A stretch of 64,000 bases of DNA from Thiomargarita sp. (lineage in GTDB: Bacteria > Pseudomonadota > Gammaproteobacteria > Beggiatoales > Beggiatoaceae): NCBI GenBank assembly GCA_022729575.1, contig DZAL01000001.1:86755-150754 (forward strand). The letters run 5' to 3'. The notes below the pieces were generated by a model. The model worked only from the letters and a program-made list of their open reading frames with translations, did no database searches and was not told the DNA's origin. The translations under genes and the position numbers were made by a program. Numbering within the stretch: position 1 is the stretch's first letter; each line of letters starts with the position of its first letter. Shown here piece after piece: positions 1 to 64,000 of the stretch.

Positions 1-342
1 ATTGACAGTCCAACCGGGATTACTTTGGCCGACTGTGAGCGAGTCAGTTACCAAATCAGTGGTCTGTTAGAAGTAGAAGATCCGATACCAGGACCTTATA
101 TCTTGGAAGTATCTTCGCCCGGCTTAGACCGACTGTTATTTACTTTGGCACATTTTGAGCGATTTGTCGGCCATAAATTAACTATTAAACTGACCCCTCC
201 ACTGGCAACACGTCGCAATTTTACCGGAATTTTGCAACGAGTCGAGGATCATAACCTCATCATTCTGGCAGACGACATAGAATATAATTTGCGATTTGAA
301 CAAATAGAGCGGGCAAGGTTAGTGCCAGACACACACTTATAA
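1..342 (+). CDS. rimP: Ribosome maturation factor RimP, C-terminal part
   Basis: This is the 3' part of rimP; the reading frame is open from base 1, so the start lies outside the window. RimP assists late maturation of the 30S ribosomal subunit. The family signature VSSPGLDR is visible, followed by a basic segment and the SH3-like C-terminal domain (FTGILQRVEDHNLIIL). It lies 60 bp upstream of nusA, the universal gene order. Identification rests on the signature and the neighbours. Confidence 0.93.
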   Translation: MDSPTGITLADCERVSYQISGLLEVEDPIPGPYILEVSSPGLDRLLFTLAHFERFVGHKLTIKLTPPLATRRNFTGILQRVEDHNLIILADDIEYNLRFEQIERARLVPDTHL

Positions 343-402
343 TTTAATTATAATTTCTTAGTGAATTATTGACGGTGGATAGTGGAAAATGGATAGTAGC
401 TT

Positions 403-1920
403 ATGAATAAAAAAATTCTTGATGTGGTAGAAGCCGTTTCTAACGAAAAAGGAGTAAGTAAGCTAATTATTTTTGGGGCGTTAGAAGATGCGTTGGCCAG
501 TGCCACTAAAAAACGTTATGGAAATGAGGTAGAAGTACGGGTTAGCATCAATCAACGTACTGGTGATTATGAAGCCTATCGCCGTTGGCAAGTAGTCGAA
601 TCGAATCTAGTGGAATATCCACAATACCAAGTCAATTTGGCCCAAGCACAACAACTGAAATCAGATATACAAGTCAATGACTATCTGGAGGAACCAATTG
701 AATCTGAAGGCTTTAATCGGATCGGGGCCCAAATGGCCAAACAAATCATTGTACAAAAAATCCGAGAAGCTGAACGTGCGCAAATTGTAGAAGCCTTCAA
801 ACCTCGTCAAGGAGAATTAATTAGCGGTGTAATTAAACGCATCGAACGCGGTAATGTCATCCTGGACTTAGGCGGTAATGTCGAAGCCTTGATTGTCAAA
901 GACGACATGATAGCGCGTGAATTAGTACGAGTAGGGGATCGGCTTCGTGGTTATTTAAAACAAGTGCGGTCAGAGTCACGTGGCCCACAACTATTTCTTA
1001 GTCGAGCCGCCCCCGAATTACTGATTGCTCTGTTCAAACTGGAGGTACCAGAAATTGGAGAAGGATTGATTGAAATTATGAAAGCCGCCCGAGACCCTGG
1101 CTTAAGGGCCAAAATTGCCGTTAACACTACCGATTCACGGATAGACCCCGTAGGGGCCTGTGTGGGGATGAGAGGCTCGCGAATTCTAGCTATTACCAAT
1201 GAGTTGGCGGGCGAAAAAATTGATATTATTGTCTGGGATGAGAATCCAGCACAATTTGTCATTAATGCCATGGCCCCGGCCGAAGTGGTTTCCATCGTGG
1301 TGGACGAAGAAGACCATAGTATGGATATTGCCGTGCGTGAAGACCAATTATCTCAAGCCATTGGTCGCAACGGCCAAAATGTACGTTTAGCCGCTCAATT
1401 AACCGGTTGGAGCTTGAATGTTATGAGCGAATCCCAAGCGCTACGTAAAACTCAAGCCGAGAGTGAAGCGATTAAACAGGTCTTTATCGAGACTTTACAA
1501 CTGGAAGAACAGATCGCAGAAATTCTAGTGCGTGAAGGTTTTTCCAGTATCGAAGAAGTCGCTTATGTGCCAGTCAATGAATTGCTGGAAGTGGCCGAAT
1601 TTGATGAATTAACCATCAAAGAATTACGACAACGCGCTAAAGATACCTTGTTGAATCGAGCGATTGCCAAAGAAGAGAAAATGGATGATTACCAAGACCG
1701 CTATAGCGCCGAACCAAAATCCGTGGTCGCGGATTTACACACGCTGACCGGCATGAATGACCAACTATTGCTGGTCTTAGCTAAACGTGGCATCTTTAGT
1801 CTCGATGAACTTGCGGAACAAGCCGTGGATGATTTAGTTGGCTTGGGAGGCTTAGATGAAGCCATGGTGGCCAAGTTAATTATGGATGCTCGTGAACATT
1901 GGTTTGCTAAAAGCCAATAA
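403..1920 (+). CDS. nusA: Transcription termination/antitermination factor NusA
   Basis: NusA (505 aa, normal for gammaproteobacteria) binds RNA polymerase and controls pausing, termination and antitermination. Visible in order: the N-terminal RNAP-binding domain (about 1-125), an S1 domain (about 135-200, GVIKRIERGNVILDLGG), KH1 with GACVGMRGSRI, KH2 with AIGRNGQNVRLAAQLTGW (about 340-357), and two acidic helix-hairpin-helix repeats at the C terminus, as in E. coli-type NusA. The ATG at 403 is the first start of the frame; no strong ribosome-binding site precedes it. It is co-directional with rimP and infB. Confidence 0.97.
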   Translation: MNKKILDVVEAVSNEKGVSKLIIFGALEDALASATKKRYGNEVEVRVSINQRTGDYEAYRRWQVVESNLVEYPQYQVNLAQAQQLKSDIQVNDYLEEPIESEGFNRIGAQMAKQIIVQKIREAERAQIVEAFKPRQGELISGVIKRIERGNVILDLGGNVEALIVKDDMIARELVRVGDRLRGYLKQVRSESRGPQLFLSRAAPELLIALFKLEVPEIGEGLIEIMKAARDPGLRAKIAVNTTDSRIDPVGACVGMRGSRILAITNELAGEKIDIIVWDENPAQFVINAMAPAEVVSIVVDEEDHSMDIAVREDQLSQAIGRNGQNVRLAAQLTGWSLNVMSESQALRKTQAESEAIKQVFIETLQLEEQIAEILVREGFSSIEEVAYVPVNELLEVAEFDELTIKELRQRAKDTLLNRAIAKEEKMDDYQDRYSAEPKSVVADLHTLTGMNDQLLLVLAKRGIFSLDELAEQAVDDLVGLGGLDEAMVAKLIMDAREHWFAKSQ

Positions 1921-2088
1921 TAACTTATCTGAAGTTAAGAAGGTACCTCCAATTCTTAATTATTTTGAACAGTAATTCAAACCGATTAAACGATTTTGGA
2001 GTTAGGTGTTTTAGGATAAAGAAAAATCTTAAATCCAAAATAGTTAACACTTTTGGTAGTGCTGAAATCTGGGTGATACAGAACCGAA

Positions 2089-2175
2089 CTCTCGTTCCCA
2101 CGCGCCAGCGTGGGAATGCTGGGGGCGGCGGCGGCTCCCGCGACGCTGGCGCGTCGGCACGGCATTCCCACCCTA
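2089..2175. repeat. REP-like GC-rich palindrome, copy 1
   Basis: A GC-rich stretch built on TCGTTCCCACGCGCCAGCG and its complement GACGCTGGCGCG, ending in CATTCCCAC. Related copies lie at 24362-24463 (resuming at 24598) and at 46480-46592. All three have a 'cgttcccacgcgcc' head and a 'gcattcccac' tail, so this is a dispersed REP-type family. It sits in the gene-free 690-bp gap between nusA and infB. Confidence 0.75.
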
Positions 2176-2187
2176 GGGGCCAAGGGC

Positions 2188-2302
2188 ACTGCCATTAAGT
2201 TAAGGTAGGGTGCGTCCTACGCACCATTCGGAAACTCGCACCGTGCCTAAGTGGTAGTGCGTGGGACGCACCCTACCCGTCGGGCTTAACTTAATGGCAG
2301 TG
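2188..2302. mobile_element. Miniature element with 18-bp TIRs, copy A
   Basis: Bounded by perfect 18-bp inverted repeats, CACTGCCATTAAGTTAAG at 2188-2205 and its complement at 2285-2302. Inside is a second inverted repeat based on GGTAGGGTGCGTCCTACGCACC. The flanks GGCCAAGGG (left) and GGCCAGGGG (right) are similar in direct orientation. Two more members lie at 24464-24597 and 59105-59188 with different interiors. It is non-coding and looks like a MITE mobilised in trans. Confidence 0.72.
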
Positions 2303-2318
2303 GAGGCCAGGGGGTGGT

Positions 2319-2373
2319 GCGTAAGGTGAGTTATCAAACGCGAGGTTAAAATTGGAGGTAACTCACCTTACGC
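2319..2373. repeat. Inverted repeat GCGTAAGGTGAGTTA
   Basis: Perfect 15-bp arms (2319-2333 and 2359-2373). The same sequence bounds larger C-rich elements at 60000-60134 and, with variation, at 18278-18528. A further partial copy, TTGCGTAAGGTGAA, lies near 2424. No gene is visible between here and infB at 2612. Confidence 0.7.
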
Positions 2374-2611
2374 AAAAGTCTCTGTCGAGAGTTCGCTTCG
2401 CTCATTTCCGAAACAGTTATACCTTGCGTAAGGTGAATGAGGATAACTGGCCGGTAATGTTTCACCGGTAATAGTCAAGGACCGAAATCTACGGAGATTA
2501 TCCGTCAAGGAATGGCATTTATCATTAACTTATAATGAAAACTCAACGAGTTACCAAATAAAGTGGTACCTCGCGTTATTCACTAAACTAACTGACAATT
2601 GAATAAATCAA

Positions 2612-5600
2612 ATGGCTGAAGTCACTGTAAAAGAATTCGCAGAAGTTGTAGGAATTCCGATAGATCGTTTACTCTCCCAATTAGGGCAGGCCGGCTTATC
2701 GGTCAAACAAGTTGACGATAGTATTAATGAAAAGGAAAAACTACAACTATTAACACATTTGCGACAAACACACCATGGCAAAGATTCTGAGAGATTAGCC
2801 GCGCCTGCCGAACCTAATAAAATTACGCTTAAGCGCAAAACTCTCAGTGAAATTCGCGTACCTAGTGCTCAAGGAAAAGCTAAAACGGTGCCTGTAGAAG
2901 TGAGAAGAAAACACACATACATCAAGCGTGATTTAGTGGCTAAAGAGGGAAACCAATCGCGTGAACATATCGAGTCTAACAAAGTATCCTCGATGTCTCC
3001 CCCTTCCCCGGAGTTTCATTCTCAAACAATGGCACCCGTAGCCACCACGAATCCCACCGTGGTTTCTCAGTCAACCGAAAATATCGAAGCACCGACAAGT
3101 GCCACTAAAATTTCTGAAGCGACCCTGCGGCAGGGCCACCGGGACCCCGTTACCACCTCACCTGCAGTGCCAACGACTGAAAAGACTACGCCGTCAACTC
3201 ATTCCCAGTCAACGGTAACCAACTTGGAAACTCCAACGACATCTACCCCCACTACAACAGTTGTTGAACCTAGAGGAAGAAGACCGGCCAGAACCGGCAG
3301 TGGTGGTCATGCTACGCCTAGAACTTATTCACGGCCGGAACGCAGTGAACGAGGTACTGGTGAGGAACGGGGGGGGCGTAATGCGCCTGGTGCCAGTGGT
3401 ACTGGTGATGCTGGGAGAGATTATCGAAATAATCGAACCACTGGCGAACATAGAGTTGCTTCGGGAACTCACTCCGCTACCCCGGGGACCGCGACTCCTC
3501 ACTCGGACCAGAGAAGAACCACTCCTCATTCGGATCTGAGAAGAACTACTCCTCATTCGGACCCGAGAAGAACTACCCCTCATTCGGACCCGAGAAGAAC
3601 TACTCCTAATTCGGAGCCGAGAAGAACCACTCCTCATTCGGACCCGAGAAGAACCACTCCTCACTCTGATTCGAGAAGAACCACGCCGCAAGAACGTTCT
3701 CATTCTAGCAGTCCGGCGGCCCACCGAACAGCTAGACCTTCAACCTCCGCTTCACCGCATCATGCTACGGCCAACCAGTCTTCGGAGCGAACTAATGTGC
3801 GAACCGAACGTCCTCACCACAACAGGTTCGAGACCAAAACTGAAAGTTCTCACGCCACCCATGCTAAGAGAAAACTCACCGAAGAGACTAATAAACGTCC
3901 CGCTCTCAAAACCGGCTTCGACGCTAGACGTAAAATTAACCTCCCAACGTCCTTACCATTTAAAGGGCAAGAAGAAACTGAAGGTGGCACCGGTAGCGAT
4001 TTTATACTAGACCCGACCACCGTTGAAAAAAATAATTTCGCAGGAGTCAATAAAAAACGCTCACCGGCGTTGACTGACCGCAAAGTTGTGAATAAAGCGC
4101 CGGACCGTCAGCGCGGTAAACATAATGGCGATCGCGTCGCCAAACATGACCGTCATGATGCAGAAGAAATCAAGAAGGGGATGATTAGAAAGAAAGGTAA
4201 ACGGTTTGCTGGTAAAACGGAAACCCCCGCATTACACGGTTTTACTAGACCTACGGCGCCGATCAAACGTGAGGTCAACCTACCAGAATCGATTACGATT
4301 GCTGAGTTAGCGCAACGAATGTCGGTGAAAGCCGCGGAAGTCATCAAGTCCATGATGACACTGGGCACCATGGTCACCATTAACCAAGTGATTGACCAAG
4401 AAACTGCCGCTATTGTCGTTGGGGAAATGGGGCATTTTCCCAAACTGCTCAAAGAAAATGCCATTGAAGAAGAATTTACTTTAAGTGAACTACAGACCGG
4501 TGAAAAAGTGACTCGTCCTCCCGTGGTAACGATTATGGGTCACGTTGACCACGGTAAAACCTCTCTGCTTGACTACATTCGGGCGACTAAAGTGGCCGCT
4601 GGCGAAGCCGGTGGCATTACGCAACATATTGGTGCTTATCATGTGGACACTCCCAAAGGCTCAGTCTGCTTTTTGGATACACCCGGTCATGCCGCTTTTA
4701 CTCAAATGCGTGCCAGGGGCGCAAAGGTCACTGACATCGTCATTTTAGTAGTCGCCGCGGATGATGGGGTCATGCCTCAAACCATTGAAGCGATTCAACA
4801 CGCTAGAGCGGCGAAAGTACCCATGGTAGTGGCGATTAACAAAATTGATAAACCACAAGCGGATTCAGAACGGGTCCGACAGGAATTAATTGCACAAAGC
4901 GTGATTCCTGAAGACTTGGGCGGTGATACAATGTTTGTCAAGGTATCGGCGAAAACGGGTATCGGCATCGATAATTTACTAGAAGCGATCCTCTTACAAT
5001 CAGAAGTGTTAGAACTCAAGACCATTGCCACCGGTCGCGCCCGCGGGGTGGTCATTGAATCTCGCCTAGATAAAGGTCGCGGCACGGTGGCCACCCTACT
5101 GGTTCAATCGGGGACGCTCCGAAAAGGAGACATTCTCCTAGCCGGCCAAGAATTTGGACGAGTCCGGGCCATGCTCGATGAAACCGGGAAACCGCTGGAA
5201 GCAGTTGGCCCCTCGATGCCAGTAGAAGTATTAGGTTTATCTGGCATTCCCAGTGCTGGTGATGAAGCCATCATCGTCAGTGATGAACGCAAAGCGCGTG
5301 AAATTGCGCTATTTCGTCAAGGCAAATTTCGTGAGATTAAACTAGCTCGCCGGCAAACGGTAAAACTAGAAAATATGTTTTCCCAAATGCAAGCCGGGGA
5401 AACCAATACCCTTCATATCGTTCTCAAAGCCGATGTCAATGGTTCCGTCGAAGCCTTACAAGAATCTTTGGTCAAGCTATCTACCGATGAAGTTAAAGTT
5501 AATATTGTTTATGCCGCCGTGGGAGGTATTACCGAATCTGATGTCAATTTAGCGGTGGCTTCCAATGCGATTTTGATTGGATTTAACGTCCGTGCTGACA

Positions 5601-6016
5601 ATAGTGCCAAGCGTGTCATCAATGAAGAGAATGTTGATTTACACTATTATGGTATTATTTATGAAGCGATTGACGAGGTGAAGAAAGCCATCAGTGGCAT
5701 GCACAAACCAGAAATCAAGGAGCAAATCATTGGTTTAGCCGCAGTGCGTCAAGTATTCTTCTCACCCAAGATCGGTGCGATTGCCGGTTGCTTAGTGGTC
5801 GATGGGTTAGTTAAACGCCATAATTCCATTCGCGTGCTTCGCAATAACGTGGTGATTTTTGAAGGTGAACTGGAATCATTGCGTCGCCTCAAAGATGACG
5901 TGTCCGAGGTAAAAGCCGGCATCGAATGTGGCATTGGAGTAAAGAATTACAATGATGTCAAGATCGGTGACCATATCGAAGTTTATGAAAAGGTCACGGT
6001 AGCGAGAACGTTTTAG
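2612..6016 (+). CDS. infB: Translation initiation factor IF-2 (long form)
   Basis: IF-2 is the GTPase that places initiator tRNA on the ribosome. The first residues ([16 protein letters not shown]) are an IF2_N domain. A long low-complexity linker follows, then a second IF2_N-like domain (about 555-605), the G domain with GHVDHGKT at 643-650, DTPGHAAF and NKID, and the beta-barrel and C-terminal domains. At 1134 aa it is clearly longer than usual; the excess is in the linker. About residues 294-356 hold seven near-perfect RRTTPHSDP nonapeptides, encoded by a 27-bp tandem repeat at about 3493-3682. The linker is not catalytic, so function should be intact. Confidence 0.96.
3493..3682 (+). repeat. 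27-bp coding tandem repeat inside infB
   Basis: Seven degenerate copies of a unit encoding RRTTPHSD(P/L/S), in the disordered linker of IF-2. The unit length is a multiple of three, so copy-number change keeps the frame. The minus-strand open frame across it is a shadow of the repeat. Confidence 0.85.
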
Positions 6017-6089
6017 TGGCTTGGGTAAGGCACCGATGTTCTAACTTTTGGTTTGGAAAATCGGTAGTGATAAAATATAGGTGTTTACA

Positions 6090-6131
6090 CGGTCAGGACT
6101 GGCAGTCCTCAAAGGACTGCCAGTCCTAAGT
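6090..6131. repeat. Palindrome GGACTGGCAGTCC / GGACTGCCAGTCC
   Basis: An inverted repeat with a 3-4 nt loop in the infB-rbfA gap. Relatives with the core 'ggactg(c/g)cagtcc' occur at 38330-38363 and inside the TIR element at 59105-59188. It has no T-tract, so I call it a dispersed palindrome rather than a terminator. Confidence 0.6.
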
Positions 6132-6243
6132 TCTCACTCAGATTTCAGGACTACCGGGAACTCTAGCAAACAAATCTTTATCCCGATATTCCAACTTTTT
6201 AGAATTAACACTTGGAATCTTTAAACCTTGGTAACTCACTGCT

Positions 6244-6606
6244 ATGCCAAAAGAATTTAGTCGCAATCAACGGGTGGGTGAATTGATTCAACGTGAATTA
6301 GCCGATATTATTTGTCGAGAAGTGTCGATGCCCGGCTTAGGTATGTTGACCGTGGCGGCGGTAAAAGTTTCTCCTGACTTAAAATTTGCTAAAGTATATA
6401 TCACTTTGTTAGGAGGAGTGTTCACCCCCAACCAGGTCATGCAACATTTAAACGAAATAGCTGGTCGGTTACGACATCATTTGTCACAACGACTAACTAT
6501 TCGTACTACTCCCCGTTTACAGTTTGTACACGACACCTCTATCGAATATGGTGTTAAGCTATCCGCTTTGATTGATTCCGTAGCCCCCCCTCCTTTAGAG
6601 AATTAA
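6244..6606 (+). CDS. rbfA: Ribosome-binding factor A
   Basis: RbfA (120 aa) binds the 30S subunit and helps 16S rRNA 5'-end maturation. It matches the family in length and motifs: N-terminal NQRVGELIQRELADII, then VSPDLKFAKVYITLLG, then RLTIRTTPRLQFVHDTSIEYG. The start MPKEFSRNQRVGELIQREL is standard. It follows infB as usual. The truB-rpsO-pnp genes that commonly come next are absent and replaced by repeats and accessory genes. Confidence 0.96.
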   Translation: MPKEFSRNQRVGELIQRELADIICREVSMPGLGMLTVAAVKVSPDLKFAKVYITLLGGVFTPNQVMQHLNEIAGRLRHHLSQRLTIRTTPRLQFVHDTSIEYGVKLSALIDSVAPPPLEN

Positions 6607-6654
6607 CGACGTTTTAGATGTTCCAACCCCAATAGTACATGGCCACGAAAAAGA

Positions 6655-6733
6655 TTTGACCACTGGTCGAAAGTTGTCAAATCTCTTCGTTCGTATACAG
6701 ATTTGACAACTGGTCGAAAGTTGTCAAATCTCT
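6655..6733. repeat. Two copies of the GATTTGACAACT palindrome
   Basis: Two 30-bp imperfect palindromes (arms AGATTTGACAACT and AGTTGTCAAATCT, centre 'ggtcgaa') right after rbfA. The same family forms the 11-copy array at 8276-8770 and occurs at 26092-26162, 45929-45962, 54162-54194 and 54240-54272. Confidence 0.85.
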
Positions 6734-6759
6734 CCCAGGAGAAATCACCTTGTTTAACT

Positions 6760-6975
6760 ATGAAGGAAGTGAATCCTAACAAATTCAATTTACTACAGAC
6801 CGAGACTGAGCCTACGGATAAACAATGGTCTTTCTTGATGCAAGAAGTGGCTAAAGGGGTTCGTGCTAGTGCCATTGAAGCGGACCGAAAATTTCAAGAA
6901 CCACTGAAACAGCAGGCTAAGGAGGCGTTGGAATCGTGGGAAACCACTATGAAGCAGCAGGGATGGACACGTTGA
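6760..6975 (+). CDS. Hypothetical 71-aa protein
   Basis: I do not recognise this protein. The frame is open from 6703, but its first 19 codons lie in the palindrome, so I place the start at ATG 6760 (MKEVNPNKFNLL). It is hydrophilic and mostly helical by appearance, with an acidic/basic C-terminal half (EPLKQQAKEALESWETTMKQ) and no membrane segment. It sits 160 bp upstream of hsdS in the same direction. Confidence 0.4.
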   Translation: MKEVNPNKFNLLQTETEPTDKQWSFLMQEVAKGVRASAIEADRKFQEPLKQQAKEALESWETTMKQQGWTR

Positions 6976-6996
6976 AGTCGGCTGGTCAGAATGCTG

Positions 6997-7035
6997 GTAA
7001 TAAACCTCGCAGGTCTCGAAGACCTGCGAGGTTTA
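6997..7035. repeat. AAACCTCGCAGGT palindrome
   Basis: Inverted repeat AAACCTCGCAGGTC / GACCTGCGAGGTTT with a short loop. It belongs to the 'aacctgacaggtct' family seen at 26683-26714, 30797-30829, 38202-38227 and 40118-40151. It is followed near 7105-7140 by two direct copies of 'cgcgatatgggggaaa', the second giving the purine-rich stretch before the hsdS start. Confidence 0.65.
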
Positions 7036-7139
7036 GCGCAGAGGTTATTCCTACCAACGTCTTGGAATCACTTACTGCAATTAGATAGAATCGAAAGTCA
7101 ATAACGCGATATGGGGGAAAAACGCGATATGGGGGAAAG

Positions 7140-8267
7140 ATGATGAAGAATTGGGGAGTACAGAAGTTGGGGGAAGTTTTGAAATTAGAATATGGGAAAC
7201 CTCTGCCAGATGATAAAAGGAATCCAAATGGAAAATATCCCGTTTACGGCGCCAACGGTGAGATCAATAGAACCGATGAATTTTATTATGATAAACCAAG
7301 CATCATTGTAGGCCGAAAAGGTTCGGCTGGCGAAATAAATCTTACCGAACCCAAGTTTTGGCCCCTTGATGTTAGTTATTTTGTGACGTTTGATTACCAG
7401 AAAGATGATTTGAATTTTATCTATTATCTTTTGAGTAATCTTGAACTGCCGAAATTGGCAAAGGGTGTAAAGCCTGGAATCAATCGCCATGAAGTTTATG
7501 CCATTGCAGTCCCCCTCCTCCCCCCCCTCCCCGAACAACAACGCCTAGTTGCCATTCTGGATGAGGTATTTGCCGCCCTCGCCACCGCCAAAGAGAACGC
7601 GGCTAAGAATTTGCAAAATGCTCGTGAATTGTTTGAGTCGGTGTTGCAGGGGGTGTTTGCTAATCGGGGGTGGGGGTGGGAGGAGAGGAAGTTGACAGCA
7701 GTTGGAATTACACAAACGGGAACAACTCCAAAAACATCTGACAAAGAAAATTACGGTGATTTTATTCCATTTATAAAACCAGCAGATATTGATATTACTG
7801 GCAATGGAGAGATTAGATATGATAATGAAGGGCTAAGTGAACAAGGATTAAGAAATGGAAGATTAATGTCAACAGGTTCGATTTTAATGGTTTGCATTGG
7901 AGCAACTATTGGTAAAGTTGGATTTGTTGATCGTGAGGTTTCTTGTAATCAACAAATAAATGCTTTGAGCGTCAATAAAGGTTTTGAACCCAAGTTTTTT
8001 TATTACGCTTTAAGCACTCAGCATTTTTTTGAGCAAGTAATGACAAGCTCGGCACAAGCAACATTGCCAATAATAAATAAAGGGAAATGGGAAATTCTTA
8101 CGGTCAATTATCCAAAATCCCTAATCGAACAACGCGCCATCGTTGCCAAACTCGACGCACTTTCCGCCGAAACCAAAAAGCTGGAAGCTATCTATCAGCA
8201 AAAATTGGCGAATTTGGAAGAACTGAAAAAATCGGTATTGCGGAAGGCGTTTAGGGGGGAGATTTGA
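7140..8267 (+). CDS. hsdS: Type I restriction-modification specificity subunit (HsdS)
   Basis: HsdS chooses the DNA target of a type I restriction-modification enzyme. The 375-aa protein shows the two-fold layout of the family: target-recognition domain 1 (about 1-120), a conserved helical spacer (PLPEQQRLVAILDEVF), target-recognition domain 2 (about 185-310, TAVGITQTGTTPKTSDKENY), and a second spacer (SLIEQRAIVAKLDALSAETK) ending in KKSVLRKAFRGEI. Start is ATG 7140 or the adjacent 7143. No hsdM lies beside it, and hsdR survives only as remnants at 10783, so it looks orphaned. Its last codons are echoed at 8774-8788, beyond the palindrome array. Confidence 0.88.
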   Translation: MMKNWGVQKLGEVLKLEYGKPLPDDKRNPNGKYPVYGANGEINRTDEFYYDKPSIIVGRKGSAGEINLTEPKFWPLDVSYFVTFDYQKDDLNFIYYLLSNLELPKLAKGVKPGINRHEVYAIAVPLLPPLPEQQRLVAILDEVFAALATAKENAAKNLQNARELFESVLQGVFANRGWGWEERKLTAVGITQTGTTPKTSDKENYGDFIPFIKPADIDITGNGEIRYDNEGLSEQGLRNGRLMSTGSILMVCIGATIGKVGFVDREVSCNQQINALSVNKGFEPKFFYYALSTQHFFEQVMTSSAQATLPIINKGKWEILTVNYPKSLIEQRAIVAKLDALSAETKKLEAIYQQKLANLEELKKSVLRKAFRGEI

Positions 8268-8275
8268 GATTAGAG

Positions 8276-8770
8276 TTGACAACTTTTCGAAAGTTGTCAA
8301 CTCTTGGCCGTGATTTAGATTTGACAACTTTTCGAAAGTTGTCAAATCTTGACCGTGGTTCAGAGTTGACAACTTTTCGAAAGTTGTCAAATCTTGGCCG
8401 TGATTTAGATTTGACAACTTTTCGAAAGTTGTCAAATCTTGACCGTGATTCAGATTTGACAACTTTTCGAAAGTTGTCAAATCTTGACCGTGGTTCAGAT
8501 TTGACAACTTTTCGAAAGTTGTCAAATCTTGGCCGTGATTCAGATTTGACAACTTTTCGAAAGTTGTCAAATCTTGGCCGTGATTTAGATTTGACAACTT
8601 TTCGAAAGTTGTCAAATCTTGACCGTGGTTCAGATTTGACAACTTTTCGAAAGTTGTCAAATCTTGGCCGTGATTTAGATTTGACAACTTTTCGAAAGTT
8701 GTCAAATCTTGACCGTGGTTCAGAGTTGACAACTTTTCGAAAGTTGTCAAATCTTGGTCGTGGTTCAGAT
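8276..8770. repeat. Tandem array, 11 x 45 bp, GATTTGACAACTTTTCG palindrome
   Basis: Eleven direct units of exactly 45 bp. Each contains the inverted repeat GATTTGACAACTTT..AAAGTTGTCAAATC plus a 12-15 bp spacer varying as 'ttggccgtgatttagat' or 'ttgaccgtggttcagag'. Because 45 is divisible by 3, frames stay open on both strands, producing spurious ORFs (LTTFRKLSNLGRDSD repeats). It is not a CRISPR: spacers are short and near-identical. It lies directly behind the hsdS stop codon, and its right end is followed by a near-copy of the hsdS C-terminal codons (AFKGEL versus AFRGEI). Confidence 0.95.
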
Positions 8771-8803
8771 TTGGCGTTTAAGGGGGAGTTATAAAAACGA
8801 CAA

Positions 8804-8858
8804 GTTTGTATACATTCGTTGACTCAATGTATACAAACTGCTATAGTTTGTATACATT
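8804..8858. promoter_or_regulatory. Triple GTTTGTATACATT motif upstream of the ATPase
   Basis: GTTTGTATACATT occurs at 8804-8816, inverted at 8826-8838, and directly again at 8846-8858. The first two form a 13-bp perfect inverted repeat with a 9-nt loop. The spacing 50-100 bp upstream of the ATPase start would suit an operator for an accessory operon. It could equally be a small mobile palindrome. No repressor gene is adjacent. Confidence 0.4.
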
Positions 8859-8908
8859 CGCAAAAAGGGTTTAGAAAACCTTTATTGTTAACAATCAGGC
8901 GCAACTCG

Positions 8909-10099
8909 ATGAAAATAGAAAGTATTCATTTAAAGAATTTCAAAGCGTTCAAAGACGTTGAAATTGTAAAAATTCCTAAAATGTGCGTGTTTGTCGGCGC
9001 GAATGGGTCCGGCAAATCCACGCTTTTCAGTGTCTTCAGTTTTTTAAAAGATGCCTTAACTGATAATGTTCATGTTGCCTTGACTAAATTGGGTGGAGGT
9101 CGAGGCTTTCAGGAAGTGAGGAGTCGTAATGTCAAAGGCCCAATAGAAATAGAACTGAAATTCCGTGAAGATGATAAATCTCCATTGGTTACCTATTCTT
9201 TAGAAGTCAACGAAGACGAAAACGGCCGTCCGATTGTAGAAAGAGAGATTCTCCAATACCGCCGAGGTAGCAATGGACAACCTTGGCGGTTTCTGGATTT
9301 TTCCAGAGGCAAGGGACAGGCGGTTATCAATGAACCTGATAAAGTGACAGCGCAGAAAGAGTTGAAACGGGAAGAACAGGAACTGAAATCGCCGGATATT
9401 CTGGCGTTGAAGGGACTGGCGCAATTTGCAAAATTTCCGGCCAGCAGAGCACTTGGCGATTTACTTGAAAACTGGCATATTTCCGATTTTCATATCCAAC
9501 AGGCACGACCAGAAAGAGAATCTGGTGATGCGGAACATCTCTCCAAAGAAGGAGAAAATCTAGCACTGGTCACTGAGTTTCTCTATAAAAGACACCGTGC
9601 TACTTTCAAGAAAATCATTAACAAACTGAAACAGCGGGTGCCCGGCATAAGCGAAGTAGATTCAAAAATCACCGAAGAAGGACGAGTCTTACTCCGGTTT
9701 AAAGACGGCGATTTTAAAGACCCTTTTCTAGCGCGACATGTTTCCGATGGCACGATTAAGATGTTTGCCTATTTGGTGCTGTTACACGACCCCAAACCTC
9801 ATCCGCTATTATGCGTAGAAGAACCAGAAAACCAACTTTACCCTAAACTGCTGGCTGAACTTGCGGAAGAATTTCGAGATTACTCGCGCAAAGGTGGCCA
9901 GGTATTTGTCTCCACCCATTCGCCTGATTTTTTAAATGGTTGTGGGCTAGAAGAGGTATTCTGGCTAAAAAAAGAAAAAGGATATACCATTGTCAAGCGG
10001 GCGAATAAAGATGAACAAATCAAGACCTACATGGATGACGGGGATAAACTCGGCAATCTTTGGAGTCAAGGTTTTTTCGAAGGAGCTGACCCGCTATGA
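8909..10099 (+). CDS. AAA/ABC-type ATPase (AAA_21 family)
   Basis: A 396-aa SMC/OLD-like ATPase of the type found in many phage-defence and toxin operons. Visible are the N-terminal MKIESIHLKNFKAFKDV, Walker A GANGSGKST (about 33-41), a middle helical insert, an ABC-signature-like stretch (SDGTIKMFAYLVLL), Walker B LLCVEEPENQL, and the late STHSPDFL motif. I chose ATG 8909, which begins the family's typical start; upstream in-frame codons fall in the palindromes. The stop overlaps the ATG of the DUF4276 gene (ATGA), indicating translational coupling. Function is probably defence or stress-related; the substrate is unknown. Confidence 0.88.
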   Translation: MKIESIHLKNFKAFKDVEIVKIPKMCVFVGANGSGKSTLFSVFSFLKDALTDNVHVALTKLGGGRGFQEVRSRNVKGPIEIELKFREDDKSPLVTYSLEVNEDENGRPIVEREILQYRRGSNGQPWRFLDFSRGKGQAVINEPDKVTAQKELKREEQELKSPDILALKGLAQFAKFPASRALGDLLENWHISDFHIQQARPERESGDAEHLSKEGENLALVTEFLYKRHRATFKKIINKLKQRVPGISEVDSKITEEGRVLLRFKDGDFKDPFLARHVSDGTIKMFAYLVLLHDPKPHPLLCVEEPENQLYPKLLAELAEEFRDYSRKGGQVFVSTHSPDFLNGCGLEEVFWLKKEKGYTIVKRANKDEQIKTYMDDGDKLGNLWSQGFFEGADPL

Positions 10100-10654
10100 G
10101 AGAACTGGTTTTTTTTACTGGAAGAACGTTCCGCAAAAGTAATGATCGAAGGTATTCTGCCAAAAATATCAAAGTCGGGGATGGCGGTTCGGTATATCGT
10201 TTTTGAAGGTAAGCAGGACCTGGAAAAGCAGATAAGCCGAAAACTTCGGGGCTATAATAATCCGGACGCCACTTTTATCATTCTGTGAGACCAGGACTCT
10301 GCCGATTGCCACGAAGTGAAAACGAATCTCAAACAACAATGCACAGAGGCCAATAAGCCTCACGCAATTATTCGCATTGCCTGCCATGAACTAGAAAGTT
10401 GGTATCTTGCTGATTTAAAAGCCGTGGCCAAAGCGTTTGCGAAAACCAATCTTTCGCCACGGCAAAATGAGAAGAAATTCCGAAATCCTGATAGGCTTGA
10501 AAGTCCATCAAAGGAACTGAAATTGCTGGCGCCTGAATATCAGAAGATTAACGGCTCACGAATAATTGCGCCCTACTTGACTATTGAAAACACACGTTCC
10601 CGCAGTTTTTATCACTTTATTAGATCGATAAAAAGAGTTATGGAAGAAGCATAA
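10096..10654 (+). pseudogene. DUF4276 protein gene, disrupted twice
   Basis: DUF4276 proteins commonly partner AAA_21 ATPases. Reading ATG 10096 gives MRELVFF and then goes out of frame after a run of eight T (10109-10116). Removing one T gives LLEERSAKVMIEGILPKI, continuing in the frame that ends at 10654. A second lesion is an in-frame TGA at 10286-10288, in FIIL*DQDSADCH where the family usually has R (CGA to TGA). Further family features follow: RIACHELESWYLADLKA, and a C-terminal serine/phenylalanine motif RSFYHF. The T8 run could be a sequencing error or a slippage site, but the TGA is an independent defect. Confidence 0.8.
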
Positions 10655-10682
10655 ATTTTCTGCTACCACAAACGTATCTGCT

Positions 10683-10743
10683 GGAGTCCAAATCTTCAGA
10701 TTTGGTAACCTGGCCGTCCAAATCTGAAGATTTGGACTCCAGC
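10683..10743. repeat. GGAGTCCAAATCTTCAGATT palindrome
   Basis: Inverted arms based on GGAGTCCAAATCTTCAGATT and its complement. The same module occurs inside the TIR element at 24497-24573, and as a half copy at 32148-32170. A related one with another core (GGAGTCCAAAACCGGTTTTGG) lies at 41080-41104. The gap 10655-10782 holds nothing else. Confidence 0.75.
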
Positions 10744-10782
10744 CCAGTGAGGTTTCACTACCAAGAATTGAGGAAATAACCC

Positions 10783-11388
10783 ATGAACGAAGCCGAAACC
10801 CGTGCCGAATTAATTGACCCGCAACTAAAAGCCAGCGGTTGGGGTGTGGTGGAACATTCCAAAGTCCTCCGCGAACATCCCATCACCGCCGGTAAAACCG
10901 GTGCTGGCCGGGCCCAGCCACTGAAGGCCGATTATGTGCTGGTCTATCAAGGTCGCAAACTGGCCGTTATCGAAGCCAAAAGCGATGAATTGGCAGTGGG
11001 CGAAGGCGTGGCGCAAGCTAAGAATTACGCCGAAAAATTGCATCTAAAAACGACCTTTACTACCAACGGTAAAGAGATTTATCACATCGACCTGGCCACC
11101 GGTCAAGAAGGCTTAATTGCCGCTTTCCCCACGCCCGCGGAACTTTGGCAACAGACCTTTGCGGTCCCCAATCATTGGCGGGAGGCTTTCAGCAAAGTGC
11201 CCTTTGAGGAGATGGGTGGCACTAACTTGACGAGGACAAGTTACCCCAAAACTACTCGAACTGAAATACCAGTCCTTCGATGATGCGATAGAATTACTGG
11301 GGGAGGTTATGAAACTATTCGTTCGGTCTTTATTGGGTTTCAGAAGCACTGGTATGAGCCAAATTCCGTGCATTTATTGGCGGCTTGA
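10783..11388 (+). pseudogene. hsdR: Type I restriction subunit HsdR, internally deleted
   Basis: The first about 150 codons match the HsdR N-terminal nuclease region: MNEAETRAELIDPQLKASGW, then a PD-(D/E)XK core with KADYVLVY and AVIEAKS. After about 11215 the frame changes. Another frame then reads TPKLLELKYQSFDDAIELLG and, one more shift later, RSVFIGFQKHWYEPNS, which resemble the extreme C-terminal end of HsdR. The whole helicase region (roughly 2 kb) is missing. So both ends of hsdR survive with the motor deleted. The N-terminal match is strong; the C-terminal match is from memory of the family. Confidence 0.7.
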
Positions 11389-11535
11389 CCAAAAGTTGAC
11401 CACCGCGAGGAAAATGGTATTGACTACCGGCTATCGCTCTTGGCGATTCTTGTTCACGCTTCCAATTTTCGTAACATATTGATTTCTAATACCTATATTA
11501 AATTGCTTAAATTACTAAGGACTACCAAACTACTG

Positions 11536-11967
11536 ATGTCATCTCCCTTAACCGCTTCAATCCATTTAGCCCCCAGCTTTTCTAAACTACTAGCTATTTT
11601 ATTAGCTACCATCCATCTAGGCACATTTATTGTCATTATTTTAATATTCCCCTTAACTTTACCGCCAATCATAAAAATTTGCCTTACAGTTTGGATAGGT
11701 ATCAGTGCTTATTACACTACCCAACGACATCTATGCTACATAAATCATCCACTATACCAAAGTAATTTATTATCTGGCGACGATCTGGAATTGAAAAATG
11801 GAGAAATCGCCATCATTCAATCAAACACCTATATTAGTCCTCAAGTTATAGTGCTTATTGCCAAATTAAACAACGGCAAAACGACTTCCTTGATCATTCT
11901 GCCTGATGCCATGGAGCCACAAATTTTCCGTCGTTTAAGGGTACGTTTACGTCATCCACTTACCTAA
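11536..11967 (+). CDS. YgfX-like membrane protein (DUF1434)
   Basis: A 143-aa protein with the YgfX layout: an N-terminal SPLTASIHLAPS motif, two close transmembrane helices (about 15-35 and 37-55), and a soluble C-terminal part ending in LIILPDAMEPQIFRRLRVRL, the most conserved part of the family. In E. coli YgfX (CptA) acts at the membrane with the flavinylation factor SdhE. Here no sdhE is adjacent. I start at ATG 11536, since upstream in-frame codons lack a family match. The preceding about 150 bp contain no gene. Confidence 0.7.
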   Translation: MSSPLTASIHLAPSFSKLLAILLATIHLGTFIVIILIFPLTLPPIIKICLTVWIGISAYYTTQRHLCYINHPLYQSNLLSGDDLELKNGEIAIIQSNTYISPQVIVLIAKLNNGKTTSLIILPDAMEPQIFRRLRVRLRHPLT

Positions 11968-12081
11968 TAAATTAAAATATCGCAAATTTTCTACACCATT
12001 ACAACATAAAACCCGGTCCATCATTTTTTAGAATGATGATTTATGCTAAAATATAAAATTCCCTTTTATCCCAGAATATCC

Positions 12082-12546
12082 ATGCTAACATTTAATAAAT
12101 TACTGTTTCTCTGTACAGGTAATTATTACCGCAGTCGCTTTGCCGAATATTTATTTAATACCCTAGCCGCCAAGGCTTCCCAAACTGCGGCGCAAAATTT
12201 AAAATGGATAGCTGATTCACGAGGTTTAGCCATTGAATACGGCATTCACAATATTGGCACCTTATCACTCCATGCCAGAAGAGGCTTAATCGAACGTGGT
12301 ATCAGTATTCCCGCCATGGAACGTTTTCCGATGCCAGCCGTGGAAAATGACTTTAAGACGGCTAATAAAATTATTGCCTTAGACGAATCTGAACATCGTC
12401 CTCTAATGGCACAACGTTTTGTCAATTGGGTTGAAACCATAGAATATTGGCAAATTCACGACCTAGATAAAACTTCTCCTCAAATCGCTTTGCGACAAAT
12501 TGAACAACAGGTACAACAACTGATTGACCGTTTATTAGAAAACTGA
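12082..12546 (+). CDS. Low-molecular-weight protein-tyrosine-phosphatase-like protein
   Basis: A 154-aa protein with the LMW-PTP/arsenate-reductase fold signature at its start: LLFLCTGNYYRSRFAE gives the CX5R phosphate loop (C-TGNYY-R). A late acidic segment, IHDLDK, probably carries the catalytic aspartate. The frame opens at 12043, but ATG 12082 begins the canonical first strand, so I prefer it. Substrate unknown. Some such proteins dephosphorylate tyrosine kinases for polysaccharide export; nothing here supports that. Confidence 0.75.
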   Translation: MLTFNKLLFLCTGNYYRSRFAEYLFNTLAAKASQTAAQNLKWIADSRGLAIEYGIHNIGTLSLHARRGLIERGISIPAMERFPMPAVENDFKTANKIIALDESEHRPLMAQRFVNWVETIEYWQIHDLDKTSPQIALRQIEQQVQQLIDRLLEN

Positions 12547-12618
12547 AACTCGTTGAGTTCAAAATTTATCAAAAAACTATCTTTAATCCCAAACTTTCTT
12601 TTTTTAAGGACCACACTT

Positions 12619-13719
12619 ATGGCCGAAACCACAGAAACCACCTTGACCAGCTCCTCTCCGATGCTTTCCAGCAAACGGCGAAGAGGAGGTTTATTATTTG
12701 CCGGGTTACTACTGACAGGACTCAGTTTAATCAGTTATTTCGCCTGGCAACAAATTACCGGCTCTCAACAACGACTACAACAGCAAATTGATGCTTTGGC
12801 CCATCAACTGGTGACATTGCAAACTGATGTTCAAGCGATGTTGTCAGAGGATATACCTGATGAGCAAATGCAGGAAGATATAGAAACTCAATTGAAAACT
12901 TTTTCGGCACAACAACGTCGTTTGGAAACTGACCTCACAACCTTAGCTAACCGTGTCCAACAACCACCGCCCCGGACCGAAGATTGGATCTTGACTGAAA
13001 CCGTTTACTTGTTGACCCTGGCGGATTACCGTTTACGCTTTGCCAAAGATTTTAACACGGCGTTAGCCGCACTGTTAGAAGCGGAGCATAATTTACAAAG
13101 TTTACCGCAAACTACGCTCTTAACCACCGTAAAAAATCAACTTACCCCAACTATCTCTAAAGTACGTGAAGCAACTCAGTTAAATTTAACCAAGTTAGCC
13201 GCTCAATTAGCTCATTATGCGACTACGGTTGACCAATTATCATTATTATCAGGCACTCATTCCGCCGCCACTAAAACCAAGACGACCCCGGCGGTTGCCA
13301 AAACCGTAACTACCATGGATAAGACTTGGCAAAATTTGGTTGCTACCGTCTGGCAACAACTGCAACAATTAGTCGTGATTCGCTATAATACTCAAGCCGA
13401 TGCGGGTTTGCTAAGTACTCAACAACAGCATTTTATCGTAGAAAGTTTACGCTTCAAACTAGAACTGGCCCGCTATTTTTTATTACACCGGGACTCCCAA
13501 AATTTTAACTTGTCACTACAAACCATAGCCGACTGGCTTCACGCCTATTATGATCAGCAACCGCCCACCGTCAAGGCCTGGCAACAACAATTAACCGATT
13601 GGCAACAACTTAACTTAACGCCACCCGTGCCCAACTTATCACCCATCATTGATACGTTGCAACAATTATTATCCTCTACTTCCACTCACTCACCTATGGA
13701 TACTCCGATTACCCAATGA
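12619..13719 (+). CDS. hemX: HemX-like protein (uroporphyrinogen-III C-methyltransferase annotation)
   Basis: A 366-aa single-pass membrane protein: short cytoplasmic N terminus, one transmembrane helix (about 18-40), a Q-rich coiled coil, then a conserved domain with WILTETVYLLTLADYRLRFA and YNTQADAGLLSTQQQ. This is the HemX family, often annotated as a methyltransferase but lacking that fold; its role in haem metabolism is unclear. I chose ATG 12619 over the TTG at 12553. It overlaps hemY by 4 bp. The hemC-hemD genes often upstream are absent. Confidence 0.88.
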   Translation: MAETTETTLTSSSPMLSSKRRRGGLLFAGLLLTGLSLISYFAWQQITGSQQRLQQQIDALAHQLVTLQTDVQAMLSEDIPDEQMQEDIETQLKTFSAQQRRLETDLTTLANRVQQPPPRTEDWILTETVYLLTLADYRLRFAKDFNTALAALLEAEHNLQSLPQTTLLTTVKNQLTPTISKVREATQLNLTKLAAQLAHYATTVDQLSLLSGTHSAATKTKTTPAVAKTVTTMDKTWQNLVATVWQQLQQLVVIRYNTQADAGLLSTQQQHFIVESLRFKLELARYFLLHRDSQNFNLSLQTIADWLHAYYDQQPPTVKAWQQQLTDWQQLNLTPPVPNLSPIIDTLQQLLSSTSTHSPMDTPITQ

Positions 13720-14906
13720 AATGGTTAGTCACTCTACTACTTATTCTGACCACCGCGATTATTTTCACTTTACTCGCCTTGGAAGACCCTGGTTTTGTCC
13801 TCATTGGCCGCGGTCACTGGACCATAGAAACCACGCTCTCGTTTTTCGTCATCCTCGTGACACTAGGTAGCCTATTGCTATACGGCTTACTTCGCTTCCT
13901 CGTGACTTTGTGGCAATTACCAGCACACTTCTTTCGTCAGCGCACGACACAACAGCAACACCAGCACCAAGAAATCTTCCTGCAAAGCCTGTTTACTTTA
14001 CTGGAAAGTCGTTGGGCCGAGGCCGAGGCCAAATTGTTAAAAGTAGTTTCTACCGCGTCTCCACCATTAGCGACGCTCTGTTACTTTGGTGCCACCTATG
14101 CCGCTTATCGTCAACAAGCACCCGACCGCGCCCAAGGTTATCTCAATGAAATTCGTTTTCACTTTCCACAAGAGGAGCTTTCAATTACCTTACTTCAGGC
14201 TCAATTACAACGCGCAGAGCACAATTTACCAGCCAGTTTAACCCAGGCGTTATACCTTCGCACTTTGGCCCCGAAACATAATGCCGTACTCTTACTCTTA
14301 CTTACCTTGTACTTGCAATTAGCCGATTGGCCGGCACTGCTGGAATTACTACCAGAGCTCCGTAAACGTAAACTGCTCACCGTCGCCCAAATTCAACAGT
14401 TAGAAAATCGTGCCAGTATCGCACTTATTCACCACACGCTACGCACGAATCCGGTACAAGCCGCTACCCTGTGGTCGCAAATTCCCAAAACTACTCGGTT
14501 ACGCCCCGTCGTACTTAAAGTTTACGTCAAACATCTCATCACTGCTGGCGACGTTATTACCGCGGAACCTCTACTGAGAGAGTCGCTAAAATATCACTGG
14601 GATGCTGACTTAGTAACTTTGTATGGCGAATTAGAAACACCTAACACTAGCCAACAAATCAACTCTGCTGAAAATTGGCTGAAAACACACGAAACCGACC
14701 CCGTACTCTTGTTAACCTTAGGACGTTTATGTTTGCGCCACCGGCTCTGGGGCAAAGCACAACAATATTTAGAAACCAGCGCCCATCTGCAACCGCAACC
14801 GTTAGCTTACCAACTGCTAGGAAATTTACTCACTCAACAGGAAGACCCTCTCAAAGCCGCCGACTATTACCGTCGCGGTTTACAATTGGCACTGGAAAAA
14901 TTTTAA
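13716..14906 (+). CDS. hemY: HemY-like TPR membrane protein
   Basis: A 396-aa protein with two N-terminal transmembrane helices (about 3-22 and 40-65), a basic loop, then helical TPR-like repeats to the end (for example PVLLLTLGRLCLRHRLWGKA and PLAYQLLGNLLTQQEDPLKA). This is the gammaproteobacterial HemY family, unrelated to protoporphyrinogen oxidase of the same name, and always next to hemX. The ATGA overlap with hemX suggests coupled translation. Confidence 0.88.
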   Translation: MKWLVTLLLILTTAIIFTLLALEDPGFVLIGRGHWTIETTLSFFVILVTLGSLLLYGLLRFLVTLWQLPAHFFRQRTTQQQHQHQEIFLQSLFTLLESRWAEAEAKLLKVVSTASPPLATLCYFGATYAAYRQQAPDRAQGYLNEIRFHFPQEELSITLLQAQLQRAEHNLPASLTQALYLRTLAPKHNAVLLLLLTLYLQLADWPALLELLPELRKRKLLTVAQIQQLENRASIALIHHTLRTNPVQAATLWSQIPKTTRLRPVVLKVYVKHLITAGDVITAEPLLRESLKYHWDADLVTLYGELETPNTSQQINSAENWLKTHETDPVLLLTLGRLCLRHRLWGKAQQYLETSAHLQPQPLAYQLLGNLLTQQEDPLKAADYYRRGLQLALEKF

Positions 14907-14922
14907 GTAATGATTCACTTTA

Positions 14923-15146
14923 TGCACGGTTAACTCAACCACCCCCAGCCCCTCCTTGGTAAGGAGGGGAGTGGTCCCTACCAACTCAGTTGCTACCTCC
15001 ACCCTCCTTGGTAAGGAGGGGAGTGGTCCCTACCAACTCAGTTGCTACCTCCACCCTCCTTGGTAAGGAGGGGAGTGGTCCCTACCAACTCAGTTGCTAC
15101 ATCCCCCCTCCTTACTAAGGAGGGGCTGGGGGTGGTTAGGTGTGCA
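14923..15146. repeat. C-rich inverted-repeat element with 3 x 52-bp tandem units
   Basis: Outer arms read TGCACGGTTAACTCAACCAC and, inverted, GTGGTTAGGTGTGCA. Inside, three direct units of 52 bp start at 14950, 15002 and 15054, each with CCTCCTTGGTAAGGAGGGG plus 'agtggtccctaccaactcagttgctac'. The inner core is shared with elements at 18278-18528 and 60000-60134. It occupies most of the hemY-pyrG gap. Confidence 0.85.
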
Positions 15147-15214
15147 TGAGTAATGGGCCAAAAAATCGGTAGCCCCTACCAGCCAATGCAGGTACTAACT
15201 GCCGAGGCGAAGAT

Positions 15215-15331
15215 TCCTAAACCTGGCAAGTGCTAAGTTTCCTAAACCTTTAAGGTTTAGGAAACTTTGAGCCTTGGTAACTCATTGATTGAATGTTAAG
15301 ACCTCCATTATCTTGGAGGGACTACCAAAAA
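15215..15331. repeat. Mosaic repeat with TTTCCTAAACCT palindrome
   Basis: Contains the inverted repeat AGTTTCCTAAACCTTTAAGG/TTTAGGAAACTT, then 'gagccttggtaactcattg' and 'aagacctccat..tggagggactacca'. The same order of blocks recurs at 46040-46142, and in the opposite sense, broken up, at 57500-57800. No gene is visible between it and pyrG. Confidence 0.75.
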
Positions 15332-15355
15332 ATCATTCTAAACCTAGAAACCTAA

Positions 15356-16996
<1,641 letters not shown>

Positions 16997-17000
16997 TCAC

Positions 17001-17163
17001 CGGTAGTGAAGCACCAGAGAGTGATAAACTTCGTAGATTACGAAGTTGGTGGTATGACGAAGTTGGAGTCCGGAATTTATTCCGTTAGAAGCCGGCATTC
17101 ATCCTGCCTCAAACGGAATAAATTCCGGACTCCAACCACCATAATAATGCCTCACTACCGATT
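17001..17163. repeat. Inverted-repeat element CGGTAGTGAAGCA ... TGCCTCACTACCG
   Basis: Outer arms CGGTAGTGAAGCA/TGCCTCACTACCG (one mismatch) enclose an inner pair GGAGTCCGGAATTTATTCCG/CGGAATAAATTCCGGACTCC. The outer arm resembles those at 25302-25453 (GGTAGTGATGC) and near 59090. It is non-coding, directly between the pyrG stop and the DUF58 gene. Confidence 0.75.
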
Positions 17164-17209
17164 TTCCAAATCTCGAAGATTTGGCCAATTTTCTTTAATA
17201 AAATAAACG

Positions 17210-18262
17210 ATGTTCAAACCAATTACCCATCTCAAACATTGGTGGCACGGCATCCCGCGGCAACCAGTGGCACCAGCCGGCTCGTTGCAATTAGACCGTC
17301 GCCACGTATTTATTGTCCCCACTCGCGCCGGTTTATTCTTCCTACTCTTACTGGTCATCATGCTCTTAGGTGCCATTAATTACAACAATAGCATGGCTTA
17401 TGCGCTGACCTTTTTATTAGGCAGTATGAGCCTGATTTCGAGTTTACATACCCAGCGCAATTTACTCAATTTACGCATCGAAATTGGTAAAGTGATGCCC
17501 GTATTTGTTGGCGATACCGCACAATTTCAACTATGGTTAGACAATCGTGGCCACAGTGCTCGCTATGCGATAGTGTGGCAAACCGAATCCTTATTTAAAT
17601 TTTTTGGCAACACTGGCAAAAGTCGAACTCTCCCCCTCACGGCGTTGACCACGACCGACCAATCCACCGCCACCTTATCTCCTAAAGACCTACCGTTTGC
17701 TATCGACATTCCGGCTAACCAACGAGTGAGCATTCAGGTCCCAGTCGCCGCCACCCAACGCGGAAGAGTCGCTTTAGGACCAATCACCATCTATACCACT
17801 TTTCCGTTAAGTCTGTTTGTTGCCTGGTCCTATATTCACCTCGACTTCAGCACGCTCGTCTATCCACAGCCAGCAGGTCAACACCGGTTACCTTGCGGTC
17901 ATCAAACTGATGATACCGGCGAAGGACGACCTTATTCTGGAGGTGGCGAAGACTTTATTGGCTATCGACATTATCAACTTGGTGACTCACCACGACATGT
18001 CGATTGGAAAGCGGTGGCACGCGAGCAACCTTGGTTAATTAAACAATTTGGTGGTTTAAGTGTGACCAGCATCTGGTTAACCTGGGAAGAGGTCAGTATG
18101 TGTAACGAAGTGGAAACCGCACTTTCACAATTGTGTTTATGGGTTTTAATCGCGGACCGTCAAGGCGCCTTATATGGTTTAAAACTGCCTCACATTACCA
18201 TCGAACCGAATATTGGTGAATCACACCGTGAACATTGTTTGCAAACTTTAGCGTTATTTTAG
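17210..18262 (+). CDS. DUF58 domain membrane protein
   Basis: A 350-aa protein with two close transmembrane helices near the N terminus (about 33-52 and 57-78), a beta-rich middle, and the DUF58 signature near residues 240-285: GGEDFIGYRHYQLGD, SPRHVDWKAVAREQPWLIKQ. DUF58 proteins usually work with a MoxR AAA ATPase and VWA-domain proteins; none is adjacent. Role unknown, probably in envelope or complex maturation. Confidence 0.88.
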   Translation: MFKPITHLKHWWHGIPRQPVAPAGSLQLDRRHVFIVPTRAGLFFLLLLVIMLLGAINYNNSMAYALTFLLGSMSLISSLHTQRNLLNLRIEIGKVMPVFVGDTAQFQLWLDNRGHSARYAIVWQTESLFKFFGNTGKSRTLPLTALTTTDQSTATLSPKDLPFAIDIPANQRVSIQVPVAATQRGRVALGPITIYTTFPLSLFVAWSYIHLDFSTLVYPQPAGQHRLPCGHQTDDTGEGRPYSGGGEDFIGYRHYQLGDSPRHVDWKAVAREQPWLIKQFGGLSVTSIWLTWEEVSMCNEVETALSQLCLWVLIADRQGALYGLKLPHITIEPNIGESHREHCLQTLALF

Positions 18263-18277
18263 TTGAGAATTGATAAT

Positions 18278-18528
18278 TTACCTTACGCACAACCACCCCC
18301 AACCCCTCCTTGGTAAGGAGGGGAGTGACCTCCTCTCTTTTTCCCCTCCTTACCAAGGAAGGGAGTGACCTCCCCTCCTTACCAAGGAAGGGAGTGACCT
18401 CCCCTCCTTACCAAGGAAGGAAGGGAGTGACCTCCCCTCCTTACCAAGGAGAGGAGTGACCTCCTCTCTTTCTCCCCTCCTTACCAAGGAGGGGTTGGGG
18501 GTGGTTGAGTTAACCGTGCGTAAGGTAA
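18278..18528. repeat. C-rich inverted/tandem repeat element
   Basis: Arms TTACCTTACGCAC (18278-18290) and GTGCGTAAGGTAA (18516-18528) are perfect complements. Between them, units of about 29-30 bp ('cccctccttaccaaggaagggagtgacct') are tandemly repeated about five to six times. It fills the DUF58-TIR gap. It shares core and arms with 14923-15146 and 60000-60134. Confidence 0.85.
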
Positions 18529-18613
18529 GTTACTATAAAAACTTGAACATCGAGTTAAACCTGGTCATCGACCTATTTTACTTTCAATCATTACTTATGC
18601 AACACATACCACT

Positions 18614-20105
18614 ATGTCAACTTATGTACCTAATTACCAACACGATATTTTCATCAGTTATGCGCCGGTGGACGATGAACCTCTGATAGGTGCGGAGACC
18701 GGTTGGATAACGGCTCTACTTAATGGACTTAAAGTGTCTCTAAATCAAAAGCTAGGTCGTCGAGATGCCTTTTCGTTATGGCAGGACACCTTGCTGGGGA
18801 GAAATACTCCTCTTACCTTGGAAAGGGCTAAACAATTGGAGAACGTAGCCACGTTGCTATTAATTTTATCCCCGGCTTATCTGGAGTCGTCAGCATGTTT
18901 GGCTGAACTTCGCACGTTTGTGAACAAAGTTGGCAACGAGGCTGGACGAATATTTGTAGTGGAATATGATGCAGTTGAACCACGGCCCTTAGAATTAAGC
19001 GATTTATTTAGAATTAAGCGATTTATTAGGCTATCGTTTTTGGGAAGCCGATATTGCGGGGAGACAACGGACCTTAGGAGTACCCAAACCTCATCCTGAC
19101 AAAGATTATAATTATTATCAACAACTTGATTATCTTGGTGATGACTTAAGTAAACAACTCAAATCTTTAAAAGCACAAATTAACGCTGCCTCAGTTACCG
19201 TTACCGAAGCTATCTCTTCGGGGGATAATCTTGGTGGTGGAAAATCTACCATCTTCTTAGCCGAAGTCCCCGACGATTTAACCTTACGCCGTGAGGAAGT
19301 GAAACGCAATTTGGAATTACAAGGCTTACGTGTCTTACCCGAAAAATTGTACTACTTCCCTACGCCCGAAGCCTTACAACAAGCCATTGATGCTGATTTG
19401 AAGACCGCCGTGGTCTTTGTGCAATTACTGAATGCCTCTCTCCCCCAACGTCCGCCGGGCATGAGTACGCCACCGTTGCAGTATGACCGTGCCCAATCGT
19501 TAGGCGTACCGATGTTACAATGGCGAGACCGCACTTTGGAGATAGACACCGTCCAAGACCCGGCGCTGCGTGCGTTATTAACAGGAAGTACCGTGATGGC
19601 CACTGGAATTTTGGAATTTCAGCAATATATTTTGCAATTCCTGAAAAAACTGGCAGAGGATAAAAACGCGCCTAAGAAACCAGCAACCGAGAATTGTTCA
19701 CTGATATTTGTGAATGCGGAAAGACAAGATATGGCATTAGCCCATAACATTGAAGAAATCTTAATCAACCACGGGTTAGGTTGTAGCCTGCCGTTGGAAA
19801 TTGCTGAAAATACTGATCCTGAGACCATCCGTGCGGATTTGGAAGAAAACCTCCTGTCTTGTGATGCCGTCTTGGTAATTGATGATGCTAACACGTCTCT
19901 TCCCTGGGTACGAAAACAGTTATTGCATTGTAACCGTATCTCCAGCAAACGTGAGCAATCTTTCAAAGCCGTGGTGCGGTGTAACAATGCTTCCACCTCC
20001 AAATCACCTTTGAATATTCATTTGCCCTATTTGCATATCGTGGATTATTTTGACCCTCCTCCTCATCCTTGTCTTTCAAAGTTACTAGAGGTACTTTCCA
20101 AATGA
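18614..20105 (+). pseudogene. TIR-domain protein gene, frameshifted by a 19-bp tandem duplication
   Basis: From ATG 18614 the product starts like a bacterial TIR domain: HDIFISYAPVDDEP, then LWQDTLLGRN, ATLLLILSPAYLESSACLAEL. At 18991-19009 the 19 bases beginning AGAATTAAGCGATTTATT are repeated at once (19010-19027 plus one variant base), which shifts the frame and ends it at 19099. Deleting one copy gives LSDLLGYRFWEADIAGRQ and an open frame to 20105, about 490 codons. The C-terminal half has a second region that looks TIR-like (SCDAVLVIDDAN). TIR domains of this kind are NAD-consuming effectors or signal producers. The gene ends in an ATGA overlap with the nSTAND gene. Confidence 0.8.
18991..19027. 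repeat. 19-bp tandem duplication causing the TIR frameshift
   Basis: Two adjacent copies of 'agaattaagcgatttatt' separated by one T. Period 19 is not divisible by three. Removing one period restores a long frame with good protein sequence on both sides, so the ancestral state was one copy. Confidence 0.9.
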
Positions 20106-23100
20106 GCGATTATCCTTACCCTGGGTTACGCCCTTTTCAACGCGATGAAATTGATATTTTCTTCGGGCGCGAACCACACGTTGACCAGTTAATTAAACGA
20201 CTGGGACCAACCCATTTTTTAGCGGTGGTGGGATTGTCTGGCTGTGGCAAATCTTCGCTAGTACGCGCAGGGTTGTGGTCTGATTTAGAGATGGGCTTTT
20301 TAGCCAGTGCTGGTAGCCGTTGGCAAGTAGCGGAGTGTCGTCCTGGTTATCGCCCGTTTGCCAGTTTAGCCGAGGCGTTATTAAAAACTGATTGGGGACA
20401 ACATTACTTGCCTCAGTTGACAGACCGTACTGAAGCCGCTGCTTTTTTGCAAGCCCAAGTGCGACGGGTGTCGTTGGGAGTGCATGGGGTTTTGCAAGAA
20501 ACGCCTTTACCGGCGGACACTAATTTGTTGCTAATCGTTGACCAGTTTGAAGAAATTTTTCGTTACTATCAGCAAGGCGATGCCGACGAAGCGGAAGCCT
20601 TTGTGGCTATGTTGTTAGCCAGTAGTCAACCTCCTCCACTGTTTCCAGAGGAAAAGCATCGTGTCTATGTAGTCATCACTATGCGCTCGGATTTTTTGGG
20701 GAATTGTGCGTTGTTTGCGGGCTTGTCGGAAGCGATTAATGAAGGTCAATTTCTCGTCCCGCGCTTAACTCGTGAGCAGTTACGGGAGGCGATTGAATTT
20801 CCAGCGCGAGTGTTTGGCGGAGAGATTGAGGCAACTGTGGTCAATCAATTATTGAATGATGCGGGTACCGATTTTGACCAGTTGCCTTTGTTACAACATG
20901 CTTTGATGCGAATGTGGAAGTTTGCCAGTGCTGAGAATCCTGAGCAAATTATCGTCACTTTAAAACATTATGACCAAATAGGTGGTTCGGCTAATGCGTT
21001 GTCTCAACATGCGGATAAAGGTTACGCCAAACTTAATTCTGACCAACAAAAAATTGCGGAAATTCTTTTTCGTAGTCTTTGTGAATATGGCAGTGATAAT
21101 CGTGACACCCGTCGTCCGGTGAAATTAGCCGAAGTGGCGACTTTAGCCAATGTGCCTTGGGAACAAGTGGCGACGGTAGTGGAAGAATTTCGTAAGCCCT
21201 GGCGGAGTTTTCTAGTGCCTCCCGTTGATAAAGAGTTAAGTCCTGATAGTGTGTTAGACATCAGCCATGAAAGTTTGATTCGGAAGTGGCAACGTTTGAG
21301 ACGCTGGACTGAAGAAGAAGCCGAGTCGGCCAAACTGTATCGACGGTTAGAAGACAGTGCGGTTCGTTGGGAACAAGGACAAGCAGCGTTATGGCATTCT
21401 CCGGACCTAGAAATTGCAGTGGCCTGGCGGGACCAGAAGCAACCGACTACGCGGTGGGCCAAGCGTTATGGGCAGGGGTTTGATTTGGCTATGCGTTTTT
21501 TAGAGGAAAGTGAAGAAGCCCAGTGGCGAGGACAAAGGAAGAAAGAAGAAGACCGGCAACGCTTACTGAAATTAAAACAAGCACGAAAGCAGGCGATATG
21601 GGCTGTGGTGGGAATGATTGGGGCGATAATGCTTGCTGGGTGGGCTTTATTGGCAGAAACCAAGCGTACCTCAAGTCTATTTGAATCACAAATTACTCAT
21701 GCCACATTGTTGGCACGAGGTGAGGATTACGCGGCGGCGAAGAAAGTCCTCGATGAAAGTCGTGAGTTAGACCAAGACATCTCCGATGCCTCACGTCGTC
21801 ATGCGCGTAATTTGTTAGCTCGGTTTACCGATATTATGGGAGGGGCACCGCAACCACTGGAGTATAAAGTAAAAGACACACCGCTCTACTCAGTGGCGGT
21901 CAGTCCTGATGGTCATCTGTTAGCAGCAGGAGTAGCAGGAGCAGGAGGGAAAGGGGGTAAATTAGTGTTGTTTGATTTACAAAATGGTGATTTATTGACA
22001 ACCTTAGAAGAACATCGCGACGCAATCACGGCCCTAGCTTTTCAACCCCAAGGTAACTGGTTAGCGAGTGGGGGATATGATAAGCAAATTATTCTATGGT
22101 CAGTATCCGCTGGTAAAAAGAAAGCGTTGAAAAAATGGGATGCACCTGCTGGGGTCACTGCCTTGGCAGTTAGTCCCAACGGTAAATATTTAGCCAGTGG
22201 AGGAGAAGATAACAATATCATTTTGTGGGAAGTGGGAGAAGTAGGAACTGGTAAACAACTGTTTACTCTTAAAGGGCATACGAAAAAGATTTCTGAGGGT
22301 GGGCTGGCTTTTGATTCTACTGGGGAACTGTTAGCCAGTGCTTCTCTGGATAAAACTGCCCGTTTATGGAAAGTAAAAACGGGTAAACCCTTGAATACTT
22401 TGGAAGGGCATACCGACGCTGTTAATAATCTTGCTTTTAGCCCTGACGATAAGTGGTTAGCTACCAGTAGTAACGATAAAACCATGCGTTTATGGGAGGT
22501 AAATTCTGGTAATTCATTGAAAGTTTTCTCCAGCCATCGGGCGTTAGTGTCTGGTTTAAGTTTCGTTGCGGAAGGAAAGAAGCTGGTTCTGGTTTCGGCC
22601 AGTAGTGACCGCACCTTGCGAATTTGGGATATTGACAGCGGTGTGACTTTGCGAGTATTACAGGGACATACCGCGCCTGTCACGGGCCTCGCTACTTATA
22701 AGGAGCAAGTATTCAGTGCTAGTATTGATGGCACGGTGAAATGTTGGGATACGGTTTTGCCTTATCAACATATCAGGATCGATTTTGAAAAAGGTAAAGA
22801 ACCTATTTCAGTAGCAATTGCACCTGATGGCAAGCGGGTGGCTGTAGGGTTCGAAGATGGTGCATTGCGACTATATTCCTTGCCTGACCTCAAGTTGTGG
22901 CAGGAGAAAGAGAAAAGTCATAACAAACGGATAAACAATCTTGCTTTTAATGTTAAGGGAACTTTGCTGGCTTCGGCGAGTCTTGACGGTACTGCTAGAC
23001 GGTGGCAGGTTAACCAGGATACTTTGCAAGAACAATTGCCCCCATTTAAAGTTGGCAAAGCGGCTTACGCCGTAGCTTTCTCTTCTGATGATCACAAGCT

Positions 23101-23710
23101 TGCTGTCTCTAATGAGGAGGGAGATATTATTTTATTTTCAGTGGAGACCAAACAAAAACCTTTGGTTATTCTCAAACCACATCAAGGAAAAATTGTTAGT
23201 TCAATAAGTTTTGATACCAGTAACCTACTATTGAGTAGCGGAAATGATGGGTCTATACAATTGCGGAATCTTAACCAGCAACCGCAACCTCTTTTGCTAC
23301 AAACATTTCCTCAAGCACAAGGGTATGTGTTCGCCAGTCGTTTCAGTCCAGACAATCAGTGGGTTGCTAGTGTTGGGCACGAAAACTTAGTTAACATTGA
23401 TGCCACTCACAATCTTCTCCCACGATACCGTTTAGAGGGGCATGAGCAAACCACATTTGGTGTTCTTTTTAGTCCAGACAGTCAACAAGTCGTTAGTGCT
23501 GGTAGAGATGGTACCGTGAGAATATGGGACTTTACTAAAGAGAGAGAATTGTTTAAACTGAGTTTACCCACCTCTTTACCTACCGATGGCCCCTCTCCCT
23601 TATTAGGTTTTGACTTTCATTGCACGCCTCAAAGTTGCTCTTTGGTTGTACCTATCAAGGCTCCTACCGGCAAGTTGGTAGGATATGAGTTGGGAAAGAT
23701 TTACGACTAA
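20102..23710 (+). CDS. nSTAND1-type NTPase with C-terminal WD40 repeats
   Basis: A 1202-aa STAND protein. Residues 1-60 hold YPYPGLRPFQRDEIDIFFGR and Walker A VGLSGCGKSSLVRAGL (about 43-58), the nSTAND1 start. Walker B is LLLIVDQFEEIF (about 141-152), followed by MRSDFLGNCALF. Helical arm domains follow. One transmembrane helix sits at about 500-522 (AIWAVVGMIGAIMLAGWALL). From about 590 to the end are WD40 repeats, many ending in the classic GxLLASASLDKTARLWKV style. Such proteins sense a ligand with the propeller and oligomerise through the NTPase. Start ATG 20102 overlaps the TIR gene stop (ATGA), so the two form a coupled pair. Intact. Confidence 0.92.
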   Translation: MSDYPYPGLRPFQRDEIDIFFGREPHVDQLIKRLGPTHFLAVVGLSGCGKSSLVRAGLWSDLEMGFLASAGSRWQVAECRPGYRPFASLAEALLKTDWGQHYLPQLTDRTEAAAFLQAQVRRVSLGVHGVLQETPLPADTNLLLIVDQFEEIFRYYQQGDADEAEAFVAMLLASSQPPPLFPEEKHRVYVVITMRSDFLGNCALFAGLSEAINEGQFLVPRLTREQLREAIEFPARVFGGEIEATVVNQLLNDAGTDFDQLPLLQHALMRMWKFASAENPEQIIVTLKHYDQIGGSANALSQHADKGYAKLNSDQQKIAEILFRSLCEYGSDNRDTRRPVKLAEVATLANVPWEQVATVVEEFRKPWRSFLVPPVDKELSPDSVLDISHESLIRKWQRLRRWTEEEAESAKLYRRLEDSAVRWEQGQAALWHSPDLEIAVAWRDQKQPTTRWAKRYGQGFDLAMRFLEESEEAQWRGQRKKEEDRQRLLKLKQARKQAIWAVVGMIGAIMLAGWALLAETKRTSSLFESQITHATLLARGEDYAAAKKVLDESRELDQDISDASRRHARNLLARFTDIMGGAPQPLEYKVKDTPLYSVAVSPDGHLLAAGVAGAGGKGGKLVLFDLQNGDLLTTLEEHRDAITALAFQPQGNWLASGGYDKQIILWSVSAGKKKALKKWDAPAGVTALAVSPNGKYLASGGEDNNIILWEVGEVGTGKQLFTLKGHTKKISEGGLAFDSTGELLASASLDKTARLWKVKTGKPLNTLEGHTDAVNNLAFSPDDKWLATSSNDKTMRLWEVNSGNSLKVFSSHRALVSGLSFVAEGKKLVLVSASSDRTLRIWDIDSGVTLRVLQGHTAPVTGLATYKEQVFSASIDGTVKCWDTVLPYQHIRIDFEKGKEPISVAIAPDGKRVAVGFEDGALRLYSLPDLKLWQEKEKSHNKRINNLAFNVKGTLLASASLDGTARRWQVNQDTLQEQLPPFKVGKAAYAVAFSSDDHKLAVSNEEGDIILFSVETKQKPLVILKPHQGKIVSSISFDTSNLLLSSGNDGSIQLRNLNQQPQPLLLQTFPQAQGYVFASRFSPDNQWVASVGHENLVNIDATHNLLPRYRLEGHEQTTFGVLFSPDSQQVVSAGRDGTVRIWDFTKERELFKLSLPTSLPTDGPSPLLGFDFHCTPQSCSLVVPIKAPTGKLVGYELGKIYD

Positions 23711-23771
23711 AACCTTTAAAACCTTCTCTAAAACTATTGGGTAGTATTACAAAAATGGGTAAAGGAAGTAT

Positions 23772-23806
23772 CACCGATGCTGTCGCTTTCTGCGACAGCA
23801 TCGGTC
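23772..23806. repeat. Perfect hairpin ACCGATGCTGTCGC-TTTCT-GCGACAGCATCGGT
   Basis: A 14-bp perfect stem with a 5-nt loop, 60 bp after the nSTAND stop. It may act as a bidirectional terminator, since the next gene is convergent. It lacks a clear T-run. A similar imperfect hairpin is at 25512-25545 (CAGATACTATCGC..GCGATAGCATCTG). Confidence 0.55.
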
Positions 23807-23812
23807 CACAAT

Positions 23813-24055
23813 TTATCTAATAAACCGGGGGTTGCATGAGTTGTGTATGCTATGATCTATAGTCTGTTTTTTAAGCAGTATCATGCACTGATCGACTCGG
23901 TCCCGTTCCGACGGTGACATCGTTTCTCTAATGATTTGTTGGTAGCTCTTACAAGGCTTCTCAAGAAGTCTTTCCAAGGTGTCGGTGTTTCTTTGCGTTG
24001 GCGGTCGCTGCAGATAATCAGTGACTTTCTGGCAGTCTATAAAAAACTGTTCCAT
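23813..24055 (-). CDS. Hypothetical 80-aa protein
   Basis: I do not recognise this protein. It is mostly helical and charged (TDTLERLLEKPCKSYQQI, MSPSERDRVDQCMILLKK), with no membrane segment. It is convergent with the nSTAND gene. A weak GGGAAC lies about 10 bp before the start. The residue pattern looks protein-like, but the frame could be chance. Confidence 0.35.
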   Translation of the reverse strand: MEQFFIDCQKVTDYLQRPPTQRNTDTLERLLEKPCKSYQQIIRETMSPSERDRVDQCMILLKKQTIDHSIHNSCNPRFIR

Positions 24056-24361
24056 ATACTAGTTCCCAATTTTTGGTAGTTTGGTAGTCATGCACCAGGT
24101 AGTGAAGTGATGACAGCCGTTAGGGTTAATCAAACCTGACAGGTCAGAAAGACCTTGTAGGTCTAACTCTATGAACACTTCATCTATCACTACTCAATGC
24201 ACTGCTATCATCATAAGCACTTTTCATACCAATTTACAATAGAGAATTTACTTTTTAAATATTACCCTTGTTCAAATGCAACTTTTCCTAGCCAGTGTAG
24301 GGTGCGTGTCCCACGCACCATTCTCAAACGCCGGTAGTCCCTCCAAGACCATGGAGGTCTT

Positions 24362-24463
24362 ATCTCGTTCCCACGCGCCTGCGTGGGAATGTAGTGTGGA
24401 CGCGCCTGCGTCCCTTCCCCGCAACGCTGGCGCGTTGCCCACTGCATTCCCACGCCAGCGCGT
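24362..24463. repeat. REP-like GC-rich palindrome, copy 2 (interrupted)
   Basis: Starts TCTCGTTCCCACGCGCCTGC and contains the core 'gacgcgcctgcgtcc...cgctggcgcgttg' and the tail CATTCCCACGCCAGCGCG. It is cut by the TIR element at 24464 and resumes at 24598-24622 with GCCAGCGCGTGGGAACGAG. The rest of 24056-24694 has no gene: palindromes 'aacctgacaggtcagaaagacc' near 24130, and fragments of other repeats. Confidence 0.75.
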
Positions 24464-24597
24464 CAATGCCATTAAGTTAAGCTAAGATTACGGCATTGGA
24501 GTCCAAATCTTCAGATTTGGCAACGCCGTCTTACCTTGACCAATCTCGTCCAAATCTGAAGATTTGGACTCCAACGCGGCTTAACTTAATGGCAGTG
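24464..24597. mobile_element. Miniature element with 18-bp TIRs, copy B, nested in the REP-like repeat
   Basis: Ends CAATGCCATTAAGTTAAG and CTTAACTTAATGGCAGTG (17 of 18 complementary). It is flanked directly by ACGCCAGCGCGT at 24452-24463 and 24598-24609, a 12-bp direct repeat that looks like a target-site duplication, because the REP-like palindrome continues on the far side. The interior is the GGAGTCCAAATCTTCAGATT palindrome module seen at 10683. Twelve-bp duplications fit IS4-type transposases, which is inference. Confidence 0.75.
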
Positions 24598-24694
24598 ACG
24601 CCAGCGCGTGGGAACGAGATAATGCTGATGATTGCACTGATGACTGATATGGTCTGTATTTTTACTATTTACAAACATTTAAAGAGGTACCCTA

Positions 24695-25147
24695 ATGAAC
24701 ATCCCCCCCCAACCGTATCAACAAGATTTCTATGCGTGGTCTATGCACAATGCCTGGTTACTACGCCAAGGTAAATTATCCGAAATTGACCATGAACATA
24801 TTGCCGAGGAATTAGAAGGCATGGCCCGCAGTGAGAAACGTCAATTAGCCAATCGGCTTGCCGTATTATTAGCGCATTTATTAAAATGGGAACATCAACC
24901 TACTCACCGTTCTGCTAGTTGGCGTGGTACCATTAAGGAACAACGTCGCCGACTCCACAAACTGTTGGAGGAAAATCCTAGCCTGCGCCGAGAATTGCCC
25001 GATTTTTTGGAAGAGGCTTACGAATTGGCCTTAATTCTAGCAGCCACGGAGATGGGAATTTATGAAGATGACCTGCCTCAAACTTGTCAGTTCACGTTAG
25101 AACAGATTTTGGATAATGGCTTTCCAGAAGATTTGAATAAACAGTAA
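24695..25147 (+). CDS. DUF29 family protein, copy 1
   Basis: A 150-aa DUF29 protein: YQQDFYAWSMHNAWLLRQGK, then the highly conserved IDHEHIAEELEGMARSEKR, LLAHLLKWEHQP, and RGTIKEQRRRLHKLLEENPS. The family is abundant in cyanobacteria and large sulfur bacteria; function unknown. A good Shine-Dalgarno (AAGAGG) sits about 9 bp before ATG 24695. A close paralogue is at 30883-31335; the two bracket the duplicated HEPN/ART zone. Confidence 0.9.
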   Translation: MNIPPQPYQQDFYAWSMHNAWLLRQGKLSEIDHEHIAEELEGMARSEKRQLANRLAVLLAHLLKWEHQPTHRSASWRGTIKEQRRRLHKLLEENPSLRRELPDFLEEAYELALILAATEMGIYEDDLPQTCQFTLEQILDNGFPEDLNKQ

Positions 25148-25189
25148 TGCCATTTCATGACTGGACCATTTTGCAGCGGGGATTGAACT

Positions 25190-25267
25190 ATGATAGAATG
25201 CCAAGGTTATTTGGCCCAGGTTGAATTTGACGATGAAGCCAATTGATTTCATGGTGAAGTCGTTTGA
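25190..25267 (+). pseudogene. HicB-like antitoxin remnant
   Basis: From ATG 25190 the translation MIECQGYLAQVEFDDEAN resembles the HicB antitoxin N terminus. It is stopped by TGA at 25244 where the family has a hydrophobic residue, then continues FHGEVV and stops again at 25265. Only about 25 codons remain. No hicA is recognisable upstream. The match is from family memory. Confidence 0.45.
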
Positions 25268-25301
25268 AAGAGTAGCCGGAGTGAGGGAAAATACCAAAAT
25301 T

Positions 25302-25453
25302 TGGTAGTGATGCGTATAAAGTAGCCCTCACCCCCGGCCCCTCTCCCAGAGGGAGAGGGGAGACTGACGGAACCAGTGGTTTTCTCCCCTCTCCCCCTGG
25401 GAGAGGGGCCGGGGGTGAGGGTAAACATATCACCCACATTGCATCACTACCCA
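25302..25453. repeat. Inverted-repeat element GGTAGTGATGC ... GCATCACTACC
   Basis: Outer arms TGGTAGTGATGC and GCATCACTACC enclose two oppositely facing copies of the CCCTCACCCCCGGCCCCTCT module (25322 on, and its complement near 25390-25422). The module is shared with the TA-flanked MITE family. The remainder of 25268-25707 holds only a hairpin at 25512-25545 and part of the 'ccaggtagggtgggcaa' repeat. Confidence 0.75.
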
Positions 25454-25707
25454 AAATTTTTTTTGATTCGGTACTTATAGTCAGATTCTAGTCTATTTAT
25501 ACCTAACAGACACCAACAGATACTATCGCGAGAAGCAGCGATAGCATCTGTAAGCCAGGTAGGGTGGGCAAATCAACAGTGGCTCATCCTACTAAATTGT
25601 TAATGGCGTTCAGTGACTTACTATCAGCTAGAAACAAGCGATACCGGTGTGTTATACTGGCCGCTTAACAAGAAACTTTTAAATACTTATCAACCATGAG
25701 GAATAAA

Positions 25708-25929
25708 ATGATGAAATTGGTTAAACTAACGGTGTTAGGCGTGATATTTTTCGGAGTAGTCGGTTGCTCCGGAAAGATGGTTTTGCTGAAAAATGACAAA
25801 GGTGAAATGGTCAAAGGTGAAGTAACCCAAAACGAAGCCATGGTAGCAGGCGTGATTAACCGAGACCTTTCTATAGAAGATTGTGTTAAACAGTACGAAG
25901 CGGCTGGCTATAGAAAAGTAAAGAATTGA
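25708..25929 (+). CDS. Small lipoprotein, hypothetical
   Basis: A 73-aa secreted lipoprotein. A short basic start (MMKLVK), hydrophobic core (LTVLGVIFFGV) and lipobox VVGC are clear. The mature part carries NDKGEMVKGEVTQNEAMVAG and IEDCVKQYEAAGYRKVK. I chose ATG 25708, which has GAGGAA 5 nt upstream, over ATG 25696, which would contain that site. No family recognised beyond the lipoprotein class. Confidence 0.65.
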   Translation: MMKLVKLTVLGVIFFGVVGCSGKMVLLKNDKGEMVKGEVTQNEAMVAGVINRDLSIEDCVKQYEAAGYRKVKN

Positions 25930-26091
25930 AGTTTGGCATAAGCAATCCTGAGGTTCATGATGAACGACCTCAGTACTCGACTAAATTTCTCGAAGACACT
26001 AGCCAGGTAGGGTGAGCAACAGGTTTATCGTTGCCCGCTACTTTGCAAAAACAGTGGGCAAATAAACACCGGCCACACTACAACTGTATTA

Positions 26092-26162
26092 GATTTGACA
26101 ACTTTCGAAAAGTTGTCAAATCTCGAATTTAGATTTGACAACTTTTCAAAAGTTGTCAAATC
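26092..26162. repeat. Two copies of the GATTTGACAACTTT palindrome
   Basis: Two members of the family that forms the 8276 array, centres 'cgaa' and 'caaa'. The 26001-26090 stretch before it is the 'agccaggtagggtgagcaa...gtttatcgttgcccgc' repeat. The interval 25930-26262 has no other content. Confidence 0.85.
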
Positions 26163-26262
26163 TCACCCACATAGCATGACCCGCCATCTAGGTATCCAGA
26201 ATCTAAACATCACTATGTTGCCCTTTTCAAGGCTGATAAATTCTTTCTATGAGGAAAACCCA

Positions 26263-26673
26263 ATGACTGAACCACAAACAGAAACTCTGATGACTTCTTA
26301 TTTAAATGATGTCAATCTGTTATATAAAGATTGGCAAACGGCCTTTCAAGTGGACACTGAAGTGGCGCGTTATTCTGTCACCGACGACGACCCCGACGAT
26401 GAGGAGGCCAAACGTACCGCTATGGTAACTTGGATAGATGCCCAGAAAAGTACGTTGCTTGAGATACTGCAAGCAGGCCACCAAGTCATCTGTCAACGCT
26501 GGCACACCCTGCGCGGTCAACATGACAGTTTCCATGAAAATCAACATCTATTGATTGCACTAACGACTGATATTGTCTATACTTTAAACCAAGGTCATGT
26601 CAGTCATGCAGCGATAGTCGCTTCCATTTTGGTGATGTGCCGAGTGTTGGATAAATGGTGTGGACCCATTTAA
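26263..26673 (+). CDS. Hypothetical 136-aa protein, copy 1
   Basis: Function unknown. I start at ATG 26263 (MTEPQTETLMTSYLNDV) with GAGG 8 nt upstream; the longer frame from 26095 reads through palindromes. It is all-helical in appearance, with an acidic middle (VTDDDPDDEEAKRTAMVTW) and a conserved tail LDKWCGPI. A paralogue is at 30380-30790. From about 26512 the two genes are almost identical at DNA level, while the first third differs, suggesting gene conversion. Confidence 0.65.
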   Translation: MTEPQTETLMTSYLNDVNLLYKDWQTAFQVDTEVARYSVTDDDPDDEEAKRTAMVTWIDAQKSTLLEILQAGHQVICQRWHTLRGQHDSFHENQHLLIALTTDIVYTLNQGHVSHAAIVASILVMCRVLDKWCGPI

Positions 26674-26678
26674 GGTCA

Positions 26679-26716
26679 GGTTAAACCTGACAGGTCTCGA
26701 AGACCTGTCAGGTTTG
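26679..26716. repeat. AAACCTGACAGGT palindrome
   Basis: Inverted repeat TTAAACCTGACAGGTC/GACCTGTCAGGTTT directly behind the 136-aa gene. The same position and sequence follow the paralogue at 30790. Confidence 0.75.
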
Positions 26717-26790
26717 ATAAGCGATTTAGTGAGCAACAATCACCCTACTTGACCATATTAATTTTCTCGACTCAATGAGAATCCATAACA

Positions 26791-27168
26791 ATGAGTTACT
26801 TAACCAAATCAGTAGAAAACTTAACCGTGGCCCAATGGGCTTATGACAATGGTCATTACAACGCCTCGGCAAACCGGGCCTATTATGCCGTCTTTCAAGC
26901 GGCGTTAGCGGCGTTAGCGAACGTTTCCGTCATCACCTCCGAGGAACGTGTCAGTCATGAACGAGCACAGGCATTGTTTGCCCGTGAATTGATAACCCGG
27001 CGCAAACTTTATTCCAGCGACTTTAAATCTCATCTACTGACTTTGCAAACAGTCAGAGAATTGGCTGATTACAAACCAATGTTGGTGTCCTCTAACGTGG
27101 CCTCCAGACAGTTGAAAAAAGCTAAAGAGTTTGTTCATGCCGTCTCTGCGAAGCTAACGACATTTTGA
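26791..27168 (+). CDS. HEPN-domain protein (UPF0332-like), copy 1
   Basis: A 125-aa four-helix HEPN protein. The family core NASANRAYYAVFQAALAAL is plain, followed by RVSHERAQALFARELI and a C-terminal helix with TVRELADYKPM. HEPN proteins of this type are usually the ribonuclease half of HEPN/MNT toxin-antitoxin pairs. The other two copies here (35767, 40433) carry RRKIYPSH, which could serve as an RX4-6H motif; in this copy the histidine is replaced (RRKLYSSD). It is followed by an 81-aa partner. Confidence 0.78.
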   Translation: MSYLTKSVENLTVAQWAYDNGHYNASANRAYYAVFQAALAALANVSVITSEERVSHERAQALFARELITRRKLYSSDFKSHLLTLQTVRELADYKPMLVSSNVASRQLKKAKEFVHAVSAKLTTF

Positions 27169-27253
27169 GGTTGCTTTCTGACTGAAACCCAAGCACCCAA
27201 GCAGCAAAGAATTTGAAATAACCAATTACCACGACCAGCACGATGAGGAAATT

Positions 27254-27499
27254 ATGTTAAATTTTAAACAACTTGAACTGGGTCAGCAATTATTTGAACA
27301 ACTGCAACCGAAATTTGCTGACCTGAAGTTAATTGATATTACGGAAAGTGTCTTCAATCCGACTAATATTTGGGTTAATATTGTGATGCCAGCCGACCGA
27401 GAGAGTTGGATGGACGTGATAGAAGCCGCCAGTGATATGTCTATGGACTTGCTGTTGGACTATGGCTATCATATTACCATCAATCCTGTGACGAATTAG
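27254..27499 (+). CDS. HEPN partner, degenerate MNT-like protein, copy 1
   Basis: An 81-aa protein: MLNFKQLELGQQLFEQLQ, then ITESVFNPTNIWVNIVMPAD, then DLLLDYGYHITINP. Paralogues at 35498 and 40164 always sit directly after a HEPN gene. The secondary-structure order (helix, strand, strand, helix, strand) and position suggest a minimal nucleotidyltransferase-like fold, but the catalytic GSxxxGxxxxxSDxD motif is absent. Role as an antitoxin is inferred from position only. Confidence 0.6.
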   Translation: MLNFKQLELGQQLFEQLQPKFADLKLIDITESVFNPTNIWVNIVMPADRESWMDVIEAASDMSMDLLLDYGYHITINPVTN

Positions 27500-27533
27500 C
27501 CAGGTAGGATGGACAAACCTCTTTTCGCTGGCT

Positions 27534-27785
27534 CACCACCTGGCGGGACGTTACCAAGAAGCCCTGACGAGTTTTGAACTGGTCTTAGAATGCCGGGCTG
27601 ACACTCCTCCAGCACTTTACTATATAGCCTGTATTTATGCGTTACCAGGTGAAGTCAAACCGGCGGTAGCCTACTTGCAAAAAGCCATTGCTATCGGTGC
27701 TGACTATCGGGAACTGGCGAAAGAGACTCATGCTTTTGATAAAATACGTCCAGACGAAATTTTTCAGAATTTAGTGGCAAACTAA
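27534..27785 (+). pseudogene. TPR-protein fragment, copy 1
   Basis: An open frame without a start codon: HHLAGRYQEALTSFELVLE, then PPALYYIACIYALPG, then AVAYLQKAIAIGADYREL, then IRPDEIFQNLVAN. These are two to three tetratricopeptide repeats. The 5' end is replaced by a 'ccaggtaggatggacaaacc' repeat. A nearly identical fragment is at 28829-29134. Both lie 15 bp upstream of an ART-like gene. Confidence 0.7.
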
Positions 27786-27800
27786 CGGAGGAATCTTGAG

Positions 27801-28465
27801 GTGACTGACGTTATCACCAATATTGAAACGGCGGCCATACTTACCCTTAAAGGAGTGCATGGCACCAGTCGGACTGCGGCACAGGAAATTGTCCAGCATC
27901 AAATTTTTCAAAAGACTGGCAAAGGACGTGTCGGAACGGGCGTGTATTTTTGGCGAGAGAATATTTACGCTAAAGAGTTAGCGAGTTGTTGGTATGAATA
28001 CCGGGTCCGTAAGGGCGATTTCAAACCCAATGAGGGCGCTGTCATTTATGCAGATATTTGCGTCAAGGAGAATGAATTTTGGGATTTAGAAGAACCTTCC
28101 GCTAAGGATGACTTAGGTATATTTGCGATGCTGCAAATTAGTATAGACCCTCTTGATGATGCTGGAGATAAGGGCGCAATATAAGTACTGAAGTATAAAT
28201 TTTCTCGTATGTTCTTTCGCCCCTCTCCCTCTGGGAGAGGGGTCGGGGGTGAGGGAAAATACCGCAAAATTTCTGCTTCAGTACTTACGATTTATTTATA
28301 GAACGGATAGAAAGAAAGACTCAGATGAAATGTAAAGTGTTCCAAATTCGTATTCCGTCACCACCCAAATGCCCAAATTATCCCACGACGCTGTTAGGTA
28401 ATCCACTTGCCTACGTGGTACGGGATGAAACTTGTATCCATTTAGACCGATTAGAGGAGATATAA
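27801..28465 (+). pseudogene. ADP-ribosyltransferase-like gene, copy 1, split by a MITE
   Basis: GTG start at 27801 with GGAGG 9 nt upstream. The first 127 codons match copy 2 (29150): GVHGTSRTAAQEIVQHQIFQ, then GRVGTGVYFWRENIYAKELA. At 28184-28285 a 102-bp element flanked by TA interrupts the gene; the element supplies the stop TAA at 28182. Removing the element and one TA gives GAIYDLFIERIERKTQMKC and an uninterrupted frame to TAA 28463-28465. The HGT...GxGxYFW pattern resembles the H and Y positions of ADP-ribosyltransferase folds. Confidence 0.75.
28184..28285. mobile_element. MITE with TA target duplication, 102 bp (copy 1)
   Basis: Ends AGTACTGAAGTATAAATTTT and AAAATTTCTGCTTCAGTACT (near-complementary), flanked on both sides by TA (28182-28183, 28286-28287). 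The interior carries the CCCCTCTCCC...GGGTCGGGGGTGAGGG module. Members with the same ends and TA flanks are at 30263-30364, 40931-41043 and 57823-57983. TA duplications are characteristic of IS630/Tc1-mariner-type transposition. Confidence 0.88.
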
Positions 28466-28467
28466 CC

Positions 28468-28725
28468 ATGAACCCACAATTATTCCAACAAGCTGCTCAA
28501 GCTGTACTTGCTGAACTTCGCGCGATGAGTCCTGAAGAACTACGTGCTGAAATCGTCAAACGTCGAGATAGCGATATTGCTAATTTGTTTCGGATAGCCC
28601 GTGAATTTGACGATAATTTTATGCGCTTTCCACCCCGTGGAGGACCAACCAGTTGTCAGGTGACACCTGCCTCTGATGGAAGTGTACTTCCTGGCGGAAT
28701 CACCACAGAAATGCTAGAAAACTAG
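28468..28725 (+). CDS. ART partner protein, 85 aa, copy 1
   Basis: MNPQLFQQAAQAVLAELRAM, then SPEELRAEIVKRRDSDIA, then REFDDNFMRFPPRGGPTSCQ, and TTEMLEN at the end. I do not recognise a family. The N-terminal half looks helical; the C-terminal half is glycine/proline-rich and identical to copy 2. It begins 2 bp after the restored ART stop, so the two were an operon. The frame opens at 28432, but homology with copy 2 sets the start at ATG 28468. Confidence 0.7.
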   Translation: MNPQLFQQAAQAVLAELRAMSPEELRAEIVKRRDSDIANLFRIAREFDDNFMRFPPRGGPTSCQVTPASDGSVLPGGITTEMLEN

Positions 28726-28828
28726 CCAGATAGAGTGGGCAAACCTCTTTTCGTTGGTTCAGCATTCAAATCGTAACCGTTAAGATTTTTGGTGGGCAAT
28801 GAGAAACCGGATTGCCCACCCTACTTGA

Positions 28829-29134
28829 CTGAAAGCAGCCATTCAAAAAAGGCGGGCTAGGTACTATGAACAAGGTAAACAGCATTACCTGGCAGGACGT
28901 TACCAAGAAGCCCTGACGAGTTTTGAACTGGTCTTAAAATGTCGAGCTGACACCCCTCCAGCACTTTACTATATAGCCTGTATTTATGCGTTACCAGGTG
29001 AAGTCAAACCGGCGGTAGCCTACTTGCAAAAAGCCATTGCTATCGGTGCTGACTATCGGGAACTGGCGAAAGAGACTCATGCTTTTGATAAAATACGTCC
29101 AGACGAAATTTTTCAGAATTTAGTGGCAAACTAA
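28829..29134 (+). pseudogene. TPR-protein fragment, copy 2
   Basis: As copy 1 but longer at the 5' side: RARYYEQGKQHYLAGRYQEA, then the same TPRs and the same IFQNLVAN end. There is no ATG in frame before the first TPR, and a TGA lies at 28826, so the gene start is lost, replaced by the 'gattgcccaccctacttgactg' repeat. Confidence 0.7.
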
Positions 29135-29149
29135 CGGAGGAATCTTGAG

Positions 29150-29719
29150 GTGACTGACGTTATCACCAATATTGAAACGGCGGCCATACTTACCCTTAAA
29201 GGAGTGCATGGCACCAGTCGGACTGCGGCACAGGAAATTGTCCAGCATCAAATTTTTCAAAAGACTGGCAAAGGACGTGTCGGAACGGGCGTGTATTTTT
29301 GGCGAGAGAATATTTACGCTAAAGAGTTAGCGAGTTGTTGGTATGAATATCGGGTCCGTAAAGGCTATTTCAAACCCAATGAGGGCGCAGTTATTTACGC
29401 AGATATTGCGGTAAATAAAAACGATTTTTTGGATTTAGAGAAACCATTGTATAAGGATGCGTTGGGCATCTTTGCCATGCAACAACCTAGTTTAGAGCAT
29501 CTTGATGATGATGCTGGAGACATGGGCGCACTTTACAATGTGTTTATTGAAAGATTGGAAAAAAACTTCAATCTGAAATGTAGAGTTTTCCAAATTCGTA
29601 TCCCGTCACCACCCAAATGTCAAACGTATCCAACCTCACTGTTGGGTAATCCGCTGGCTTACGTGGTACGAGACGAAACCTGTATTCACCTAGACAAAAT
29701 TGAGGAGATACGAAAATGA
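29150..29719 (+). CDS. ADP-ribosyltransferase-like protein, copy 2 (intact)
   Basis: A 189-aa soluble protein. Start GTG 29150 with GGAGG 9 nt upstream. Features in order: GVHGTSRTAAQEIV (possible catalytic His of an ART fold), GRVGTGVYFWRENIYAKELA (Tyr within a GxGxY(F) pattern), then EGAVIYADIAVNKNDFLDLE, an acidic loop (SLEHLDDDAGDMG), and a C-terminal IRIPSPPKC region. The HGT/GxGxYF spacing is that of PARP/ART-superfamily enzymes, but I cannot name a family; the third catalytic residue is not certain. It overlaps its 85-aa partner by 4 bp, the arrangement of toxin-antitoxin pairs. Confidence 0.6.
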   Translation: MTDVITNIETAAILTLKGVHGTSRTAAQEIVQHQIFQKTGKGRVGTGVYFWRENIYAKELASCWYEYRVRKGYFKPNEGAVIYADIAVNKNDFLDLEKPLYKDALGIFAMQQPSLEHLDDDAGDMGALYNVFIERLEKNFNLKCRVFQIRIPSPPKCQTYPTSLLGNPLAYVVRDETCIHLDKIEEIRK

Positions 29720-29973
29720 ACCAAAAAACTATGGAAGAAGCCGTACAAGCAACGCTCGCTGAAATGCGTGCGCTGGGACCCGAAGAACTACATGCCGAAA
29801 TCGTCAAACACAGAAATAGTGACCTTGCGGAGTTGTTTCGGATAGCCCGTGAATTTGACGATAATTTTATGCGCTTTCCACCCCGTGGAGGACCAACCAG
29901 TTGTCAGGTGACACCTGCCTCTGATGGAAGTGTACTTCCTGGCGGAATCACCACAGAAATGCTAGAAAACTAG
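29716..29973 (+). CDS. ART partner protein, 85 aa, copy 2
   Basis: MNQKTMEEAVQATLAEMRAL, GPEELHAEIVKHRNSDLA, then a C-terminal half identical to copy 1 (DDNFMRFPPRGGPTSCQ...). ATG 29716 overlaps the ART stop codon (ATGA). Candidate antitoxin or substrate of the ART-like enzyme, inferred from position. The following 29974-30073 is the 'agccagatagagtgggcaaacc' repeat, the same as behind copy 1. Confidence 0.7.
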   Translation: MNQKTMEEAVQATLAEMRALGPEELHAEIVKHRNSDLAELFRIAREFDDNFMRFPPRGGPTSCQVTPASDGSVLPGGITTEMLEN

Positions 29974-30078
29974 CCAGATAGAGTGGGCAAACCTCTTTTC
30001 GTTGGTTCAGCATTCAAATCGTAACCGTTAAGATTTGGTGGACCATGAGAAACCGGATTGCCCACCCTACCTGGCTAA

Positions 30079-30187
30079 TTGGAAGAACATCAAGGCAACT
30101 TTGGATAAAGTAGAACAACTGAATTTACCGGGCCGTCCTATCGAGGAAATTCTCGCCGAGTTAAGGGCTTTCAGGAAAACCGAATGA
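30079..30187 (+). pseudogene. Antitoxin gene tail (VapB-like remnant)
   Basis: An open stretch reading WKNIKATLDKVEQLNLPG, then EEILAELRAFRKTE and stop. The 5' part is missing, replaced by the 'ccaccctacctggct' repeat. Its stop overlaps the ATG of a PIN-toxin fragment, so this was a vapBC-type pair. Confidence 0.5.
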
Positions 30188-30270
30188 AACTAGCGTATCT
30201 GGATTCTTCCGTATGGATAGCCCATTTTGAAGGGCTTCATTGCCCAGAATATCTTGTTATTAAGTACTGA
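30184..30270 (+). pseudogene. PIN-domain toxin 5' fragment cut by a MITE
   Basis: MKLAYLDSSVWIAHFEGLHC is a typical VapC start with the first active-site Asp. After YLVI the 102-bp MITE begins, and its end sequence supplies the TGA. No PIN continuation exists on the far side, so more than the MITE insertion happened. Confidence 0.65.
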
Positions 30271-30364
30271 AGCATAAATTCGGCGGTATTTTCCCTCACC
30301 CCCGGCCCCTCTCCCAGAGGGCGAGGGGCGAAAGAAAATACGAGAAAATTGCTACTTCAGTACT
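30263..30364. mobile_element. MITE with TA target duplication, 102 bp (copy 2)
   Basis: Ends AGTACTGAAGCATAAATTC and TTGCTACTTCAGTACT, flanked by TA at 30261-30262 and 30365-30366. Same length as copy 1. It lies just upstream of the 136-aa gene, copy 2, whose GAGG ribosome-binding site follows immediately. Confidence 0.88.
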
Positions 30365-30379
30365 TATGAGGAAAATTCC

Positions 30380-30790
30380 ATGACTGAACCACAAACCAAC
30401 GCCATACTCACTTCTTACTTGAATGATGTCAATCGATTATATCAAGATTGGCAAACCGCTTTTCAGATGGACTCCGAAGTAGCGCGTTATTCCACCACGG
30501 ACGATTCATCTGAAGATGAAAAAGCCAAACGTACCGCTATGGTAATATGGGTAGAAAGACAGAAGGAGGATTTGTTGAAAGTCCTTCAATCTGGTTCACA
30601 AATCATTTGTCAAAAATGGCAAACCCTTCGCGGTCAACATGACAGTTTCCATGAAAATCAACATCTATTGATTGCACTAACGACTGATATTGTCTATACT
30701 TTAAACCAAGGTCATGTCAGTCATGCAGCGATAGTCGCTTCCATTTTGGTTGGGTGCCGAGTGTTAGATAAATGGTGTGGACCCATTTAA
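30380..30790 (+). CDS. Hypothetical 136-aa protein, copy 2
   Basis: Paralogue of 26263-26673, same length. The N-terminal third differs (MTEPQTNAILTSYLNDVNRL, acidic TTDDSSEDEKAKRTAM), while DNA from about 30629 to the stop is almost identical, including the palindrome behind it. Function unknown. It is followed 90 bp later by DUF29 copy 2. Confidence 0.65.
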   Translation: MTEPQTNAILTSYLNDVNRLYQDWQTAFQMDSEVARYSTTDDSSEDEKAKRTAMVIWVERQKEDLLKVLQSGSQIICQKWQTLRGQHDSFHENQHLLIALTTDIVYTLNQGHVSHAAIVASILVGCRVLDKWCGPI

Positions 30791-30882
30791 GGTCAGATTA
30801 AACCTGACAGGTCTCGAAGACCTGTCAGGTTTGGTGACGATTATCACTCTTACTACTTACAGATATTAAAGAGGTATCCCTA

Positions 30883-31335
30883 ATGAACATCGCCCCCCAA
30901 TCGTACCAACAAGACTTCTATGCGTGGACTATACACAACGCCTGGTTACTACGCCAAGGTAAATTATCCGAAATTGACCATGAACATATTGCAGAGGAAT
31001 TGGAGGGTATGGCCCGCAGTGAGAAACGTCAAATAGCCAATCGGTTGGCCGTATTATTGGCCCATTTATTAAAATGGGAACATCAACCTACTCACCGTTC
31101 TGGTAGTTGGCGTGGTACGATTAAGGAGCAACGTCGCCGACTCCACAAACTGTTGGAGGAAAATCCTAGCCTGCGCGGAGAATTGCCCGACTGTTTGGCA
31201 GAGGCTTACGAATCGGCCCTGATTCTGGCAGCCACGGAGATGGGAATTTATGAAGACGACCTGCCTCAAACTTGCCAATTCACCTTAGAACAAGTTTTGG
31301 ATAATGGCTTTCCAGAAGATTTAGATAAGAAGTGA
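30883..31335 (+). CDS. DUF29 family protein, copy 2
   Basis: A 150-aa paralogue of 24695-25147 with the same motifs (IDHEHIAEELEGMARSEKR, LAHLLKWEHQPTHR). Shine-Dalgarno AAGAGG precedes ATG 30883. Differences are scattered substitutions, not lesions. Function unknown. Confidence 0.9.
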   Translation: MNIAPQSYQQDFYAWTIHNAWLLRQGKLSEIDHEHIAEELEGMARSEKRQIANRLAVLLAHLLKWEHQPTHRSGSWRGTIKEQRRRLHKLLEENPSLRGELPDCLAEAYESALILAATEMGIYEDDLPQTCQFTLEQVLDNGFPEDLDKK

Positions 31336-31427
31336 GGTTAACATCAATGACACATTTCCGGTTTTCCAAGAGATGACTATGACTTCTACAATATTACTGA
31401 TTCAATGGTATAATAGTTGTGACTTAT

Positions 31428-31691
31428 ATGTGGAAAATTGAATATAAAACACCAGTGATTAGAGTATTGGCAAGAATGTCTCGCAAAGTCGCTAAGTTAA
31501 TCGAAGGAAAAATTGAACAGTTAGCCAACAACCCTTATGCACCAAACAACAATGTCACGGCACTGAAGGGAATGAACAACTATTATCGATTGAGAGTTGG
31601 TGACTGGCGGGTGGTCTATCGAATGGATGGTCAGATTTTGACCATTGTGGTTCTAAAGATTGCCCCGCGTGGCGGCGCTTATCAACCATAA
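31428..31691 (+). CDS. RelE/ParE-type toxin
   Basis: An 87-aa RelE-superfamily protein: MWKIEYKTPVIRVLARMSRK, then NNVTALKGMNNYYRLRVGDWRVVY, ending in VLKIAPRGGAYQ. This matches ribosome-dependent mRNA interferases of the RelE family. I prefer ATG 31428 over GTG 31419. An XRE-type antitoxin gene follows 26 bp later. Confidence 0.85.
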   Translation: MWKIEYKTPVIRVLARMSRKVAKLIEGKIEQLANNPYAPNNNVTALKGMNNYYRLRVGDWRVVYRMDGQILTIVVLKIAPRGGAYQP

Positions 31692-31717
31692 CTCAATCTT
31701 GTGTCCCACTCAACTGG

Positions 31718-32116
31718 ATGGCAACAATGATGATGAACATACAGATTATTCAAAAAGAGGGTAAGCCCGAATGGGCCGTGATTCCGTATGACCTGTATTT
31801 ACAACTCTTGGCAGAAACGGATTTGGCTGAGGACTTGGAATTGTTAGAAGAAGCCGTTGCTGCCGAAGCCACGGAAAGTATTCCCGCCGAAGTGGTTCAC
31901 CGTATCATTGAAGGTGACAACTTAATCCAGGTTTGGCGTAAATATCGTGGTCTCACGCAACAGGAATTGGCTAGACAAGCGGGCATTAGTCATGGCTATT
32001 TAGCAAAACTTGAAACCGGCAGACGAACCACCAGTAGTCAAACCACTTTGACGGCTATCGCTAAGGTATTAAATTTGACGGCAGCAGATTTGACTAGAGA
32101 AGAACTTGACAGTTAA
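31718..32116 (+). CDS. XRE-family antitoxin
   Basis: A 132-aa protein. The N-terminal part (PEWAVIPYDLYLQLLAE) resembles antitoxin dimerisation segments, and a central acidic helix follows. The C-terminal half is a HTH_3 domain: LIQVWRKYRGLTQQELARQ, AGISHGYLAKLETGRR. It pairs with the RelE toxin upstream and likely represses the operon. Confidence 0.85.
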   Translation: MATMMMNIQIIQKEGKPEWAVIPYDLYLQLLAETDLAEDLELLEEAVAAEATESIPAEVVHRIIEGDNLIQVWRKYRGLTQQELARQAGISHGYLAKLETGRRTTSSQTTLTAIAKVLNLTAADLTREELDS

Positions 32117-32182
32117 AATAGGGCGAAGAATTAATTGTCCACCACTGGAGTCCAAATCTTCAGATTTGGACCGGAGAACACT

Positions 32183-32572
32183 ATGAACGATTCCACCAAA
32201 ACTCAAATTCATCACTCCCTCAAAGAAGCCACCGTCAAAATTTTTGCGGAGGGCAAATTTCAAGGCTCCGGCTTTTTCGTCACGCCGACGGGCTATCTCG
32301 TGACGGCTTATCATTGCGTGGCTAAACCTGCCATGCTGAATGCTTTCGGTAAGCCCATGCCGCAAGAATTGTATCAAACGCTAGAGGTTGAGACTTCTCC
32401 TAAAGTGCGTTGGCCTGCTGAACTTGATAAAGACAAGTCCTTGCCGGAACTAGATATAGCGGTGTTAAAGGTATCTCATTCACCCAAAGTATGTCTGCCC
32501 GTTGCCCGGTTGTCTGAACAATGGGAAGGGGATGAAGTGGTGGGCTGTGGCTGTCCAGCAGGCATCCATTAA
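32183..32572 (+). pseudogene. Trypsin-like serine protease, truncated
   Basis: The first 129 codons of a trypsin-like peptidase: FQGSGFFVTPTGYLVTAYHC contains the catalytic His, and ELDIAVLKV the catalytic Asp. The frame ends at VGCGCPAGIH before the GNSGSP serine motif, so the product would be inactive. The start is ATG 32183; the codons before it lie in a GGAGTCC palindrome half. Such protease domains often head conflict-system proteins with GTPase or STAND partners. Confidence 0.75.
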
Positions 32573-32902
32573 ATACTACCACGATTCATATCCTATGGCA
32601 TGGTCACGGCAGGAATGTTAAAATACTCTGGCCACATTTTTTAAAATCAGCTATAATACGGAAATTGTATAATACACCTTCAAAGTATCGAGAATAAAGA
32701 ATTACATTCTGACGAAGCGGAAACTTACTTCGCTCCTTCAAGCAATTGTGCGGTTTTCTGTAATGGTTGGACGCACCTTCTGCGAGATGTTGTTTCAAGC
32801 ACCGCTTCTAATCACTCGTTTGCCGCTATAATTGGAACGATTTTTGCGCATCAAAGATATCTGTAAAACCATCTAGCATTAAAAACCAAAACTAAACACT
32901 TT
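32573..32902. other. Gene-free stretch before the GTPase
   Basis: No open frame with protein-like content, and none of the repeat families seen elsewhere in the window. It may hold the GTPase promoter and decayed remains of the protease gene. Confidence 0.5.
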
Positions 32903-35041
32903 ATGAACGAACTAGCAAGTAATTTTGGCAAGACCCCAAGCGATAAACACCCGCAATTCAAGATTTTATATCGGGCTAAAGAATGTTTGCAGAAACTTAA
33001 TGATTTCTGCAAAGACAAAAATTTGTCTGCTTTACTGGTTTCACAAGCCGAAATGTACCAGAAAAATTTGAAGGAGATGATGGATTATCTCACACCGATA
33101 AACCATAATATCGTCTTTATAGGTGAAGTTGGCGTAGGAAAAACCACAGCCGAATGTTTTTTAATGGGTCTAACTGTGCCAGGAGATACCACTAAAGACG
33201 TTTTACCTAAAACAGTTCCCAAAATTGGCGAAGGTGGGACAACTGGGAGCGAAGTCACCCTTCCACAAGGTGAGAAAGAGAAAATACACACTGAACCTCA
33301 ATCTAAAGATGATGTTGGCGTAGAAAAAACCACCGTAGAATGTTCTTCAAAGAATCAGGCTGTATTCGGGGATACCACTAAAAACGTTTTACCTAAAGTG
33401 GTTCTCGAAACTGGCGCAGGTAGAATAACCGTGTGTGAAGTCATCATCCAGCAAGGTGATAAGGTAGGAATACGCATTGAACCCCAATCTGATACCGAGA
33501 TTTACAACTTAGTCACCGAGTATTGTGCAGGCTTGTTGGAAAGTGAAGTAGCGACCGAAACTCACAAGAGTGAAAAGTCGCAAAAAATAGGTGTCTCAGA
33601 AGAAATTGCACGAGTAATTCGTAACATGGCGGGACTCACTCGTAAAAATCAAAAAGAGGCTGATGGAAAAACCTACAAAATTGAGCCTGCAATGGAACTG
33701 ATAAAATCGATAACCAAGGAAAGTGATTCCCCCAGAATGCGATTGGATAAACTTTTTTCTGAAGTCTTGTCACGCTTGCATTTACGGGAACGCACCCGAA
33801 AGGAAATATGGTGTGACAGAAATACGGATGCTGATTGCCTAACCTGGTTGAAAGAGTTTTTTGCCAAGATTAATAAAGGAATGTTGAAGGACATGTCTTT
33901 GCCACGTTGTGTCGAGGTTATTGTCCCGCCATCCTTCTTACAAAACCACGCTTATCAACTGAGACTGATTGATACTAAAGGAATTGATGAGACCGCCATT
34001 CGTCCTGATCTTCAAAAATGGTTAGAGGAACCACGTAGCCTAACGGTGCTATGCACAAGATTTATGCCGGCACCTGATACGAATGTAAAGGAATTGCTAA
34101 AACACCTCATTGAGATGGGTCAAACCTCTCTCATTAAGGAACGGTTGCTATTAATGGTTTTGTCAAGACCTGGTGAAGCTAAAGAGACGAAAGACGATGA
34201 GGGTAACGAGGTAAAAACAGACGATGATGGTTATGCAGAAAAAGAATCACAAGTTAATTCTGCTTTAAAATTAATTGGAGTCAGTGAGCTACCTATTCTC
34301 TTTTTCAATGCACATGGCGACGACCCTGCACCAATTTTCCAAGAATTGGTCAAGCGGTTGGAACAGATGCGTTTAGCATACAGCCAACGCATTGAAAATA
34401 TTGTTGCTGCTACTGACCAGTTGATTGAGGAGAGAGACTCGGAAGTGCAGCGAAAAGTTATCAAAACACTACAAGTGTTCTTGCAACAACATCGCACTGT
34501 TTGCGGCGATATAAAGTCAGTTCACAATGATTGTGTAGAGGCGTTAAGAACATCTCATGCCAAAACCGTGTATGCAACGGTGTCACGTAAAGGTAAGTGG
34601 GATAACCTCGATTGCTATTTCTTGTTAGGTCAATCGACACGCAAGGAAGCCTCTCGTTGTAGCCAAAAAGCGTTTTACGGTTTGGAAGAATTGTTAAAAA
34701 ATATGTTGGGTCAGGAAGATTTAAAACCCGCCTATGGTTTCCTAGAACAACTGCTTTCCAAATTAGAGCTTTGGAAACAAGACTTTTTGACTGATTCCCA
34801 AAATAGCGGGAAAGAAGTTTTTCGTGAAGTTCTTGATAATGCACATGTTTGGAGTGAGTGCGTAAAACTGTGGGGCGGAGGAAGTGGGTTTCGTCAACAG
34901 GTTGCTAATAATCTACAAGAATGGTTTGTTTCTCCAGAACAAGCTGAATTTCATGAACAACTAAAAACTCGTATAAAATTGGCATGGGATAATAGCCAAT
35001 TGATGAGAGAACTGAGACAACTTTGTGCAGACGTTCAGTAG
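32903..35041 (+). CDS. Dynamin-like large GTPase with duplicated P-loop segment
   Basis: A 712-aa protein. Walker A GEVGVGKTT lies at about 74-82, and a G3-like LRLIDTKGIDET near 354-365; helical segments follow (about 480-712). Unusual: the about 64 residues starting at the P-loop are tandemly repeated. Copy 1 has VGVGKTTAECF..DTTKDVLPKTV, and copy 2 (from about 138) has VGVEKTTVECS..DTTKNVLPKVV, where the essential G of GKT is E. So one nucleotide site is intact and the second is dead. Function unknown; related GTPases act in membrane remodelling or anti-phage responses. Start ATG 32903. Confidence 0.7.
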   Translation: MNELASNFGKTPSDKHPQFKILYRAKECLQKLNDFCKDKNLSALLVSQAEMYQKNLKEMMDYLTPINHNIVFIGEVGVGKTTAECFLMGLTVPGDTTKDVLPKTVPKIGEGGTTGSEVTLPQGEKEKIHTEPQSKDDVGVEKTTVECSSKNQAVFGDTTKNVLPKVVLETGAGRITVCEVIIQQGDKVGIRIEPQSDTEIYNLVTEYCAGLLESEVATETHKSEKSQKIGVSEEIARVIRNMAGLTRKNQKEADGKTYKIEPAMELIKSITKESDSPRMRLDKLFSEVLSRLHLRERTRKEIWCDRNTDADCLTWLKEFFAKINKGMLKDMSLPRCVEVIVPPSFLQNHAYQLRLIDTKGIDETAIRPDLQKWLEEPRSLTVLCTRFMPAPDTNVKELLKHLIEMGQTSLIKERLLLMVLSRPGEAKETKDDEGNEVKTDDDGYAEKESQVNSALKLIGVSELPILFFNAHGDDPAPIFQELVKRLEQMRLAYSQRIENIVAATDQLIEERDSEVQRKVIKTLQVFLQQHRTVCGDIKSVHNDCVEALRTSHAKTVYATVSRKGKWDNLDCYFLLGQSTRKEASRCSQKAFYGLEELLKNMLGQEDLKPAYGFLEQLLSKLELWKQDFLTDSQNSGKEVFREVLDNAHVWSECVKLWGGGSGFRQQVANNLQEWFVSPEQAEFHEQLKTRIKLAWDNSQLMRELRQLCADVQ

Positions 35042-35201
35042 TCAGGTAGGGTGAGCAACGGGTTTATCGTTGCCCACCATTTTGCAGGTTGCGGGTGATA
35101 GGTTAGGACTGCTAGTCGGGTAGGGTGAGCAGGGAGTTTATCGTGGCCCACCATTTTCGGTTTCTAATGAAGGTGGGCAAATAAACACTTGCCCTACATT
35201 G

Positions 35202-35363
35202 TTGGCCAGTGCTAATGACAACGATGTGATGATATGGGATGTGGACCCGCATTCTTGGGCTGCTAAACTTTGCCAGAAAGTGAATCGCAATTTTACTCAG
35301 GAGGAATGGAAGCGATTTTTTGGGGAGAGGGAGTATGAGAAGACTTGTCCGGGGGTGGAGTGA
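35202..35363 (+). pseudogene. 3' end of a WD40-repeat gene (relic 1)
   Basis: Open without a start: LASANDNDVMIWDVDPHSW, then AAKLCQKVNRNFTQEEWKRF, FGEREYEKTCPGVE and stop. This is the last WD blade plus the tail typical of WD40 STAND proteins. The rest of 35042-35497 is 'gtcaggtagggtgagcaacgggtttatcg' repeat and an 'aacaggttcttgaaacctgt' palindrome. Four more relics follow. Confidence 0.75.
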
Positions 35364-35497
35364 GGGGGGAGATTGTCAAACAAGGACAACGAATTGAGAA
35401 ATAAACGAAAGGGAAAACTAGAAATGGCCGGGTTGAAGGCTTTAGCCGGAAGTGAGACCTAACAGGTTCTTGAAACCTGTCAGATCTGAGAATAACA

Positions 35498-35761
35498 CTA
35501 AGCTAGTTGTTTGACAGGCCCATTGGCAGAACTGACCGTAATATGATAACCGTAGTCCAACAAAATATCGGTTGACAGGTCCGCGGCTTGTTCTCGCAAG
35601 CCACTACGACGGTCATCCGTTTCGGGCATCACTAAGTTCACCCAAATATGATTGGGATACACCCCGCTTTCCACAATGTCCTCCAATTGTATTTCAGGAT
35701 AGTGCTCTTTTAAGTGCTCAAACAATCCCTGACTCAGTTCTAATTGCTTGTCATTCATCAT
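35498..35761 (-). CDS. HEPN partner, degenerate MNT-like protein, copy 2
   Basis: An 87-aa paralogue of 27254 and 40164: NDKQLELSQGLFEHLKEHYP, then DIVESGVYPNHIWVNLVMPE, DLSTDILLDYGYHITVSS. No nucleotidyltransferase catalytic motif. I start at ATG 35761 (a GTG at 35770 is possible). It follows its HEPN gene by 5 bp on the minus strand. Confidence 0.62.
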   Translation of the reverse strand: MMNDKQLELSQGLFEHLKEHYPEIQLEDIVESGVYPNHIWVNLVMPETDDRRSGLREQAADLSTDILLDYGYHITVSSANGPVKQLA

Positions 35762-35766
35762 ATTTC

Positions 35767-36135
35767 TCACTCTGGTGTAACGAGGTTGACAAATTCTTGC
35801 GCCTTCCGTAACTGTTTGGCAGCCTCTTTTTTGGAGATGGATGATAACTTGTAATCCGCATCATCTCGGACTCCCTGTAATTCCATCAAATAGGATTTTA
35901 AATGACTCGGATAAATCTTGCGCCGATGAATTAACTCCGCCGCAAACTTACCCTGCGCCGTTTCATGGCTGACACGACTTTGGTCCAACACCTTCGCCCG
36001 CGCTAACGCCACCAACGCCGCTTGAAAAGCCGCATAGTAAGCACGATTAGCCGACGCATTATACAGCCCGTGGTCAAACAGCAATTGGGCCGCTGCCAGA
36101 TTTTCTTTCGCTTTGCTGGTAAATTCTAGTATCAT
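35767..36135 (-). CDS. HEPN-domain protein (UPF0332-like), copy 2
   Basis: A 122-aa HEPN protein: MILEFTSKAKENLAAAQLLF, NASANRAYYAAFQAALVAL, SRVSHETAQGKFAAELIH, then RRKIYPSHLKSYLM (an RX5H or RX6H pattern) and GVRDDADYKLSS. The frame extends to 36246, but the paralogue alignment ends at M of MILEF, so I start at 36135. Almost identical in its middle to copy 3. Confidence 0.8.
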   Translation of the reverse strand: MILEFTSKAKENLAAAQLLFDHGLYNASANRAYYAAFQAALVALARAKVLDQSRVSHETAQGKFAAELIHRRKIYPSHLKSYLMELQGVRDDADYKLSSISKKEAAKQLRKAQEFVNLVTPE

Positions 36136-36245
36136 ATCAAAGACTCGCTGGGGGAATTTAAGCGTAAGTAGAGTAACAGAGTCAAACGAGGTAGTCAAGA
36201 GGGTCATGGTAAGTTTTAGTGTTTCATGGTCCACGGCAACCATCA

Positions 36246-36437
36246 CCGTTATTCAGTCCTGATGGCAAACTATTGGCAAGTAATAATAGCTTTGATGTTG
36301 TGATGATATGGGAGGTGGACCCTCATTCTTGGGCGGCTAAACTGTGCCCGAAGGTACACCGCAATTTTACTCAGGAGGAATGGAAGCGGTTTTTTGGGGA
36401 GAGGGAATATGAGAAGACTGGTCCGGGGGTGGAGTGA
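36246..36437 (+). pseudogene. 3' end of a WD40-repeat gene (relic 2)
   Basis: SPLFSPDGKLLASNNSFDVV, MIWEVDPHSWAAKLCPKVHR, then NFTQEEWKRFFGEREYEK and stop. It preserves a full final blade and tail without lesions, but has no start or upstream propeller. It lies back-to-back with HEPN copy 2. Confidence 0.75.
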
Positions 36438-36503
36438 AGAAGGATTGTCAGAATCAGCGTCGTTGTGATAACATAATGATACCTTTCAACTAGGAACGAG
36501 AAC

Positions 36504-36980
36504 ATGAACAAACTATCCGTCTATCTGGATACCACGATTCCAAGCTATTTGTTTGAAGAACGTGAAGAACTTCAAACATTTGTACAAATTACTCGGCAAT
36601 GGTGGGCCGAAGAACGGCCAAATTTTGAGGTGTATCTTTCAGAAGAAACTTTATCGGAACTGAAACAGGGCAATTATCCCAATAAAACTAAAGTGCTAAA
36701 TAGCCTTTCGGAAATCCTGATGTTACCTGAAGACCCACAAATTAATACGCTGGTAAAAGTCTATTTGGATAACCACCTAATGCCGAAAAGTGTCAAAGGC
36801 GATGCCGCACACTTAGCGTATGCTTCATTTTACCATCTGGATTTTTTACTCACTTGGAATTGTCATCATCTGGCTAATGCCAATAAAAAACGACATCTCC
36901 AAGTGATTCACTCTCGTCTGGGTCTCTATCTTCCAGAGATAGTGACTCCCTTACAACTCTTTAAAGGAGACAAATTATGA
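36504..36980 (+). CDS. PIN-domain ribonuclease toxin
   Basis: A 158-aa PIN protein: LSVYLDTTIPSYLF holds the first active-site Asp, GDAAHLAYASFYHLDFLL the later acidic residue, and LTWNCHHLANANKK the C-terminal motif. It is the same subfamily as 55423-55875. The downstream antitoxin-like gene overlaps by 4 bp. Probable VapC-type RNA nuclease. Confidence 0.85.
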   Translation: MNKLSVYLDTTIPSYLFEEREELQTFVQITRQWWAEERPNFEVYLSEETLSELKQGNYPNKTKVLNSLSEILMLPEDPQINTLVKVYLDNHLMPKSVKGDAAHLAYASFYHLDFLLTWNCHHLANANKKRHLQVIHSRLGLYLPEIVTPLQLFKGDKL

Positions 36981-37180
36981 TACTTGATGAGTTACTCCGC
37001 GAAAAAAACCGAGTCCAACAAGAATTAGCCGACGCGGCGGGTGAGGATGTGGACCAATATTTTGAATTGATTCATCGACTGGCCTTGGAAACTCAACAAC
37101 AGTATGGGTTAACTTTCAAATATGGGGTCCCAAGAGGATGGGTGCCCCCAGCAGTGCCTCTCATTTCCATAACCTCATGA
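36977..37180 (+). CDS. PIN-toxin partner, 67 aa
   Basis: MILDELLREKNRVQQELADA, then YFELIHRLALETQQQYGLTF. A small helical protein, ATGA-coupled to the PIN toxin, so a likely antitoxin. Its C-terminal end (VPPAVPLISITS) is low in similarity to anything and may run into the 'ggtgggcaaagaaat' repeat. Confidence 0.65.
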   Translation: MILDELLREKNRVQQELADAAGEDVDQYFELIHRLALETQQQYGLTFKYGVPRGWVPPAVPLISITS

Positions 37181-37271
37181 CCAAATAAAGTGGTGGGCAA
37201 AGAAATATTTGCCCATCCTACATGACTTCCAGACCTGTCAGGTTTGACCAATCTTTCCCAATTGGCAAGAG

Positions 37272-37373
37272 ATGGTAGCTTATGCGCAACGAATGTTACC
37301 CCGCACCCAGTTGACTTGTGAAGAACGGCGGCGGTTCTTTTTATTGGGGGAGGGGGAGGAGTGTCGAGAGTGA
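37272..37373 (+). pseudogene. Tail of a STAND/repeat protein (relic, ERRRF type)
   Basis: MVAYAQRMLPRTQLTCEERR, then RFFLLGEGEECRE and stop. The AQRxLPRxLTxEERRRF pattern is typical of the last residues of large STAND/caspase-WD40 proteins. A second copy is at 38082-38165. The remaining part of 37181-37496 has an 'aacctgacgggtctgggagacc' palindrome. Confidence 0.55.
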
Positions 37374-37496
37374 GGACAGCGGATTTTGGGGATACGCGGA
37401 TAAACCTGACGGGTCTGGGAGACCTGGCAGGTTTGACTTGGAACTACTAAACTCTGCAAATTCTAATTCTAACCAATAATTAAAGGAGATAATCAA

Positions 37497-37718
37497 ATGA
37501 TAATGACTTTTGAACAAACTGTCGATGCTGTCATGCAATTGACTCTGGAACAACAGGACCTGTTAGCGGACTTGCTGAAAAGATGGCGTATTGAACAAAC
37601 TCGTACACAAATTGCTAAAGGCGCCGCCGAAGACATTGTTGACTTTCAACGTGGCAAATTCCAGTCACAACCGGTGGCCAACATCATTGCGGAATTACGA
37701 CAAACCTTGGTAGATTAA
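37497..37718 (+). CDS. Antitoxin-like protein, 73 aa
   Basis: MIMTFEQTVDAVMQLTLEQQ, then DLLADLLKRWRIEQTRTQIA, ending IAELRQTLVD. It has the helical style of small type II antitoxins. Two bases separate it from a YafQ/RelE-type toxin. Shine-Dalgarno AAGGAGA 9 nt before ATG 37497. Confidence 0.75.
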   Translation: MIMTFEQTVDAVMQLTLEQQDLLADLLKRWRIEQTRTQIAKGAAEDIVDFQRGKFQSQPVANIIAELRQTLVD

Positions 37719-37719
37719 G

Positions 37720-38037
37720 ATGCGCGAATTAGTGTTAACGCCACGTTTTAAAAGAGCTTTTCGCAAATTTATGCGCCAGCACCGTCACTTGCAGAAGACT
37801 ATCGAAGAAACCCTTATCCAAATGCAAAGCGATATTTTTGCGGTGCCCCTTCACACGCATAAACTCACAGGCCCGTTATCTGGATTGCGGGCCTGTTCCT
37901 GCGGTTATGATTGTCGTATGGTGTTTAGCATTGAACTCAACCAACTGACTGGGAAGGAAGAAATTTTTTACTCAATATTGGGACGCACGAGGAGATATAC
38001 TAAAGGCTATGGCGTGACGAGTTGTCCACCATTTTAG
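37720..38037 (+). CDS. YafQ/RelE-type toxin
   Basis: A 105-aa RelE-superfamily toxin: ELVLTPRFKRAFRKFMRQH, then HTHKLTGPLSGLRACSCGYDCRMVF, EIFYSILGRTRR. The last residues (YGVTSCPPF) derive from the 'gtccaccatttt' repeat, so the natural C terminus may have been altered. Confidence 0.82.
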   Translation: MRELVLTPRFKRAFRKFMRQHRHLQKTIEETLIQMQSDIFAVPLHTHKLTGPLSGLRACSCGYDCRMVFSIELNQLTGKEEIFYSILGRTRRYTKGYGVTSCPPF

Positions 38038-38081
38038 AGAAGGCGGGCAACTCAACCCTTACCCACTTCACGCGGACTAAT

Positions 38082-38165
38082 GCACAACGACTGTTACCAC
38101 GAACCCAGTTGACTTGTGAAGAACGGCGGCGGTTGTTGGTGGAGGGGGAGAAGTGTCGGGAGTGA
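38082..38165 (+). pseudogene. Tail of a STAND/repeat protein (relic 2, ERRRL type)
   Basis: AQRLLPRTQLTCEERRRLLV, then EGEKCRE and stop; a near-copy of 37272-37373. Followed by an 'aacctgacaggtcttgaagacc' palindrome (38202-38227). Confidence 0.55.
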
Positions 38166-38251
38166 GGAGAACGGATTTGGGGGATATACGGATAAACCTG
38201 ACAGGTCTTGAAGACCTGTCAGGTTTGACTTGGTCCTAATCCGTATCTCCC

Positions 38252-38323
38252 TTTTACTCAGGAGGAAGGGAAGCGATTTGTTGGGGAGAGGGAGTATGAG
38301 AAGACTGGTCCGGGGTGGAGTGA
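38252..38323 (+). pseudogene. 3' end of a WD40-repeat gene (relic 3, short)
   Basis: Only the last two dozen codons, FTQEEGKRFVGEREYEKTG, then frame-shifted GWSE and stop. One G is missing relative to relics 1, 2 and 4. Followed by the 'ggactgacagtccttggaggactg' palindrome. Confidence 0.6.
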
Positions 38324-38394
38324 GGGGTTAGGACTGACAGTCCTTGGAGGACTGCTAGTCCTGACTCCCAGATTACCAATCCCTCTTTGGTTAG

Positions 38395-38646
38395 CTATTT
38401 TAGCATCCGTTCATACTCCTCATGAGTGCCTATCCATACCCAAATCAAATCTTGTTGGTCCTCCACCGCCAGCGTTCTATAATTAAGACCAATTCTAGCG
38501 GACCACAACTTTCCAACTTTTTTGAAATGTAAGGACGGGTGTTGTGGATAGCGTTTTAACAACTCAAAGTTCTTCCTGGCCAATCTCTGAATCGGCACCG
38601 GCAATTGGTTAAAACAGGTCCAAAAACGTTTGCTAGTTTTGTGCAT
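38395..38646 (-). CDS. RelE/HigB-like toxin
   Basis: An 83-aa protein: FWTCFNQLPVPIQRLARKNF, then HFKKVGKLWSARIGLNYRTL, ending WIGTHEEYERML. The GxLWSxRxGxxYR pattern marks a RelE-superfamily toxin. One base separates it from the antitoxin-like gene upstream on the minus strand. Confidence 0.82.
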   Translation of the reverse strand: MHKTSKRFWTCFNQLPVPIQRLARKNFELLKRYPQHPSLHFKKVGKLWSARIGLNYRTLAVEDQQDLIWVWIGTHEEYERMLK

Positions 38647-38647
38647 A

Positions 38648-38857
38648 TCAAAGTGGCTGTAATTGTCCCTGAGTCTTTTCCAACTGTGCTTCCTCTATCA
38701 GAAAGTCTAATTTACCGGCCAGACTATCTTGGGTGATTTGCCGGTCCCAGTGTTCCCCTTCGAGGTCACTCCACCACTGTTGAAAATAAGTCAACTCTTC
38801 TGGAGACAGGGTCCGAATAACGGACTGGATTTGTTGTATTTTGGACAAATTTATCAT
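38648..38857 (-). CDS. Antitoxin-like protein, 69 aa
   Basis: MINLSKIQQIQSVIRTLSPE, then FQQWWSDLEGEHWDRQITQD, ending LEKTQGQLQPL. It has the style of a small helical antitoxin, upstream of and one base from the RelE-like toxin. Probable module; DNA binding not evident. Confidence 0.75.
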   Translation of the reverse strand: MINLSKIQQIQSVIRTLSPEELTYFQQWWSDLEGEHWDRQITQDSLAGKLDFLIEEAQLEKTQGQLQPL

Positions 38858-39058
38858 AATGTTCCTGATGGTTTGGTTTTGCCAGAAACGGCAAGATTAT
38901 TATAAACGCACTCTACCCATTTGACAATGGTTGGGATATAATATTAATTAACTTTTGGGTAGCCAAGTCGGGCGGACAACAGTCCACCACTTTGACGAGT
39001 TGAATTAAATTTTGGTGGGCAAATAAACACTTAAACACTGGTCCACCTCACATTACCG

Positions 39059-39220
39059 TTGGCCTATGATAATGGCAACGAGGTGATGATATGGGAAGTG
39101 ACCCCCCATTCTTGGGCCGATAAACTTTGCTAGAAGGTACACCGCAATTTCACTTCAAAGGAATGGCGATGATTTTTTGGAGAGAGGGAGTATGAGAAGA
39201 CTGGTCCGGGGGTGGAGTGA
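39059..39220 (+). pseudogene. 3' end of a WD40-repeat gene (relic 4, with stops)
   Basis: Same 162-bp length as relic 1. Reads LAYDNGNEVMIWEVTPHSW, then ADKLC, an in-frame TAG, VHRNFTSKEWR, an in-frame TGA, FFGEREYEKT. The rest of 38858-39337 has the 'ggcggacaacagtccacc...ggtgggcaaataaacac' repeat and no gene. Confidence 0.7.
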
Positions 39221-39337
39221 GGGGGAGAAAATAATTAAATTCAATTTCGGTGGAATACTTAACCCGGTGCCTGATGCTTGGCTTAGGCACCTTACACAAA
39301 CTAATTCGTTATGATAGCATCAACTTAAGGAGTTATT

Positions 39338-39598
39338 ATGGAACAAATTACAGTGAATGAACTACAGAATAATCTGCATTCCATTTTTGACCGCATCACT
39401 CACCAGCATGAAATCATTTCAGTGGTACGGGGTCCAGACCACTCAGTGGTACTCTTAGATGCGGATGATTATGACAGTCTCTTAGAGACCCTTTATTTGT
39501 CGCAACCTCCTGCCAATGCGGAACGTTTACGCCAAGGCATGGAACAACATCGTCGAGGACAAGTGAGGGAAATCGATGTTACGACTTATTTGGACTGA
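39338..39598 (+). CDS. Phd/YefM-type antitoxin
   Basis: An 86-aa Phd/YefM protein: ITVNELQNNLHSIFDRITHQ, then SVVRGPDHSVVLLDADDYDS, LLETLYLS. The fold binds operator DNA with its N terminus and toxin with its C terminus. Shine-Dalgarno AAGGAG 7 nt before ATG 39338. It overlaps the toxin gene by 23 bp. Confidence 0.9.
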   Translation: MEQITVNELQNNLHSIFDRITHQHEIISVVRGPDHSVVLLDADDYDSLLETLYLSQPPANAERLRQGMEQHRRGQVREIDVTTYLD

Positions 39599-39842
39599 AA
39601 TAGGATTGGAAGACCTCGAATGGTGGCAAGCACACGATAATAAAATGCTGAAACGAATCATTTTGCTGTGCTTAGAAACTTGTAAACATCCTACGCAAGG
39701 AATCGGTAAACCTGAACCACTCAAGTTTAATTATCAAGGTTACTGGTCACGTCGCATCGATGACAAACACCGCCTGGTCTATGCGTTTGATAAAGACTCT
39801 GTCACGGTGATTCAATGTCGTCATCATTATGGTGATAAGTAG
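39576..39842 (+). CDS. YoeB/Txe-type toxin
   Basis: An 88-aa protein: LIWTEIGLEDLEWWQAHDNK, then GIGKPEPLKFNYQGYWSRRI, DDKHRLVYAF, ending CRHHYG. All YoeB landmarks are present (GxPExLxxxxxGxWSRRIxxxHRLVY and the C-terminal H-Y). Ribosome-dependent mRNA interferase. Confidence 0.93.
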   Translation: MLRLIWTEIGLEDLEWWQAHDNKMLKRIILLCLETCKHPTQGIGKPEPLKFNYQGYWSRRIDDKHRLVYAFDKDSVTVIQCRHHYGDK

Positions 39843-39926
39843 TCAGATAGGATAGGCAACAAGTTTATCGTTGCCCACCACTGGGCAAAGAAGATGGGCC
39901 AAGAAACACTGGCCCACCCTACAACT

Positions 39927-40029
39927 ATTAAACTTTGCCAGAAACTGAATCGCCATTTTACTCAAGAGGAATGGCGACGGTTTTTTGGGGAGATGGAGTC
40001 TGAGAAGACTGGTCCGGGGGGTGGAGTGA
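39927..40029 (+). pseudogene. 3' end of a WD40-repeat gene (relic 5)
   Basis: KLCQKLNRHFTQEEWRRFFG, then EMESEKTGPGGGV, where an extra G shifts the frame before the old stop. It is preceded by a 'gtcagataggataggcaacaagtttatcg' repeat. The downstream 40030-40160 is near-identical to the DNA behind relic 1, so relic and HEPN pair duplicated together. Confidence 0.65.
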
Positions 40030-40163
40030 GGGGGTGGGTTGTCAGACAAGGACAACGAATTGAGAAATAAACGAATAGGAAAACTGGAACTGGCCGGACT
40101 GGAGGCTTTAGCTGGAAGTGAGACCTGACAGGTCTTTCTGACCTGTCAGGTCTGAGAATAACA

Positions 40164-40430
40164 TTAAGTTACCTGATTTTTCATCTCTGGCACGGACGAC
40201 ACAATGGTAATATGATGGCCATGGTCTAACAGAATGTCGGTGGAAATTTCCGAAGCCAGTTTACCGATTTCAATTTCCTTATCCTCATCAGCGGGCATCA
40301 CCATCCTCACCCAAATATGATTAGGATAGACACCACTTTCGACAATGTCCACTAATGCTACGTCTGGATAACGCTGTTGCAACTGGTCAAACAACTGTTG
40401 ACTTAATTCTAACTGTTTAAAATTTATCAT
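40164..40430 (-). CDS. HEPN partner, degenerate MNT-like protein, copy 3
   Basis: An 88-aa paralogue: MINFKQLELSQQLFDQLQQR, DIVESGVYPNHIWVRMVMPA, then KLASEISTDILLDHGHHITI. No catalytic GS-DxD motif. Two bases downstream of its HEPN gene. Confidence 0.62.
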   Translation of the reverse strand: MINFKQLELSQQLFDQLQQRYPDVALVDIVESGVYPNHIWVRMVMPADEDKEIEIGKLASEISTDILLDHGHHITIVSSVPEMKNQVT

Positions 40431-40432
40431 AC

Positions 40433-40804
40433 TTATTTCTCCTGAAAGAGGATTTCAATAAATTCCTGGGCTTGTTTCAACTGCATCAAAGCCACCTTTT
40501 TTGAGACCGCGACCAATTGATAATCAGCACTATCTCGAACCCGTTGTAATTCCATCAAATAGGATTTTAAATGACTCGGATAAATCTTGCGTCGGTGAAT
40601 TAACTCCGCCGCAAACTTACCCTGCGCCGTTTCATGGCTGACACGACTTTGGTCCAACACCTTCGCCCGCGCTAACGCCACCAACGCCGCTTGAAAAGCC
40701 GCATAGTAAGCACGATTGGCTGACGCATTATACAGCCCGTGGTCAAACAACAATTGGGCCGCCGCGAGATTTTCTTTCGCTTTGCTGGCAAATTCTAGTA
40801 TCAT
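40433..40804 (-). CDS. HEPN-domain protein (UPF0332-like), copy 3
   Basis: A 123-aa protein: MILEFASKAKENLAAAQLLF, NASANRAYYAAFQAALVAL, AELIHRRKIYPSHLKSYLM, then RVRDSADYQLVAVSKK. The RRKIYPSH segment gives an RX5H/RX6H pattern. I start at ATG 40804 by alignment with the paralogues; the frame runs open to 40915. Confidence 0.8.
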   Translation of the reverse strand: MILEFASKAKENLAAAQLLFDHGLYNASANRAYYAAFQAALVALARAKVLDQSRVSHETAQGKFAAELIHRRKIYPSHLKSYLMELQRVRDSADYQLVAVSKKVALMQLKQAQEFIEILFQEK

Positions 40805-40930
40805 ATCAAAGACTCGCTGGAGGAATTTAAGCGTAAGTAGAGTAACATAGTCAAGCGGGGTAGTCAAGAGTGTTATGATAAGTTTTGGTCTGTCATGGTC
40901 CACGGCAACCATCACTGTGGCAAGGACATA

Positions 40931-41043
40931 AGTTCTGAAGCATGAATTCGGCGGTATTTTCCCTCACCCCCGGCCCCTCTCCCAGAGGGAGAGGGGCGAA
41001 AGAAAATAGGAGAAAAATTTCTGCTTCAGTACTTAGTCAGGTG
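40931..41043. mobile_element. MITE with TA target duplication, 113 bp (copy 3)
   Basis: Ends AGTTCTGAAGCATGAATTC and AATTTCTGCTTCAGTACT, flanked by TA at 40929-40930 and 41044-41045. The remainder of 40805-41186 has a GGAGTCCAAAACCGGTTTTGG palindrome at 41080-41104 and no gene. Confidence 0.85.
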
Positions 41044-41186
41044 GTGACGAGTGTTGCCTTCAATAGCGGTGACCGAACCGGAGTCCAAAACCGGTTTTGG
41101 ACTCCATCCGCTGACCTCAGTTAATTAAGAAAATCAGGGTTCAGACCGAGTGATTGAGAGACCTCTAGGTAAGAATATTACTATAT

Positions 41187-44100
41187 CTAATATAACCATA
41201 CCCTCATTAATGATACCAACTTGTCCGTGTCTACCGGTTTGGATAAATAATCATTCGCGCCGGCTTCAATACATTTGGCTTTATCTCCTCTCATCGCTTT
41301 CGCCGTTAACGCAATAATCGGCAATTTATGAAAGCGTGGTTGGGCCCGGATATTGCGAATCGCTTCGTAACCGTCCATCTCCGGCATCATAATGTCCATT
41401 AGCACTATATCAATTTCTGGGTGTTGGGTCAAAGTTTCCAGCGCCTCTTTGCCATGTTTAGCGGTCAATGGAATCATTTCCTTGTCTTCCAAAATGGTCA
41501 CCAAAGCAAAGGTATTGCGCGTATCATCATCCACCACCAACACTTTTTTATCTCGTAACACTTCTTCCTTATCATGGGTCAGCGCTGCTCCCGTTGCGGT
41601 CTCTGGGGGGCCGACTCGTTGCGCGAGTAGCATGGTCACGAGTGCTGAGAGTTGCCCCGCCGAATGGGCTATGGCTAAGGTTAGCGTCGGTTTAACCGAG
41701 GTCAATAACACCGTTTCGGCTTCGGTCAATTCGCGTTGCGCATAGATAATCACCGGCACCGAAGTCCAGCGCTCAGTTTGCAGTAGCGACTCTAGCAGTG
41801 GCAAACCGACTGGTGACTTTAGCGCAACTTCTATAATGATACCGTCAAAGGTAATAGTTTGCAATTGTTGTAACGCTTCATTCGAAGTCAGTGCCATCGT
41901 TAGCTGAAGGACATTATTACTGAATAGGGACACGATTTCATCCTGTGAATACGACTGGTCGAGGACGACCAGCACTTGTTTAGTCGTTTTGGCCAGAAAC
42001 TCTTCGATTCTAGCGAAAGCCTCGTTCATTTGTCCGACGCTAATAGGTTTAACTAAATAACCAATGGCCCCCATTTGTTTAGCCTCTTGCCGGCGGTCAA
42101 CGGCAGACATAAATTGCACTGGGATATGACGAGTTTTGGGATTATGCTTGAGTTTTTCCATCACACTCCAGCCATTGATTTGGGGGAGTCCCACATCTAA
42201 AATGATGGCCCGTGGTTGATATTCTTCCGCCACTTGTAAACCGGTTTTGCCATCTTCTGCAATGAGACATTTGAACTGCTTGGCTCTGGCTAACTCCATC
42301 AAAATTTTGGAAAATTTACGGTCATCTTCAATGATCAATAACGATTTATGCTCTGGTTTAAGCAAGTCACGGTCATCCAGAATAGTGGGCCAAACTGGTG
42401 TTTCTTCCTCTGATTCAGCGGGAGACCCCATGACCACCGAGTCGTCGCTGGCCAACGTGGGTACTGCGGTTTCTGGCAAATAGCAGGTAAACGTGCTCCC
42501 TTGGCCGTCCTCACTGGCTAAATGCAGGTCGCCCCCGAGCAACCGGGCCAGTTGGCGGGAAATGGTTAACCCTAAACCGGTGCCGCCGTAACGACGATTG
42601 GTCGAGCCATCAGCTTGTTGGAAAGCCTCAAAGACCAATTCTTGTTTGTCTTTGGGAATACCGATGCCGCTGTCGGTGACGCGGATGGCTAAAAAATTGT
42701 TCGCAGTGGAGAGTTTAACGGTCTCAGTCGTGGCAGCCCGGTCAATGGTTAGCCGAACTTCGCCTTGCGTGGTAAATTTAAACGCATTGGAGAGGAGATT
42801 GTTAATCACCTGCTTGAGCCGTTGTCCGTCGGTGGTGATAGTGGCTGGTAAGTTGGGGGCTACAGTGAGCGAAAAAGTGAGCTTCTTTTCAAGAGCTAAA
42901 GGACGGAATTTTTGTTCGATCGCCGTTAACAATTCGCTCAAGGACACCGCGTCCAATTGAATCTCGACTTTCCCCGCCTCGACTTTAGACAAATCCAAAA
43001 TTTCGTTAATCAGGGTCAATAAATCTGCGCCAGCACTGTGAATGGTCTGTGCATATTCTACTTGTTTATCATCCAAATTGCCGGCTTTATTGGTGGCCAA
43101 TAATTGCGCTAAAATGAGCATACTGTTTAAGGGGGTGCGTAATTCATGGGACATATTCGCCAGAAATTCCGATTTATATTTACTGGCACGTTCCAATTCT
43201 TGGGCTTTGAGCGCGAGTATTTGTTGCGATTTTTCCAACAGCGTATTTTTAGCACGGACTTCTTCCTGTTGGCGTTCCATGGCTTTGCTACGCTCCTCCA
43301 ATTCTTCATTGGCGTGGCGTAACTCTTCGGTTTGACTTTGTAACTCTTCAGCCTGGCTTTGTAATTCCTCCGTTTGGGTTTGCAACACCACTTGCTGAGT
43401 TTGCAATTCGGTTTTTTGATGTTGCAATTCCGCTGCTTGTACTTGCGTTTGTTGCAACAGCACCTGCATTTTAGAACGTGCTTCAATGGAATTAACAGCA
43501 ATCCCAATGGTGGGCATCACTTGGTTGAGAAAATGCTGTTGCATGTCAGTAAATGCCTGGTCCTTACCCAGGGCAATGACTCCTTTCACGCCATTTTCAT
43601 ATAACACCGGTATCACTAATAAATGGCGCGGCACCGTCTCTCCTAGCCCCGCATCGATAGTAATCGCTACGCTGTTTTGTTCGCGGGCCGCTCGTTCGAC
43701 CAGACCGGTACTGAAGGCAAATTCTTCCCCTAAATTTTTGCGGCGGGTATACGCATAACTGGCTAATAATTTTATTTCCTCTTGGGCCATCGATAAGTCT
43801 TTGTTCACCCAGTAGAATAATCCTACTTGCGCTTCGATATAGAGTGTCAAAAAGGAGATGATATTATGGGCTAAATCGACCAGCGTTTGGTCACCACTCA
43901 TTTGCTCATGTAACTGCGTTTGCCCGGTTTTCAACCAATCCCCCAACTCGTTTTTATGGGTGACTTCGCGTAACTGGTGGGTCATATTCGCTAAGGCGCG
44001 ACCGAGTTGGTCTTGTGCTGACAGCAAAGTGACTTCTTGAGTGTAGTCTCCCGCGGCAATGGTCGTTGCTCTGGCAATCGTACTTTTGATACTCTCATTT

Positions 44101-44867
44101 AATAAGCGTGAAGAGGTGACAATTTCCGCCACTTCATCCTGGCCTTGATAATTAATCGTTTCCTCTACCACCTGACCTTGTGCCAGTAATTTTAATTGCG
44201 CATTGATTTGTAACAACGGAATCAACAATTGTCGCCCAAACCGGTTAATCAGTAAGAGAACCACCAGACCAATGACCAGCGTCATGGCGAGAATAGTAAT
44301 AGCGGCTGTTTGACGTGCCTGAACCGCGGTAGCACGCAATTGTGCCATCTGTTGCTGATGTTGTTGGAATTGTTGGCGGAGTACGTCTATCATGGTTTGG
44401 TAACGGGGACGCGCCTTTTGCAAAATCAGTTGCAGTGCATCCTCTTTAGTAAACTCCTGACTAAGTGCTAATACTTGTTGCGCCACTCGATAAAACTCTT
44501 GCCATTCCGTTTGAAAAGTGCGCACTAACTTGGGGTGAAATTCGCTATGGGCTTGGTCCAACTCATAAATCTCTTTAAGCTCCTTTTGTTGCTTGGGAAT
44601 TTGTATGGCTAATTGCTCAATCTCGGTGGCCAATTGTTGCATGGTGGGAACATCAGTGACATTGGTGTGTAACGCTAACCGTAACCAGAGGTCCCAGACC
44701 GAATTTTCTAATTCGTTGAGTTTAGAGATAGGAATCGCTTCATTTTCCACGAGGGACATCGAGAGACGTGCTACATAATGGGTGGTCCAAAAGCCGGCGC
44801 CACCCACTAGACTTAAACCGCTGAAAATGACGACGGCATTTAATAATAATTTGGTACGAATACGCAT
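41187..44867 (-). CDS. Large hybrid sensor histidine kinase
   Basis: A 1226-aa kinase. Order: TM1 (about 9-30), helical periplasmic domain, TM2 (about 195-215), HAMP and a second HAMP-like stretch, GAF (about 320-480), a long Q/E-rich coiled coil (485-570), HisKA with SHELRTPL, HATPase (NLLSNAFKF, GTGLGL), then three receiver domains. Receiver 1 has IILDVGLP and receiver 3 VLMDIMMPEMDGY; receiver 2 has IIIEVALK, so its phospho-acceptor Asp is missing. It lies 9 bp after a periplasmic binding-protein gene, which probably feeds it a ligand signal. The lack of a separate response-regulator gene fits the receivers fused to the kinase. Confidence 0.92.
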   Translation of the reverse strand: MRIRTKLLLNAVVIFSGLSLVGGAGFWTTHYVARLSMSLVENEAIPISKLNELENSVWDLWLRLALHTNVTDVPTMQQLATEIEQLAIQIPKQQKELKEIYELDQAHSEFHPKLVRTFQTEWQEFYRVAQQVLALSQEFTKEDALQLILQKARPRYQTMIDVLRQQFQQHQQQMAQLRATAVQARQTAAITILAMTLVIGLVVLLLINRFGRQLLIPLLQINAQLKLLAQGQVVEETINYQGQDEVAEIVTSSRLLNESIKSTIARATTIAAGDYTQEVTLLSAQDQLGRALANMTHQLREVTHKNELGDWLKTGQTQLHEQMSGDQTLVDLAHNIISFLTLYIEAQVGLFYWVNKDLSMAQEEIKLLASYAYTRRKNLGEEFAFSTGLVERAAREQNSVAITIDAGLGETVPRHLLVIPVLYENGVKGVIALGKDQAFTDMQQHFLNQVMPTIGIAVNSIEARSKMQVLLQQTQVQAAELQHQKTELQTQQVVLQTQTEELQSQAEELQSQTEELRHANEELEERSKAMERQQEEVRAKNTLLEKSQQILALKAQELERASKYKSEFLANMSHELRTPLNSMLILAQLLATNKAGNLDDKQVEYAQTIHSAGADLLTLINEILDLSKVEAGKVEIQLDAVSLSELLTAIEQKFRPLALEKKLTFSLTVAPNLPATITTDGQRLKQVINNLLSNAFKFTTQGEVRLTIDRAATTETVKLSTANNFLAIRVTDSGIGIPKDKQELVFEAFQQADGSTNRRYGGTGLGLTISRQLARLLGGDLHLASEDGQGSTFTCYLPETAVPTLASDDSVVMGSPAESEEETPVWPTILDDRDLLKPEHKSLLIIEDDRKFSKILMELARAKQFKCLIAEDGKTGLQVAEEYQPRAIILDVGLPQINGWSVMEKLKHNPKTRHIPVQFMSAVDRRQEAKQMGAIGYLVKPISVGQMNEAFARIEEFLAKTTKQVLVVLDQSYSQDEIVSLFSNNVLQLTMALTSNEALQQLQTITFDGIIIEVALKSPVGLPLLESLLQTERWTSVPVIIYAQRELTEAETVLLTSVKPTLTLAIAHSAGQLSALVTMLLAQRVGPPETATGAALTHDKEEVLRDKKVLVVDDDTRNTFALVTILEDKEMIPLTAKHGKEALETLTQHPEIDIVLMDIMMPEMDGYEAIRNIRAQPRFHKLPIIALTAKAMRGDKAKCIEAGANDYLSKPVDTDKLVSLMRVWLY

Positions 44868-44876
44868 GGCTAAAGG

Positions 44877-45896
44877 TTATTTCTCCTGAGTTTGAGCTTG
44901 CCGATAAAAGTGGTCGTTAATAAATGCCTTCAGGTTAACGTCTTCCAGAATGTTCGCCTGTTTGGAAATATCGACTATAGTTTGAAAATCTGCTACCACT
45001 GGGTTGAGATCGGCATAAGAAATGCGGTCGGTGGGATGTTGCAAACTATTGATAATCATCGTGGCGGAATGCGGTAAGGATTTTTTAGCGGTTAATTCGG
45101 CTACTTGGTGAGAACCTTTGGTTTTATCTTGTTCGATCCATTGGCCCGCACGAATCAAACTGGCTACCCATTCTTGGATGGCGGCGGGATATTTGGTGAG
45201 CACGTCACGTTTGACTATCACAATACATTCGACATGGTGCGGAATCAGGTCCTTGGTTAACACTAAAGTTTTTCCCACGCCGTCCAGTTGTGCTTTGCTA
45301 CCATACGGCTCGGCTACAATGAAGGCATCAATGCTACCTTGCTGCATAGCGGGTTGCATGTTAGGGGGAGCAATAACTTTGGTAATGACATCGGCTAACG
45401 ATAACCCGTGTTGACCTAAATAGTAGTTAAGTAGCGCGGTGTGGGTGGATTTTCTATACGGAATGGCAATGGCTTTGCCTTTTAAATCGATGGCGGTTTG
45501 AATTGGGAGGTCATGTTTCACCGTGATCGCAGAGCCTCCACGATGGGCTAACAAGATGGTTTGAATTGCTAGTCCCTGGTTGAATAAATCCATCGCTAAA
45601 GGTGATAAGATAAACGCGGCTTCCACCACGTTAGCTTTGATCGCACCTACCATTTCGTCCCAGGACTTGAACATTTTCGATTCGATGTGAATATGCTGAA
45701 AAGTCTCATTATCATGGACCTGAGAGACCAACAGCGGGAGATGATCGAGTACTGGGAGGTAACCAACTTTGAGGGTCATTTTGGCGGGCTGGGTGGACAC
45801 GGTGTTGGGGGTGTCCGCGGCCCAGGTTGGGAAACTACTGGTTAAACTGATTAAACCAAGTAGGAGATATTTTTTAATTGGGGTGGTCATTGTCAT
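44877..45896 (-). CDS. Periplasmic ABC-type substrate-binding protein (NMT1/TauA/SsuA-like)
   Basis: A 339-aa secreted protein. The signal peptide has a basic start (TPIKKYLLLGLISL) and probable cleavage after TWA. The mature part starts LKVGYLPVLDHLPLLVSQVH, followed by LKGKAIAIPYRKSTHTALL and FIVAEPYGSKAQ, typical of the nitrate/sulfonate/taurine-binding superfamily. No permease or ATPase gene is nearby. It is transcribed with the hybrid kinase, which suggests a sensory rather than transport role. Ligand unknown. Confidence 0.87.
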   Translation of the reverse strand: MTMTTPIKKYLLLGLISLTSSFPTWAADTPNTVSTQPAKMTLKVGYLPVLDHLPLLVSQVHDNETFQHIHIESKMFKSWDEMVGAIKANVVEAAFILSPLAMDLFNQGLAIQTILLAHRGGSAITVKHDLPIQTAIDLKGKAIAIPYRKSTHTALLNYYLGQHGLSLADVITKVIAPPNMQPAMQQGSIDAFIVAEPYGSKAQLDGVGKTLVLTKDLIPHHVECIVIVKRDVLTKYPAAIQEWVASLIRAGQWIEQDKTKGSHQVAELTAKKSLPHSATMIINSLQHPTDRISYADLNPVVADFQTIVDISKQANILEDVNLKAFINDHFYRQAQTQEK

Positions 45897-45928
45897 GTTC
45901 CTCGTTTTTAAACTAGATGGTTCACCAG

Positions 45929-45971
45929 ATTTGACAACTTTTTTAAAGTTGTCAAATCTTTTTTATGCTAC
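45929..45971. repeat. GATTTGACAACTTT palindrome with trailing T-run
   Basis: A single copy, AGATTTGACAACTTTTTTAA/AGTTGTCAAATCT, followed by six T. It resembles an intrinsic terminator in the plus direction, but no plus-strand gene precedes it. More likely a repeat in the promoter region of the minus-strand operon. Confidence 0.6.
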
Positions 45972-46039
45972 ACTAACCGCAAAACATTATCATCATACGT
46001 GATAATAGCGGGGTGTCAAATTTCATCGTTTGAGACTAA

Positions 46040-46142
46040 ACCTGGCAGGTGCTAAGTTTCCTAAACCTTTGAGGTTTAGGAAACTTTGAGCCTTGGTAAC
46101 TCATTGAATTTTAAGACCTCCACTAATTTGGAGGGACTACCA
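46040..46142. repeat. Mosaic repeat with TTTCCTAAACCT palindrome, copy 2
   Basis: Same blocks and order as 15215-15331: 'aaacctggcaggtgctaag', TTTCCTAAACCTTTGAGGTT, 'gagccttggtaactcattga', 'aagacctccac..tggagggactacca'. It is followed by a degenerate half of the 18-bp TIR (GGCTTAACTGAATAGCATTG, about 46162-46181). The whole 45897-46711 gap is repeats. Confidence 0.75.
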
Positions 46143-46479
46143 AGATTTGGGCGCCAACTCGGCTTAACTGAATAGCATTGGGTGATAGCAGGGTGTCAAA
46201 TTTCAGTCTGGTATTCGCAAATAACTATACCTGGTGTGCAACACCTTTGTCAATGTATGAATGGCCACTCACGGTCAGTACCTGACAGGTTGTAGCACAC
46301 ACAGGTCACAGGTCTGGTCTAATCTATAAGTTCAAGACCTGACCGAGTTTCAACACGGGCCTGGCAGTGGGCGCGTCGTGTACACACACGAATCGAACGG
46401 CCAAAACCGAGTTTGTCATTCTTTGAGTTTATCCCTCCGCACACGGAGTGACTCCCTCTCCGCGTGCAGAAAGGGTTCT

Positions 46480-46592
46480 TCTCGTTCCCACGCGCCGCCG
46501 GCGTGGGAATGCAGTCTGGACGCGCCAGCGTCCATTTCCCGCCACGCTGGCGCGTGGCCCACCACATTCCCACGCCGGCGCGTGAGAACGAA
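46480..46592. repeat. REP-like GC-rich palindrome, copy 3
   Basis: Intact member of the family: head TCGTTCCCACGCGCCGCCGG, core 'gacgcgccagcgtcc..cgctggcgcgtgg', tail CATTCCCACGCCGGCGCGTG and AGAACGA. Compare 2089-2175 and 24362-24463. A second inverted pair, 'ttctttgagtttatccctccgc', sits just upstream. Confidence 0.75.
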
Positions 46593-46674
46593 AAAAGTTC
46601 TCCGTAAAATCATCCCTAAGTTCTCCGTAAAATCCAGTAATAATTATTATATATAGTGTAGTGTAAAAAAACGC

Positions 46675-46703
46675 TTGACTTTTTCAGACTCCTTAATTAA
46701 CAT
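46675..46703 (+). promoter_or_regulatory. Possible promoter of the tetR-efflux operon
   Basis: TTGACT at 46675-46680 and TAACAT at 46698-46703 with a 17-bp spacer, ending 9 bp before the tetR ATG. The overlapping ATTAACATTCATTAAT is a partial palindrome that could be the TetR operator. Pattern match only. Confidence 0.35.
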
Positions 46704-46711
46704 TCATTAAT

Positions 46712-47335
46712 ATGAAAAAACCTAGTCTCACTCAACCAGTTGACACCAAGACGATTATTTTGAACGAAGCCGTCCGCCTATTTGCTAAACATGGCTATAG
46801 CGATGTCTCGATGCGCGATATTGCAGAAGCGGTAGGGATTCGGGCGCCCGCTTTATATAACCATTTTACTGATAAACAGAACTTATATCTAGCGGCAGTT
46901 TCCCAGGCCTTTGCGGAAAAAAACCAAGCCTTTTCCGAACTGTTTAGCAAAGGAGGTACGCCCGCACAGCAACTTGAAAAGTTCGTCTATTATTTATGCG
47001 AAAGTGTGGGTAATGACCCGGATTTCCGCAGACTCTTGCAACGGGAGGTTTTAGATGGCGACGAAGCCCGGTTGCGCGTCTTAGCCAAGAACGTGTTTGA
47101 AGAACAGTTCTTGACCATTACACGTCTGGCCAAGCAACTCGCCCCTACCTGTGATGCCCACATGCTAACCATCTCTATTGCGGGGTTGGTGCTGCATCAC
47201 TTTGAATTTGGACCGCTACGCCGCTTCTTTCCAGGGAGTCGCGCAGAACATGAAGACCCTAAGTATATCGCTAAACATGTCGTCAACCTATTATTTAACG
47301 GCCTCGATGGTCGTAACCACAAAAAGAGGAAGTAA
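46712..47335 (+). CDS. TetR-family transcriptional regulator
   Basis: A 207-aa repressor. The N-terminal DNA-binding domain is clear: LNEAVRLFAKHGYSDVSMRD, IAEAVGIRAPALYNHFTDK. The C-terminal ligand-binding region is helical. It is the first gene of the operon with an HlyD adaptor (5 bp downstream) and an RND pump, so it most likely represses the pump until a substrate binds. Confidence 0.92.
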   Translation: MKKPSLTQPVDTKTIILNEAVRLFAKHGYSDVSMRDIAEAVGIRAPALYNHFTDKQNLYLAAVSQAFAEKNQAFSELFSKGGTPAQQLEKFVYYLCESVGNDPDFRRLLQREVLDGDEARLRVLAKNVFEEQFLTITRLAKQLAPTCDAHMLTISIAGLVLHHFEFGPLRRFFPGSRAEHEDPKYIAKHVVNLLFNGLDGRNHKKRK

Positions 47336-47340
47336 CCTGT

Positions 47341-48441
47341 ATGTCGATCAAACCTATTTTACTATGTTGTCCCCTCTGGCTAGGTAGCAGTTTCGTCTGC
47401 GCCAGTCCAGCCAGTCCGCCAACTAAACCAGAAACCGTTCTCATTCAAGCCATTCCGATTACCGTCACCACCGCTACTGTCAGCACGTTGGAAGTGACGA
47501 TAACCGCTATGGGAGACTTGGAAAGTCCCGAAAAACCGATGATAGCCGCCGAAATCGCAGGAAGAATCCTCAACTTGACCGTTGATGAAGGCGACACCGT
47601 GGCCGAAGGACAAATCCTCGCAGAATTAGATACCGAAGCCTATCAAATTCAATTGGAACAAGCCAACGCAGAATTACAACGCTTAACGGCTTTGATAAGC
47701 AATCAGCAAGTGACTCTGAAACGTTTTCAAGACTTGCTGAAACAACGTTCCATCGCCCAAAGTGAACTCGATAAAGCGCAGACCGAGTTAGCCATTTCGC
47801 AAGCGCAAGTAGTGGGTGCCCAAGCCCGAATTAAAGAAGTTCGTTACTATCTGGCCAAATCCCAAATCGTCAATCCCGTGAATGGTGTCGTGCAACAACG
47901 TTTCGTTTCCAAAGGAGACTATGTCAAACCAGGCGACCGACTGTTCCAAATCGTGGTGACCGATAAACTCCGGGCACGTTTATTCTTGCCAGAAACCGTG
48001 GCGACCCAAGCCCGTCTCGATTTACCTGTGCGACTGTCTTTAGGACTCGTAGAAGGGACCGCAGAACCCACTATCACGGCGACGATTTCTCGTTTACGTC
48101 CCATGTTGGAACCTTCTAATCGGGCGTTAGAAGTGTTAGTTGACTTTTCCAATGACCAACACTGGAAACCCGGCTACAGTGCCAAAGGCGTGATTGTGCT
48201 AGAACAACATTCACACGCGGTGCTAGTGCCAGAAACCAGTATCGTCAGACGACCCGCCGGCGAAGTGGTTTATCTGATTAGCGATAACCACGCGAAACAA
48301 CGTGTCGTCCAAACTGGTTTGCGGAAAGGAGAGTTAATTGAAATTCTGACGGGTCTAAAAGCTGGGGAATCGATTGCGCTGGACGGTGCTGGTTTTTTAA
48401 GTGACGGCGCCTTAATTAATCTTAGAGGTAGCCAACCATGA
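47341..48441 (+). CDS. RND efflux periplasmic adaptor (HlyD/AcrA family)
   Basis: A 366-aa membrane-fusion protein: hydrophobic N terminus (LCCPLWLGSSFVCA), first lipoyl half IAGRILNLTVDEGDTVAEGQ, a coiled-coil hairpin (LERLTALISNQ... to AQARIKEVRYYL), second lipoyl half NGVVQQRFVSKGDYVKPGD, beta-barrel and membrane-proximal domains. Partner of the RND pump, with which it overlaps by 4 bp. An outer-membrane TolC gene is not in the window. Confidence 0.93.
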   Translation: MSIKPILLCCPLWLGSSFVCASPASPPTKPETVLIQAIPITVTTATVSTLEVTITAMGDLESPEKPMIAAEIAGRILNLTVDEGDTVAEGQILAELDTEAYQIQLEQANAELQRLTALISNQQVTLKRFQDLLKQRSIAQSELDKAQTELAISQAQVVGAQARIKEVRYYLAKSQIVNPVNGVVQQRFVSKGDYVKPGDRLFQIVVTDKLRARLFLPETVATQARLDLPVRLSLGLVEGTAEPTITATISRLRPMLEPSNRALEVLVDFSNDQHWKPGYSAKGVIVLEQHSHAVLVPETSIVRRPAGEVVYLISDNHAKQRVVQTGLRKGELIEILTGLKAGESIALDGAGFLSDGALINLRGSQP

Positions 48442-51400
48442 CTCTTCCTGAACTCTCCGTACATCGTCACGTCTTCGCCTACATGTTAAGTGGGGTCCTC
48501 ATCCTCTTTGGTGTGATTAGTTATCAACGGATTGGCGTGGACCGCTTCCCCGCTATGGAATTTCCTATCATTGCCGTTAGCACGGTGTTACCGGGGGCTA
48601 ACCCTAGCGTGGTGGATGCGGCGGTCACGAATATCATTGAAACCGCCGTCAATAGTGTGCCTGGCATCGAAAGCATTACTTCCAGTTCTCGTCCCAGTAT
48701 CTCGATGGTCGGCATTCAATTTGATTTGACCAAAAATCCCGACGTGGCCTTTAACGAAGTGCAAGCTAAAATCAATACCATCTTACAAAACTTACCTGAA
48801 GATGCCGAAACGCCGGTCGTCAGGAAAATGGAATTTGGCGCGGCCCCCATTATGTGGCTGACCTTACAAGGCGACCGCACTTTACAGCAACTCAATCAAT
48901 ATGCCCGTAACATCCTGAAAAAACGCTTGGAAACTATCGACGGTGTCGGTGGCGTGTTAATCGGCGGCGAACGGGAACGTACCATTCGGGTACACTTAAA
49001 CATTGAACGCATGACGACCTTGGGGATGACGGTGCGCGAAGTGGTCAGTGCTTTTCAACGGGAACACCTCAAATTGCCAGGCGGTTATTTGACGGGAGCA
49101 GACCGGGAGGATTTGTTGAAACTCGATTTGGAATTTCATCAAGTCCGTGACTTGGAACAATTGATTGTCACTTACCGCGGGAACTTACCGGTGCGTTTGC
49201 GTGAAATTGCCACGATTGAAGATGGTTTAGCCGAAGCCCGCCAGTTTGCCAGCTTCAATGGGAAACTAGCGGTCGGCGTAGGGATTGTCAAAATCAAAAA
49301 TGCCAATACGGTGGCCATTATTAACGAAGTGCAACGCCGCTTAGAAGCCGACATTTTGCCGCAATTACCACCCGGTTTAAAATTAAACGTGGCTTCCAAT
49401 AATGCGGACTATATTAAAGAAATTATTGCCGCTTTGGAAGAACATTTGGTGACCGGCACGTTACTGGCAGCCCTAGTCGTCTGGCTATTTCTCAAAAGTT
49501 TGCGTTCCACCCTGATTATCGCCACCGCCATTCCCATCTCCTTGTTAGGCGCGATTGCCGCCATTTATTTTGCCGGTCACACGTTTAACTTCATGACGTT
49601 GTTAGGATTATTATTGCTAATTGGTGTGGTCGTCGACGATGCTATTGTCGTCCTGGAAAATATCTTTCGGCATCGGGAGGAGAATCCGCAAGGAGACGTG
49701 ATAAAGGTGACGATTCAAGCGGCCAACGAAGTCGTGTTTGCCGTCTTAGCCGCCAGTTTCACCCTCGTTTCCATCTTTGCGGCGGTCATCTTTATCGGCG
49801 GTATCATTGGCCAATTTATTCGTCCCTTTGCCGTCGTCGTCACCTTAGGTGTCTTGGTCTCCCTTTTTGTCTCCGTCACGTTGACCCCCATGCTGTGTGC
49901 CCGTTACCTACGAGTGAGTCACCAACATGGTTTGCTCTATCGTTGGTTAGATTTCCCCTTTCGGCTGACCGAAGACCTCTATCGACTGCTATTACGCTTG
50001 GCCTTACGCTTTCGGTGGACGGTAGTTTTCTTAGCCATTGGCGTGGTCCTCAGCAGTGGTCACTTCTTTGGACAACTAGGTAAAGGATTTATGCCAGAGG
50101 AAGATGAAGGTCGCTTTTTAGTGGCGTTCAAAACGCCGTTAGGTTCGACGCTGGACTACACTCAAGGCCGGTTGCAAGAGATAGAACAGGTTCTCCAGAG
50201 GCATCCAGAGATTGCCGGTTATTTTAGCATCATCGGTTCTGCTAATGAAGGGCAAGTCTCTCAAGGCTCCTTGGTAGTTAACTTAGTGCCACGCACTCAG
50301 AGGACCCTCAAACAATATGAGTTTATTCCCAAATTGCGCCCAGAATTAGCCAAGATTCCTGGGGTCCAAACTTTTGTTACACCCGTTCCAGAAGTGGGGG
50401 GAGACCGTGGCGAACCTTTGCAATTTGTGTTACGTGGTCAAAATCTGTATGAAGTTGCCAGGTTAGCGAAACAACTGCAAACAGTTCTAGCCGCCCGACC
50501 AGAGATAGGCAACTTAGATACCGATTTACAACTGGACTTACCCGAAGTGTCTATGCACCTTGACCACGCTAAAGCCGAAGAGTTAGGATTATCGGCTTTG
50601 GAAGTGGCCCAAGCGTTACGAGTTTTGGTCGGCGGCTTGAAAATCGCCAAATACAATGACGACCCTGGCGATGGGGAACGTTACGATATTTACCTGAAAG
50701 CCGGTGACCAGACGTTTCTCCAGGTGGACGACTTAAAGAAGATTTACCTGCGGTCTTCCCAAGGTGCCATGGTACGTTTAGATACCATCGCCCAATTTCA
50801 AACGGGTTTGGGCGCGGCGACTATTACGCGGTATAATCTCCAATATGCCGCCACCTTTTTTGCCACGCCCGCCATTTCCGAAGGAGATGCGGCGGAGATT
50901 GTGAAACAAGAAGCGGCCAAGATGTTACCCAGCGGGTATCGTATAGAATTGATAGGTCGCGCCAAAGAATTTGGCAAGACCGTAGATTACTTAATCTTTG
51001 CGTTTGTGACGGGTCTCATTTTAGTCTATATGGTGTTAGCCAGCCAATTTAATTCGTTTATTCAACCTTTGATTATCATGGTAGCCCAACCGTTAGCCAT
51101 CATTGGCGGTGTCTTTGGACTCTGGTTGACCGGCCACTTTTTGAATATTTACTCCATGATTGGTCTAGTCCTCCTAGTCGGTTTGGTGGCCAAAAATTCC
51201 ATCTTGTTGATAGACTTGACCAATCAATACCGTGCCCAAGGCAAAGAGATTCGCGAAGCGTTGTTGGAAGCGTGTCCGGTTCGGATGCGACCCGTGTTAA
51301 TGACTTCCTTGACCATCATTCTCTCCCTACTACCTGCGGCAATGGGAATCGGTGCTGGGGCTGATACCAATGGACCATTAGCCGTTGCGGTGATTGGTGG

Positions 51401-51518
51401 CATGGTGAGTTCGACGTTATTGACCTTGGTGGTCGTGCCCGCGGTGTATTCGCTGGTAGAGAATACGATGTTGTATTTGACGGGGCAAAAGAAGATATTT
51501 CAGTTTCAGCGGGACTGA
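48438..51518 (+). CDS. RND efflux transporter, inner-membrane pump
   Basis: A 1026-aa proton-driven pump of the AcrB/MexB superfamily. TM1 is at about 13-33, porter domains follow, TM4 has FMTLLGLLLLIGVVVDDAIV with the paired Asp of the proton relay, and IIGQFIRPFAVVVTLGVLV lies further on. A second porter half and a TM cluster (MIGLVLLVGLVAKNSILLID) follow. Length and the 12-TM duplicated layout are normal. The N-terminal VHRHVFAYMLSGVLILFGVI suggests the HAE-1/multidrug-type rather than the metal-type subfamily. Substrate unknown. Confidence 0.94.
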   Translation: MTLPELSVHRHVFAYMLSGVLILFGVISYQRIGVDRFPAMEFPIIAVSTVLPGANPSVVDAAVTNIIETAVNSVPGIESITSSSRPSISMVGIQFDLTKNPDVAFNEVQAKINTILQNLPEDAETPVVRKMEFGAAPIMWLTLQGDRTLQQLNQYARNILKKRLETIDGVGGVLIGGERERTIRVHLNIERMTTLGMTVREVVSAFQREHLKLPGGYLTGADREDLLKLDLEFHQVRDLEQLIVTYRGNLPVRLREIATIEDGLAEARQFASFNGKLAVGVGIVKIKNANTVAIINEVQRRLEADILPQLPPGLKLNVASNNADYIKEIIAALEEHLVTGTLLAALVVWLFLKSLRSTLIIATAIPISLLGAIAAIYFAGHTFNFMTLLGLLLLIGVVVDDAIVVLENIFRHREENPQGDVIKVTIQAANEVVFAVLAASFTLVSIFAAVIFIGGIIGQFIRPFAVVVTLGVLVSLFVSVTLTPMLCARYLRVSHQHGLLYRWLDFPFRLTEDLYRLLLRLALRFRWTVVFLAIGVVLSSGHFFGQLGKGFMPEEDEGRFLVAFKTPLGSTLDYTQGRLQEIEQVLQRHPEIAGYFSIIGSANEGQVSQGSLVVNLVPRTQRTLKQYEFIPKLRPELAKIPGVQTFVTPVPEVGGDRGEPLQFVLRGQNLYEVARLAKQLQTVLAARPEIGNLDTDLQLDLPEVSMHLDHAKAEELGLSALEVAQALRVLVGGLKIAKYNDDPGDGERYDIYLKAGDQTFLQVDDLKKIYLRSSQGAMVRLDTIAQFQTGLGAATITRYNLQYAATFFATPAISEGDAAEIVKQEAAKMLPSGYRIELIGRAKEFGKTVDYLIFAFVTGLILVYMVLASQFNSFIQPLIIMVAQPLAIIGGVFGLWLTGHFLNIYSMIGLVLLVGLVAKNSILLIDLTNQYRAQGKEIREALLEACPVRMRPVLMTSLTIILSLLPAAMGIGAGADTNGPLAVAVIGGMVSSTLLTLVVVPAVYSLVENTMLYLTGQKKIFQFQRD

Positions 51519-51588
51519 AATTGGAGTGGCAGCTTTAGCCGGTGAAGTGCCAATTCTGCCGACTAAAGCCTCCAGTCCGGCTTGGTTT

Positions 51589-51623
51589 GTTCCATGTTCC
51601 ATGTTCCATGTTCCATGTTCCAT
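51589..51623. repeat. 7-bp tandem repeat (TTCCATG)n
   Basis: About five copies of TTCCATG between the RND gene and the antitoxin gene. Seven is not divisible by three, and the repeat lies in the 5' region of the TA module, so slippage would alter spacing only. Confidence 0.8.
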
Positions 51624-51645
51624 TAATTCAGGAGAACTATAAAAT

Positions 51646-52248
51646 ATGATTACTCTTCAAGAACGTTATCTCGTTGATGCCCAAGGCCAACGTCTGGGAG
51701 TCTTTTTAGAGATGGCCGATTATCAAAAAGTTCTGGAGGCTCTGGCCGAATTAGAGTCTTTCCACGAACCCCCTAAAATGGCTGAACCCAGACACTCGGT
51801 TAAGGAACTTCTGGAGTTGGCGTTGACCGAACGACGACCCACCACGTTCACGGTGGAACAACAAGTGTTTGTGGCGGTGGTGCTACGCGACCGAGTCGAG
51901 TTGATTGCACAACTCCAGCGTGCTTTGAGAGATTTTGGCGTGGATTTGCCACTTCCAGAAGAACCCGTGATGTGTTATGATGACCTTGAGGTAGCAGCCC
52001 GCAACACGGTCACCAAGGAGGTGAGCACGCAACCGACTTTAATCGATTTACTTGACCAGGTCGCCTCTCAGAAAGCAGTTAAATGGGTGAATTACCAGAA
52101 TCAACTGTTGCTAGTGGTAGGACCTCTGGAAGAGGAAGCCTTGCTGGAAGCGCTGGAGGACTGCATTGATAATGCGAATGCGGATGAGGCCTTGAAGGAG
52201 GAAGGGGCGATTCCTTGGGAACAAGTCAAACAACAACTGGGGTTATAA
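51646..52248 (+). CDS. Long antitoxin-like protein, 200 aa
   Basis: Both ends look like one small antitoxin: the start ERYLVDAQGQRLGVFLEMAD and the tail NADEALKEEGAIPWEQVKQQ. Between them lie about 120 extra residues with two more blocks of the same strand-strand-helix type (TTFTVEQQVFVAVVLRDRVE and VKWVNYQNQLLLVVGPLEEE). I infer internal triplication of the antitoxin N-domain. It precedes a RelE toxin by 3 bp. Shine-Dalgarno-like AGGAGA 11 nt before ATG 51646. Confidence 0.7.
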   Translation: MITLQERYLVDAQGQRLGVFLEMADYQKVLEALAELESFHEPPKMAEPRHSVKELLELALTERRPTTFTVEQQVFVAVVLRDRVELIAQLQRALRDFGVDLPLPEEPVMCYDDLEVAARNTVTKEVSTQPTLIDLLDQVASQKAVKWVNYQNQLLLVVGPLEEEALLEALEDCIDNANADEALKEEGAIPWEQVKQQLGL

Positions 52249-52251
52249 CTC

Positions 52252-52515
52252 ATGGCTTATCTTGTTGATTTTAAACCTCTGGCGCTGCGTCAAATTTCTA
52301 AACTGAATAATGATATTCAGAATCGGATTAGTTCCAAAATTGATGCGTTGGTTGACAGACCGCGTCCGAAGGGAGTTATCAAACTCCAAGGTTTTGAAAA
52401 CCGTTACCGTCTTCGGGTGGGCGATTACCGCGTCATTTATGAAATCCATGACAATGTGTTGTTGGTGTTAATCGTGGAAGTTGTGCATAGAAGTGGGGCT
52501 TATCGGAAGAAGTAA
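52252..52515 (+). CDS. RelE-type toxin
   Basis: An 87-aa RelE protein: YLVDFKPLALRQISKLNNDI, then VIKLQGFENRYRLRVGDYRV, IYEIHDNVLLVLIVEVVHRS. It matches RelE mRNA interferases in length and in the RYRLRVGDYRVIY core. Partner is the 200-aa antitoxin just upstream. Confidence 0.92.
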   Translation: MAYLVDFKPLALRQISKLNNDIQNRISSKIDALVDRPRPKGVIKLQGFENRYRLRVGDYRVIYEIHDNVLLVLIVEVVHRSGAYRKK

Positions 52516-52664
52516 AATGAAGATAAACGTGGGCCAACCAAAGGACGTTTGCCCACCCTGGCTGGAGCGCAATAAGAATTATTGCGCCTCTTGCACGCCC
52601 GACCAAACAGGCGCAGCAGTTAGTCCAGCCATTTCAAGGGATTAAATATTAAGAGCGATTCCAA

Positions 52665-53840
52665 ATGAAACTAACCTCCATACAATACAGCCAGCACGCG
52701 GGCACCCCCGAAGCCTGGCAACTAGAAAAATGTATCCTCAATGACATCAACCTAGTCGTCGGTAAGAATGCCACCGGCAAAACTAGAATGCTTAATGTGA
52801 TAGTAGAACTGTCTAACCTATTGTCAGGTGATATGTTTCCAGGAAATAGCCAGGGTGATTTTACTGCCGTTTTTGACAATGCGGGAGTGGAAATGACCTA
52901 TCACTTGAATCTCCAGAATGAAGTCATCCAAGAACAACTCCAACAAGGAGACAAACTCCTCTTACAGCGCGAGGCTAATGGTAGAGGGCAAATCTTGGCG
53001 GTGGCATTGGATGAGAATGTGGATTTGCAACTGCCTACCAATGAACTCAAGGTGAGAGGACGCGACCTGCTTCAATATCCTTTTCTTGAGGATTTGTAGC
53101 GTTGGGGCAAAGCTACGAGATATTTTCAGTTTGGTACTGCTATGGGGCAAAATACTTTCCCCATATTTATGGCTGAAGAGTTAGAGCAGAAAGACCCTAA
53201 CCTGAAAGATTTCAGGCAAGTGGTGGCGGTGTTTCGGAAAGGTGAATTGGAATATGGTAAGGACTACCGGCGACGCATCATAGCGGATATGGAACAAATC
53301 GGGTACGAATTGGAAGACCTTTCGATTCAACCTCTGACAATTGACCGTACACTTCCTAGAGAGGATGGCCAGCCAGCCGTTGCTTATGGTATTCGAGTTA
53401 AAGAAAGAAACCTCACCGGTATCACGCCACATCTGCAAATCTCGTCTGGGATGTTTCGTGCGCTGTCGCTATTTATTCAAGTTAACTACTCGCTACTTGC
53501 TAGTTTGCCAAGTTGTATTATCATCGATGATATAGGCGAGGGGCTAGATTATAGCCGCGCTACGGATTTGATTGAGTTGCTGATTCGCAAAGTAGAGGGG
53601 ACTAACATACAACTGATGATGTCCACCAACGACCAATTGGTGATGGATACCATCCCCTTAAAATATTGGTTGGTGATTCAACGGTTGGCGGGCCAGGCTA
53701 AAATCTATAGTTATCGCAATTCGCAACCGCTATTTGATGATTTTAGATTTACCGGGCTAGGCAATTTTGATTTCTTTTCCTCCAATTACGTTTTAACAGA
53801 CCGAGTGAATCGCCCAGGAAAAAGGTCGCCATCTTGGTAG
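52665..53840 (+). pseudogene. AAA/ABC-type ATPase (AAA_21-like) with in-frame TAG
   Basis: From ATG 52665 a 391-codon frame is cut by a single TAG at 53097-53099 (LEDL*RWGKATRYFQFGTAM); the same frame continues to 53840. Before the stop: Walker A VVGKNATGKTRML. After it: signature-like SSGMFRALSLFIQ, Walker B CIIIDDIGEGLDYSRA, and MMSTNDQLVMD. So the two halves form one OLD/AAA-type ATPase. TAG may come from CAG or TGG; readthrough cannot be excluded. It overlaps the TOPRIM-like gene by 7 bp. Confidence 0.8.
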
Positions 53841-54235
53841 AAGGGCAAGGAGAACAAATCTTGGTGAGGTACTTACTAATTCCTCGCCTTGACCCCGCTA
53901 AATTTAGTTTTGAAGGTCTGCGGTTGCGTGCTAAACAGCTAGCAGATGCGCCATACTCCTATGGTAGTGAAGACGCTGAAGTATACTTTCAAATTGTCAA
54001 TGTTCAGGGAGATACTGGCGTATTATTGTGGGCGTCCCGTAATTCGGATGGGTCTATAACGAGAAATAGAACCAGAAATAGAACGCTTCAAGAAAGCAGT
54101 ACCTTCTTGTCAAATCAAGTCAGGCATAAGCAGATGACACGGATTACGCAGATTAAGTCGAGATTTGACAACTTTTTAAAAGTTGTCAAATCGGTATTGC
54201 CCAGTGACGCAGATGATACGGATGACGCAGATTAA
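53834..54235 (+). pseudogene. TOPRIM-like partner of the ATPase, 3' end lost
   Basis: Translation from TTG 53834 gives VEGQGEQILVRYLLIPRLD, the N-terminal TOPRIM-type motif of DUF4276/DUF4435-like partners. Homology-like sequence ends near 54040, where DNA related to an LRR gene tail begins out of frame (EIERFKKAVPSCQIK in another frame, as at 55310-55350). So the gene is fused to foreign 3' sequence. The late part also includes a GATTTGACAACT palindrome. Confidence 0.6.
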
Positions 54236-54272
54236 GTCAAGATTTGACAACTTTTGAAAAGTTGTCAAATCT
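54162..54272. repeat. Two copies of the GATTTGACAACTTTT palindrome
   Basis: Members at 54162-54194 and 54240-54272, separated by 'gatgatacggatgacgcagattaagtc', itself a partial direct repeat of the DNA before the first copy. Between them and the next gene, an orphan open stretch 54298-54417 (KVIEIKAASRERYGLETFPY) looks like the tail of a lost gene. Confidence 0.8.
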
Positions 54273-54452
54273 TCAGGCACAGTCTGAATCGCAGATTAAG
54301 CGTACCTCACTGGCTGGGAGGAAGGTGATAGAAATCAAAGCAGCGTCCAGAGAAAGGTATGGACTAGAGACTTTTCCCTATCTATTGACAACGATTCAAG
54401 AAGAGTGGAACCTTTAACTTGACTGAAGACAATTTAATCACAGGAGTTTGCT

Positions 54453-54665
54453 ATGAACTACACAACCGTTACTGTCACCAAAGAATATTTAGACACGGTA
54501 CAACGTATCACGGGCTTGGCGCCCGGAGAAGCCGCGGATTTGGCGTTGCAAGAGATGGTGTTACGGGCACAACAGAGCTTATTAGAATTAAGAGGTCAAA
54601 TCGATTGGGAAGGCGATTTAGAAGACTGGCGACAAGGGAGGACTTTTGATGCTAATCCTAGTTGA
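54453..54665 (+). CDS. VapB-type antitoxin
   Basis: A 70-aa protein: MNYTTVTVTKEYLDTVQRIT, then DLALQEMVLRAQQSLLELRG, ending DWEGDLEDWRQGR. This is the DUF2191/VapB style that accompanies VapC toxins. Shine-Dalgarno AGGAG 7 nt before ATG 54453. It overlaps vapC by 17 bp. Confidence 0.85.
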   Translation: MNYTTVTVTKEYLDTVQRITGLAPGEAADLALQEMVLRAQQSLLELRGQIDWEGDLEDWRQGRTFDANPS

Positions 54666-55044
54666 TAGCAGTGTGTGGATTGATTATTTTCGTAACCTAA
54701 ATTTACCTCACGTTAACTTGCTAAACTCACTCATTGCACAAAACGAACCGATTGCCATTGGCGGTGTCATTATGACGGAAGTGCTACAGGGCATTCGTGA
54801 GGAACGGCAGTTTATCAAGGTAGAGGCACGGTTGCCGACGCTAATTTATTTAGACCTAACTCGCACCCACTTTGTGACTGCTGCGCAAATTTATCGCACC
54901 TTACGTTCTCAAGGTTTGACGATACGCAAACCGATAGATTGTATGATTGCTGCATTAGCCTTGGAACAGCAAGCCACACTTTTGCATAATGACCGCGACT
55001 TTGAGGCGATTGCCACACAGTTTCCGTTGCAGATTAGAGGTTAA
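54649..55044 (+). CDS. vapC: VapC-type PIN ribonuclease toxin
   Basis: A 131-aa PIN protein: LILVDSSVWIDYFRN (first Asp), then GGVIMTEVLQGIREE (conserved Glu), KPIDCMIAALALEQQATLLH and NDRDFEAIA (late acidic residues). All VapC active-site positions are present. I start at ATG 54649; a TTG precedes it at 54646. Confidence 0.92.
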   Translation: MLILVDSSVWIDYFRNLNLPHVNLLNSLIAQNEPIAIGGVIMTEVLQGIREERQFIKVEARLPTLIYLDLTRTHFVTAAQIYRTLRSQGLTIRKPIDCMIAALALEQQATLLHNDRDFEAIATQFPLQIRG

Positions 55045-55091
55045 GTTGGATAGGGTGGGCCAACCAAAGGACGTTTATCCACTCTATATGT

Positions 55092-55352
55092 CTGACCAGC
55101 TTAGAACCGTTGCGGGCGTTGACGGGCTTGCAGTCCTTGGTCTGTTATCAGAATCAATTGACCAGCTTAGAACCGTTGCGGGCGTTGACGGGCTTGCAGA
55201 AGTTGGACTGTGATAATAATCAACTGACCAGCTTAGAACCGTTGCATGGTCTGAAGCGTTTACAGAGATTATGGTGTGGGTATAATTCATCACTGAGTTC
55301 ACAAGAAATAGAACGCTTCAAGAAAGCCGTACCTTCTTGTGAAGTCAAGTAA
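55092..55352 (+). pseudogene. Leucine-rich-repeat gene, 3' relic
   Basis: Three LRR units without a start codon: LTSLEPLRALTGLQSLVCYQ, then NQLTSLEPLRALTGLQKLDC, then NQLTSLEPLHGLKRLQRLWC, and the tail EIERFKKAVPSCEVK. The 5' end is replaced by the 'ggtgggccaaccaaaggacgtt' repeat. The same tail occurs at about 54072-54136, and another LRR-gene relic at 57255-57490. Confidence 0.75.
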
Positions 55353-55422
55353 GGTGAGTTGACTACTTAAAAAAAACCTGGTACACTGGAGAGAGTGTTA
55401 TCCATTTCACCACTGACTGGCT

Positions 55423-55875
55423 ATGAAACTCAAAATTTATTTAGATACTTCCGTGATTTCTGCACGGTTTGATGACAGGAACCCAGACCGTCGGATGTTG
55501 ACGGAGGAATTTTGGATGCGGATACCTCAGTATGAGGTGTATGTGTCAGATTTGACCCTTGATGAAATCGAGAAAAACCAGAATCCCATTCTGACCGAGA
55601 AGATGCAACTGTGCGCAAAACCCTTCACCGTCCTGAAAAAAAGTGATGAGGTGATGGCCTTGGTAAAAGAATTGATGTATTATGACGCGGTGCCTCAAAA
55701 CTCCCCTGAAGATGCCTACCATCTAGCCATCGCAGTGGTTGCCGGGATGGATTATTTATTGAGTTGGAACTTTAGACACCTGGTACGTTTGAAGACCAGA
55801 GAGGTCATGCGTATGGTAACAACCTTGCGTGGATACAGTCCCATTGAGATTCTTGCACCTCCACAACTTATTTAA
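55423..55875 (+). CDS. PIN-domain ribonuclease toxin
   Basis: A 150-aa PIN protein: LKIYLDTSVISARFDDRNPD (first Asp), VYVSDLTLDEIEKNQNP (conserved Glu), then PEDAYHLAIAVVAGMDYLL and LSWNFRHLVRLKTRE. Same subfamily as 36504-36980. Followed 17 bp later by a small antitoxin-like gene. Confidence 0.88.
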   Translation: MKLKIYLDTSVISARFDDRNPDRRMLTEEFWMRIPQYEVYVSDLTLDEIEKNQNPILTEKMQLCAKPFTVLKKSDEVMALVKELMYYDAVPQNSPEDAYHLAIAVVAGMDYLLSWNFRHLVRLKTREVMRMVTTLRGYSPIEILAPPQLI

Positions 55876-55892
55876 TCTTGAAAGAGGATACT

Positions 55893-56162
55893 ATGATGAA
55901 CCAGAAAACGATGGCTGATGTGCCCACCCGTGGCACTTTCTTATCGCCCGCCGAAGTGGAGGCGATTACCCAAGCAGTCGAGAACGAAATTCCTACGGAC
56001 CCAGCTTTACAAGGTATTTACATTGCCCGACGAATTATGAGACGAGAAGCGGAGGAGGTGGGCATTGAATATTTTAGTTATGTGGAACAGTTGGCGGCGA
56101 AAATTCAACGTCAAGGTGAAGAGGTGTTGTCGAGTGCGTCCTACGCACCGCCTATGCACTGA
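55893..56162 (+). CDS. PIN-toxin partner, about 89 aa
   Basis: MMNQKTMADVPTRGTFLSPA, then EVEAITQAVENEIPTDPALQ, YFSYVEQLAAKIQRQG. Likely antitoxin by position. GAGGA lies 6 nt before ATG 55893. The last residues (SSASYAPPMH) are encoded by the 'gtgcgtcctacgcacc' palindrome, so the repeat has replaced the natural end. The following 56163-56400 holds palindromes ('gcggatttgggggatatacgg'). Confidence 0.65.
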   Translation: MMNQKTMADVPTRGTFLSPAEVEAITQAVENEIPTDPALQGIYIARRIMRREAEEVGIEYFSYVEQLAAKIQRQGEEVLSSASYAPPMH

Positions 56163-56401
56163 AATGGTGCGTGGGACACACCCTACCGGTTAATGACAGG
56201 GTGAGTTAAGGATTTCTCGGCGCGAGGACAGCGGATTTGGGGGATATACGGATAAGGCCGGCTGGTGGGTTTATCCGTGTATCCCCCAAATCCGCTGTAC
56301 TAAACCAAGAAACTTAGTTTCCTGTAATGATATTCAATCAAGTGAGATTTGCTATACAATATTATACCTGATATTCTCTTAACCTAACCAAGGAAAACCC
56401 T

Positions 56402-57160
56402 ATGTTATTGACAGAACTGCAACCCGTCCTCCAAAACTTATCCACGACGGACCAATTACACTTAGTACAATGGTTAATCTCTCAAGTGGTTAGTGAATCC
56501 TCACGCCACTTAACCACCACGATAACCGACCCGAAAGATGACCCCTTATGGGATATTGTCGGTATGGCGGCGGGAGACGCGGCCAGTGTGGCACGTTATC
56601 ACGATACTTATTATCAAGTTGCCGAATTTCTTGACTTTAACCAACCGCCGACGGTGAAGATACCAGATTGGTTTAAACAAGACCTAGGCTTTACGATAGC
56701 CAACCGTGGGGAACCTGACAAAGAAGCGTTTGCGTGCGAATTTATTATTGTACCCTTCCTAAAAGAAGCGTGGAAAAAGCATCCGCGCCTCAGTCTCTTT
56801 AGTCATGTAGCGATTCAATCGGAAGACTTGACGGTGATTCCTGATTACCTGGTTACCGCTAAACATCCAACAGGTTATAAAGCCATCTATAAGCCTTTAC
56901 TCCTCACGGTGGAGGCCAAAAATGAGAAGTTTGAGGACGGTTGGACTCAAGCCCTATTACAATCTGTCGTCTGCCAACAAATCAATGGTACTGCGGACCA
57001 TCCCGTGTTAGCGATAGTCACTACGGGCGACTTGTGGCAATTTGGGAAGTTGGAGAAGCAACAATTTATCAAACATCCGTTCTCGGCTTCGCTACAAAAC
57101 TTGGAAGTGCTATTAGGGATTTTAGATACACTGTTTGCGGAATGTGAAAAGGTGTTATAG
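56402..57160 (+). CDS. Antitoxin-like N terminus fused to a PD-(D/E)XK-like nuclease domain
   Basis: A 252-aa protein. Residues 43-72 (DDPLWDIVGMAAGD, ASVARYHDTYYQ) resemble the C-terminal toxin-binding tail of VapB-type antitoxins. Residues about 90-250 have the order of a PD-(D/E)XK nuclease: VIPDYLVTA (Asp about 147) and LLLTVEAKNEKF (E-A-K about 169-171), then a helix with WTQALLQSVVCQQ. The fold call is inference. No toxin gene sits beside it. Shine-Dalgarno is weak (AAGGA). Confidence 0.55.
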   Translation: MLLTELQPVLQNLSTTDQLHLVQWLISQVVSESSRHLTTTITDPKDDPLWDIVGMAAGDAASVARYHDTYYQVAEFLDFNQPPTVKIPDWFKQDLGFTIANRGEPDKEAFACEFIIVPFLKEAWKKHPRLSLFSHVAIQSEDLTVIPDYLVTAKHPTGYKAIYKPLLLTVEAKNEKFEDGWTQALLQSVVCQQINGTADHPVLAIVTTGDLWQFGKLEKQQFIKHPFSASLQNLEVLLGILDTLFAECEKVL

Positions 57161-57254
57161 TTTTTGTAGGGTGGGCCACGCGGTTTACCATTGGCTACCT
57201 ATCCCACCACCTGGCTGTAAATTCTGATTCAGACAACTAAATAACTGACTCCTT

Positions 57255-57490
57255 GGGGATACTAAACCTAAGTCACAACCACAGGCTACCAAATGGTGGT
57301 CATCACTAGACGCACAATGGCAAGCCATCTTCAAAGAAGCTATCGGAATTGATGTCGAACCTACAGAAGATGAATTGGAGACAATTCTTCGCCTGATTCA
57401 GTTAGATTGAAACTGACCAACTTAGAATCGTTGCGGACGTGTCCGGGCTCGCAGAAATTGCGCTGTGGTGGTAATCAACTGACCGGTAGT
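57255..57490 (+). pseudogene. Leucine-rich-repeat gene, 5'-side relic
   Basis: Open from about 57255: ATKWWSSLDAQWQAIFKEAI, then EPTEDELETILRLIQLD and stop at 57408, followed out of frame by LRR-encoding DNA ('ctgaccaacttagaatcgttgcgg'). I recall the WWxSLDxQWxxIFKxAIG motif as the start of LRR proteins in Thiotrichaceae. It carries no complete gene. Confidence 0.5.
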
Positions 57491-57499
57491 CCCGCCAAA

Positions 57500-57820
57500 C
57501 CAATGGAGGTGTTAACCTTCAAGGAGTTATCAAAGCTCAAAGTTTCCTAAACCGGTGAGGTTTAGGAAACTTAGAATCGCCGAGGTTTCCTAAACCGGTG
57601 AGGTTTAGGAAACCTAAAACTGGTCAGGTTTCGGAAAGTTAGCACCTAAATTTTAATACCTCCATTAGTTGGTAGGGACTACCAACTGACCGGTAGTCCC
57701 TCCAAGCCAATGGAGGTATTAAAATTCAATGGGTTATCAAAGGTCAAAGTTTCCTAAGTCGCGCCGGCTCAGGAAACCTAGAACCGGTGAAGTTTAGGAA
57801 CGTTATCTCCTAGATTTTAA
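57500..57820. repeat. Mosaic of TTTCCTAAACC and CCTCCA repeats
   Basis: Several shuffled copies of the blocks seen at 15215-15331 and 46040-46142: GTTTCCTAAACCGGTGAGG with TTTAGGAAAC, 'gtagtccctccaagccaatggaggt', 'aattcaatgggttatcaaaggtcaaag'. No gene. Confidence 0.75.
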
Positions 57821-57822
57821 TA

Positions 57823-57983
57823 AGTTCTGAAGCATGAATTCGGCGGTATTTTCCCTCACCCCCGACCCCTCTCCCAGAGGGCGAGGGGCGAAATTAAACA
57901 CTGGTGCCGCCATACTCCCCTCGCCCTCTGGGAGAGGGGTCGGGGGTGAGGGGAACATACCAGAAAATTTCTGCTTCAGTACT
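57823..57983. mobile_element. MITE with TA target duplication, 161 bp (copy 4)
   Basis: Ends AGTTCTGAAGCATGAATTC and AATTTCTGCTTCAGTACT, flanked by TA (57821-57822, 57984-57985). The inner module is present twice in opposite orientation, which explains the greater length. Confidence 0.85.
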
Positions 57984-58074
57984 TACCTGCATTGGTAGGG
58001 ACTCCCCGGCTTGATGTCCAGCTTTCCAAGCGGTTAACCAGAATTTCTACCTATCAAACAGGTTCAATTAAAAA

Positions 58075-58935
58075 ATGTACCGTAATCCAAAATTTATGAC
58101 TTCTAGCAACTTTAATCTCACTACCAAAGATCACTTGATTTTACCTGTACAAAATTGGCTTCCTACCTCAGCACCGCTCGCCGTGATCGGTTTAATTCAC
58201 GGTTTAGGTGAACACAGTGGGCGTTATCATCACGTCGCTAACTACTTAACTCAAGCCGGTTATGCGGTCATGGGTTTAAATTGGCGTGGTCATGGCACAG
58301 CCACTGGTCCTCGCGGCCATGCCCCTAGTTATCTCGCCATCATGGCTGATCTCGACTTATTTCTCATAGTGATGCAACAACATTATCCCTGCGTGCCCAT
58401 CTTTCTTTATGGCCATAGTTTAGGCGGAAACTTGGTGATTAATTATGCCTTACGTTATCATCCTACCATAGCCGGTATAATAGCAACCGCCCCGGCTTTA
58501 CGTCCGGCTTTCCAACCGGCTAAATGGAAACTGTGGTTAGCGAATTTGCTCTATCACTTATGGCCATCCTTTTCATTTCCCGCCGAATTGGACCTTTCGG
58601 CATTATCACACGATTCCAACATAGTGCAACAATATCGCCAAGACCCTCTCATTCATGGCCGCCTCAGTGCACGATTAGGGTTGGACATATTAGCTACGGG
58701 AGAATGGGCGCTGCAACATGCTAACGAGCTAACTTTACCGCTACTATTGATGCACGGTGAAGCGGACCGTATCACCTCTGCTGAAGCCAGCAGTGAATTT
58801 GCTCACCAGGCGGGGCGACGCTGTACTTTAAAACTGTGGGAGGGATTATATCACGAAATTCATAATGAACCTGAATCAGAAGCCATATTAGTGTATTTAG
58901 TCAATTGGCTGGCGACTAATTTTTCAAATGGTTAA
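58075..58935 (+). CDS. Alpha/beta hydrolase, monoacylglycerol-lipase-like
   Basis: A 286-aa serine hydrolase of the S33/lysophospholipase group. Signature elements: VIGLIHGLGEHSGRYHHVAN, LNWRGHGTATGPRGHAPSY, nucleophile elbow YGHSLGGNLV (Ser about 125), catalytic Asp in LMHGEADRIT, and catalytic His in GLYHEIHNEPE. Likely acts on monoacylglycerol or lysophospholipid; substrate unproven. Start ATG 58075 or 58096. Confidence 0.9.
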   Translation: MYRNPKFMTSSNFNLTTKDHLILPVQNWLPTSAPLAVIGLIHGLGEHSGRYHHVANYLTQAGYAVMGLNWRGHGTATGPRGHAPSYLAIMADLDLFLIVMQQHYPCVPIFLYGHSLGGNLVINYALRYHPTIAGIIATAPALRPAFQPAKWKLWLANLLYHLWPSFSFPAELDLSALSHDSNIVQQYRQDPLIHGRLSARLGLDILATGEWALQHANELTLPLLLMHGEADRITSAEASSEFAHQAGRRCTLKLWEGLYHEIHNEPESEAILVYLVNWLATNFSNG

Positions 58936-58969
58936 GAGTAAACATGGATTAATCTGTATAATTATAACT

Positions 58970-59100
58970 AGGTACCGAATCAGAAATTTTCTGGTATCAC
59001 CACGATCTTGCCCTCACCCAGGTGCCTCTCCTTCTGGAAACCTGGCCGGCGGTGAGGGCGATTACTGAAAATATGGTAAATTTTCTGGTAGTGAGGCACC
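58970..59100. repeat. Degenerate CCCTCACC-module inverted repeat
   Basis: 'aatcagaaattttctggtatcacca...gccctcacccaggtgcctctcc' faces '...ggcggtgagggcgattactg...aaattttctggtagtgaggc'. The inner module is that of the MITE family; the ends resemble GGTAGTGAGGCA. A worn or hybrid copy without TA flanks. Confidence 0.55.
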
Positions 59101-59104
59101 GGGT

Positions 59105-59188
59105 CAATGCCATTAAGTTAAGGGATTGGCTAGGACTGCCAGTCCTGACCTTCGCACCACCAATAAATTTCTTAACTTAATGGCATTG
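59105..59188. mobile_element. Miniature element with 18-bp TIRs, copy C
   Basis: Ends CAATGCCATTAAGTTAAG and CTTAACTTAATGGCATTG, perfectly complementary over 18 bp. The interior has half of the 'ggactgccagtcc' palindrome. The 84-bp length is the shortest of the three copies. The rest of 58936-59309 has no gene. Confidence 0.75.
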
Positions 59189-59309
59189 CCGGGGGGTCTC
59201 TGAGAATAATGGTTCAGCAGTACCAGAGTAGATGAATATTACTATATCATACTGGCAACTTGAACCTTGAGCACCCAGGTTTCATCATTACGCGATCTTA
59301 CGCGATTTG

Positions 59310-59762
59310 TTAGGACCACTCCTTTATCGTAAATGAATTGTCTTTGAGCGTCACGTAATATAGTAAATCAAAACCTTCGGCATAGTTAGGAATTTGTAGT
59401 TTAGCAAACGTGGCATAAACTCCTTTCGCTGGGATGCAGGCTTTACCACTACGTTGATTGTTACGTGCTAAAGCCTCGGTCAATTTGGATTGAAAATAAT
59501 AACCAATCACTTGAAACCCGGCTTGTTTAGCCGAAACGATATATTTTTTTCGTACTTCAACTGTTGGGTTAGTATTATCCACTACAAATGACTGTTTAGC
59601 TTCTAAACAGGCTTGCAGAATAATATTTTCGCGGTGACGAGTTTTTAACATGTCTAAGTTGATACGAAGATGAGTGTGATAAAAATATTCATGACAAAAA
59701 GTTGATTTACCGGTAGCTTGAATACCAGAAAGAATAATGGCTTGCATAGTTAAGGTGGACAC
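59310..59762 (-). CDS. P-loop kinase of the AAA_33 (polynucleotide-kinase-like) group
   Basis: A 150-aa protein: MQAIILSGIQATGKSTFCHE has Walker A GIQATGKST, followed by LRINLDMLKTRHRENII, SFVVDNTNPTVEVRKKYI (Walker B-like VVDNTN), and QVIGYYFQSKLTEALARNNQ (lid Arg). These are the landmarks of T4-Pnk-type 5'-kinases and zeta-toxin-like kinases. Substrate unknown. Start 59762, or ATG 59747 at MQAII. Confidence 0.8.
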   Translation of the reverse strand: MSTLTMQAIILSGIQATGKSTFCHEYFYHTHLRINLDMLKTRHRENIILQACLEAKQSFVVDNTNPTVEVRKKYIVSAKQAGFQVIGYYFQSKLTEALARNNQRSGKACIPAKGVYATFAKLQIPNYAEGFDLLYYVTLKDNSFTIKEWS

Positions 59763-59834
59763 ATTAAAGATTAAACACGAGAGGTAGCACCAGCGTTGAG
59801 CCTTCAGTTTGCGGCCGTCCGTGAGGAAATAGGT

Positions 59835-59948
59835 TTAATAAATTTTAAAGAGCGCTATTTCAGCGGATTGACCAGATAATAGCCAAACCGCCATGGCGGC
59901 AACAATGGTTAATGCTAATAAATACGGTTTCTCTAAAAATATTCTCAT
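59835..59948 (-). pseudogene. 37-aa membrane peptide, probable remnant of an efflux adaptor gene
   Basis: MRIFLEKPYLLALTIVAAMA, then VWLLSGQ, resembles the N-terminal inner-membrane anchor of RND periplasmic adaptors, then it breaks off (SAEIALFKIY). AAGAGA lies upstream. It could also be a small membrane protein in its own right. The 59763-60136 interval otherwise holds a partial GATTTGATAATT repeat and the C-rich element. Confidence 0.4.
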
Positions 59949-59999
59949 CGATAAATATTCTCTTCATTGTTAGATTTGATAATTGGTTGAAAGTTGTCA

Positions 60000-60134
60000 A
60001 CTCACCTTACGCACGGTTAACACCACCACCCCCAACCCCTCCTTGGTAAGGAGGGGGGTATTCTGGCGGTGCCGGTAGTGCGTGCTCCCCTCCTTACCAA
60101 GGAGGGGTTGGGGGTGGTGGTGCGTAAGGTGAGT
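60000..60134. repeat. C-rich inverted-repeat element ACTCACCTTACGCAC
   Basis: Arms ACTCACCTTACGCAC and GTGCGTAAGGTGAGT are perfect 15-bp complements. Inside are facing copies of ACCCCTCCTTGGTAAGGAGG. Relatives at 2319-2373, 14923-15146 and 18278-18528. It ends 2 bp from the 3' end of the sensor-kinase gene. Confidence 0.8.
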
Positions 60135-60136
60135 TA

Positions 60137-62596
60137 TCAAATCCGGTTCGTCTTAATTTCAATTACAAATCGCGCTCCTTGCCCTACTTCACTTTCACAC
60201 CATACTTTCCCCTGCATGGCTTCTACTAACCGTTTGACAATATACAATCCCAACCCCGTCGAATGCTCCCCAGCAGTCGGTTGTGGAGTCAGCCGGGTGA
60301 ATTTACCAAATAACTTTTTCTGGTCCTGTTTACTCAAACCTGGTCCTTCATCTTGCACTTCACATCGCACCGTTTGTGCCAGACTAATCAGACGTATATA
60401 TACCGACTTGCCTGGGGGCGAGTATTTAATGGCGTTAGAAATTAGATTATCTAATACTTGCTCAATCGTGTTTCTATCAGCCAGTACCTGATATTGTGGC
60501 TCTAGGCTATTCAAATGCAGTGTAATATTTTTGCCGTTGGCCCGGGTGGTGTAAGTTTTTACCAATTTCTGCACTATCGACAGAAGATTCAGGTGTTCTA
60601 ACTGAAGATTGATTTTACCCGCTTCAATGGCGCTTACGTCTAATAGATTGGTAATCAGTTGAAACATGCGCTCGCTTTCATTAACGGTCAGACGAGCATA
60701 TTCAATTATCTCTTCTTTAGAAAAATCATCAAATCCCTCTTGAATCAATTCCGCGGCTCCACGAATGCCAGACAACGGATTTTTCAAATCGTGGGCGACA
60801 ATGCCTAAAAATTCGTTTTTTTCCTGATTTAAGCGAATTAACTCCACATTTTTCGCTTCAATTTCTCGATGATAGCGCAAGGCGGCTTTATTTGATTCCT
60901 GCACTTGCAGGAGATGAATGCGGTCCGTTTCGGCTTGTTTTCGTGCCGTTATCTCTTGAAAAACCACGAGGGCATAAATGACCTCCCCTTGTTCATTGAC
61001 AATGGGGCTACCCCACACTTCTATCGGAACCAGTCGCTGCGGCGAGTGGATTTCCATATCGTCAATATATATGGATTCTTTCAACAGAGCGCGATAAACT
61101 GGTTGTTTATCAATGGGATATAACTGATTAGTGCCCGCTAAATAAATTTGGTAAACGGTTGGTAGATCCGCGCAATCGGCTTGAGCAACCACGCCCTTAC
61201 CTAAGAGTTGCTGTGCTCTGGTATTGATATAATACGGTTCCCCCGTTGGGGTCACTACAAACACGCCTACCGGCATGGCTTCTAAAAATTGTTGTAGCCG
61301 TTGTTCATTTTGCGCCAAGGCGAGGAAAGCCTGTTGCAGTTGTTTGGCCATCTGGGCAAAGGAGCGTGATAATTGTCCCAATTCTTCAATCCAGGTCACC
61401 GTGGGTAATACCACTTCCCAGTCTTTTTGAGTTAGGCGACTGGCGGCTTGATTGAGGCTGTAAATGGGTTGGGTAATCCAACGGGCCGTGAGCAGACCTA
61501 TCATGATGGCAATTAATACGGTGAAGCATAATAATATCAAAGTGGTGCGATTATTGGCTTTAATTTGCGCCATGAAATCTTGTTCTGGCACGACTACGCC
61601 AATCAGCCAGTTTAAACTTCCTCCCACGGGGGCTTGATAAGGTATCAACTGCGTAAAATAGCGACCGTGATCTAATTCGATAAGCTGTTGTTGCGGTTGA
61701 GTCAGTTTGTCCAAATGAGGTGGCAACTGGGTTGCGATGGCGTGCATTAAGGCGTGGTTACTGTCTTGGATGGTTTTGCGTTGAGACTTGCCCTCCTTAT
61801 CTTTGGTAAAAGGAATTTCCATGACGGAGTTAGCAATTAGCAAGCCGGAGGTTTCGATAACAAACGCCATGCCAGTTTGTGTCACTGGTAAGGATTTTAG
61901 AAACACGCCAATATCTTCTAAATAAAACGCGGCTTGACAGACACCAAGTAATTGTTTTTGCTTATTATAAGCGGGTACTGTGGCATCGATACGAGTACGT
62001 GAGGTACTCCAATCCAAAAACACTTGGCTCCAGATGGGGGTGCCCGCCGCGGCCGCTCTCTGGTACCAGGGACGGACTCGAGAATCAAAGCGGGTGGGAA
62101 TGACTTGTTGCAGTGGACCGCGTCGGCCTTGCGAGTCAGCCAGATAATATTCGGCACCGTAGTGGGTGGTGTCGTCCACGATGATAATTTCTACGTCTCC
62201 TGGTTTACGACGATGACGACTCACACCTAAAAAGCCGCCATCCGTTTCCCTACCAAAGGAAATCCAATTGATAGTGCCGGTTAATTCACTGAGTTGCCAC
62301 AAATATCGTTCACTCGCGGGGTCGCCCAAGCGTATTTTATTCTCTTGTACGGCTTGGGCATTCAATTTGGCAATCAGCATCGGTACTGTCAAATAAGCGT
62401 CTAAGTGTTGTTGAATATTTTTACCGACTTCATCAAGGAGACGCGCTACTAACTGATGTACGGTCGCTTGACTGTTATAAAACGATAAGCCGCCTACTAG
62501 ACTGACCGAAATCAACAATTGCAGGATGAAGGGGACAATGAGCACTAGACGTAGAGGAATACGTGGTGGTATCTTTGGTAATGAAATATGAATCAT
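60137..62596 (-). CDS. Cache-HAMP-PAS sensor histidine kinase
   Basis: An about 819-aa membrane kinase. TM1 (about 12-36), a large periplasmic double-Cache domain (WISFGRETDGGFLGVSRHR, RVRPWYQRAAAAGTPIWSQV), TM2 (about 340-360), HAMP, PAS (AMPVGVFVVTPTGEPYYINT), HisKA with VAHDLKNPLSGI, and HATPase (NLISNAIKYSPPGK, STGLGLYIVKRL). No receiver domain and no adjacent response regulator. Start: the frame opens at 62623, but that region is a worn palindrome, so I prefer ATG 62596 (MIHISLPK). Confidence 0.9.
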   Translation of the reverse strand: MIHISLPKIPPRIPLRLVLIVPFILQLLISVSLVGGLSFYNSQATVHQLVARLLDEVGKNIQQHLDAYLTVPMLIAKLNAQAVQENKIRLGDPASERYLWQLSELTGTINWISFGRETDGGFLGVSRHRRKPGDVEIIIVDDTTHYGAEYYLADSQGRRGPLQQVIPTRFDSRVRPWYQRAAAAGTPIWSQVFLDWSTSRTRIDATVPAYNKQKQLLGVCQAAFYLEDIGVFLKSLPVTQTGMAFVIETSGLLIANSVMEIPFTKDKEGKSQRKTIQDSNHALMHAIATQLPPHLDKLTQPQQQLIELDHGRYFTQLIPYQAPVGGSLNWLIGVVVPEQDFMAQIKANNRTTLILLCFTVLIAIMIGLLTARWITQPIYSLNQAASRLTQKDWEVVLPTVTWIEELGQLSRSFAQMAKQLQQAFLALAQNEQRLQQFLEAMPVGVFVVTPTGEPYYINTRAQQLLGKGVVAQADCADLPTVYQIYLAGTNQLYPIDKQPVYRALLKESIYIDDMEIHSPQRLVPIEVWGSPIVNEQGEVIYALVVFQEITARKQAETDRIHLLQVQESNKAALRYHREIEAKNVELIRLNQEKNEFLGIVAHDLKNPLSGIRGAAELIQEGFDDFSKEEIIEYARLTVNESERMFQLITNLLDVSAIEAGKINLQLEHLNLLSIVQKLVKTYTTRANGKNITLHLNSLEPQYQVLADRNTIEQVLDNLISNAIKYSPPGKSVYIRLISLAQTVRCEVQDEGPGLSKQDQKKLFGKFTRLTPQPTAGEHSTGLGLYIVKRLVEAMQGKVWCESEVGQGARFVIEIKTNRI

Positions 62597-62882
62597 GTTT
62601 GAACCAGATTTAGCAATTTTCAAAAATTGTTAAGTCTAAAAATGAATAATATTGCGTGGCGATTTACACGATGGTTTCGGATTTTAATTAACAATTTTGA
62701 GTTAATAAAGCAGATTTATTCTCTTTTGTCAATATGTAGCCCCTAAGCGGTTAATTTAATTATTTTTAAATGTATGAATGACTTAACTTGATGGTAGTAA
62801 GCCTACGCTTACTTTTACTTGCAAAAACCGAAATAAATATTTATTATCATCATGGTGAATATTTTAAAATTGGAAAACTACT

Positions 62883-64000
62883 ATGACAGAAGCCTGTACT
62901 TATGTGATTTTTGGTGCTACGGGTAATCTTACCCGTGTTAAATTGATGCCGGCATTGTATCATCTTGAGCAAGCCGGACGATTGTCGCCTGGAACTGTAA
63001 TTTTAGCCAGTGGTCGCAAACCTTATGACCGCGAGCAGTGGATTTTGGAAGTAAAAAATATGCTGGCTACCAAAGCTAGAAATGATTTAGATGAGGCATT
63101 ATTTGAGGCGCGTTTTAAATCTCGTTTGTATTATTTTCAGGGTAATTTGAATGAGCCAGCGATGTATCAACAGTTGAATACCTTGCTGACGACGGATTCC
63201 ACTTTTCCGGCCAATATTGCCTTTTATATGGCGATTCGACCTGATGAGTTTGGGGTGGTGGTGAAAAGTCTGAGTGAGGTGAAATTGCTAAAAGAGAAAC
63301 CTGGAGGTTGGCGGCGGGTGGTAGTAGAAAAGCCGTTTGGGACTGATTTGACCAGTGCGCGTGATTTGCATCAACAGTTGTCTAAGTGTTTGCAGGAAGA
63401 GCAATTGTATCGGATTGACCATTATTTGGGGAAAGCCACGGTGCAAAATGTGTTGGTGTTTCGCTTTGCCAATTTGATGTTGGAGCCGTTGTGGAATCGC
63501 AATTACATTGACCATATTCAAATTACTCATGCGGAAACGTTGAGTGTGGGTAGCCGGGCCGATTACTATGACCAGGCGGGAGCGTTGCGGGATATGATAC
63601 AGAGTCACTTATTGCAGATGTTGACTTTGGTGGCGATGGAACCGCCGGTGGCGATGGAGGCCGAGGCGTTGCGTGATGAAAAGGTAAAAGTGCTCAAATC
63701 GATTCGTCCTATTTCCGCGCAGGCGGTCCATGCGCAGAGCGTGCGTGCGCAATATGTGGCGGGTAGCATTGAGCAGAAACCTGTAGTTGGTTATTTGGAA
63801 GAAGATAAAGTCCCGGCCAATAGTACCACTGAGACTTATGCTGCGCTAAAATTATTTATCGATAATTGGCGTTGGGCCGGGGTGCCGTTTTATTTACGCA
63901 CGGGTAAACGGTTGGCGGCTAATCAGTCGTTGATTTCTATTTGTTTTAAGCAACCGCCGCGGCAATTTTTTAAGAAGGCGCAATTTGAACAAGTGCGGCC
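62883..64000 (+). CDS. zwf: Glucose-6-phosphate 1-dehydrogenase, 5' part
   Basis: The first 372 codons; the gene runs out of the window. It converts glucose-6-phosphate to 6-phosphogluconolactone, yielding NADPH. Seen: the dinucleotide-binding loop [20 protein letters not shown] (N where most have D), [20 protein letters not shown], the catalytic [13 protein letters not shown] at about 177-189, and [20 protein letters not shown]. Start ATG 62883. The 286-bp gap upstream has no visible gene. Confidence 0.96.

Follow-up and report, generated by a model that had tools for sequence, protein, structure and literature searches.

The window, a 64,000-nucleotide stretch from the genome of a giant-sulfur-bacterium relative, contains three neighbouring gene pairs, each consisting of a HEPN gene and a gene for a small partner protein, which we interpret, with a probability of about 0.58, as a variant of the Class II HEPN/MNT modules in which a presumably toxic HEPN protein would be neutralised by the binding of its partner. 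HEPN/MNT has been described as the most abundant prokaryotic toxin-antitoxin (TA) module, and the usual MNT antitoxin is an enzyme that disarms the HEPN toxin by AMP tagging.

Module 1 is located on the forward strand, with a HEPN gene at 26791..27168 (125 aa) and a partner gene at 27254..27499 (81 aa), while modules 2 and 3 are found on the reverse strand, with HEPN genes at 35767..36135 (122 aa) and 40433..40804 (123 aa) and partner genes at 35498..35761 (87 aa) and 40164..40430 (88 aa), respectively. ORF calls and Pfam searches recovered all three pairs where the first-pass annotation had placed them, and the partner lengths agree with its estimate of about 81-88 aa. All three HEPN proteins score above the curated Pfam cut-off for PF05168 (E 3.9e-8, 1.2e-10 and 4.3e-10 for copies 1 to 3), and the partners are mutually 48-54% identical. 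A fourth intact pair is encoded on contig C68 of the same genome and a decayed fifth on C407. Pairwise dN/dS ratios, where measurable, amount to 0.10-0.20 for the HEPN and 0.16-0.34 for the partner, indicating purifying selection on both genes. Because of these low ratios and the recurrence of the pair in other phyla, the pairs are not chance ORFs.

Several features of the pairs are those expected of TA modules. Most show an ATGA or similarly close junction, with the Shine-Dalgarno sequence of the partner inside the 3' end of the HEPN gene, pair 1 being the exception with a gap of 85 bases. Every intact HEPN gene has a partner, and partners outlive HEPN genes: across the 33 loci tracked, all 17 full-length HEPNs and one nearly full-length HEPN are accompanied by a partner, and six intact or nearly intact partners stand beside a HEPN gene that has been lost or broken (G018:C307, G036:C370, G018:C225, G002:C711, G017:C357 and G021:C68). 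In a HEPN-directed search, too, each full-length family HEPN recovered came with a partner. With six cases in one direction, a two-sided sign test gives a value of about 0.03, where some of the losses may be assembly errors. Several general characteristics of TA systems are therefore present, namely a two-gene operon, purifying selection on both genes, repeated and patchy distribution and a presumed toxin that is not kept without its presumed antitoxin.

The partner profile is present in 13 of the 43 genomes of the window's order (the Beggiatoa/Thiomargarita group), and across 369 genomes sampled evenly from the class the partner was found only in the window's own genome and in one family member. 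A scan of 84,980 species genomes with a seven-sequence partner alignment yielded 19 loci, while a three-sequence query over the same genome contigs had found nothing. These loci belong to Parabeggiatoa, Thiomargarita and other Thiotrichaceae MAGs, to four Desulfobacterota (L075, L082, L083, L084) and to one Kapaibacterium (L088), and in all five of the outsider genomes a HEPN gene lies immediately upstream of the partner gene. The order HEPN then partner holds wherever both genes are present, as opposed to the MNT-first order of Class II HEPN/MNT modules. No relatives of the partner were detected in the viral contigs and plasmids searched, and none of the family HEPNs in the plasmids and phages searched, so nothing points to carriage by a sequenced phage or plasmid. 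No description of a HEPN paired with a catalytically empty partner was found in searches of open-access papers.

Alignment of the 17 paired family HEPNs, copy 1 included, revealed that R90-x-x-A93-D94-Y95 and H57 are invariant (17/17). In the window the motif reads R-E-L-A-D-Y in copy 1 (27055..27072, forward strand), R-D-D-A-D-Y in copy 2 (35851..35868, reverse strand) and R-D-S-A-D-Y in copy 3 (40520..40537, reverse strand), and the motif of copy 1 aligns to RNRSDY of PDB entry 9xbd. This entry, which also holds a nucleotidyltransferase chain, and 9xbc, with RNRSDF, are the best solved-structure matches of the HEPN. Judged from these alignments, the motif at the active or acceptor position is RxxADY and not RRKIYPSH, the stretch which the first-pass annotation had taken as functional and whose replacement by RRKLYSSD in copy 1 had led it to suggest that this pair may be inactive or reassigned. 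The replacement is indeed present, but RRKIYPSH lies about 20 residues upstream of RxxADY, with free variation across the family at its P, S and H positions, a distant Kapaibacterium HEPN likewise having S-D at the corresponding positions, so that RRKIYPSH can be discarded as active site. The inactivity or reassignment of copy 1 finds no support either, as its RELADY is intact and its dN/dS is low, in line with purifying selection. Neither the Rx4-6H RNase motif nor RX4HXY is present in the 17 aligned family HEPNs, and since this class of HEPN lacks Rx4-6H, RNase activity is not assured. In PF05168 HEPNs, an aspartate often replaces the catalytic histidine and a conserved histidine is found elsewhere (Anantharaman et al., PMC3710099), and Class II modules (PF05168/PF01909) comprise a toxin with a conserved tyrosine and without RX4H (Yao et al., PMC7641770).

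For the partner, no significant sequence match was obtained in Pfam, NCBIfam, PADLOC, PHROGs or the PDB. The lack of the catalytic motif, observed for the three window copies in the first-pass annotation, extends to the entire family: G[ST]...DxD (the GSX10DXD transferase motif) occurs in none of the 24 members scanned, the residue aligned to the second catalytic Asp is Trp in 22 of them and Arg in the other two, and in AlphaFold2 models the active-site loop between strands 1 and 2 comprises 6 residues as compared to 13 in a real MNT encoded on contig C48 of the window's genome. Due to the absence of this motif, AMP transfer by the partner itself appears implausible, and binding would be the natural alternative.

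Profile comparison, predicted secondary-structure order and genomic position nonetheless argue that the partner is quite probably a degenerate MNT by descent. The window's genome carries two ordinary pairs in which an MNT precedes a HEPN with RxxSDY (contigs C48 and C285), where the C48 MNT contains GSRARQTHQADSDAD and the C285 MNT the same with DRDAD, and such true MNT>HEPN pairs of this genome, and the relatives of these pairs, have the same RxxxDY HEPN motif as the family HEPNs. When the 24-sequence partner family was compared by hhalign to a set of 12 MNTs, made up of sequences paired with RxxADY-type HEPNs and close relatives and including sequences from plasmids and other genomes, the probability was 52-64% (P 6e-5 to 1.4e-4) over 79-80 of 88 residues with every element in register, and 40-73% if any single MNT sequence was left out. 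None of 300 column shuffles reached the score (29.6 vs a shuffle maximum of 21.6), the reversed profile scored 17.4 and non-MNT decoys scored at most 14.5. The match depends on the MNT set, dropping to 11% with a 7-sequence subset and to 6% with a mixed set, and MNTs from HepT-type and RYPD-type HEPN pairs gave 6% and 0.3%; at the level of profiles, these comparisons indicate that the partner is closest to MNTs paired with HEPNs of the same R-x-x-A-D-Y type. In an hmmsearch of the partner profile over 1,089 ORFs, MNTs ranked at the top (11 of the 20 best vs 1.7 expected), an enrichment that is partly inflated by spurious ORFs in the background; some signal was obtained with the reversed profile as well (P 2e-7 vs 3e-23). 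The AlphaFold2 models of partner 3 (H4-20 E25-31 E38-44 H49-70 E73-79, mean pLDDT 90.7) and of the C48 MNT (H4-20 E23-29 E43-49 H56-74 E78-84 plus C-terminal helices, pLDDT 87.6) agree in the order and lengths of their elements. Hence, the MNT-like strand-helix order proposed in the first-pass annotation holds up, while the match to the MNT fold is backed by element order and profile (P about 1e-4) and not by Foldseek, which returned no match below E 0.001 for the partner model (best E 0.017 in the PDB), no MNT among the best 50 listed and no confident match among viral models; a real MNT modelled in the same way matches MNTs at 1e-6. MNT homology is therefore likely, not proven.

The leading Foldseek matches, none of which is significant, are short alpha-beta-beta-alpha-beta domains (RbfA, BolA, KH-like domains and CDF C-termini), and KH-II, BolA and RbfA-like domains have the same secondary-structure order as the partner, as would be expected if it were not MNT-derived but an unrelated small protein of this topology that serves as antitoxin or RNA-binding companion of the HEPN. 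The fact that no sequence family recognises the partner would fit such an origin as well. We nevertheless consider it unlikely, since the whole-protein profile match is specific to MNTs pairing with the same type of HEPN, and the partner sits in the place of the MNT beside the HEPN. The domains in question have no sequence link to the partner and are not known as HEPN partners. A similarly low probability is given to the idea that the HEPN, as a non-catalytic domain, binds RNA or protein and that the pair serves in regulation or assembly rather than as a TA system. The missing Rx4-6H motif points in this direction, and non-catalytic HEPNs in MNT pairs have been discussed (Anantharaman et al., PMC3710099), however, according to the same work HEPNs without the motif proved toxic in a genome-wide screen, a Legionella HEPN uses a metal site in place of RX4H (PMC11586414), H57 and RxxADY are kept without exception, and the one-sided gene loss and the TA-rich setting fit a toxin-antitoxin pair. 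Much less probable still is AMPylation in trans, in which a genuine MNT of the same genome, such as that of C48 or C285, would modify the HEPN with the partner acting as adaptor. The invariance of the RxxADY acceptor tyrosine (17/17 HEPNs) would then be accounted for, and the genome does possess two MNTs paired with RxxxDY HEPNs, but the C48/C285 type of MNT was found in no other genome of the order while the partner occurs in 13, and the tyrosine may be structural.

Modules 2 and 3 are mosaics of each other. The 5' part of module 2 (35874..36254, reverse strand), which spans the upstream region and the HEPN gene up to about codon 87, is near-identical to module 3, and it is followed by a divergent block (35509..35873; counterpart in module 3 at about 40542-40175, both on the reverse strand) that covers the 3' third of the HEPN gene including the RxxADY codons and the whole partner gene, with 58-67% nucleotide identity and pS 0.7-0.9, after which the 3' flank (35270..35508, reverse strand) returns to about 80-93% identity with its module 3 counterpart. 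In numbers, 250 of 258 nucleotides are the same in HEPN codons 1-86 (synonymous difference 0.12), as opposed to 63 of 108 in codons 87-122, which include RxxADY (0.91), and 156 of 234 in the partner (0.71), and the synonymous-site contrast between the blocks is highly significant (Fisher P 3e-14). An independent mosaic is seen in the tandem HEPN/partner pairs of G001:C62 (L046 1130-2569, its reverse complement), in which the outer ends, HEPN codons 1-45 and partner codons 61-90, are nearly identical and the middle has diverged (P 4e-16). Both mosaics are most simply read as recombination with diverged relatives, the 3' part of the HEPN gene and the partner gene moving as one block. Such a joint block fits a cognate HEPN-partner interface located there; the Legionella MNT, in its complex, contacts helices 3 and 4 of the HEPN (PMC11586414). 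Gene conversion homogenising the ends would give the same pattern. A distance-matrix test found HEPN and partner to be congruent overall (0/2000), and an extra coupling of the C-terminal part of the HEPN with the partner was not significant (241/2000).

Under the variant Class II reading, the first gene would encode the presumed toxin, a HEPN of the R-x-x-A-D-Y type, and the second gene, coupled to it in translation, a shortened MNT with the alpha-beta-beta-alpha-beta core preserved, which would have lost the whole nucleotide-transfer loop (G-S...D-x-D) together with the C-terminal tail. The partner would most likely act as a non-enzymatic antitoxin that attaches to its cognate HEPN by the surface which serves a catalytic MNT and forms a steric block, so that the module would function as type II rather than type VII, with the invariant tyrosine being structural or a relic. 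The Legionella MNT binds its HEPN via a helix and a helix-strand loop (PMC11586414), both of which are kept in the partner. In the HepT/MntA system, catalytic-dead MntA still binds and neutralises poorly, from which the authors concluded that binding is not sufficient (PMC7641770), so that in a lineage which depends on binding the interface must have become tighter. A more far-reaching proposal, which we put forward tentatively and at somewhat less than even odds, is that this lineage dropped enzymatic (type VII) neutralisation in favour of a pseudo-nucleotidyltransferase antitoxin acting purely by binding, whose specificity would reside in a recombining cassette of HEPN 3' part and partner. 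If so, the cassette would allow paralogous modules within one genome to diverge as cognate units.

Among known systems, the Class II HEPN/MNT modules (PF05168 + PF01909, with COG2250-type HEPNs, e.g., the solved complex 9xbd) share with the pairs the HEPN Pfam family, R-x-x-x-D-Y with its conserved tyrosine, two small adjacent genes and a partner with an MNT-like core. They differ in that the partner described here lacks GSX10DXD and the C-terminal helices, has a shortened loop and measures 81-98 aa instead of about 105-125, and in that the HEPN gene comes first, an order opposite to that of nearly all HEPN/MNT dyads (PMC3710099). In view of the absent transferase motif and the reversed gene order, the pairs are no standard Class II module and are best filed as a variant derived from one. 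Type VII HepT/MntA (Class I, RX4HXY + GSX10DXD; Shewanella SO_3166/SO_3165) also combines a HEPN-fold protein carrying a tyrosine beside its motif with an adjacent MNT-fold partner, however, the HEPN here has no RX4H, the partner has no transferase motif, the gene order is reversed and catalysis matters for neutralisation in HepT/MntA. In Legionella pneumophila HEPN-MNT (PDB 8xeh), an MNT without the alpha-4 helix still controls its HEPN through the alpha-2 helix and the alpha2-beta3 loop, both kept in the partner; unlike the partner, this MNT is an active AMP transferase with GSX10DXD. The best-studied HEPN/MNT form is considered to require AMP transfer by the MNT (PMC7641770). A conserved family of loop-less MNTs still paired with HEPNs across phyla, under purifying selection, would thus provide a natural experiment on the need for AMPylation as well as a means of studying the action of Class II HEPNs, which have no RX4H RNase motif.

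The surroundings of the modules are rich in other TA-like pairs and repeats. ParE + HTH, a YafQ-like gene preceded by a small one, ParE-like and Phd + YoeB pairs form an island around the HEPN pairs (31419-32116, 37497-38037, 38395-38857 and 39338-39842). Module 1 is surrounded by duplicated genes (26095-26673/30380-30790, 24695-25147/30883-31335 and 27801-28184/29150-29719), the 27801 copy being truncated in comparison with the 29150 copy. Short ORFs that recur with a WD40-like tail (SWAAKLC-KV-RNFTQEEWKRFFGE), probably remnants of a repeated gene family, adjoin modules 2 and 3 at 35199-35363, 36219-36437 and 39894-40070. The modules are also bordered by short palindromic elements of REP-like type (CCTGACAGGTCT..AGACCTGTCAGG), one at 26678-26720 and others immediately downstream of partners 2 and 3. 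Outside the window, an ordinary MNT + RxxADY HEPN pair is located directly downstream of a Tn3-family transposase on a Nitrosomonas europaea plasmid (L202, NZ_CP157070.1).
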